DNA from: a virus
IMG/VR virus record: IMGVR_UViG_3300005253_000596
Location: 1 to 21,006 of that record
Length of the DNA: 21,006 nucleotides
Reading direction: 5' to 3' (one strand)
In this document: one piece after another, positions 1 to 21,006 of the stretch
Layout of the letters: each line of letters starts with the position of its first letter
Position numbering within the stretch: the stretch's first letter is position 1
The notes under the pieces: generated by a model
The model's database searches: none
Told to the model about the DNA's origin: nothing
The model's input: the letters and a program-made list of their open reading frames with translations, nothing else
Made by a program: the position numbers and the translations under genes

Positions 1-32
1 CTCTTTCCTTTAAAAACTTCGGGGTTCTTCAT
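1..32 (-). CDS. 5' end of a gene running out of the window
   Basis: Only the first ten codons are visible (MKNPEVFKGK). The start is supported by a GGAGG Shine-Dalgarno sequence at 41-45, eight bases upstream of the ATG. The gene lies just beyond the terminator that closes the sigma-factor operon, so it probably starts a new transcription unit. The AT-rich element at 49-59 is the only promoter candidate between terminator and start. No function can be assigned. Confidence 0.6.
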   Translation of the reverse strand, partial: MKNPEVFKGK

Positions 33-48
33 ATATACAACCTCCAAA

Positions 49-59
49 CTATAAATAGG
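49..59 (-). promoter_or_regulatory. AT-rich promoter-like element
   Basis: On the minus strand this reads CCTATTTATAG and sits just before the ribosome binding site of the next gene. Similar elements occur at 4441-4451, 7714-7727 and 10152-10163, each shortly upstream of a start. On the opposite strand it reads TATAAATA, the T4 late-promoter box, but no plus-strand gene follows. A late promoter read by the encoded gp55-like factor is possible; direction and role are unproven. Confidence 0.3.
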
Positions 60-66
60 TGATAGC

Positions 67-95
67 AAAAAAAAGCCGGACTCGCCGGAGTCCGG
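67..95 (-). terminator. Rho-independent terminator after the late sigma gene
   Basis: On the minus strand there is an 8-bp GC-rich stem (CCGGACTC with GAGTCCGG, four-base loop) followed at once by a run of eight T residues. It lies about 35 bases past the stop of the sigma-factor gene and before the next ribosome binding site, so it closes that operon. Confidence 0.9.
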
Positions 96-131
96 GGCCA
101 TAGCTACCCAAAGGTAATTATGGGGTGATTG

Positions 132-872
132 TTATTTGTAGGTAAAGAACTCGGCGTGATCAGTTATCGTTCCATGATCTCTAAATTCTTCCATATGGCG
201 TTTCATATAGCCAGACATTTTGTTGACTACTTTGGTAATATTGCTGGTCTTGAATCCGGTCATTTCCCGAACCATAAGATAGAGCGCCTTCTTGTTGAAG
301 TTCTCTATTCCATCGGCCCGGCGAAACAAGTTTAGGATTGCATCTGCAATCTGAATATCCTTCTTCTTTTTAAATATCCTTGATAAATTATGTTCCCAAT
401 ATTCAAGCATAAGACGGATAAACTCTTTTGCATCCGCCTGTGATTCTGTAATGGATATGTCAATAGTCATAGCGTCGCCGAGCGGCACCTGACCGTCCAT
501 CATATCAGATAAATATATGGAACGTTTCTCTTGCTTGTATCGGTTATTGTTGTTCAGAATTAGATAATTCTTAGCGATGACCGAAAAGTAAGAGAATGCC
601 TTACCTTTATCTGCAGAGTATTTGTGGAGATTTAGAACTAGAAAGCCTACAACTTGATCCTTCACATCTTTGAAGGAATAATCCATATACGGAAACTTAA
701 ACCTATTGATTATATTCTCAGAAAGTTTGTCTAACGGATAATAAATCTCGTCTCGAAAGATTTGCTCTCTAACCTCCTGATCTTCTTCATTGTTGTATCG
801 GACTATTGCCTGTTCTGTCTCTTTTGAAAAATAAATTCGACTATTTTTTTTATTGTTGTTCTTCTTCGTCAT
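132..872 (-). CDS. Late-transcription sigma factor, T4 gp55 family
   Basis: This 246-residue protein resembles T4 gp55, the small sigma factor that directs host RNA polymerase to late promoters. Family-like segments are visible: IYFSKETEQAIVRYN near residue 13, PLDKLSENIINRFKFPYMDY near 46-65, and GKAFSYFSVIAKNYLI near 90-106, which corresponds to the conserved core-binding and -10 recognition region. The length is somewhat above that of T4 gp55. Its ATG overlaps the stop of the preceding membrane-protein gene (ATGA), so the two are translationally coupled, and a strong terminator follows. The operon is read from a sigma70 promoter at 1171-1199, as expected for a factor needed before late expression. 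The family call is from motif memory, not a search. Confidence 0.85.
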   Translation of the reverse strand: MTKKNNNKKNSRIYFSKETEQAIVRYNNEEDQEVREQIFRDEIYYPLDKLSENIINRFKFPYMDYSFKDVKDQVVGFLVLNLHKYSADKGKAFSYFSVIAKNYLILNNNNRYKQEKRSIYLSDMMDGQVPLGDAMTIDISITESQADAKEFIRLMLEYWEHNLSRIFKKKKDIQIADAILNLFRRADGIENFNKKALYLMVREMTGFKTSNITKVVNKMSGYMKRHMEEFRDHGTITDHAEFFTYK

Positions 873-1147
873 TCCCCGCTATCCAAGTCAGCTTCAACCC
901 CAACAAACTTCGCATGATCTTTTATCACTTGATAAAGTGCCTTGAATGTAACACCTGTTTCATCATCCGCTTCAAATGCACCAGAAACATCCAAATCTCT
1001 CATATCTAAAAGAGCCTTCTCAGCAGACATATATGATAATATAATAAAATCCTCCGCAATTTCATTCTTGCGAAAGAGATTCCAAGTGGTATAAGACAAC
1101 ACCCCGTTAAGTATCAGGGAGAAAATAATAATAAATATCAAAAACAT
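869..1147 (-). CDS. Small membrane protein with acidic conserved tail
   Basis: This 92-residue protein has one N-terminal hydrophobic segment (about residues 2-19) and then a soluble part containing LDVSGAFEADDETG near residue 53. Acidic GAFEADDE-G-F motifs recur in small hypothetical proteins of T4-like phages. The start is preceded by TTGAGG at good spacing. It is the first gene after the promoter at 1171-1199 and overlaps the sigma-factor gene by four bases. The biochemical role is unknown. Confidence 0.75.
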   Translation of the reverse strand: MFLIFIIIFSLILNGVLSYTTWNLFRKNEIAEDFIILSYMSAEKALLDMRDLDVSGAFEADDETGVTFKALYQVIKDHAKFVGVEADLDSGE

Positions 1148-1170
1148 AATAACCTCAACTGCTATACCTT

Positions 1171-1199
1171 AATATAAGCAGGTTACTGCAAATTGTCAA
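1171..1199 (-). promoter_or_regulatory. Sigma70-type promoter for the sigma-factor operon
   Basis: The minus strand carries TTGACA (1199-1194), a 17-base spacer and TATATT (1176-1171). These boxes and the spacing are identical to those at 9183-9211 and 16868-16896. Transcription would start about 20 bases before the ATG at 1147. It overlaps the 3' end of the lysozyme-like gene. Confidence 0.85.
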
Positions 1200-1797
1200 G
1201 CGCGTATCGAGAAAATTGTTCAATGTAAACCCCAACATGCACCCCATTGCCGTCAATGATTCGAGGCCTGTATCGTGTGCCGTTGCGCACCATCGCATAT
1301 GTAGGGTCAAGAAAAGCACGTAAGCCATGCGGACCAACTAAGTGTGCTCCAGCGAGCAATCCAGACTCCGTAATATAAAGTCCGCGATACCATCTACCGT
1401 CAAATCTCACAATAAGGTCTTGAATTATTGTCCTATTATCCAGCAAATATTGCACCATCGCACTATCCTGCAATGCTTCGGTGCCAAGGAATTGTTGCTC
1501 CGTCACTCTGAACCGTCTACCTAGAGCCCAAAGTGTTTTTGGACTGAATTGATACTTGCCTAAGTAACCGTATCTATTTACAACAGTGGGAGTATTAAGC
1601 GACTCCCGTTCTGCCATAGCACCCATAAAGACATATAGGTCGCCGCGGTCGTCGGGCAGCCTAATGACCTCAATTGGTTCAAGCACCACAACTTCATTTA
1701 CTTCTTCTGGTGTCTTGTCAACATAAAAGAATGATGTTAACAAAAATACAATCAGCGGAATCATCAAAAGTTGGGCAACAGTTTGATTCGTATTCAT
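1183..1797 (-). CDS. Membrane-anchored lysozyme/transglycosylase-like protein
   Basis: This 204-residue protein has an N-terminal hydrophobic anchor (about residues 8-26) and a periplasmic-type domain. The segment AERESLNTPTVV, then YGYLGKYQFSPKTL and later GLLAGAHLVGPHGLRAFLD, resembles lysozyme-like folds in which an early glutamate acts in catalysis; E64 of the AERES segment is the candidate. A GAGGA ribosome binding site precedes the ATG. It lies just downstream of the glycosyltransferase gene. A role in cell-wall opening or lysis is plausible. The family assignment is moderate because no full catalytic signature can be verified by eye. Confidence 0.6.
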   Translation of the reverse strand: MNTNQTVAQLLMIPLIVFLLTSFFYVDKTPEEVNEVVVLEPIEVIRLPDDRGDLYVFMGAMAERESLNTPTVVNRYGYLGKYQFSPKTLWALGRRFRVTEQQFLGTEALQDSAMVQYLLDNRTIIQDLIVRFDGRWYRGLYITESGLLAGAHLVGPHGLRAFLDPTYAMVRNGTRYRPRIIDGNGVHVGVYIEQFSRYALDNLQ

Positions 1798-1825
1798 ACG
1801 TCCTCATTGTGTAAGTTAATACAAC

Positions 1826-2464
1826 CTACGCCTGCATAATCTGGTCATAGAAGGCGTTTTGCTCTTCTTGCCGTGTAATATGCTTGTGATGCATAATTGC
1901 GTAGACTTCTTCTTCGGGTAAATGGGCAAATGTATCAAACCCATCAATCCGTTCGTGAACCTTTCCAATCCACATAATTTCCGAACTATTACGATATAAT
2001 CTCGTCTGGAAATCCGGCCACATCACTCGGCCCGCATCATCCACATGCCACTTCCATGCTTGCACGTGTTCTTCTGTAAGTCCCTCAACAGTATTGACTC
2101 TAGGGACAAAAAACATATCGACGCTTAAATTTGAAGTGAGAATATCGTACAAATTCTCCAACAGCTCGGGAGCTAACAATTCGTCAGCGTCAATTTGAAA
2201 GATATAATCGCCAGTACAGAGCGAGTTTAAGTAACTCTTCTGTGCTCCAAAATCTCTCTCTAATGCCCTCCTGTGGAGATGCACATATGGGAGGCTTGCG
2301 TAACTTTCAAGTATGGTGGTTGTGTCGGGCTCCTCTGAATTGTCATCCAGAATTACAATTTCGTCGTCCGCTTCATTCTTTTCGATATGATTACGGAGTT
2401 GAGATAATAACTCCCCTAAACACTCACCTTCATTGTGCGTTGTAATAGCAAATGAAACTTGCAT
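1826..2464 (-). CDS. Family-2 glycosyltransferase
   Basis: This 212-residue GT-A fold glycosyltransferase transfers a sugar from a nucleotide donor. Evidence is the N-terminal strand SFAITTHNEGECL (residues 4-16), the donor-binding DDNSEE (about 40-45), and the metal-binding DxD-type motif QIDADELL (about 90-97). The protein ends with a UAG codon. It has its own sigma70 promoter at 2515-2543. Phage enzymes of this type usually modify DNA bases, virion proteins or host surface glycans; the acceptor cannot be told here. Confidence 0.85.
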   Translation of the reverse strand: MQVSFAITTHNEGECLGELLSQLRNHIEKNEADDEIVILDDNSEEPDTTTILESYASLPYVHLHRRALERDFGAQKSYLNSLCTGDYIFQIDADELLAPELLENLYDILTSNLSVDMFFVPRVNTVEGLTEEHVQAWKWHVDDAGRVMWPDFQTRLYRNSSEIMWIGKVHERIDGFDTFAHLPEEEVYAIMHHKHITRQEEQNAFYDQIMQA

Positions 2465-2514
2465 CTTATATATAACCTTTATAAAATAAACACCCTTTAA
2501 ACGGGTCTATAGTA

Positions 2515-2543
2515 AGTATAACCCATGAAATCCAAAATGTCAA
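2515..2543 (-). promoter_or_regulatory. Sigma70-type promoter for the glycosyltransferase
   Basis: The minus strand has TTGACA (2543-2538), a 17-base spacer and TATACT (2520-2515). It overlaps the stop codon of the upstream membrane-protein gene and lies about 50 bases before the glycosyltransferase ATG. The architecture matches the other three strong promoters in the window. Confidence 0.8.
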
Positions 2544-3838
2544 TCCCCATGAGTAGTAATTTTTATTAGATTGTCCTTACTAAATGAAAACCGATGCCCT
2601 TCAAACACACAAACAACATTGTTGCCCGGCAAATCTTCTATCACATCAACCACTTGTCCATACCGTGTACCATGTAATATTACCTTTGCTTTATACAAAA
2701 AGTGTGATGGCCTTTCTTGCTGTTCAGGGACAATTGGATATTCTGCTGGAGCATGATCACTGTTGACGCCTTTGTTGATAATGAACTCCGCAGGAACAAA
2801 TCCATCATGCAATTGTGGATCGAATATATCTTCGATACGTTTATCAACCTTTGCTTTTCTCTCATCCGGCCAATTCTTTGTCAACTCACTGAATGGTTTT
2901 CGCTTTGCGTTTCGATAGACTTCATCAGCTCGGCGTAACGTCTCTGCGTGTGTTTTTGGATCCGGCCCCTGTTCTATCTGTTCTAGTTCTTGTTTCAATT
3001 CTTCTCGAAAATCATCTTCGTCCCAATCAAAAACTTTCATAACCTTTTTATCTTTTTTTGGCGGTGAGCCTCGTTGTCGTTTTTCTTTCATAATCATGCT
3101 GTTATATGCCAATATTAATGAAATTGCCATTGGGTCAAACACAAACACGATAATCAAAACAAACCACTTTACCACAGTGTCTAGTGGAAGTCCTAAGATG
3201 CGTGCGATATAAATGAACGTGCCAATTTCACTGTTAGTATTCAACTCTGCATTCAGCGTAACTTTCACATTCTCAAGACTATCTCGTTCTGTTATTGCAG
3301 ACTCTATTCTACCATTGTTTGCTTGTCGTTCCACATCTAAATCGGCGATTTCTTGACGGAGATTTGCGAATGCACTTCGTTGACTCAAATCTGTCTGACC
3401 AGCCAATACATTGTCTAGAGAGGTTTGGGCTTGCGCCTGGCGAGTGTTTATGGTCACATTATCAGTCTGTAACCTCTGAATGGTCTCATTCAATGATGCT
3501 TGTCTGGTATCCGCAAAGCTAATCTGGTTTATGGTAGTTTGTGGAGCCGCAGCGACTTCGGCATATGCCGCCGAGAGATACCCATAAATTCCGATTGAGG
3601 TAATCACCATCAAAACAGCCACACCAATTATAAGATATGTTTTGAGTGCGGCTGCCGTAGTTTTCCAATATCGGTATAAAAACGATGCCGCAACAAGCTT
3701 GGCAATTTCTAATGCTCCTGCCATCGCCACTACTGCAAAAAACTTGCCAGCAAATAATGTAGCGATACCCGTTACTGAAAAGTATGCTGCTACCAATGCA
3801 ATTCCAATAGCAGAAAAGAAAACTAAATACTTGAACAT
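2540..3838 (-). CDS. Multi-pass membrane / coiled-coil protein with C-terminal small barrel domain
   Basis: I place the start at the ATG at 3838 (432 residues), preceded by a strong AAGGAG site. A longer frame from a GTG at 3931 exists, but its ribosome binding site abuts the start. Three hydrophobic segments lie in the first ~110 residues. Next comes a Gln/Thr-rich coiled coil (about 120-205) and a fourth membrane segment (about 220-255, VVKWFVLIIVFVFDPMAISL). A charged cytoplasmic region follows, and then a final ~45-residue domain (KVILHGTRYGQVVDVIED ... VFEGHRFSFSKDNL). That last domain is clearly homologous to the small protein at 20363-20617. The layout resembles phage inner-membrane or host-takeover proteins; function is unknown. 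Confidence 0.75.
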   Translation of the reverse strand: MFKYLVFFSAIGIALVAAYFSVTGIATLFAGKFFAVVAMAGALEIAKLVAASFLYRYWKTTAAALKTYLIIGVAVLMVITSIGIYGYLSAAYAEVAAAPQTTINQISFADTRQASLNETIQRLQTDNVTINTRQAQAQTSLDNVLAGQTDLSQRSAFANLRQEIADLDVERQANNGRIESAITERDSLENVKVTLNAELNTNSEIGTFIYIARILGLPLDTVVKWFVLIIVFVFDPMAISLILAYNSMIMKEKRQRGSPPKKDKKVMKVFDWDEDDFREELKQELEQIEQGPDPKTHAETLRRADEVYRNAKRKPFSELTKNWPDERKAKVDKRIEDIFDPQLHDGFVPAEFIINKGVNSDHAPAEYPIVPEQQERPSHFLYKAKVILHGTRYGQVVDVIEDLPGNNVVCVFEGHRFSFSKDNLIKITTHGD

Positions 3839-3846
3839 ATTGCTCC

Positions 3847-3927
3847 TTATGAGGAACGGGCCCCGTAGGGCCCGTACCAATTTTTCCTCCTCACCGTTAA
3901 GGTTAGTGCCAGTCGTAACCGGTACAA
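3847..3927 (-). CDS. Possible 26-residue basic leader ORF
   Basis: A TTG codon follows a full-strength AAGGAGGTGA ribosome binding site and opens a 26-residue frame rich in Arg, Leu and Tyr (starts YRLRLALTLTVRRK). Its TAA overlaps the AAGGAG site of the membrane-protein gene, as expected for translational coupling. A perfect 8-bp hairpin (3856-3875) lies inside it. The spacing from Shine-Dalgarno to TTG is short, so this may instead be untranslated leader. Confidence 0.25.
   Translation of the reverse strand: MYRLRLALTLTVRRKNWYGPYGARSS
3856..3875 (-). promoter_or_regulatory. Perfect GC-rich hairpin before a ribosome binding site
   Basis: ACGGGCCC pairs with GGGCCCGT around a TACG loop, giving eight perfect base pairs. 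It ends about 7 bases before the AAGGAG site of the gene starting at 3838. No U-tract follows, so it is not a standard terminator. It could limit translation initiation or mark an RNA-processing site. Confidence 0.5.
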
Positions 3928-4009
3928 TCACCTCCTTACATTACGAGTTTAACTAATTCAACGGCTTCGGGGCTTGAACCTCGCATTCATATTTTCCTCC
4001 GGTAGAGGG

Positions 4010-4429
4010 TTATTGAATGGTAATGAATCTCTTTTCTATCTTTGGTTCAGCCTTTACTCGATCCAATGTAATAGTTAAGAGACCGTCCTCATAACCTGCT
4101 TCCACAGAATCAATATCAAATTGTTCAATATCGACTCGGAAAGTCTTGGTGAAACCTGTTTGATTACGTTCACCAGAAATTTCAATAATTTGGCCTTCTA
4201 CTTCGATAGACAGATCTTCCTTTCTGTAGCCGGCAAGTTCAAGTTCTGCCTGTGCGCCGTCCTTATGTGTGGTAATAGATACCGACGGCCATGGCGAGTC
4301 AGACTCAACAATGCCTGGTTGTGGGCCGAAATCAAGTTCTAAATCTAATGTGCGAAATAGACCGCTAGCGTTGTCGAAAACTTTTTGGAATAGATCTTCG
4401 AGATCCATAGAAAATTTATGTCTGTCCAT
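4010..4429 (-). CDS. Small heat-shock protein, Hsp20 family
   Basis: This 139-residue protein carries an alpha-crystallin domain (about residues 48-137). Typical strands are visible: AELELAGYRKEDLSIEVEGQ, then EISGERN, and YEDGLLTITLDR near residue 113, where Hsp20 proteins have the conserved G-x-L-x-I/V motif. The family works as ATP-independent holdase oligomers, and T4-like and cyanophages often carry one. The start follows AGAGG at good spacing, with the AT-rich element at 4441-4451 just upstream. Confidence 0.9.
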   Translation of the reverse strand: MDRHKFSMDLEDLFQKVFDNASGLFRTLDLELDFGPQPGIVESDSPWPSVSITTHKDGAQAELELAGYRKEDLSIEVEGQIIEISGERNQTGFTKTFRVDIEQFDIDSVEAGYEDGLLTITLDRVKAEPKIEKRFITIQ

Positions 4430-4440
4430 TTAAAACCTCT

Positions 4441-4451
4441 CTAATAAGTAG
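4441..4451 (-). promoter_or_regulatory. AT-rich promoter-like element before hsp20
   Basis: On the minus strand this reads CTACTTATTAG, almost the same as the elements at 10152-10163 and 7714-7727, and lies directly upstream of the ribosome binding site. It has no recognisable -35 box, which would fit a gp55-type late promoter. Evidence is recurrence only. Confidence 0.3.
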
Positions 4452-4454
4452 TGT

Positions 4455-5105
4455 TTAAGTCCACATCATCCGTCGAAGTTGAACCAATTGAACCAATTTT
4501 GCAGTATCCTCTTCTTCGTAAGCTTCCTCTTCATCATGCGCTTTATTGACTGCTGTTACATATTCTTTGTCATTATGAAGAGACTTCAATACTAAGTGCC
4601 CATCCTCTTCGGAATCTTCGAATTCAAACGGCCTATGTGGAACATTGTCATATGGTTCCTGTCTATTCGGGCGAACATCTTTATACCAAAGATACAAGTC
4701 TCGTACCTTCGCTGCTTGTTCAGCCTGATCTGGCGAATCATCGCCCAACTGAGTTTCCCACTCAAGATACCTTAAAGCCAATTCTCTAGCGCCCTTGATT
4801 GAAAACCAACGATGATACCAACGCGTCTTACCTTCGGTAATCAACTGCATCCAAGCCAACTCACCTTCCACATAGTCTACCAAAATTTGGAAGTTAGCTT
4901 CAAAGATACGAGTATCACAATCATACCAACTAGAACGGCGGAGCGCCTTCATATGCACAACATTCTTTCGGCGTCGGAAGGTGTTCAAAACCCAAGTCTT
5001 AAACGACTTCCATCGAAAATAAACGAAACCTAGAATTGGGTTATCATACCAGCGCGATTTGCTGGAAAAATTGAGTAGATTGGGCGATAATGCTCTTACC
5101 TTCAT
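4455..5105 (-). CDS. Conserved phage protein of unknown function
   Basis: This 216-residue soluble protein is rich in Trp, Tyr and charged residues. The N-terminal third is strongly basic (FRWKSFKTWVLNTFRRRK). The middle has ALRRSSWYDCDTRIFEANFQ near residue 54, a pattern I recall from hypothetical proteins of large phages. The C-terminus is acidic (EEEAYEEED). It follows the 69-residue gene by one base, so the two are cotranscribed. No function can be assigned. Confidence 0.7.
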   Translation of the reverse strand: MKVRALSPNLLNFSSKSRWYDNPILGFVYFRWKSFKTWVLNTFRRRKNVVHMKALRRSSWYDCDTRIFEANFQILVDYVEGELAWMQLITEGKTRWYHRWFSIKGARELALRYLEWETQLGDDSPDQAEQAAKVRDLYLWYKDVRPNRQEPYDNVPHRPFEFEDSEEDGHLVLKSLHNDKEYVTAVNKAHDEEEAYEEEDTAKLVQLVQLRRMMWT

Positions 5106-5106
5106 T

Positions 5107-5316
5107 TTACGACTCTCTTAGTAACTTTTCCCATGCTAGACCAACGTCATGCACAAACTGATCATAGATGAAATATTGACGTTCTTTGGGCATTTTATCC
5201 AATGATCCCTTTGCCCACTGAGGAATCATGATCAACAACGGATTATAAGTTGAATCATTGTTGGACAACAACATAATTTGTCGTTGATTATCTATCTCGG
5301 CTTTCTTCTCTGGCAT
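5107..5316 (-). CDS. Small hypothetical protein
   Basis: This 69-residue protein has no recognisable motif. It has an N-terminal charged stretch and an aromatic segment (ERQYFIYDQFVHDVGLAWEKLL). Its ATG overlaps the stop of the upstream HD gene as TAATG, and the next gene starts one base after its stop, so it is tightly coupled in a three-gene operon. Confidence 0.65.
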   Translation of the reverse strand: MPEKKAEIDNQRQIMLLSNNDSTYNPLLIMIPQWAKGSLDKMPKERQYFIYDQFVHDVGLAWEKLLRES

Positions 5317-5963
5317 TAGCTTTTCCTCGATTGTCGGTGCCGGTCTCTTTCACCAATCGTAGAAATGTGGTCAGCGAAGTGAACCACATAATGCAGGTTG
5401 GTGTGGAATTGGTGAGGCGGATACTGGTAGCTTACAAAATATGGTTTGTTTCCTTCAACATACAGGCCATCTGAAATTTTGATTGCCTGCCATTCCTTTG
5501 AAGTTATCTCAATACCAAAATGTTGGAGTAAATAGAGAGACCTATCCGTAACAGTCATAAAAATCAACTTTGAATTGATCGTGTAAAGCTCGCCACGGTT
5601 CGCGCGATGCCAATTCGAAGTTTGTGATATATAATACGGCTCAGTCAAATCTCCTAATTTTCCTAAGTCATGGAACATAGCGGCGAAAATGGCTTCCTCT
5701 TTGGTGAAATCCATTTCAACTCCCATTGCCTTCATCGCTCGGGCAATGTGAACCACCCCAGCGATCACGTTATGAATGTGATCAAGATAGCCGCCGGGAT
5801 AGCAGTTGTGAAAATGCGCCTTGTAAGAAGCTGGCGACACTACTATACGTTCTGCAAAATGCTCGAACAACTTCTCAACCTTCTCAAACCGTTCCGGCGA
5901 GAAGTTGTCTCGGGCGAGTTCGATCATCTTTTCTAACTGATCGACTGCTGTTACTGTAGTCAT
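5316..5963 (-). CDS. HD-domain phosphohydrolase
   Basis: This 215-residue protein has the metal-binding HD signature: GGYLDHIHNV near residue 57 supplies the first histidine, FHDLGKLG near 96 is the H-D pair, and VHFADHIS near 195 supplies the last aspartate. HD enzymes hydrolyse phosphate mono- or diesters of nucleotides or nucleic acids; related proteins are common in large phages. The start follows GATGAGG. Substrate unknown. Confidence 0.8.
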   Translation of the reverse strand: MTTVTAVDQLEKMIELARDNFSPERFEKVEKLFEHFAERIVVSPASYKAHFHNCYPGGYLDHIHNVIAGVVHIARAMKAMGVEMDFTKEEAIFAAMFHDLGKLGDLTEPYYISQTSNWHRANRGELYTINSKLIFMTVTDRSLYLLQHFGIEITSKEWQAIKISDGLYVEGNKPYFVSYQYPPHQFHTNLHYVVHFADHISTIGERDRHRQSRKS

Positions 5964-5978
5964 TTATAACCTCATCTA

Positions 5979-6158
5979 TTATTTATGAAAGCAAAATCTC
6001 TTGTCTGGTTTTATAACTTCCTTAGATTTATCCTCTGGAACGATTACAAGAGATACCGATTGACAACTCTCGCATATCCAAACTGTCATGACATTGCCCT
6101 TGTAACGCTCCGAAGCACTACATCTCAAGGTAGTTTTACATTCTTCACAAATATTCAT
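5979..6158 (-). CDS. Small zinc-ribbon protein
   Basis: This 59-residue protein uses the ATG at 6158, which overlaps the stop of the HNH gene as TAATG. It contains two Cys-x2-Cys knuckles (CEEC near residue 4 and CESC near residue 32) spaced as in a zinc ribbon. The rest is short and basic at the C-terminus. A nucleic-acid or protein-binding adaptor is likely; the exact role is unknown. Confidence 0.7.
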   Translation of the reverse strand: MNICEECKTTLRCSASERYKGNVMTVWICESCQSVSLVIVPEDKSKEVIKPDKRFCFHK

Positions 6159-6751
6159 TACTTCTTCTTTTTCTTTCTGAGTCTTAGGTTTCCAGACTTG
6201 GACCAAATCTCAAGAATCATTGGAGCCCTTGGATTGAAATTTTTGGAAACCATATGTTCTAAAATCCAATCTGCGGTGTCTGCCGTGATCGGATCAGCAG
6301 CAAGCGTGTAGTATATATCTTCTAACTCACTTAGAAGGTAATCGGCCTTTATGTTATTACACTTCTTACATGCGGTGACAACGTTGGTCCAAGAATCCTT
6401 ACCTCCACGAGCCGCTGGTATAATGTGGTCTCGCGTAAGGTATTCTTTTTCATCAAGATCTTTGCGTTGTCTGCCGCAGTATTGGCACGTGTAACGGTCA
6501 CGAAGGAACAAATTCCTCTGAGTAAGTTGGGCTGGGACTCGTAATGCTGGAATGGTCTCAATGTATTTCTTAAGACGTACCTGCGTAGGAAGTGGAAACT
6601 TCTTAGTAGGTGACCGCACCCAACCATTTGGATATTGTTCCTCAAGAACAGCCCTTCCCTCAATAATGAGACGAAGGCCTCTTCTCGCAGAAACTACAGA
6701 TAACGGTTCGTAAGTAGCATTAAGAACAACACATCTAGTGTTCTCTAACAA
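6158..6751 (-). CDS. HNH endonuclease
   Basis: This 197-residue protein has a standard HNH nuclease domain: CQYCG (about residue 89), then DHIIPAARGGKDSWTNVV (about 108-125) with the catalytic histidine, and ACKKCNNIKAD completing the zinc site. A Lys-rich tail ends the protein. The N-terminal ~80 residues are of the type found in general bacterial HNH proteins. Its start overlaps the upstream nuclease gene by 17 bases. It may be a mobile homing enzyme or a phage DNA-processing nuclease. Confidence 0.85.
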   Translation of the reverse strand: MLENTRCVVLNATYEPLSVVSARRGLRLIIEGRAVLEEQYPNGWVRSPTKKFPLPTQVRLKKYIETIPALRVPAQLTQRNLFLRDRYTCQYCGRQRKDLDEKEYLTRDHIIPAARGGKDSWTNVVTACKKCNNIKADYLLSELEDIYYTLAADPITADTADWILEHMVSKNFNPRAPMILEIWSKSGNLRLRKKKKK

Positions 6752-7358
6752 TTTTATATTCTCCGGACGCGGTTTCTACTAATCTAATCAGCTCACAATT
6801 AAGATGATTTACGATTTCTTGGTATCGTTTAGTATCTCGTGCTCGGCGCATAGGATATTGATGGCGTGGTTCTTCGTATTCAATCACCACGTTCCTCTCT
6901 TTATCGTAACCATCAACCCAATAACCTAACTCTTTGATATGAAACTCTCCACCGTTTTCAGCGTGTTGGAAGGTGTATCCATGTTGTTTGCCATATTCCT
7001 CTATAACTTTACAAGCTGCAAGATTATATGCCGGAACAACTTTTCCTTTATTTCTACGTATTCTTTCCAATGTGATCTGTCGTAATTTCCTTCTAGTTTC
7101 AGTAGAATGAGAAGTTCCTAATCTGATCTTGCGTAGATTTTCTATAAACTTTTTGGTGCGGCGTTTTCCACGATTGGATTGACTAATTTTTTCTCGATGG
7201 TCTAAAGAAAAATTCCTTTGAAAATTTACATTTCTGGAATCCATTTTAGAACACGAATTGCACAAACTATTATTCTTATCAGCACGAACTTTGCTATCTT
7301 TTCGTGTATATATTGTTACTTTATTACACGTAGGACAATTGCGACGAAACACATTCAC
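6735..7358 (-). CDS. Free-standing homing endonuclease-like protein
   Basis: This 207-residue protein starts with a zinc ribbon (CPTC near residue 8, CNSC near 33). Next come NUMOD3-type DNA-binding repeats (DHREKISQSNRGKRR and a second copy near residues 77-97). The C-terminal nuclease domain has YWVDGYDKERNVVIEYEE followed by a histidine and RARDTKRYQE, which resembles PD-(D/E)XK/EDxHD (Vsr-like) homing endonucleases. It ends in UAG, overlapping the HNH gene, and its ATG overlaps the stop of this-strand neighbour 7355-7708 (ATGA). Mobility is inferred from the domain set. Confidence 0.7.
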   Translation of the reverse strand: MNVFRRNCPTCNKVTIYTRKDSKVRADKNNSLCNSCSKMDSRNVNFQRNFSLDHREKISQSNRGKRRTKKFIENLRKIRLGTSHSTETRRKLRQITLERIRRNKGKVVPAYNLAACKVIEEYGKQHGYTFQHAENGGEFHIKELGYWVDGYDKERNVVIEYEEPRHQYPMRRARDTKRYQEIVNHLNCELIRLVETASGEYKIVREH

Positions 7359-7708
7359 TTTTCTATTTGAGATTTTCTGATAATATCCTCAACCTTAACT
7401 TTAGTAAGTAGATCACGACACTTAGCCGCATCTTCATACATTTCTTTTTCTATGAAAAAGGACAACGCTTGTTCTAACATCATACCATATTCGTCCTGCC
7501 GACATGCTGCTATATAACTCGTCTCTCCGAATTTGAATAGGTCAACTCGGTCAGATTTTGTTTCGACACCTTTTGAAATTTCGGTTACTATATACCTGAA
7601 CATCAAATCCCGATGTGTCGTAAGAAATTTCTTAAGAGTGCCAAGCGATGTGGTTGGTAATGTGATCATAGGTCTCACTAATCTCGTTGTAAGATATTTA
7701 GGGGACAT
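7355..7708 (-). CDS. Hypothetical protein with UVR-like helix
   Basis: This 117-residue protein has a C-terminal segment FFIEKEMYEDAAKCRDLL (about residues 85-102) that resembles a UVR motif, the short helical interaction module of UvrB/UvrC and Clp adaptors. The N-terminus is not recognisable. A GAGG site lies close to the ATG, and an AT-rich promoter-like element lies just upstream (7714-7727). Function unknown. Confidence 0.6.
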   Translation of the reverse strand: MSPKYLTTRLVRPMITLPTTSLGTLKKFLTTHRDLMFRYIVTEISKGVETKSDRVDLFKFGETSYIAACRQDEYGMMLEQALSFFIEKEMYEDAAKCRDLLTKVKVEDIIRKSQIEK

Positions 7709-7713
7709 AACCT

Positions 7714-7727
7714 CTATTATAAGTAGG
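7714..7727 (-). promoter_or_regulatory. AT-rich promoter-like element
   Basis: On the minus strand it reads CCTACTTATAATAG, immediately before the ribosome binding site of the 117-residue gene. It contains TATAAT but no -35 box at 16-18 bases. It matches the elements at 4441-4451 and 10152-10163 in its CTACTTAT core. Confidence 0.35.
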
Positions 7728-7742
7728 TTTGATAGTGGGTTT

Positions 7743-7763
7743 GGTGGGTGTTAAACGCCCACC
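7743..7763 (-). other. Hairpin after the metallophosphoesterase stop
   Basis: GGTGGG (minus strand) pairs with CCCACC across a short AT-rich loop, directly after the stop codon of the gene at 7764-8435. It is not followed by a U-tract, so it is either a weak terminator or an mRNA 3'-end protecting structure. Confidence 0.4.
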
Positions 7764-8435
7764 TCACCACGGACGATACATCCAAACCTCGTTAATATCG
7801 AGAATCCGGCAATTTCCATCCACCACACTCTTATGCATATGACCACAAATGAGTGGCGGGTTACCTAGTTTATCCCACAACTGATCTATTGCAACCGAAG
7901 ATGGATCAGTCCAAGACGGAGGTAGACCAAAATCTATTTGGGCTTGCCTGTTGAAATTTCTCCGAATCACTGAATTAGGTGGCACGTGTGTTACTAAAAT
8001 ATCAACAGAGTCAACATCATTCATGCGCATCATGTCAGCTGTCGAAATACCCTCTTCTAGAAACCAATCTACTCCTAAAGTGCGGTATTGGTAATCAATA
8101 GAAGATGCCCCGCCCATAAAACCTACCTTCTTCATTCCTTCGGTATGGTCTAACTCTAACACCGTGCCTCTTGGAACATAGATAACACCTTTCCAAATTT
8201 CAGTCGGTTCGGTGATACCAGCGAACATCGGATGATATTCGTGGTTTCCATCAATAGCATAGATTGGCTTTGACCGGCCTAACTTCTTCCAAGCCTTGTG
8301 CCATGATTCTTTGGCATAACCAGGCCAGAATCCAAAATCGCCGAGTTGGATCACGGTGGCATCCTCAGGAACATCTTTCATAATTTTAGGAAACCATGAG
8401 AAATCTGCGTGCGTGTCACCAACAAATACAATCAT
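7764..8435 (-). CDS. Calcineurin-like metallophosphoesterase
   Basis: This 223-residue protein shows all five metallophosphoesterase motifs in order: VGDTHAD (residue 5), QLGDFGFW (about 31), DGNHEY (about 62), VTHVPP (about 148) and CGHMHK (about 197). These residues bind two metal ions. The family hydrolyses phosphomonoesters or diesters such as cyclic nucleotides, dinucleoside polyphosphates or nucleic-acid ends. A kinase-like gene lies two genes upstream, so RNA or DNA end repair is one possible setting. Confidence 0.9.
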   Translation of the reverse strand: MIVFVGDTHADFSWFPKIMKDVPEDATVIQLGDFGFWPGYAKESWHKAWKKLGRSKPIYAIDGNHEYHPMFAGITEPTEIWKGVIYVPRGTVLELDHTEGMKKVGFMGGASSIDYQYRTLGVDWFLEEGISTADMMRMNDVDSVDILVTHVPPNSVIRRNFNRQAQIDFGLPPSWTDPSSVAIDQLWDKLGNPPLICGHMHKSVVDGNCRILDINEVWMYRPW

Positions 8436-8456
8436 TACTTTATCTTTCTTTATTTT

Positions 8457-8750
8457 CTACCATCCACTTTTTGCCGGTTGGCGATATGGATATTGTAGAC
8501 CAATAACTTCCAATATTGTGTTCGTAAAAAATACAAAATAACCTAGATGCTCTGTATAGACAACATAAAAATCTAGATGAGCACCTTCCCTTTGCCAGAA
8601 CGCATTTTCGAAATGAGCATAACCATCGTAGGGCGGCCTTGAGTTCTCAACTGGAACAGTCTCACCCAAATATACCGTAACTGCAGTTGCAGGAAACTGT
8701 TCTGCTTTCAACTTACCCAACAATTCGGGCGTATGGTCACTGTTCCACAT
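8457..8750 (-). CDS. Hypothetical protein
   Basis: This 97-residue protein is aromatic-rich (HLDFYVVYTEHLGYFVFFTN near residue 60) and has no known motif. Its start overlaps the end of the kinase-like gene by 14 bases. It ends in UAG; reading through that codon would continue in frame for seven codons into the metallophosphoesterase start at 8435. Function unknown. Confidence 0.65.
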   Translation of the reverse strand: MWNSDHTPELLGKLKAEQFPATAVTVYLGETVPVENSRPPYDGYAHFENAFWQREGAHLDFYVVYTEHLGYFVFFTNTILEVIGLQYPYRQPAKSGW

Positions 8751-9156
8751 ATCTCAATTCATCCTCTCCTAGTGGTTCAAAATCCAGATCCATTCTTTCA
8801 ATGACTTCGGCCAATTCAGGAAAGCCACTTTCTGCTGCTCGAGCTTGACAAGTGTCAGTGTCCGTATCTACATAATGAAATACAGTTTTCCAATTATCTG
8901 ATTGCCACTTGTCTCGCGAGCTGCGCTGGATGTTTGTAGCGTCCAAGATGACAGTCTCGTTTCCGGCTCGGAACAGCGCCCTCACCATCAAATCGACAAC
9001 AGCCCAAACCATTCTTTCGCCAGGACCCCAATATTTTTGATTGTAGAGTTCCAATCTAACAGCGTCCGGCTCCACGATTGGAAATCCCTGCTTTCTAGTC
9101 CACGTGCTTTTTCCGCTGCGTGGAAGTCCCATCGTGCAAATCAGTGTTTTTGCCAC
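8737..9156 (-). CDS. P-loop kinase, polynucleotide-kinase-like
   Basis: This 139-residue protein has a Walker A motif GLPRSGKST (near residue 11) and a downstream ILDATNIQRSSRDKW segment typical of the AAA_33 / T4 PNK kinase group. That group phosphorylates 5' ends or small substrates using ATP. I choose the GTG at 9156, eight bases after AGGAG, over the GTG at 9165, which almost touches the site. It is read from the strong promoter at 9183-9211. No phosphatase domain is fused; the separate HAD protein at 12600-12950 or the metallophosphoesterase could act with it (inference). Confidence 0.8.
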   Translation of the reverse strand: MAKTLICTMGLPRSGKSTWTRKQGFPIVEPDAVRLELYNQKYWGPGERMVWAVVDLMVRALFRAGNETVILDATNIQRSSRDKWQSDNWKTVFHYVDTDTDTCQARAAESGFPELAEVIERMDLDFEPLGEDELRYVEQ

Positions 9157-9182
9157 TTGGCACACTCCTAAAAGTCTTATGA

Positions 9183-9211
9183 AATATACTACTTTTGGGC
9201 ACGTTTGTCAA
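9183..9211 (-). promoter_or_regulatory. Sigma70-type promoter for the kinase operon
   Basis: On the minus strand TTGACA (9211-9206), 17 bases, TATATT (9188-9183). The boxes are the same as at 1171-1199 and 16868-16896. The predicted start point is about 20 bases ahead of the kinase GTG. Confidence 0.85.
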
Positions 9212-9334
9212 CCCCTCTGGCTTCGGTTTTCCTTCGGTTTACCCCTTGGGTGGGGTGAAGGGTAGAAGTCTTATATATCGTTCGCCAGGCGCAATTCTGG
9301 CGCATTTTTGAGGTATATTTGACCCCATATAAGA
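9212..9334 (-). other. Non-coding spacer with small hairpins
   Basis: No gene fits this AT/GC-mixed spacer between the terminator hairpin at 9335-9363 and the promoter. It holds an imperfect hairpin near 9283-9303 (CGCCAG with CTGGCG) and another near 9239-9254 (ACCCC with GGGGT). The short motif TAAGACTT occurs near 9275, again near 9173-9180, and a variant near 10092. Its role is unknown. Confidence 0.4.
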
Positions 9335-9363
9335 AGTCCCCTGTCCATTTCAGACAAGGGACT
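9335..9363 (-). terminator. Probable terminator hairpin
   Basis: An 11-bp stem (AGTCCCTTGTC with GACAGGGGACT, one G-U pair, 7-base loop) lies about 37 bases after the stop of the gene at 9400-9726. The tail is only moderately U-rich (TCTTATAT), so termination may be partial. Confidence 0.65.
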
Positions 9364-9399
9364 CCAATTACCTTACAATTACCGCACTTGTCAAGTGAG

Positions 9400-9726
9400 T
9401 TACGAAACCTTTTCTAATCGCTCCTGCTTCATTTTCCACGAGCGCACTTTTCCTTCGCGGCGCAAAATCAACAATGCGGTTGCATACCACCGCAACCGCC
9501 ACCGCTGCTCTTGCAGCCGCCACACACATTCCTCCTGTGCCTGCTTTTCCCGAATCGTTGCTTTTAGCTCACGAATCTCTTGTGACAAACTCTTGTAGGT
9601 CACCTTCCATTGGCGAACCCACTCAAAATAGCTGTCTCGGTTGGTGAATGGGATTCCCAACCAATACTGTTCTAGCTCCCTAACAGGAACTTCCCATTTA
9701 CATGCTTCTCTAATTGTGTCAAACAT
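9400..9726 (-). CDS. Coiled-coil hypothetical protein
   Basis: This 108-residue protein has a Trp-rich N-terminal half and a long helical, Glu/Arg/Gln-rich segment (about residues 45-100) likely to form a coiled coil. A GGAGG site precedes the ATG. It follows the PTH2 gene by 12 bases and is probably cotranscribed with it. Unknown function. Confidence 0.65.
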   Translation of the reverse strand: MFDTIREACKWEVPVRELEQYWLGIPFTNRDSYFEWVRQWKVTYKSLSQEIRELKATIREKQAQEECVWRLQEQRWRLRWYATALLILRREGKVRSWKMKQERLEKVS

Positions 9727-9738
9727 AATAATACCTCC

Positions 9739-10129
9739 TTACACCAGATTAAATTTCTTGGTGATAAAAGAAATGGCCTCCCGTCGTACTGGCCCGATAC
9801 CGAGCGCAGTCACGATTGGAGACCCGTCAAAGTGCGGAGGCATCACATGCTCTGAATCTATAATTAGAGCACAAGAAATACCCCTTTGTTCACAATGATA
9901 TTGTGCCCAAAGTAGGTCGTCTAAATGTCTTGCTTGTAAGGTAATTTTGATACCGATTCCATCAGACCGATATTCCGTCTGAATCTGAGAATCGGATTTT
10001 TGGTAGGATTCCAGAAATGCGTGACCTGCTTGGGCTGACAATTTCCCAATCTGCATTTCCAGATCGCCACGTATAATGGCGTAAAGTCTTAGTGTGCTAT
10101 CCTTCTATACAACTTCTGTGTCTCTCATG
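9739..10129 (-). CDS. Peptidyl-tRNA hydrolase 2 with in-frame UAG after codon 7
   Basis: PTH2 enzymes cleave the ester bond of peptidyl-tRNA released from stalled ribosomes. The body matches the family: IIRGDLEMQIGKLSAQAGHA corresponds to the conserved VVRTDLxMGKGKxAAQxxHA, and TALGIGPVRREAI to the C-terminal T-x-LGIGP motif. The uninterrupted frame starts at the ATG at 10056, but that would delete the first core strand and has a poor ribosome binding site. The only well-placed start is the ATG at 10129 (AGGAG, six bases), in the same frame. It gives MRDTEVV, then UAG, then KDSTLRLYAIIRGDL. A tRNA with anticodon CUA lies 35 bases upstream. Either UAG is read through, an unusual start is used, or the gene is decaying or carries a sequence error. 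Confidence 0.75.
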
Positions 10130-10151
10130 ATTTTCTCCTGTTTGAGTTATA

Positions 10152-10163
10152 CTAATAAGTAGG
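10152..10163 (-). promoter_or_regulatory. AT-rich promoter-like element before the PTH2 frame
   Basis: On the minus strand this reads CCTACTTATTAG, directly after the 3' end of the CUA tRNA and about 15 bases before the AGGAG site of the PTH2 leader. It is nearly identical to the element before hsp20. Low certainty. Confidence 0.3.
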
Positions 10164-10236
10164 CCCTCCGGCGGGGTTCAAACCCGCTACAGACGGTTTT
10201 AGAAGCCGTTGCTACACTCAATCGAGCTTCGGAGGG
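10164..10236 (-). tRNA. tRNA with anticodon CUA (putative amber suppressor)
   Basis: A 73-nt tRNA fold: 7-bp acceptor stem (CCCTCCG/CGGAGGG), 5-bp T stem (GCGGG/CCCGC) with TTTGAAC loop, five-base variable loop, and anticodon stem ACGG/CCGT with the loop TTCTAAA. Position 33 is U and positions 34-36 are CUA, which reads UAG. The D arm is atypical: base 8 is A rather than U and the loop lacks a clear GG pair. The 31-39 pair is C-A, as also in the tRNA-Ser(UGA) nearby. CCA is not encoded. The amino acid it would carry cannot be inferred. Confidence 0.7.
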
Positions 10237-10243
10237 ATAGACT

Positions 10244-10316
10244 CCATGCGTAAGGGGTTTCCCAAGATAGCTATTACACCACCTCATCTGCACGATGGCC
10301 CTCGCATGAAGTCAGA
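10244..10316 (-). ncRNA. Candidate small structured RNA
   Basis: The ends of this 73-nt stretch pair in an 11-bp helix with one G-U (GACTTCATGCG with CGCATGGAGTC). Inside, AGGG can pair with CCCCT, CATC with GATG, and GATAGCTATC is self-complementary. It sits between the tmRNA and the CUA tRNA and has no open reading frame. It lacks a T loop, so it is not a normal tRNA; a decayed tRNA or a stable RNA like those of the T4 tRNA cluster are possible. Confidence 0.5.
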
Positions 10317-10342
10317 TTTTTATGGAGCTGGATGAAACGGTA

Positions 10343-10692
10343 TGGAGCCGGAGAGAATCGAACTCTCGTGTTGCAAATGTAGGTACAGCTTTCTACGTGT
10401 GTAGTCACTTGTGAATCTTCGCGGTACGTGGGACAAGCAACAAACCCATCCATCGCTATCCTACAGGATTTCGACTAGGTGTATAGGAGTAATCTAGTCT
10501 AAGTCGGTCGATCGGCGTCCTATCCTTCCCCACGACTATCGGTCAGTAGGACGGGCTGCTAACCTCAGTTATGCAGCCATTGGAAGTGCGTCTGCACTTA
10601 TGTTTTTGATACATTGATTTACGAGAGATCGTATCATTCTCTCGACACGCTTTTCTTTACATTCCATCCACAATCGAAGCCATGTCGGCCCC
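10343..10692 (-). ncRNA. ssrA: tmRNA (ssrA), tag ADALPMAA
   Basis: Transfer-messenger RNA frees stalled ribosomes and tags the unfinished protein for degradation. The ends form the tRNA-like domain: 5' GGGGCCG pairs with 3' CGGCTCC plus A73, and the T arm is GAGAG-TTCGATT-CTCTC. Pseudoknot 1 is complete: stem CGAGAGA/TCTCTCG (10644-10638 with 10628-10622) and TGATAC/GTATCA. Eleven bases after it, the spacing seen in E. coli, comes the resume codon GCA (10595), opening ADALPMAA and a UAA. The stop lies in the loop of helix 5 (GGCTGC/GCAGCC). Further pseudoknot stems follow (GTCCTA/TAGGAC, GACTAG/CTAGTC). CCA is not encoded. It lies ten bases downstream of the ppGpp-hydrolase gene and was probably processed from a shared transcript. 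Confidence 0.93.
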
Positions 10693-10701
10693 TGTACTAT
10701 T

Positions 10702-11154
10702 TTACACTCCGATTTTCTGGTCTATTGCTTTCCACAAAGCGTCAAACTCGCCCTTCTTATATAAGATAGGCTTAAACGTTCGTTGCTGCTTGCGGTACAT
10801 ATCCAATTTTCCACCCTCGGAAACGTTAGCCAGTCTATCACAGAGCTTGACAAAAACTGCATCTTTGTCTGTTCTGATTCTTTTATACGTTGCTTCCTTC
10901 GATGCTTGATTAGAAACCAAGTCAACAATCTTAGCAACTTTGGAACCGAATTTCTTTGCAACGTCATCCTTCGTGACTGACGTATCCTCTATTACATCAT
11001 GTAACCATGCTGCCATCTGGTGTTCATTTGAACCACCAAAACGAACTGCATTCTTATACACATTTTCAAGGTGGTATGAATAAGGCTTACCACCATACCG
11101 TTGACTGCCATGCGCCTTAACGGCGAATTTAGCAGCCTCTTTTACATTACTCAT
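10702..11154 (-). CDS. HD-domain (p)ppGpp hydrolase, Mesh1/SpoT-hydrolase type
   Basis: This 150-residue single-domain protein has the pattern of small alarmone hydrolases: AVKAHGSQRYGGKPYSYHL (about residues 12-30) with the first metal-binding histidine, AAWLHDVIEDT (about 48-58) with the HD pair and the E-D used in catalysis, and VKLCDRLANV (about 101-110) with the last aspartate. It would remove pyrophosphate from ppGpp and thereby blunt the host stringent response (family knowledge). No synthetase domain is present. The ATG lies two bases after the acceptor stem of tRNA-Thr(CGU), with no ribosome binding site, and tmRNA follows. Confidence 0.85.
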   Translation of the reverse strand: MSNVKEAAKFAVKAHGSQRYGGKPYSYHLENVYKNAVRFGGSNEHQMAAWLHDVIEDTSVTKDDVAKKFGSKVAKIVDLVSNQASKEATYKRIRTDKDAVFVKLCDRLANVSEGGKLDMYRKQQRTFKPILYKKGEFDALWKAIDQKIGV

Positions 11155-11156
11155 AA

Positions 11157-11229
11157 GCTACCTCGGGGATTCGGACCCCGGACTTCTCGCTTACGAGGCG
11201 AGCGCTCTGGCCAACTGAGCTAAGGTAGC
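11157..11229 (-). tRNA. tRNA-Thr (CGU)
   Basis: A full 73-nt cloverleaf with acceptor GCTACCT/AGGTAGC, D arm starting TAGCTCAG, anticodon stem CTCGC/GCGAG with loop CTCGTAA, and T arm CGGGG-TCCGAAT-CCCCG. Anticodon CGU reads ACG. CCA is not encoded. The MazG-like gene ends within its 5' end and the alarmone-hydrolase gene starts at its 3' end. Confidence 0.93.
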
Positions 11230-11492
11230 GCAGGTTTATCTATGACCTTTCCCATTTCACCTGTCTCTGCATATCTGAAACACATAGCGGCGACTTGGAC
11301 TATTTCTTTTAGAAGAACATCAAGAGGTTTGTCCGTCTTAATGTCATCCCACATCTCTTCAAATTCTTCTAGAACGATGCTATGAAATTCATGGCGACTC
11401 CACGATTTTCCAGGATGCTTTTTATAAGCACGATCAAGTTCCTCTTCAATCTTTTGAAAAAATCGCTTTCTGCGTTGATTTCTTTCTTGCAC
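11220..11492 (-). CDS. MazG-like nucleotide pyrophosphohydrolase-related protein
   Basis: This 90-residue protein resembles phage MazG-like proteins: FFQKIEEELDRAYKKHPGKSWSRHEFHSIVLEEFEEMWDDIK, with the helical E-E-x-x-E/D cluster (about residues 40-47) that binds metal in all-alpha NTP-PPases, followed by LLKEIVQVAAMCFRYAET. The start is a GTG inside the end of the DUF2061 gene (47-base overlap). The stop is UAG formed by bases 8-10 of tRNA-Thr, so the last codons overlap the tRNA. A role in nucleotide-pool control is likely. Confidence 0.7.
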   Translation of the reverse strand: MQERNQRRKRFFQKIEEELDRAYKKHPGKSWSRHEFHSIVLEEFEEMWDDIKTDKPLDVLLKEIVQVAAMCFRYAETGEMGKVIDKPALP

Positions 11493-11676
11493 GTTCCTTT
11501 CTTTCCCACAACCATTCGTGGACCATAAATATAACTATCTTGATGGTTGCATCAATTCCTACGATGCTTCCTGCAAGAGCCAAGGAACCAGTAACCAAAA
11601 GTGCAACACTTCCTGTCACAATAATTCCTACTACTCGCCATGAAATGGATTTGAGTAGATAGCGTGTAAATTCCAT
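11446..11676 (-). CDS. DUF2061-family small membrane protein
   Basis: This 76-residue protein uses the ATG at 11676, preceded by AAGG; longer versions would run into tRNA-fMet. The core matches DUF2061: LLKSISWRVVGIIVTGSVALLVTG, then AGSIVGIDATIKIVIFMVHEWLWER, with the conserved SWR and K...HE.LW signatures and two membrane segments (about residues 15-35 and 40-58). The molecular role of the family is not known. Confidence 0.8.
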   Translation of the reverse strand: MEFTRYLLKSISWRVVGIIVTGSVALLVTGSLALAGSIVGIDATIKIVIFMVHEWLWERKERARKKSTQKAIFSKD

Positions 11677-11697
11677 ATTATTTGCCTTGAAAATAGG

Positions 11698-11772
11698 GAG
11701 CGGGGGCGGGATTCGAACCACGCGGCCTCCAGGTTATGAGCCTAGCGAGCTACCAGACTGCTCCACCCCGCA
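11698..11772 (-). tRNA. tRNA-Met (CAU), initiator-like
   Basis: Anticodon loop CTCATAA gives CAU. The sequence strongly resembles bacterial tRNA-fMet: GCGGGGTGGAGCAG at the 5' end, an A11-U24 pair in the D stem, and an unpaired 1-72 position (U-U), which are initiator features. However, the anticodon stem has AGG/CCT instead of the three G-C pairs of initiators, and the T stem holds an extra unpaired U (GCG-U-GG against CC-CGC). CCA is not encoded. Confidence 0.8.
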
Positions 11773-11860
11773 TTGATATTTTCCTTATAACAACCCTAAC
11801 ATAGTGAAAAGTGTCAACTTTTTCCTAATAAGACATATTTTTTGAAATCTTTTTACAAAT

Positions 11861-11933
11861 AGCGGGTGTCAGAATCGAACCGACAATACGCCGTGGTTAT
11901 GAGCCACAGTAGCCTACCAAGGCTTGTACCCGC
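11861..11933 (-). tRNA. tRNA (CAU), elongator Met or Ile2
   Basis: Acceptor GCGGGT/ACCCGC, anticodon stem TGTGG/CCACG with loop CTCATAA (CAU), and T arm GTCGG-TTCGATT-CTGAC. The D arm is slightly irregular. Whether the C34 is modified to lysidine (Ile, AUA) or not (Met) cannot be read from sequence alone. CCA is not encoded. Confidence 0.82.
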
Positions 11934-11953
11934 GATGAAATTAATTGATGCAT

Positions 11954-12028
11954 CCTTGGCACCCCACCAAGATTCCAGAACCCAATTTACATGGTATTGG
12001 GTTCGCTAGCCCATGTCGGTGCCACGGA
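11954..12028 (-). ncRNA. Candidate pseudoknotted small RNA
   Basis: A terminal stem of about 10 bp with one mismatch (including GGCACC/GGTGCC) encloses a perfect 9-bp hairpin (GAACCCAAT/ATTGGGTTC, 11978-11986 with 11996-12004). Its loop contains CCATGT, which is complementary to ACATGG 5' of the hairpin (12016-12011), giving a 6-bp pseudoknot. There is no open reading frame. It lies in the 135-base gap between tRNA-Ser(CGA) and a CAU tRNA. No known family is recognised. Confidence 0.55.
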
Positions 12029-12068
12029 CCCCTTCTCCACTCCTACGCTTTTAACGCTACATCAAAAA

Positions 12069-12154
12069 GGAAGCAGTGAGACTCGAACTCACAAAACGGT
12101 GAAACCGTCCTACTTGCTTTCGAAGCAAGCTCCTAATCCAGCCGGATTACTTCC
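12069..12154 (-). tRNA. tRNA-Ser (CGA)
   Basis: A class II tRNA of 86 nt: acceptor GGAAGTA/TGCTTCC, anticodon stem CTTGC/GCAAG with loop TTCGAAA, a long variable arm (ACGGT/ACCGT), and T arm GTGAG-TTCGAGT-CTCAC. CGA reads UCG. CCA is not encoded. Confidence 0.93.
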
Positions 12155-12175
12155 GAGTTTGTAACCTATTAATAA

Positions 12176-12263
12176 GGAAGCGGTGGGATTCGAACCCACA
12201 AAACGTGTTGCCACGCCCTACTAGTTTTCAAGGCTAGCTCCTCATGCCACCCGGATCACTTCC
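12176..12263 (-). tRNA. tRNA-Ser (UGA)
   Basis: A class II tRNA of 88 nt: acceptor GGAAGTG/CGCTTCC, anticodon arm CTAGC/ACTAG with loop CTTGAAA, a long variable arm (CGTG/CACG), and T arm GTGGG-TTCGAAT-CCCAC. UGA reads UCA. It is close in sequence to the adjacent tRNA-Ser(CGA), suggesting tandem duplication and anticodon change. Confidence 0.92.
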
Positions 12264-12269
12264 AAATCA

Positions 12270-12368
12270 TTACTTATGCTTCAAGCGAATCTTCTTACGA
12301 TTCTTTGCTGCGCGTCGTTTCTTCGAGCCCCACTTGCGTCGGCCCCTGTGCTTTTTAGGATATGACAT
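12270..12368 (-). CDS. Very small highly basic protein (32 residues)
   Basis: A 32-residue frame with about half Lys, Arg and His (starts MSYPKKHRGRRKW). AAGGTAA precedes the ATG at proper spacing and overlaps the end of the upstream gene, so it is translationally coupled. It ends seven bases before tRNA-Ser(UGA). Composition suggests nucleic-acid or ribosome binding; this is inference only. Confidence 0.6.
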   Translation of the reverse strand: MSYPKKHRGRRKWGSKKRRAAKNRKKIRLKHK

Positions 12369-12372
12369 TGTA

Positions 12373-12603
12373 TTACCTTTTCTTTTTCTTTGCAGGTTCA
12401 GAAATCCATCGTTTTATCTTTGACCGCATTTCGGTAGACATTGCACGAGTACATATATTACCAATCCCTTTACCGGCTCCCGAAGATTTTTCCACCGCAC
12501 CGGTTCCACGTCTACCTAATCCTTCTACATTCCTATGCGGGAACATTGTTTCCACGTCGCCCTTTTCAGCTCTCTTCATCCACAATAGTTTTCTTCGGCT
12601 CAT
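12373..12603 (-). CDS. Small basic hypothetical protein
   Basis: This 76-residue protein has a basic N-terminus (MSRRKLLWMKR), a Gly-rich middle and a Lys-rich tail (EPAKKKKR). Its ATG overlaps the stop of the HAD gene (ATGA), and its end carries the ribosome binding site of the 32-residue gene, so the three form one coupled unit. Function unknown. Confidence 0.6.
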   Translation of the reverse strand: MSRRKLLWMKRAEKGDVETMFPHRNVEGLGRRGTGAVEKSSGAGKGIGNICTRAMSTEMRSKIKRWISEPAKKKKR

Positions 12604-12950
12604 TCTTGTTCTGGTTTTCCGCGTTCTGTCTTTAAGATTTGCTTCAACGTATCTCTGTAATCACCTTCAAATCTGATTGCTCTGTCATCTATCAATAGTA
12701 GAAAGTCTGGTAACTTCTCATGCGTGACAAACTCGATTGCATCATCCAAGCCATGTTTTACTATCCACTGTTCAATAGCCCGTTTCCCTACGGGATCAGA
12801 TGCTCGAGCGGAAAAGATAGCCAGTGAAAATCCAGCTTTCTGTAACAATCTAATAAACTCAATAGCTCCTGGAATTGGTTCTCCCACATCATCCGGGTCA
12901 GTCCACTCAGTCCATTCGGCGATAGTGCCATCGAAGTCTATTGCTATAAT
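12600..12950 (-). CDS. HAD-superfamily phosphatase with non-standard start
   Basis: The first in-frame ATG/GTG/TTG-type start (GTG at 12887) would omit the catalytic motif. Upstream in the same frame lies IAIDFDGTIAEW, the HAD motif I with nucleophile and general-acid aspartates. Then come motif II-like IFSAR and motif III/IV region KLPDFLLLIDDRAIRFEGD, typical of small HAD hydrolases related to the T4 PNK phosphatase domain. A stop lies 12 codons before motif I with no ATG, GTG or TTG between. The best candidate is ATT at 12950, eight bases after AGAGGG, giving 116 residues. The substrate is unknown; nucleic-acid 3' phosphates are one option. Confidence 0.75.
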   Translation of the reverse strand: MIAIDFDGTIAEWTEWTDPDDVGEPIPGAIEFIRLLQKAGFSLAIFSARASDPVGKRAIEQWIVKHGLDDAIEFVTHEKLPDFLLLIDDRAIRFEGDYRDTLKQILKTERGKPEQE

Positions 12951-12987
12951 TGTCGTAACCCTCTTTTCTTCATTATCTCATAAAAAC

Positions 12988-13071
12988 GGAGCCTACAGGA
13001 TTTGAACCTGTGGTGCCGTATGGCACTCACGCTTTCCAGGCGTGTGCAATAAGCCGCTCTGCCAAAGCTCC
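12988..13071 (-). tRNA. tRNA-Ser (GGA)
   Basis: A class II tRNA of 84 nt: acceptor GGAGC/GCTCC ends, anticodon stem CACGC/GCGTG with loop CTGGAAA, a long variable arm (GTGCC/GGCAC), and T arm ACAGG-TTCAAAT-CCTGT. GGA reads UCC and UCU. G73 follows, as usual for tRNA-Ser. CCA is not encoded. Confidence 0.93.
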
Positions 13072-13283
13072 ATTCATATCACTTTCAAAGTAGACCGATT
13101 AGAACAGCTTTCCATATTTTGACGGCGATCAACCCGCCCGTTCCGTACACGTTTTCCAGGAGCAACCCCGGCGAATGGTGGCGTAAGGTATCAGCATATC
13201 ATACGGCTAGTTCTAAATCCGGTCCAAACCCACAAGTTAACGTGTTGTGGGAACACGCGCGGGGCGACCACTCATTCTATAGT
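13072..13283 (-). ncRNA. Non-coding stretch with H-type pseudoknot, candidate RNA
   Basis: 212 bases between the dCMP deaminase stop and tRNA-Ser(GGA) contain no convincing minus-strand gene. The minus strand holds a compact H-type pseudoknot: CGTGTT/AACACG (13257-13252 with 13246-13241) and CCCAC/GTGGG (13251-13247 with 13233-13229). The stretch looks richer in G+C than the coding neighbours. I cannot define the RNA ends or a family. Confidence 0.4.
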
Positions 13284-13766
13284 TTATACAAAGGAATGAG
13301 ACTCTGTAAGACCTAAGCTTATATCTTCCGGCGTAAAATAGATTACTTTTACTCCTGCTTCTACATATAAGGATTCCGCTAGTTTCATATCTTCGAACCA
13401 TCGTTGTATGAAGGAACTATCTTTATCCCAATACGACACAACCCTTATAATACCAGCCTGAATGACGTGGACTGCGCAACGTGAACAAGACTGTCCAGGC
13501 CAATTGTAGAGAGTATAACCATTCAACTGCTCTCTAGCATTGATAATGGCGTTCAACTCACAATGAATTACCCTCTTATACTTCTCTTCCCGATTGTTTA
13601 ATAATTCTGGTGTATCTTCAATCTGTCTTGGAAATCCATTGAATCCCATTGAAGCAACTGTTTTATCTGATCTGACTATGACTGCACCTGTTTGCGTACT
13701 CGGATCTTTCGACCACGATGAAACCAAGGATGCTAATTCAAGAAACCGTATATCCCATTTTGTCAT
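13284..13766 (-). CDS. Deoxycytidylate (dCMP) deaminase
   Basis: This 160-residue zinc enzyme converts dCMP to dUMP and feeds thymidylate synthesis. Visible signatures are DPSTQTGAVIV (about residues 21-31), VIHCELNAI (about 67-75, HxE with the catalytic glutamate and a zinc histidine) and SCSRCAVHVI (about 94-103, the two zinc cysteines). The usual PCxxC proline is replaced. A GGAAGG site precedes the ATG. Together with the MazG-like and HAD proteins it points to control of the nucleotide pool. Confidence 0.9.
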   Translation of the reverse strand: MTKWDIRFLELASLVSSWSKDPSTQTGAVIVRSDKTVASMGFNGFPRQIEDTPELLNNREEKYKRVIHCELNAIINAREQLNGYTLYNWPGQSCSRCAVHVIQAGIIRVVSYWDKDSSFIQRWFEDMKLAESLYVEAGVKVIYFTPEDISLGLTESHSFV

Positions 13767-13782
13767 GTTTGCCTTCCATTAT

Positions 13783-13855
13783 GCTCACTATAGGACTTGA
13801 ACCTATGGCCTCTTCGATGTCACCGAAGCGCTCTGACCAACTGAGCTAAGCGAGC
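13783..13855 (-). tRNA. tRNA-Val (GAC)
   Basis: A 73-nt cloverleaf: acceptor GCTCGCT/AGTGAGC, D arm TAGCTCAGTTGGTCAGAG, anticodon stem CTTCG/CGAAG with loop GTGACAT (GAC, reads GUC and GUU), and T arm ATAGG-TTCAAGT-CCTAT. The upstream protein gene ends inside its first ten bases. CCA is not encoded. Confidence 0.93.
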
Positions 13856-14247
13856 GTTGTTCTCTTATGAAATTCTTCAGCGTTCTTTTCTACCTCAACC
13901 ATCCGGTCTTTATGCTCTTGGAGTTCGCTGGTATCTGAAAGCTTATTAGGATTGCTTTCGTCTTGAAGATATTCTAACGTCGTTAAAAATTCTTTGTCTG
14001 CCTCATTCGACGTGGCTCGAAGGTCACGCGAATAAAGAAATCTTCGTGCGTGTTCAATTCTAGTGCGTTCCTCTTCTGCTGTTTCCGGCACGATCACTCT
14101 TGTAGAATAATCTACAATATACTTCCACTGTTTGCCCGCATTTTTCCAATTTCTTTTGTGCCGCCACACAAGATACTTAGAATATAGTCTATTACTACCA
14201 ACGACGACAAGGCTACCCACAAACATTCCCAATGCAAATTCTAACAT
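13846..14247 (-). CDS. Membrane-anchored coiled-coil hypothetical protein
   Basis: This 133-residue protein has one N-terminal membrane segment (about residues 3-20) followed by a basic patch and a charged helical region. The start follows TGGAGG, downstream of the RNase P RNA. Its UAG stop is formed by bases 8-10 of tRNA-Val, so the last codons overlap that tRNA. Function unknown. Confidence 0.7.
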   Translation of the reverse strand: MLEFALGMFVGSLVVVGSNRLYSKYLVWRHKRNWKNAGKQWKYIVDYSTRVIVPETAEEERTRIEHARRFLYSRDLRATSNEADKEFLTTLEYLQDESNPNKLSDTSELQEHKDRMVEVEKNAEEFHKRTTLA

Positions 14248-14267
14248 AAAACCTCCACGATTAGATT

Positions 14268-14566
14268 GGTGATCTCATAGCCAGGATTTAGTTTTATGCC
14301 ATCATCTGTCTCACGAAGAAACTGGTCTCCGCGGCCTTTCGGCTGCCACAACCCGACTATCATAGGCTGAAAGTTTACCTAAGTCTGTTTGTGTTGCACT
14401 GCCCACATGGTATTTGTGGTTAGGCGAATATGGTGGTAATTTTTATGACCTTTACTCTTATTATCGGGACGGTCAAGCGAGAACCACATTCTCCCACATC
14501 TTTCGGCAGTGTCCTGAGCTTCCTCTATTCCTATGGATTCATAAGAACAGCGATGGCTCGATCACC
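14268..14566 (-). ncRNA. rnpB: RNase P RNA (rnpB), compact form
   Basis: RNase P RNA is the ribozyme that removes 5' leaders from tRNA precursors. The core helices are present. P1 is GGTGATC/GATCACC, P2 is GCCATC/GATGGC, and P3 is an 11-bp hairpin. P4 is AGC-U-CAGGA paired with TCCTGGCT, with the bulged U (14517) exactly where the universal P4 bulge lies. Conserved stretches also fit: GAGGAAGCTCAGGAC (region I), CAGTGCAACA (region II, 14401-14392), AGGTAAAC (III), AGATGATGG (IV) and AAATCCTGGCTA (V). At about 299 nt it is shorter than the E. coli RNA. It starts three bases after the tRNA-Ile and ends just before the next gene's leader. Confidence 0.92.
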
Positions 14567-14569
14567 AGT

Positions 14570-14643
14570 CCGCCTTGAAAGATTTGAACTTTCGACCCCG
14601 CACTTATCAGGCGCGTGCTCTAACCAGACTGAGCTAAAGGCGG
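14570..14643 (-). tRNA. tRNA-Ile (GAU)
   Basis: A 74-nt cloverleaf: acceptor CCGCCTT/AAGGCGG, D arm TAGCTCAGTCTGGTTAGAG, anticodon stem CGCGC/GTGCG with loop CTGATAA (GAU, reads AUC and AUU), and T arm GAAAG-TTCAAAT-CTTTC. It abuts a protein stop codon at its 5' end and the RNase P RNA at its 3' end. CCA is not encoded. Confidence 0.94.
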
Positions 14644-14811
14644 TTAAAAATCAACATATATTATTCTTGAGACCAATGGTATCAAGATGAAAATATAAAA
14701 TAATGGAGACACAAGTGCTCCAAGCGATATTATGGTCGCCGCTGGAATAAAGAAAGTTAAAAACCTTCTTGTATCTGGTAGACCATCATACCATTTATGT
14801 AACTTTTTCAT
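14644..14811 (-). CDS. Small two-segment membrane protein
   Basis: This 55-residue protein has a basic N-terminus (MKKLHKWYDG) and two hydrophobic stretches (about residues 17-32 and 34-50). The ATG at 14811 lies two bases past the acceptor stem of tRNA-Ser(GCU) and has no ribosome binding site. The TAA ends exactly one base before tRNA-Ile. It therefore fills the whole gap between two tRNAs. Upstream extensions would only translate the tRNA. Function unknown. Confidence 0.6.
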   Translation of the reverse strand: MKKLHKWYDGLPDTRRFLTFFIPAATIISLGALVSPLFYIFILIPLVSRIIYVDF

Positions 14812-14813
14812 AC

Positions 14814-14899
14814 GGAAACGGTGGGGTTCGAACCCACGGAACACTTGCATGTCCTACTGGTTTAGCAAACCAGCTCCTCAGGCCATCCGGATCATTTCC
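14814..14899 (-). tRNA. tRNA-Ser (GCU)
   Basis: A class II tRNA of 86 nt: acceptor GGAAATG/CGTTTCC with G73, anticodon stem CTGGT/ACCAG with loop TTGCTAA (GCU, reads AGC and AGU), a long variable arm, and T arm GTGGG-TTCGAAC-CCCAC. The sulfotransferase gene ends within its acceptor strand. CCA is not encoded. Confidence 0.93.
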
Positions 14900-15542
14900 C
14901 AAACTCAAAACCAAATGCTTCTATATCTTCTGCGTAATATTCAGCTACAAGGTCAACAATCTTTGAATCTTTGTAAAGCTCTGTATAGTCTCTTTCACTT
15001 TCAGGAAGTAGGCGCGGTCCCGAATGTCCGTGTAACTCATCTAAACAACCCACCTTGGTGCGAAGTTCTTCCCAATCCTTGGCTAATGTCTCAAAACGTA
15101 AAACAAAATCAAGTGTATTCAAATCTTTGGGAAGAAATCGTATACACGGTGCCCAATGATGATTTCTACAACCTTCATTAAACATACGTATAACAAAATC
15201 TTCAAACGACTTTATTTTTCCAAACAATGCATTACCAATATCAAGCCGGCTCTTGTATGCCTTACGGTATGATACTAATAGATAATTAGAAACTACACGT
15301 TTCCACGGATTTCTTACTACTGTAAAGGAAAAACAATCTTCCGGAACGTCGTTTTCGTTTCCCACATCACAAGGTCTAAATAGTCCGGCTATGCGAGGCG
15401 CATCAAACGATTCAAGAGTTTTTTTAATACTAGAACTTGCACACCGTGGAGTTTCGTAATAAACTACACGTTCCTTCTCATTGTAATGAACAAAAGAAAC
15501 ATTAGGACATATACACGGTTTAAAATCACAATCCCACTTCAT
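14892..15542 (-). CDS. Sulfotransferase family protein
   Basis: This 216-residue protein has the two PAPS-binding signatures of sulfotransferases. These are TPRCASSSIKKTL (about residues 31-43, the 5'-phosphosulfate-binding loop) and FTVVRNPWKRVVSNYL (about 73-88, the 3'-phosphate-binding RNP segment). The family transfers sulfate from PAPS to sugars or other acceptors. Phage members could modify capsular or surface glycans. The UGA stop lies inside the acceptor strand of tRNA-Ser(GCU). Confidence 0.85.
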   Translation of the reverse strand: MKWDCDFKPCICPNVSFVHYNEKERVVYYETPRCASSSIKKTLESFDAPRIAGLFRPCDVGNENDVPEDCFSFTVVRNPWKRVVSNYLLVSYRKAYKSRLDIGNALFGKIKSFEDFVIRMFNEGCRNHHWAPCIRFLPKDLNTLDFVLRFETLAKDWEELRTKVGCLDELHGHSGPRLLPESERDYTELYKDSKIVDLVAEYYAEDIEAFGFEFGK

Positions 15543-15627
15543 TTACAACCCTGCTTCCATAGAGATAAGAAGCGTGAGGCGGGCAATTTTGCCGAGTAAA
15601 CTTTTTTGAATGACTGATAAGGTCTTT

Positions 15628-15768
15628 CTACTTACTTAAGCTTCTACTTTTCTTACCTGGACGATTCTGAGGTAGTAGTGTTTGAGCTGTAAGTTTAGTG
15701 TCCCTACCAAATGCATTAAGCCGTCCTACAGCACGTTCGCCCTCCAGAGTAGGACTGGGCCGCCGCAT
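15628..15768 (-). CDS. Possible 46-residue basic protein
   Basis: A frame from the ATG at 15768 encodes a basic, Arg/Lys/Leu-rich peptide (starts MRRPSPTLEGERAVG, ends GKKSRSLSK) and stops at UAG. AAAGG directly abuts the ATG, so the spacing is poor. A 7-bp helix (GTCCTAC/GTAGGAC) lies inside it, so the stretch could instead be a structured RNA. The remaining bases from 15543 to 15627 hold only the leader of the sulfotransferase gene. Confidence 0.35.
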   Translation of the reverse strand: MRRPSPTLEGERAVGRLNAFGRDTKLTAQTLLPQNRPGKKSRSLSK

Positions 15769-15800
15769 CCTTTAGTTTACTGATTTCACCTCACGACAAA

Positions 15801-15874
15801 TATCCCTAGAGGGACTCGAACCCCCGACTTCTCCGTTCGTAGCGGAGCACTCTGTCCAGCTGAGCTATAGGGAC
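15801..15874 (-). tRNA. tRNA-Arg (ACG)
   Basis: A 74-nt cloverleaf including A73: acceptor GTCCCTA/TAGGGAT, D arm TAGCTCAGCTGGACAGAG, anticodon stem CTCCG/CGGAG with loop CTACGAA (ACG; A34 would need deamination to inosine to read CGU, CGC and CGA), and T arm GGGGG-TTCGAGT-CCCTC. CCA is not encoded. Confidence 0.93.
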
Positions 15875-15879
15875 ATGAA

Positions 15880-16861
15880 AGGTTGAGACTATACCTTTTC
15901 TGGTGCCACTTTTGTCGGATTATCCACCCAGCGTCCCCGCTGAGGGTTCCCGCTTTGTCCACATACCCATCGGATATGTTTGACACCAAGACTGCCTTTT
16001 TTTTCCAGTAGTGGGGGCTTAGCCACTATATCGACAGGCGTGCTCGATGTTTCGATTTCCGTGAGCCTTGCGGGCTCTTAATGGCGGCTAAACCAAACGT
16101 GCATTTCTACATCAACGGTGCGATTCCCTTGGGAGGAATCTCCCGCCCCTGTTACTCCGAAGAGTCAAGGGTTTAAGCCTTTTTTCTTCCTGTCGCTGAG
16201 TCGGTCTTTCCATTTTTGGGGATAAGCGTCGGGATTGAACCGACAACCGTTCGTCATCAATACGAATGCTCTACCAATTGAGCTAGATTATCTAACCTAC
16301 CTATGAAGTGCCGACTCGGTGATTCCAATTCCTTTTGGGAATAAGAATGTCACACTCCATTGCTGACGTTCACTGACGCTACTAGTCCTGACTTCAAGAG
16401 ACACAGGCCAATTAACTCCACTCTGATATAGCAACTCTCGTCGCCGTGGAATCGACCCTTCCCTATGATCATACTGTTAAGTTCTTGTGCTTCCACACTT
16501 GAACAAAACAACCGTATTCCTTACCAATCTACCGTCGCGTAGGGGTGTATAGGGAGCCCGGCACTACCCGTCAGACTTCACAATCCTCGCTTCCGTTCGC
16601 TACCCGACCTTTCGGAAGGATCATCACTACTAGGGCGATAGGAGTGTGTTTTTCCCCTAACTACGCTTCCAGCCTATTTCCAACTCTTTCGAGCTGAAAC
16701 TGCGACATCGCTGCCGCAATGGTGGAACTTGATTGGATGGACCATCCGAAGATGGTGCGGGTTGGTAGGCCTCACCGCCTTACACCAGTTGCCTAGTGCT
16801 ATCTTTTGCCCGAAGGCTAGGAACCCAAACGTCCCTATAATTCAATTGTCAAAGAGCGAAG
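15880..16861 (-). ncRNA. Giant structured RNA, GOLLD/ROOL-like, with embedded tRNA
   Basis: Nearly 1 kb downstream of a consensus promoter lacks any convincing gene but is dense in RNA helices on the minus strand. Examples are hairpins closed by UUCG (GCC-TTCG-GGC at 16820s; ACCATC-TTCG-GATGGT at 16740s), a GNRA-type CAGCG-GGGA-CGCTG, CATATCC/GGGTATG with a 3-base loop, and ATTCC-CAAAA-GGAAT. A complete tRNA sits inside one arm, closed by GAGTCGG/CCGACTC. Size, phage setting, nearby tRNAs and an inserted tRNA match the GOLLD class (ROOL is the alternative). I cannot run the covariance model, and the 3' end is approximate. Confidence 0.65.
16221..16292 (-). tRNA. tRNA embedded in the giant RNA, anticodon UGA by structure
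   Basis: A 72-nt class I cloverleaf: acceptor GATAATC/GCTTATC with one mismatch, D arm GCTCAATTGGTAGAGC, perfect anticodon stem TTCGT/ACGAA with loop ATTGATG, and T arm GTCGG-TTCAATC-CCGAC. By position the anticodon is UGA (Ser codon UCA), yet there is no long variable arm, and base 37 is U rather than a purine. Uniquely here, C73 is followed by an encoded CCA (16219-16217). Its decoding identity is doubtful. Confidence 0.75.
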
Positions 16862-16867
16862 GTTTCA

Positions 16868-16896
16868 AATATACTACAAAACCTCTAGTTTGTCAA
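16868..16896 (-). promoter_or_regulatory. Consensus sigma70 promoter for the giant RNA
   Basis: Minus strand TTGACA (16896-16891), a 17-base spacer and TATATT (16873-16868). It lies 14 bases past the stop of the exonuclease gene and points into the non-coding region, with a predicted start near 16861. This is the same promoter type as before the sigma-factor and kinase operons. Confidence 0.88.
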
Positions 16897-16909
16897 GCTT
16901 TTCTGATAA

Positions 16910-17455
16910 CTACAGATTTAACAATATCTTAGCTATCATCAAACTATCGTCAATTCCTCGGTGAGGCGTTCCCTCAAAATCAAGTCCAACGTGTCTGAGC
17001 GCCTTACGAACCCCACAGTTAAATCCATACTTCCAACAGAATTTGGATTTGATATTCAAGTAGTTCATATTGAAGGGACTTCGAATATTCTCTCGCTGAC
17101 ATTGGCGGAGAATAATATCCCTATCGTAACAATCCCAACTTGCCCACAGATTTCTGTTACACCGATACTCGGTTCTGAGAATATCTAGAGCCTCACTATA
17201 GGAGATTCCGTTTTTCTCAACAAACTTTGGCGTGAGCGTGGTCAACTGCGTACAAAAATCACTAATCTCTGTAGTGGTTGGACGTACTATAATTGACCGT
17301 GACTCTACAATCTCTTTGTCAGGCATTGAAATCGTTGTGAGCCCAAACTCAATAATCTCGTTCTTCCTCTCCTCAGCAGGCGTACCACTTGGCGGGTTTC
17401 TCTCCCAGCAAGTTGCCTCGCAGTCGATCACTAAACATAACTTCGGAGTAGACAT
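16910..17455 (-). CDS. DEDDh-type 3'-5' exonuclease
   Basis: This 181-residue protein matches the DnaQ-like exonuclease fold of the ERI-1/KapD group. Motif I is LVIDCEATCWE (about residues 7-17, D and E bind metal), with EIIEFG at about 33. Motif II aspartate lies in SWDCYDRD (about 105-112). Motif III is HRGIDDSLMIAKIL (about 164-177, catalytic H and D). This subgroup trims RNA 3' ends, which would suit a locus full of tRNAs and structured RNAs (inference). It ends in UAG just before the giant-RNA promoter. Confidence 0.88.
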   Translation of the reverse strand: MSTPKLCLVIDCEATCWERNPPSGTPAEERKNEIIEFGLTTISMPDKEIVESRSIIVRPTTTEISDFCTQLTTLTPKFVEKNGISYSEALDILRTEYRCNRNLWASWDCYDRDIILRQCQRENIRSPFNMNYLNIKSKFCWKYGFNCGVRKALRHVGLDFEGTPHRGIDDSLMIAKILLNL

Positions 17456-17456
17456 T

Positions 17457-18065
17457 TTACTTTTTCACTTTCCATCCACCATAACAGGATTTTTGTCGAT
17501 TTGAAATAATAGCCCACATACCATTTCTATTAAGATCATGTTCTCTGCAAAATCTTGCAAGATTAACTATATTGTATTCTTTACCCTGAGGGTTAAGTAC
17601 TATTGGATAATCTCGTTTTGATCGTTTATCTTGCTCTTTCTTAGTAAACTTTCTTCCTACAAGCCCTTGGCTAATCCTTTTGCGTTCCTCTTTTGTCCAA
17701 GCGCGACCTTTATTCCAAGGAATCCTTCCCTGTAACTTCTGTTTGGTACTGTCAGATAATTTTCCATTGCGGCCGCCCTCTCTAATATTGTAACCATGAT
17801 CTGGGTTTCTAGCATTAAACTTATCAATGTAGTATATTTCAAGATAATTTAACCTATCAATAGAATCTATATCATCCTCTATCACTGAAAATTCAAAGTT
17901 TGATTCACCATATCGTCGCCAGGCATTCTGCAAATGAGGATTATCATGTGTTTTCTGCCGCAGTTTTCTTTTATGATCTGACCATCTATAGTTTACATTT
18001 CTTTGGACCGTTTGCCCTATCAAACGCTTGCCGTTGATTTTATTCCTTATTTCGTAAATGAACAT
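17457..18065 (-). CDS. GIY-YIG homing endonuclease
   Basis: This 202-residue protein has a GIY-YIG nuclease domain: FIYEIRNKINGKRLIGQT (residues 2-19, the two motif halves slightly diverged), the catalytic arginine in YRWSDH (about 27), and the metal-binding glutamate in YLEIYYIDKF (about 74-83). NUMOD3-type repeats follow (LSDSTKQKLQGRIPWNKG; TKEERKRISQGLVGRKFT), then a NUMOD1-like C-termin. It is inserted between the exonuclease gene and a small gene, overlapping the latter by 19 bases, as expected for a free-standing SegB-like mobile element. Confidence 0.88.
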   Translation of the reverse strand: MFIYEIRNKINGKRLIGQTVQRNVNYRWSDHKRKLRQKTHDNPHLQNAWRRYGESNFEFSVIEDDIDSIDRLNYLEIYYIDKFNARNPDHGYNIREGGRNGKLSDSTKQKLQGRIPWNKGRAWTKEERKRISQGLVGRKFTKKEQDKRSKRDYPIVLNPQGKEYNIVNLARFCREHDLNRNGMWAIISNRQKSCYGGWKVKK

Positions 18066-18277
18066 TGTATAGGTTTAATAAATCCCTTGTAACTTATTAG
18101 AGGATGGTGTTCATCCCCAAATTCCATTTCTATCTTATTAGAAAAACGGACTCTTATATACCTGCGTTGTACCCAAATGTATCTATCATATACCTCACCC
18201 TCGGTGCCTTTCGGAACAAGCATCTTCATATCTTTGCCGGTTCCTTCATAGATGTTTTTTATAGCCTTGACTTTCAC
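18047..18277 (-). CDS. Small beta-rich hypothetical protein
   Basis: This 76-residue protein starts at GTG. The segment MLVPKGTEGEVYDRYIWVQRRYIRVRFSN looks like an SH3- or KOW-type small barrel. The same kind of 'PKG-x-x-GE-(V/I)' turn followed by a V-K/R-F strand is seen in the protein at 19799-20044. The ribosome binding site is weak. The gene is overlapped by the GIY-YIG endonuclease. Function unknown. Confidence 0.6.
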   Translation of the reverse strand: MKVKAIKNIYEGTGKDMKMLVPKGTEGEVYDRYIWVQRRYIRVRFSNKIEMEFGDEHHPLISYKGFIKPIQCSFTK

Positions 18278-18307
18278 GTTGCTCTAGCTTCAATCAATTG
18301 ATTCTTT

Positions 18308-18463
18308 TCAGTTTCCCATGGTGTCCCGATTAGCAATCTTGGTGTAAGGTGCTGCACCGTAACACTTCTTACCGTCCGGCATGCCGTCACCAGTGCGAAC
18401 ACCAGATTTCCAATTCCAACTATTTGGAATGTCGCGGACTCTGTTACCACTTTTAGTTCCCAT
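18308..18463 (-). CDS. Small hypothetical protein (51 residues)
   Basis: The ATG follows a strong GGAGGTGG site seven bases upstream. The 51-residue product starts MGTKSGNRVRDIPNSWNW and contains a short Gly/Lys-rich middle (TGDGMPDGKKCYG); it ends in UGA. Its first codons repeat the sequence that ends the upstream gene (20-bp direct repeat at 18447-18466 and 18494-18513). No function recognised. Confidence 0.65.
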   Translation of the reverse strand: MGTKSGNRVRDIPNSWNWKSGVRTGDGMPDGKKCYGAAPYTKIANRDTMGN

Positions 18464-18513
18464 TTTCAAACCACCTCCGTGTCGCATGATGTTCCACTCT
18501 TAGTTCCCATTTT
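18447..18513. repeat. 20-bp direct repeat pair
   Basis: A 20-base sequence occurs at 18447-18466 and again at 18494-18513 with one mismatch (minus-strand core AAAATGGGAACTAA followed by AAGTGG or GAGTGG). One copy is the end of the gene at 18500-18694; the other is the start of the gene at 18308-18463. A small local duplication is likely. Confidence 0.7.
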
Positions 18514-18694
18514 TATTCTCCACTTTTAGTCTTATAATAATTTCATTTCCTGGTTCAAAATAACGACAACTGGGCTCACACTCTCCCTTAAGTGGATCTA
18601 GTTCTCGAACCGGTTGGTTTATTTCTAATAAACTCAAAGAACCGTTTTCTAATTTATCGAGTAATGATCTAACTGCTTCAACCCCTATTGTCAT
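18500..18694 (-). CDS. Small hypothetical protein (64 residues)
   Basis: I use the ATG at 18694 (GAGG nine bases upstream) instead of a TTG at 18709. The 64-residue protein starts MTIGVEAVRSLLDKLENG and has two cysteines (GECEPSCRYF) in the middle. It follows tRNA-Arg(CCU). Unknown function. Confidence 0.6.
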   Translation of the reverse strand: MTIGVEAVRSLLDKLENGSLSLLEINQPVRELDPLKGECEPSCRYFEPGNEIIIRLKVENKNGN

Positions 18695-18713
18695 TTTCAA
18701 TTTCCTCAAAATA

Positions 18714-18787
18714 TGTCCCTAGGAGGAATCGAACCCCCAGCCTGTCGCTTAGGAGGCGACCGCTCTGTCCAGTTGAGCTATAGAGAC
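18714..18787 (-). tRNA. tRNA-Arg (CCU)
   Basis: A 74-nt cloverleaf with A73: acceptor GTCTCTA/TAGGGAC, D arm TAGCTCAACTGGACAGAG, anticodon stem GTCGC/GCGAC with loop CTCCTAA (CCU, reads AGG), and T arm GGGGG-TTCGATT-CCTCC. CCA is not encoded. Confidence 0.93.
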
Positions 18788-18791
18788 TTAA

Positions 18792-18864
18792 TACTCCTGG
18801 AGGGAGTCGAACCCATCGTCGCAACGTTCGAAGCGTTGAATGCTTTCCATTACACCACAGGAGC
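18792..18864 (-). tRNA. tRNA-Arg (UCG)
   Basis: A 73-nt cloverleaf with A73: acceptor GCTCCTG/CAGGAGT, D arm TGGTGTAATGGAAAGCA, anticodon stem CAACG/CGTTG with loop CTTCGAA (UCG, reads CGA), and T arm GATGGGTTCGACTCCCTC. CCA is not encoded. Confidence 0.92.
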
Positions 18865-18867
18865 GTG

Positions 18868-19050
18868 TCATTCTTGTTTATCTAACTTACAATCCAGAAT
18901 TTCTTGAAGCCGTTTTGCAATTGACTCAATGTTTGCTATCCCTATGCTTCCATCTTCATCATAATTAGCAGCTCCGACAAAATCGTCTCCATACCACAAC
19001 TCAACACTCTCATATGAGTCTGAGTAAATTAGCTTAAGATCGTTACTCAT
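18868..19050 (-). CDS. Small acidic hypothetical protein
   Basis: I choose the ATG at 19050, which overlaps the upstream stop as ATGA. The 60-residue product is acidic (SDSYESVELWYGDD; NYDEDGSIG) and ends three bases before tRNA-Arg(UCG). No known family. Confidence 0.6.
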   Translation of the reverse strand: MSNDLKLIYSDSYESVELWYGDDFVGAANYDEDGSIGIANIESIAKRLQEILDCKLDKQE

Positions 19051-19223
19051 ACTTTTCTTGGCGTGCATTCTGTCCCTCGTTTAATTTTTGACCAAGACTT
19101 AATGTCCTGTTCTCTCTTGCCGATAGCCCACTTCAAAATTGGAGCGGCGTCAATACAAACACCATTCTCAACATCTATACCGGCACAGAAATATCCTGTG
19201 TCTATTTGTATAACCTTTTCCAT
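19047..19223 (-). CDS. Conserved phage hypothetical protein (58 residues)
   Basis: The ATG at 19223 starts a 58-residue protein, IQIDTGYFCAGIDVENGVCIDAAPILKWAIGK. The pattern 'Y-F-x-AG-x-x-V-x-x-G-V ... APIL-W-x-GK' is, as I recall, widespread among small phage proteins of unknown role. The start directly follows a tRNA-like element and lacks a ribosome binding site. Its stop overlaps the next start. Confidence 0.65.
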   Translation of the reverse strand: MEKVIQIDTGYFCAGIDVENGVCIDAAPILKWAIGKREQDIKSWSKIKRGTECTPRKV

Positions 19224-19225
19224 AG

Positions 19226-19326
19226 TTGTTGGAGAGGGATTCAAACCCCCACGAAGTCCTCGCGGATCCTTCTGCTGGTTTTCAAGTGGCTATCCCTTAC
19301 GAGATAACCACTCTACTAATCAACCG
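19226..19326 (-). tRNA. Aberrant tRNA-like element, Ser-type, possibly decayed
   Basis: The 3' half is tRNA-like: T arm GGGGG-TTTGAAT-CCCTC and a long variable arm ending in a GCGA tetraloop, preceded by CTTGAAA, the loop found in tRNA-Ser(UGA). The 5' half does not fit. Only four acceptor pairs form (GTTG/CAAC). The anticodon stem has no 5' partner. Instead a 10-bp hairpin (AGTGGTTATC/GATAGCCACT) with loop TCGTAAGG fills the place of the D and anticodon 5' strands. It is either a broken tRNA or one with an inserted hairpin. Confidence 0.4.
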
Positions 19327-19354
19327 TGTCTGTCAATTTCACCATCCAACAAAA

Positions 19355-19431
19355 TAGCAACGGTCGGATTCGAACCGACATATCCTTCCTTATGAGGGAA
19401 GTGCATTACCCGAGATCTGCGCCACGTTGCC
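19355..19431 (-). tRNA. tRNA (CAU), Met or Ile2
   Basis: A 77-nt cloverleaf with A73: acceptor GGCAACG/CGTTGCT, anticodon stem CTTCC/GGAAG with loop CTCATAA (CAU), and T arm GTCGG-TTCGAAT-CCGAC. It is the third CAU tRNA of the window; with the initiator-like and the other copy, one is likely lysidine-modified tRNA-Ile reading AUA. CCA is not encoded. Confidence 0.9.
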
Positions 19432-19438
19432 AAAACTT

Positions 19439-19795
19439 TTAATTACGACGGCGTGTTGGTGTTCGTCTTTGTGGTTGACGCCGAATTTGCGCTGGTGGGC
19501 GACTAACCACGGGCTGCCGTTTGCGATACGTTGTTGGTTTAACCTCGCTAGACTGTTTTGGTTTTCGGCTAGAAGTTCGTGACACATAATTATGTGTGCG
19601 TGTAACGTGTCGTGGACCCGGACTATAATAATAATAGTATGGGCTATAATATCGTGAACTCACATAACCATAGCCGTAATAGTCATATCCAACACTACGA
19701 TATTCAATCACTATCACCTGTGATGCTGAATAATATCGTGGTGGTATGCAACCCACAAGGAACAGTATTGCAAATACACCAAGTAATTTCTTCAT
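19439..19795 (-). CDS. Tyr/Arg-rich lipoprotein
   Basis: This 118-residue protein begins with a lipoprotein signal (KKLLGVFAILFLVGC; lipobox LVGC, Cys at residue 16). The mature part has a Tyr/Gly/Ser-rich stretch (about residues 37-60) and a Lys/Arg/Pro/Gln-rich tail (about 75-118) of low complexity. It would be anchored in a host membrane. Its exact job, such as superinfection exclusion, is not shown by the sequence. Confidence 0.7.
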   Translation of the reverse strand: MKKLLGVFAILFLVGCIPPRYYSASQVIVIEYRSVGYDYYGYGYVSSRYYSPYYYYYSPGPRHVTRTHNYVSRTSSRKPKQSSEVKPTTYRKRQPVVSRPPAQIRRQPQRRTPTRRRN

Positions 19796-19798
19796 TCA

Positions 19799-20044
19799 TT
19801 ATCTCATTATGTCAGACGGCGGAGTTTCATCTACAACTTCAACTGCGTCCAAACCATCTACAAGCCCATCACCAAAACTTCCATTGAGGAGATTCTCAAA
19901 CTTAACAACAATGAACCTTTTATCGTTGTCTTGATGAATAATTTCACCCAACATGCCTTTCGGAATCGCATCATCCTGAATTTTTAGGTTAATGTCGAAA
20001 GAGCGAATGTCTCTGGTGGATACGACTTTATCTCTAACTGCCAT
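19799..20044 (-). CDS. Small beta-rich hypothetical protein
   Basis: This 81-residue protein contains DAIPKGMLGEIIHQDNDKRFIVVKFEN (about residues 26-52), a pattern like small SH3/KOW-type barrels and similar in layout to the protein at 18047-18277. The C-terminus is acidic. It is followed three bases later by the lipoprotein gene. Function unknown. Confidence 0.65.
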   Translation of the reverse strand: MAVRDKVVSTRDIRSFDINLKIQDDAIPKGMLGEIIHQDNDKRFIVVKFENLLNGSFGDGLVDGLDAVEVVDETPPSDIMR

Positions 20045-20065
20045 TATTATTCCTTCTTAAGAAAA

Positions 20066-20138
20066 GCTACCTATCGGAATCGAACCGATGACATCTGACG
20101 TACCAGGTCAGCACTCTTGCCGTCTGAGCTAAGGTAGC
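20066..20138 (-). tRNA. tRNA-Thr (GGU)
   Basis: A 73-nt cloverleaf: acceptor GCTACCT/AGGTAGC, identical to the tRNA-Thr(CGU), D arm TAGCTCAGACGGCAAGAG, anticodon stem CTGAC/GTCAG with loop CTGGTAC (GGU, reads ACC and ACU), and T arm ATCGG-TTCGATT-CCGAT. CCA is not encoded. Confidence 0.93.
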
Positions 20139-20169
20139 AAACTGTATCCGTTCCAACCAGACCAATCCT

Positions 20170-20352
20170 TTAGGTGTGGTGCAATAGGTGACCTATGATA
20201 CCGCCCGCGCATCCACTTACAATCAGGAGTATGGACAACACGGCGACCGGTGCATGCAATATAGCAGCAACGAACGCCAATAGAGAACCGGTCAATGTTC
20301 CATAACAAAGACCGCGAGCAGTGCTCATCTGCAAACTTATAGATTCTATCAT
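20170..20352 (-). CDS. Small membrane protein, two segments
   Basis: This 60-residue protein has two hydrophobic helices (about residues 17-35 and 37-56) rich in Gly, Ala and Leu, including a GCAGGIIG glycine-zipper-like end. It starts ten bases after the stop of the small-barrel gene, with a weak ribosome binding site. An overlapping frame (20129-20362) begins with TTG, has no membrane character and is discounted. Function unknown. Confidence 0.5.
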   Translation of the reverse strand: MIESISLQMSTARGLCYGTLTGSLLAFVAAILHAPVAVLSILLIVSGCAGGIIGHLLHHT

Positions 20353-20362
20353 GCTGTTTCAA

Positions 20363-20617
20363 TTACTTAGATTTCTTAGTCTTACGTTTGCGTGCAACAC
20401 GACGACGAACTCGTTGTAAATCAGTTTCAGGAAATACAAACCGATTCCCTTCAAATACACAAACAACATCACCAGCGCTTCGTCTCTCTACAACTTCTAC
20501 CACTTGACCGAACCGGCCGCCAGGCCGAATTACCTTTGCTGTATACATTCCCCTAACTACTTTTGGCTTTCGTTTAGGGGTTGAATCTTCTTCTACTTCA
20601 CCTAATCTTGTAATCAT
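20363..20617 (-). CDS. Small barrel-domain protein, paralogous to a membrane-protein tail
   Basis: I use the ATG at 20617 (GGAG six bases upstream) rather than the ATG at 20629. The 84-residue protein has YTAKVIRPGGRFGQVVEVVE and VVCVFEGNRFVFPETDL, which align closely with the last ~45 residues of the protein at 2540-3838 (YKAKVILHGTRYGQVVDVIE; VVCVFEGHRFSFSKDNL). The fold is probably an SH3/KOW-like small barrel. The tail is Arg/Lys-rich, suggesting nucleic-acid binding. Confidence 0.7.
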   Translation of the reverse strand: MITRLGEVEEDSTPKRKPKVVRGMYTAKVIRPGGRFGQVVEVVERRSAGDVVCVFEGNRFVFPETDLQRVRRRVARKRKTKKSK

Positions 20618-20643
20618 TTGATTCTCCATAATATAACATACTA

Positions 20644-20746
20644 AGAGAGCGAAGCAATGTTCTCATGCGGTGAGGATTCGAACCCCGCCCATACGGCGTG
20701 AACATTCCGCCGGTAAGTCTACCAAAAGTCCGCTACTTCGCTCTCT
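20644..20746 (-). ncRNA. tRNA-like RNA inside an 11-bp terminal helix
   Basis: The ends pair perfectly over 11 bp (AGAGAGCGAAG/CTTCGCTCTCT). Inside are a D-arm-like hairpin (GGTA/TACC), an anticodon-arm-like hairpin (CGGCG/CGCCG with the 9-base loop GAATGTTCA), and a T arm with loop TTCGAAT on an imperfect stem. The inner acceptor would be only GCGG/CCGC. No normal anticodon loop with U33 and a purine at 37 forms, so I do not name an isotype. It is either a damaged tRNA or a tRNA mimic. Confidence 0.45.
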
Positions 20747-20754
20747 AACTATTC

Positions 20755-20991
20755 CTACAATAGAAATCCAATTATAGCTAAAACAGTCATTACTGTTCCG
20801 ATGAATCCTATTGTGACCAATACTGGTTTGATGCGTTGTTTGAATCGTTGACCGCTTGCAAATTTCTCGTATGCTTCGTCCCGGTTCAACCCACCGTGTT
20901 TTACAAGGAAACGAGTATACCAATTACACGGCAATCGTTTGTCCCAAATTTTTACAAAACATCCCTCACCAAAGATTCCTTTGGTTATCAT
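20755..20991 (-). CDS. Small tail-anchored membrane protein
   Basis: This 78-residue protein has a soluble N-terminal part (NWYTRFLVKHGGLNRDEAYEKF near residue 23) and one C-terminal membrane helix (about residues 56-78, LVTIGFIGTVMTVLAIIGFLL). AAGGGTG precedes the ATG at good spacing. It ends in UAG nine bases before the tRNA-like element. Function unknown. Confidence 0.65.
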   Translation of the reverse strand: MITKGIFGEGCFVKIWDKRLPCNWYTRFLVKHGGLNRDEAYEKFASGQRFKQRIKPVLVTIGFIGTVMTVLAIIGFLL

Positions 20992-21006
20992 TTGTCACCC
21001 TTATAA

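Follow-up and report, generated by a model that had tools for sequence, protein, structure and literature searches.

Protein genes that end within or start right behind tRNAs in a tRNA-rich viral fragment

When protein genes are packed directly against tRNA genes, does excision of the tRNAs also shape the messages on either side? The question is raised by a 21,006-nt stretch of viral DNA (IMG/VR viral record IMGVR_UViG_3300005253_000596, positions 1 to 21,006), the whole of which is called the window here. An earlier note had described protein genes that abut or overlap tRNAs at both ends and had proposed that cutting out the tRNAs would release leaderless mRNAs and truncate the preceding ones, much as in mitochondria. 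Checked base by base at the junctions, the described layout is essentially correct.

The window is a fragment from a tRNA-rich virus of bacteria, with protein genes tightly packed between the tRNA genes. ARAGORN reports 13 tRNAs and a tmRNA, Rfam adds tRNAs at 10163, 12069, and 12176, and the window tRNAs lack an encoded CCA. The whole cluster is read from the minus strand, where many tRNAs of differing specificity are interspersed with small ORFs, as expected of the tRNA arrays of large tailed phages. PHROG matches in the fragment include a dCMP deaminase, homing and HNH endonucleases, and a polynucleotide kinase; no capsid, portal, or large terminase was found among the window proteins scanned. 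Syntenic relatives were sought with five window proteins and the whole-window DNA. Of the proteins, the dCMP deaminase alone had relatives, at 39 loci, and the five nearest of these share no other window genes; the DNA matched no phage. The tmRNA lies in the same cluster:

10343..10692, minus strand: tmRNA with tag ADALPMAA (ARAGORN; Rfam RF00023, 113 bits).

Genes flanked directly by tRNAs, with practically no spacer, are found at 11154, 11220, 13846, 14644-14811, and 14892. This does not hold at every junction, however, as those at 13766, 20044, and 18696 are ordinary and several window genes keep ordinary leaders. The first tight junction surrounds a tRNA-Thr:

11229..11156, minus strand: tRNA-Thr(CGT), discriminator U (ARAGORN and Rfam).
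10702..11154, minus strand: HD-domain phosphohydrolase gene, 150 aa (Pfam HD_4, 2.9e-11; phrog_990, 4e-37; codon preference).
11220..11492, minus strand: 90-aa gene of phrog_2831 (unknown function), GTG start (phrog match; codon preference).

Past the discriminator of this tRNA comes a single U and then the ATG at 11154. At the other end, the UAG of the 90-aa gene (11222-11220) is also tRNA-Thr bases 8-10. An SD-like GAGGT lies 5 nt upstream of the ATG, inside the acceptor 3' strand of the tRNA, and folding of the whole tRNA-Thr region gives no excess stability (z 0.0). The second junction involves a tRNA-Val:

13855..13782, minus strand: tRNA-Val(GAC) (ARAGORN and Rfam).
13846..14247, minus strand: 133-aa gene of unknown function with its own SD sequence, GGAGGT (codon preference).
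13284..13766, minus strand: dCMP deaminase gene (Pfam and PHROG), the contrast case.

Here again, the UAG of the upstream gene (13848-13846) forms tRNA bases 8-10, whereas the dCMP deaminase start behind the tRNA has an ordinary 15-nt leader with GGAAGG. In-frame codon preference is seen in the genes at 10702, 11220, 13846, and 14892, the last of which belongs to the third and tightest group:

14899..14813 by Rfam boundaries (14901..14812 by ARAGORN), minus strand: tRNA-Ser(GCT).
14892..15542, minus strand: sulfotransferase gene, 216 aa (Pfam PF03567, Sulfotransfer_2, 3.2e-14; phrog_3347, 1.5e-14).
14644..14811, minus strand: 55-aa ORF, predicted small membrane protein (no SD sequence; spacer fit).
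14568..14643, minus strand: tRNA-Ile(GAT), base 1 at 14643 (ARAGORN and Rfam).

The sulfotransferase gene ends with a UGA (14894-14892) at tRNA-Ser bases 6-8. Past the tRNA-Ser discriminator, one U precedes the ATG at 14811, and the UAA of the 55-aa ORF (14646-14644) touches tRNA-Ile base 1. The placements given by the earlier note are thereby borne out: gene ends at 11220, 13846, and 14892 inside tRNA 5' ends, the first two by the UAG of bases 8-10; starts at 11154 and 14811 two bases past an acceptor stem; and a gene at 14644-14811 filling the whole gap between two tRNAs. A third close start, which that note did not contain, follows an odd RNA:

19226..19351, minus strand: tRNA-Leu-like RNA with a 7-bp acceptor (TGTTGGA/TCCAACA) and a long additional hairpin in the anticodon region (hand reading; fold z -3.8).
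19047..19223, minus strand: 58-aa ORF whose ATG lies 2 nt past the tRNA-Leu-like RNA.

Are the smallest of these ORFs genes at all? Chance could account for the open frames of 55 aa and, at 19223, 58 aa, or the 55-aa frame could start at ATG 14850 inside tRNA-Ser, to which it stays open. Codon preference is no better in the 55-aa frame (0.094) than in the other frames (0.127 and 0.134), its only family match is a weak one to phrog_5864 (0.005), and no relatives were found in viral contigs. Such an origin is nevertheless unlikely: an ORF fits the 169-nt spacer between tRNA-Ser and tRNA-Ile exactly in 107 of 200,000 shuffles, and the sequence reads, judged by eye, as a predicted two-helix membrane protein. 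Moreover, another viral contig (L253) holds an exact twin of this geometry, in which a 112-aa ORF begins one nt past a tRNA-Ile and its UAA abuts a tRNA-Ser.

The stops inside tRNAs need to be seen against tRNAs in general. In a survey of 684 viral tRNAs from viral contigs, 373 carry UAG at bases 8-10, and the idea that this triplet is special here was rejected; it is an inherent, generic tRNA feature. Such a built-in stop makes overlaps between gene ends and tRNAs easy to evolve. Reading of UAG as a sense codon by the phage was also rejected, since UAG ends 7 of the 38 called genes and no suppressor anticodon occurs among the ARAGORN tRNAs. An upstream ORF of at least 90 aa overlaps the tRNA 5' end at 3 of 13 tRNAs here, compared to 8 of 684 in the survey (Fisher p 8e-4, in a post hoc comparison for which some survey ORFs are spurious). 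The survey overlaps L130, L071, L107, and L058 were discarded as spurious frames running through tRNAs. Likewise rejected was an annotated CDS of Vibrio phage 6E35.1a, MYOV011v1_p0243: it stops at base 10 of a tRNA-Leu but also traverses another tRNA-like stretch. Elsewhere (L120), a GIY-YIG homing endonuclease gene (phrog_314, 2e-44) ends with UAG at tRNA-Met bases 8-10, and a 179-aa ORF of Rhizobium phage RHph_Y65, absent from the GenBank record, ends at tRNA-Ser bases 4-6.

Tight packing on the other side of the tRNA also recurs in unrelated viral contigs. At least 10 genes there start 0-2 bases past a tRNA, several with family matches (L170, L234, L182, L202, and L231), and in one case (L127) a 52-aa ORF begins one nt past a tRNA-Thr and ends within the next tRNA. 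Such starts are rare (0 of 54 genes in an unanchored sample), and most tRNA-adjacent genes elsewhere have leaders of 13-35 nt. Long ORFs are commoner at tRNA offsets 0-2 (10 of 77) than at 3-9 (4 of 125; p=0.010), and 13 of the 14 long ORFs (at least 60 aa) in this offset survey lack an SD match of at least 4 nt. In L202 and L224, the ATG at offset 2 overlaps an encoded CCA, and excision would destroy the start. This means that close packing does not always amount to release.

How, then, could ribosomes reach the close starts? The claim that neither has a ribosome binding site stands for 14811, which has no SD sequence, but not for 11154, with its GAGGT within the tRNA. A missing SD sequence is not peculiar to these two starts either, since 14 of the 38 called starts in the window have no SD match of at least 4 nt. 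In folding models, opening the region from -13 to +13 at 11154 and 14811 is predicted to cost about 9-12 kcal/mol in the folded precursor and 0.2-0.4 kcal/mol in the excised RNA. At both main starts, exposing no more than the leader and initial codons would take 0.9-1.2 kcal/mol even in the precursor, so the modeled gap in accessibility stems mainly from upstream bases, which excision removes.

One could consider compaction to be the whole story, with excision playing no role in expression. Ribosomes would translate polycistronic RNA that has not been processed, or reach the genes by read-through and reinitiation, and the tRNAs would come from another fraction of the transcripts. The GAGGT stands at the right distance from ATG 11154, starts without an SD sequence are frequent in the window anyway, the AUG region alone is predicted to open for about 1 kcal/mol in the precursor, and ATGs overlapping CCA occur elsewhere. 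What this account has to overcome is that pairing within the acceptor and T stems is predicted to hide the SD sequence of 11154 and, for 14811, the site where the 30S subunit would land (9-12 kcal/mol), and that long ORFs are rarer behind starts 3-9 nt from tRNAs than at 0-2. It has a real chance of being right, which falls somewhat short of making it probable.

Far less credible is expression of these genes, with normal leaders, from promoters of their own within the cluster. Several promoter-like matches of 9/12 do occur in the cluster, but their number (12) is close to the shuffle expectation (10.8), and only one site stands out:

16868..16896, minus strand: sigma-70-like promoter TTGACA-17-TATATT, 11/12 (promoter scan), upstream of a GOLLD-like RNA and the tRNA cluster.

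At the starts 11154 and 14811, the scan found no site better than chance, and any leader for either would necessarily contain the tRNA.

The reading we prefer, and judge to be probably correct, is that a cotranscribed array of tRNAs and ORFs has been compacted to an extreme degree, and that tRNA maturation there exposes downstream starts and removes upstream stops. The spacers between tRNAs and small genes would have eroded until tRNA ends doubled as gene boundaries. The cluster would be transcribed as a unit, with the site near 16.88 kb as the probable promoter and upstream read-through adding to it; the CCA-less tRNAs would be cut out by host RNase P and RNase Z. Excision at 11154 and 14811 would yield 5'-U-AUG RNAs with an open start, whereas in unprocessed RNA the start would sit against a folded acceptor stem; leaderless expression at these starts is plausible, if unproven. 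At 11220, 13846, and 14892, maturation would remove the upstream stop codon, so that one RNA molecule could serve either as a source of the tRNA or as an upstream mRNA with its stop intact, never both. Rescue of ribosomes on such truncated, non-stop mRNAs is a possible role of the phage tmRNA.

A stronger version, on the mitochondrial pattern, would make tRNA excision the main route to mRNAs here: genes behind a tRNA would get leaderless messages, and those ahead of it defined 3' ends. In its favor are the close starts at 11154, 14811, and 19223, the ORFs of 14644-14811 and L253 that fill their spacers exactly, the higher share of long ORFs at offsets 0-2 than at 3-9, and the modeled inaccessibility of the start region in the precursor. 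It remains doubtful: excision would leave three upstream genes with no stop codon at all, leaders are present on several genes here and on most of those next to tRNAs elsewhere, and the SD sequence of 11154 is present in the precursor. The proposal of mitochondria-like release survives in part: the anatomy fits nearly leaderless 5'-U-AUG messages at 11154 and 14811, but the analogy fails for the upstream genes, whose stops lie wholly inside the tRNA.

Cleavage of the transcripts at these tRNAs, if it occurs, would give phages their own, independent version of mitochondrial punctuation and a testable system in which leaderless initiation is linked to tRNA processing. In either case, the survey shows that phage genes can stop within tRNAs or start right behind them, and annotators may miss such genes, as with the 179-aa ORF of RHph_Y65. 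As a tentative generalization that we would not bet on, some tRNA-rich phages might use tRNA excision as a regular expression mechanism: host RNase P and RNase Z would cut long transcripts into leaderless downstream mRNAs, upstream stops would be traded against tRNA maturation, and a phage tmRNA would rescue stalled ribosomes.

No paper on phage tRNA punctuation, or on leaderless mRNA from tRNA excision, was found in the open-access literature. One close comparison is with mitochondria, where the tRNA punctuation model reportedly goes back to Ojala et al. in 1981 (Nature 290:465). As in that model, protein genes are separated by tRNAs and hardly any spacer, starts come right behind a tRNA, and excision would set mRNA ends. 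The stops differ: those in the window are complete and fall at tRNA bases 8-10, 8-10, and 6-8 or just before base 1, whereas mitochondrial U or UA stops are completed by polyadenylation. With a stop wholly inside the tRNA, RNase P would remove it entirely and leave no U or UA, so the analogy fails upstream. Also unlike mitochondria, the cluster has SD sites of bacterial type in other places, tightness is confined to some of the junctions, and processing is something that we infer. In Thermococcus kodakarensis, a tRNA-Lys lies within the 159-nt 5'-UTR of TK0306 (PMC4247193). There, as presumably in the window, a tRNA precedes a protein gene on the same transcript, but the window's start codon is 1 nt past the tRNA rather than separated from it within a long 5'-UTR. 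The tRNA arrays of Stenotrophomonas phage Mendera, RHph_Y65, and 6E35.1a hold, all on one strand, about 19-25 tRNAs and, interspersed among them, small ORFs and homing-endonuclease genes. Spacers are short there, and overlaps occur now and then, such as that of a Mendera HNH gene with tRNA-Arg by 39 nt. The window goes beyond these sampled arrays, with three substantial genes ending in tRNAs and two or three starts 0-2 nt from a tRNA.

The window is an entire IMG/VR viral record of 21,006 bases, with no DNA match among the 50,697 phage records searched. Its protein matches include an HD phosphohydrolase, a dCMP deaminase, a sulfotransferase, Hsp20, HNH and GIY-YIG endonucleases, and a polynucleotide-kinase-like protein, which suggests auxiliary genes of the sort carried by large tailed phages. 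The genes discussed here lie on the minus strand. ARAGORN finds 13 tRNAs and one tmRNA, and no encoded CCA was seen 3' of the window tRNAs in a minus-strand reading. Further features are as follows.

10163-10236: additional tRNA (Rfam)
12069-12154, minus strand: additional tRNA (Rfam)
12176-12263, minus strand: additional tRNA (Rfam)
15880-16362, minus strand: GOLLD-like RNA (Rfam 143.5 bits, just below the gathering score of 150)
16896-16868, minus strand: sigma-70-like site (11/12, TTGACA-17-TATATT) upstream of the GOLLD-like RNA and tRNAs

The GOLLD-like RNA lies directly upstream of tRNA-Arg(ACG), contains a tRNA at 16217-16292 and perhaps extends to about 16860; its 5' portion, less conserved, may occupy the 500 nt between the putative promoter and 16362. 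The RNAs at 12069-12154 and 12176-12263, tRNA-Ser(CGA) and tRNA-Ser(TGA), are matched by the Rfam tRNA-Sec model and missed by ARAGORN; in these two and in tRNA-Ser(GCT), position 8 is A instead of U and position 9 is T. A very basic 32-aa ORF (MSYPKKHRGRRKWGSKKRRAAKNRKKIRLKHK) at 12271-12367 (minus) ends 7 nt before tRNA-Ser(TGA). Another tRNA-like RNA, at about 20660-20750 (minus), is enclosed by a roughly 10-bp helix (AGAGAGCGAAG/CTTCGCTCTCT) and is called by neither program. The minus-strand spacers 11936-12060, 13080-13283 and 14364-14567 are without clear ORFs and possibly hold more structured RNAs.

The earlier note had genes ending within the 5' ends of tRNAs, and base-level minus-strand reading bears this out for three stops. 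A 90-aa gene (...GCG CTA CCT TAG) stops at the UAG formed by tRNA-Thr bases 8-10 (GCTACCT|TAG), a 133-aa gene (...ACG CTC GCT TAG) likewise stops at bases 8-10 of tRNA-Val, and the sulfotransferase gene ends at a UGA of tRNA-Ser bases 6-8 (GGAAA|TGA|TCC). tRNAs themselves account for the UAG at bases 8-10: it occurs in 373/684 tRNAs of other viral loci (any stop, 400/684), since U8 is nearly invariant and A9-G10 frequent. The overlapping genes are coding, with a frame 0 codon preference of 0.19-0.22 versus at most 0.14 in every other frame, and two have strong Pfam matches. ORFs of at least 90 aa overlap the 5' end of 3/13 window tRNAs versus 8/684 in a survey that used a common D-arm pattern as its anchor (Fisher p 8e-4), a comparison that is post hoc because the window was selected for the feature, several of the survey's overlaps being spurious.

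Starts also abut tRNAs. The AUGs at 11154 and 14811, placed by the earlier note two bases past the acceptor stem, indeed lie one base past the discriminators of tRNA-Thr (AGGTAGC-T-T-ATG) and tRNA-Ser (CGTTTCC-G-T-ATG). That 11154 is without a ribosome binding site does not hold: GAGGT lies 5 nt before it, in the acceptor 3' strand of the tRNA. Moreover, 14 of the 38 called starts have no 4-nt Shine-Dalgarno (SD) match, some possibly being mis-set, so a missing SD is not diagnostic. A third close start, ATG 19223, lies two bases 3' of a tRNA-Leu-like RNA. A 15-nt leader containing GGAAGG precedes the dCMP deaminase start at 13766; junctions 20044 and 18696 are ordinary.

The tRNA-Leu-like RNA (19226-19351, minus, 126 nt) has a perfect acceptor (TGTTGGA/TCCAACA) and D, variable and T arms, but its anticodon region carries a long additional hairpin (AGTGGTTATC..GATAGCCACT). 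Its fold z is -3.8, and it is possibly an inserted element, a small intron or a degenerate tRNA. Directly 3' of tRNA-Ser(GGA), the HAD/phrog_1238-like gene 12600-12962 (minus) lacks an ATG, GTG or TTG where its start would be expected, and GAAAAGAGGG is followed there by ACG ACA ATT ATA GCA; candidate readings are a non-canonical start, a frameshift or decay.

The ORF at 14644-14811 does span its entire inter-tRNA gap, as claimed: its 55 codons begin one base after the tRNA-Ser discriminator and its TAA abuts base 1 of tRNA-Ile. An equally exact fit arose in 107 of 200,000 shuffles. Codon preference does not set the frame apart, and its coding status is less certain than that of the overlapping genes.

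The layout, observed here base by base, recurs elsewhere. A GIY-YIG homing endonuclease gene (L120; phrog_314, 2.3e-44) stops at a UAG of tRNA-Met bases 8-10, an annotated HNH gene of phage Mendera (L163) overlaps tRNA-Arg by 39 nt, and a 179-aa ORF of Rhizobium phage RHph_Y65 (L164:12119-12658) ends at tRNA-Ser bases 4-6. This last ORF is missing from the GenBank annotation, perhaps dropped for overlapping a tRNA. In L127, tRNA-Thr is followed by one U and the ATG of a 52-aa ORF whose UGA lies within the next tRNA. L253 repeats the geometry of 14644-14811 exactly, with an ATG one nt past tRNA-Ile, a 112-aa membrane-like ORF and a TAA abutting tRNA-Ser. Scanning for a T-arm with an ATG 0-2 nt past the discriminator gave further loci.

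L170: start 0-2 nt after tRNA, terminase small subunit match
L182: start 0-2 nt after tRNA, phrog_3704 (5e-54)
L202: start 0-2 nt after tRNA, deoxynucleoside monophosphate kinase (7e-49)
L231: start 0-2 nt after tRNA, phosphoesterase (2e-48)
L234: start one nt after tRNA-Lys, phrog_1238, the family of window gene 12600-12962

Abutting starts are rare though recurrent. In a sample of 667 tRNAs not anchored on starts, 54 ATG genes of at least 80 aa begin within 45 nt of a tRNA, most at 13-35 nt and none at 0-2 nt. When ATGs were counted at fixed offsets past one T-arm consensus (two scans pooled), ORFs of at least 100 aa followed 10/77 at offsets 0-2 versus 4/125 at 3-9 (p=0.010), and those of at least 60 aa 14/77 versus 11/125 (p=0.077), among matches listed; the counts are small and some ORFs from GC-rich loci are possibly chance. 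An SD of at least 4 nt is absent from 13 of these 14 ORFs at offsets 0-2, again among matches listed. This suggests two modes, one with a normal leader able to hold an SD and one with no leader.

RNase P cleaves before tRNA base 1, and RNase Z after the discriminator in CCA-less tRNAs. From this enzymology, excision would leave U-AUG mRNAs at 11154 and 14811. That processing would also strip the three upstream genes of their stop codons, so tRNA maturation and proper termination would be mutually exclusive in any one molecule; as a speculation, the tmRNA of the phage, located some 450 bases downstream from tRNA-Thr, could rescue RNAs without a stop. Freeing -13 to +13 around the start in the precursor has a computed cost of 12.4 kcal/mol (11154) and 9.0 (14811), and of 5.2-12.0 in ten analogues, versus 0.2-0.4 for the start region at 11154 and 14811 after the discriminator cut, a difference partly trivial because the upstream 13 nt are then gone. 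Opening the leader and first codons alone in the precursor costs 0.9-1.2 kcal/mol. Sigma-70-like matches in 10300-16900 number 12, against a shuffle expectation of 10.8; the 11/12 site at 16896-16868 is the one that stands out, and it fits cotranscription of the cluster without proving it.

The best explanation is compaction combined with partial release, which overlaps its rivals, and the interest lies in the possibility that excision may drive leaderless expression. The likeness to mitochondrial punctuation drawn by the earlier note is partly supported: it holds somewhat at two or three starts and the 55-aa ORF, but the window genes are without the incomplete stop codons that define that system and for this reason fall outside it. 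On the conservative view, this is a phage tRNA array compacted to an extreme degree, and such a layout was met repeatedly in other loci.

Follow-up and report, generated by a model that had tools for sequence, protein, structure and literature searches.

RNase P RNA, the catalytic RNA that trims tRNAs in cells, is among the very few near-universal catalytic RNAs. It is normally encoded by a single-copy cellular gene, and its S-domain canonically grips the tRNA elbow. The C-domain of the E. coli RNA alone can cleave substrate, with reduced efficiency (PMC5839562), and the same paper describes the archaeal type T RNA of Pyrobaculum (Lai et al. 2010) as combining a degenerate S-domain with an intact C-domain. 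Non-coding RNAs encoded by phages near tRNA islands include GOLLD and ROOL (PMC12286853). The open-licence PMC literature yielded no description of an RNase P RNA encoded by a phage, a scope that leaves priority uncertain, and RNase P is not mentioned in the huge-phage paper as far as its main text is concerned.

The stretch of DNA analysed here (the window) is a linear IMG/VR virus record of 21 kb, a fragment only. It contains 13 tRNAs and one tmRNA, minus strand throughout, together with phage-type genes: an HNH endonuclease, a polynucleotide kinase, a dCMP deaminase, a DNA polymerase exonuclease subunit, Hsp20, a sulfotransferase and a weak match to a baseplate lysozyme. The preliminary description had recognised a phage RNase P RNA inside this tRNA array, a proposal borne out by (i), a match to a covariance model built from phage relatives, (ii), covarying helices in a family that comprises 45 viral loci and, (iii), unannotated relatives in huge and isolated phages. 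The RNA is a homologue of RNase P RNA and probably works like one. We consider it likely that the minus strand from 14567 to 14267 encodes a compact-class phage RNase P RNA, acting with host RnpA as a ribozyme for phage pre-tRNAs that lack CCA.

Standard models do not recognise this RNA: between 14240 and 14580, Rfam returned no match even at E<=10. A check against the Rfam RNase P models had been set beforehand, and its negative outcome was overturned by R1, a covariance model built from 12 compact phage relatives with the window excluded. R1 matched the window from 14310 to 14525 with 64.9 bits (E=5.2e-15; next best, E=0.17). Its alignment treats a pseudoknot module (see below) as an insertion, and the 3' end of the match is misplaced onto P19, since the P18/P19 insert of the window has no counterpart in the model; the true CR-V lies at 14292-14274. 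The Rfam failure is likely explained by the missing CR-II/CR-III S-domain, the altered P4 sequence and the inserted hairpin module. R1 also detected the RNA of phage A3Wally (E=8e-15) and loci L060, L026 and L040, all with canonical CR-I and CR-V. Against RF00010, L060, L026 and A3Wally gave E=5e-20 or better (72 bits, E=5e-20 for A3Wally), Zooman 53 bits (E=5e-14) and the class member L106 49.7 bits (E=2e-12). A3Wally, Zooman and L106 all stay below the RF00010 gathering score of 100, as do some other class loci that match this model; the Rfam cut-off is thus reached neither by L106 nor by the window, for which there is no match at E<=10. The R1 matches and the RF00010 matches of the relatives therefore link the window RNA to RNase P stepwise.

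The anatomy of the RNA (Table 1) is that of a full, retained catalytic (C) domain: P1-P5 (P4 with its bulged U), P15 and P18, as well as CR-I, CR-IV and a CR-V that diverges slightly. The helices follow the order P1-P2-P3-P4...P2'-P4'-P1', which is the RNase P pseudoknot formed by P2 and P4, and a CR-IV and a J15/18-type segment (GCAACACAAACAG and CGGGUUGUGGC) come after P5/P15. The P1, P2, 11-bp P3 and P4 with a single bulged U that had been read initially are all real and could be mapped to the base. The claim that all five conserved segments are present did not hold: CR-II and CR-III are absent from the window and from the phage class, and the S-domain is a single helix, with a counterpart in L102 (GUGGGAG...CGUCUAACCAC). 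Two strings considered as CR-II were rejected, AGUGCAACA being P5'/CR-IV and CAGUGCAACACAAACAG the P5 3' strand plus CR-IV. Type T RNAs also have a degenerate S-domain, and the missing segments therefore bar a type A/B label but not membership of RNase P RNA (RF00010 and clan CL00002). We regard the window RNA as a novel phage-borne variant of this RNA, even though it lacks CR-II/CR-III and falls under the Rfam threshold.

Table 1. Features of the phage RNase P RNA, its neighbouring tRNA and the inserted module (window positions unless a contig is named)
Feature	Position	Strand	Remarks
tRNA-Ile(GAU)	14569..14643	-	no CCA encoded; separated by 1 nt from the RNase P RNA
Whole phage RNase P RNA, P1 5' to P1 3' strand	14267..14567	-	~301 nt; R1 match and mapped helices
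P1 5' strand UGGUGAUC	14560..14567	-	partner GAUCACCA 14274-14267; 8 bp; other sequences in relatives
P2 5' strand GCCAUCG	14551..14557	-	partner UGAUGGC 14298-14304; 7 bp; covaries in relatives
P3 hairpin	14525..14550	-	11 bp; CUGUUCUUAUG 14550-14540 / CAUAGGAAUAG 14535-14525; from sequence
CR-I GAGGAAGCUCAGGAC	14511..14525	-	includes P4 5' strand 14512-14520; bulged U = 14517
P4	14512..14520 / 14279..14286	-	AGC-U-CAGGA 14520-14512 / UCCUG-GCU 14286-14279; 8 bp and a single bulged U
P5	14397..14511	-	CACUGCC 14505-14511 / GGGCAGUG 14397-14404; encloses reduced S-domain; covaries in relatives
Reduced S-domain helix GUGGGAG...CGCCUAACCAC and variable apical hairpin	14412..14499	-	without CR-II or CR-III
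Phage-only pseudoknot RNA module on apical hairpin	14417..14493	-	outer stem 14483-14491/14426-14434; core 14447-14481
CR-IV-like GCAACACAAACAG	14385..14397	-	near-invariant in phage class; identical string in A3Wally/L094
P15 (GACU/AGUC, UAGG/CCUA), then CGGGUUGUGGC	14345..14385	-	
P18 (GCCGAAAGGC) and P19 (GUUUCUUCGUGAGAC) hairpins	14308..14343	-	similar layout in L176
CR-V-like ACUAAAUCCUGGCUAUGAG	14274..14292	-	P4 3' strand 14279-14286; class consensus ACAGAAUCCUGGCUAY
Module copy, L002	1489-1565		
Module copy, L004	1489-1566		
Module copy, L013	3524-3601		
Module copy, L152	10709-10785		

Relatives of this RNA recur in phages. Among 2.9 million viral contigs scanned, the bacterial CR-V string was found at 78 loci, of which 47 have a CR-I 144-404 nt upstream; 21 of these 47 are accompanied by 10-36 tRNAs, usually with a tRNA 11-40 nt away, and some of the other loci resemble bacterial sequence. 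The window CR-I occurs at 82 loci, 21 of which have a matching P4 strand 142-279 nt downstream and other RNase P landmarks, and the class CR-V (ACAGAAUCCUGGCUAY) added ~24 loci. The compact class totals 45 viral loci (two pairs being duplicates), mostly in tRNA arrays, and for most relatives the distance to a tRNA gene is only tens of nt. Profile HMMs that use sequence only, made for the 5' half and the 3' half of the RNA, did not report the window, and the same HMMs revealed the class via loci first taken for chance 15-mer matches. In the isolated Microbacterium phage A3Wally the RNA sits between two tRNA-Pro, and in complete isolated Microbacterium phages it is unannotated, with tRNAs on both flanks. 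A terminase is encoded in 10 of the 17 carrier records tested. RnpA (PF00825) was found in none of the 25 + 14 carrier records searched (some of them shared), the controls being positive in 10 of 14 genomes, and activity would therefore depend on host RnpA or on the RNA alone. Relatives sought via the neighbouring sulfotransferase-like protein, and a BLAST of L208, among the smallest class members, against the phage collection, gave nothing.

Several variants were met in the course of these searches. In L199, L208, L211, L216 and L225, which include 364-380 kb phages, only 109-111 nt separate CR-I from CR-V, and these are possibly among the smallest known RNase P RNAs. A second type of reduced S-domain, CCGUGUGG...CCACUAAGC, occurs in isolated Microbacterium phages and their relatives (L178 2524-2699, L231 1426-1601, L060, L094 and L026). 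In L099 (3171-3368) and L167 (4271-4474), Cys-containing ORFs of 65-67 aa lie inside the S-domain hairpin, with a Shine-Dalgarno-like AGGAGG and an ATG at their start, and the reading frame runs into the 3' half of the RNA.

The preliminary description had called the window RNA a compact form of ~300 nt. The class core is indeed compact, but this member is enlarged, its size being largely due to an inserted phage RNA hairpin that is unrelated to RNase P RNA and evolves separately. This module of ~60-77 nt combines a conserved core with a variable stem and sits within the apical hairpin that tops the reduced S-domain. It is an H-type pseudoknot with an outer stem, a stem 1 (GACC/GGUC) and a stem 2 (GYRA/UYRC); its covariation score is 0.60 vs 0.16 when shuffled, and pairing is found in 97% of cells. 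A model of the module (R2), whose seed includes the window, scores the window at 82.6 bits (E=1e-18); the window has all its features, including the covarying outer stem and the UA variant of a covarying pair. In L152, stem 1 of a diverged copy shows a compensatory change to AACC/GGUU. Stand-alone copies exist in two Rhodococcus phages (Francesca and Dorin), in one Sulfitobacter phage and in more than a dozen viral contigs; most of them lie in a tRNA array or close to a tmRNA. The module has no Rfam match, and its exact main pattern is found in none of 84,980 cellular genomes; the single looser cellular match (L180) is ABC-transporter coding sequence. The resemblance of GUAAGAGC in the module to CR-III is a short string match and was not counted as homology. 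Next to stand-alone copies we observed a permuted or alphaproteobacterial-type tmRNA directly upstream (L007 5808-6242, minus strand) and, in the tRNA array of phage Francesca, a manA RNA motif just upstream (L002 1135-1317).

The module and an RNase P RNA occur together in at least four further phages (G003, G010, G032 and G037), which may reflect either function or just tRNA-rich genomes. It is tempting, if rather doubtful, to see in the module a new tRNA-recognition domain that would act in trans when alone and would here have been fused in place of the lost S-domain. Such a fusion would amount to a modular, partly split RNase P, and the stand-alone module would help phage tRNA processing.

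The insertion raises the question of whether the window copy is decaying. The J2/4-CR-V segment reads ACUAAAUCC where the near-invariant form is ACAGAAUCC (ACAAAAUCC in L116 and L152); the window CR-V itself is ACUAAAUCCUGGCUAU, the RNase P form being ACAGAAnCCGGCUUAY, and its pattern was found in no viral contig. The deviant segment could therefore mean that this copy is weakened, which is the main doubt about it, and together with the module inserted in the S-domain hairpin it might mark a phage RNase P RNA that no longer works. We think this unlikely: P1 (8 bp), P2 (7 bp), P4 (8 bp and the bulged U) and P5 are perfectly or almost perfectly formed, and the module sits in a hairpin that is variable and permissive in the working-looking relatives L121, L150 and L163. 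The ORFs found at the same site in L099 and L167 likewise indicate that it tolerates passengers.

The conserved catalytic-domain anatomy is under compensatory selection. Covariation in P5, the S helix with its hairpin, and P15 scores 0.404 vs 0.130 when shuffled (a value that none of 500 shuffles reached), and both sides of these helices have changed in 57 cells, 18.5 being expected from shuffles. P1 and P2 differ in sequence and retain pairing in most of the 21 first relatives. Since the search pattern had fixed P4 in R1, this helix was compared outside the R1 set, between A3Wally and Zooman and in huge phages of 735, 642 and 595 kb (L228, L229 and L230) that carry related RNAs. The variants AAG-U-CCGG/CCGG-CUU, AGC-U-CAGG/CCUG-GCU, AGU-U-CAGG/CCUG-GCU, AGU-U-CGCG/CGCG-GCU, AGU-U-CAAC/GUUG-ACU and AGU-U-CGAC/GUCG-GCU show that P4 changes are compensated across phages and that the bulged U is kept in every variant. 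This bears on a reading in which the RNA is a decoy that binds host RnpA or pre-tRNAs, starves host RNase P and diverts tRNA maturation from the host. The RNA has lost the S-domain but retains the C-domain elements that in bacteria touch the protein, no RnpA was seen in the carrier records searched and some members are extremely small, all of which would suit a decoy. However, a binding decoy would not need P4 and its bulged U to be preserved by compensatory change in many phages, and placement in tRNA arrays suits substrate processing; we thus hold a decoy to be quite unlikely.

That a bacterial rnpB was caught in a mis-assembled or mis-classified contig is very improbable: some matches in viral contigs do look bacterial, such as a group with 273 nt between CR-I and CR-V and no tRNA array, but the window carries its own tRNAs, tmRNA and phage-type genes, isolated and huge phages have related RNAs, and R1 run on 296 Bacteroidota genomes gave one weak match, an ordinary bacterial rnpB (L227, 215.9 bits with RF00010). 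Chance folding, for which the silence of Rfam at E<=10 might speak, is practically negligible and already refuted by the match to R1 (E=5e-15, window excluded) and the P4 variants, in addition to the covariation and to a descriptor (GAGGA-N3-U-N5, exact P4, P1>=6, P2>=5) that found 244 matches in 788 Mb of shuffled sequence, or ~0.013 expected per window, the window match being longer (P1=8, P2=7).

The preferred reading, a working phage RNase P RNA, suggests the following scenario. The RNA, which starts 1 nt past the discriminator base of tRNA-Ile, would be co-transcribed with the tRNA array and released by tRNA 3' processing beside this tRNA. It would then partner host RnpA, and the C-domain-based ribozyme would cleave the 5' leaders of phage pre-tRNAs without encoded CCA, so that phage tRNA maturation may continue during a shortage of host RNase P or a shut-off of host transcription. 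Faster processing of phage tRNAs, resistance to host shut-off and a preference for CCA-less precursors, as put forward in the preliminary description, are putative roles. The earlier remark that almost all tRNAs here lack CCA is consistent with our count, a clear encoded CCA being present in 0 of the 13 window tRNAs. The phage tmRNA (10340-10692, minus strand; tag peptide ADALPMAA) also has no clear encoded CCA. Standard annotation overlooked relatives in dozens of further phages, among them the largest known. A recurring unannotated class, found in a 735-kb phage and with relatives in isolated phages, extends this ribozyme to viruses and offers a possible explanation for how tRNA-rich phages could remain independent of host tRNA-processing capacity. 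Natural RNase P RNAs centred on the C-domain, some with ~110 nt from CR-I to CR-V, are also suited to probing the role of the S-domain.

Like the bacterial type A RNA (RF00010, E. coli M1 RNA), the window RNA has the P1/P2/P3/P4 pseudoknot layout, the P4 bulged U, P15, P18, the GAGGA of CR-I, a CR-IV-like segment, CGGGU..GGC, AGAUGA and a CR-V-like segment; unlike it, it lacks a CR-II/CR-III S-domain and an Rfam score, has a P4 reading AGC-U-CAGGA vs AAG-U-CCGGG, is borne by a phage and adjoins a tRNA. It shares a degenerate S-domain and an intact C-domain with archaeal type T, which differs in lacking P18, kept in the window, in its archaeal proteins and in its sequence class. The unannotated RNAs found here in the Microbacterium phages A3Wally and Zooman are likewise compact RNase P RNAs in tRNA arrays and have the same GUGCAACACAAACAG after P5, whereas their P4 (the canonical AAG-U-CCGGG in A3Wally, AGU-U-CCGGG in Zooman) and their S-domain motif are unlike those of the window. 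Finally, GOLLD and ROOL are also structured phage RNAs that adjoin tRNA genes, but they are unrelated in sequence and structure and have no RNase P core.
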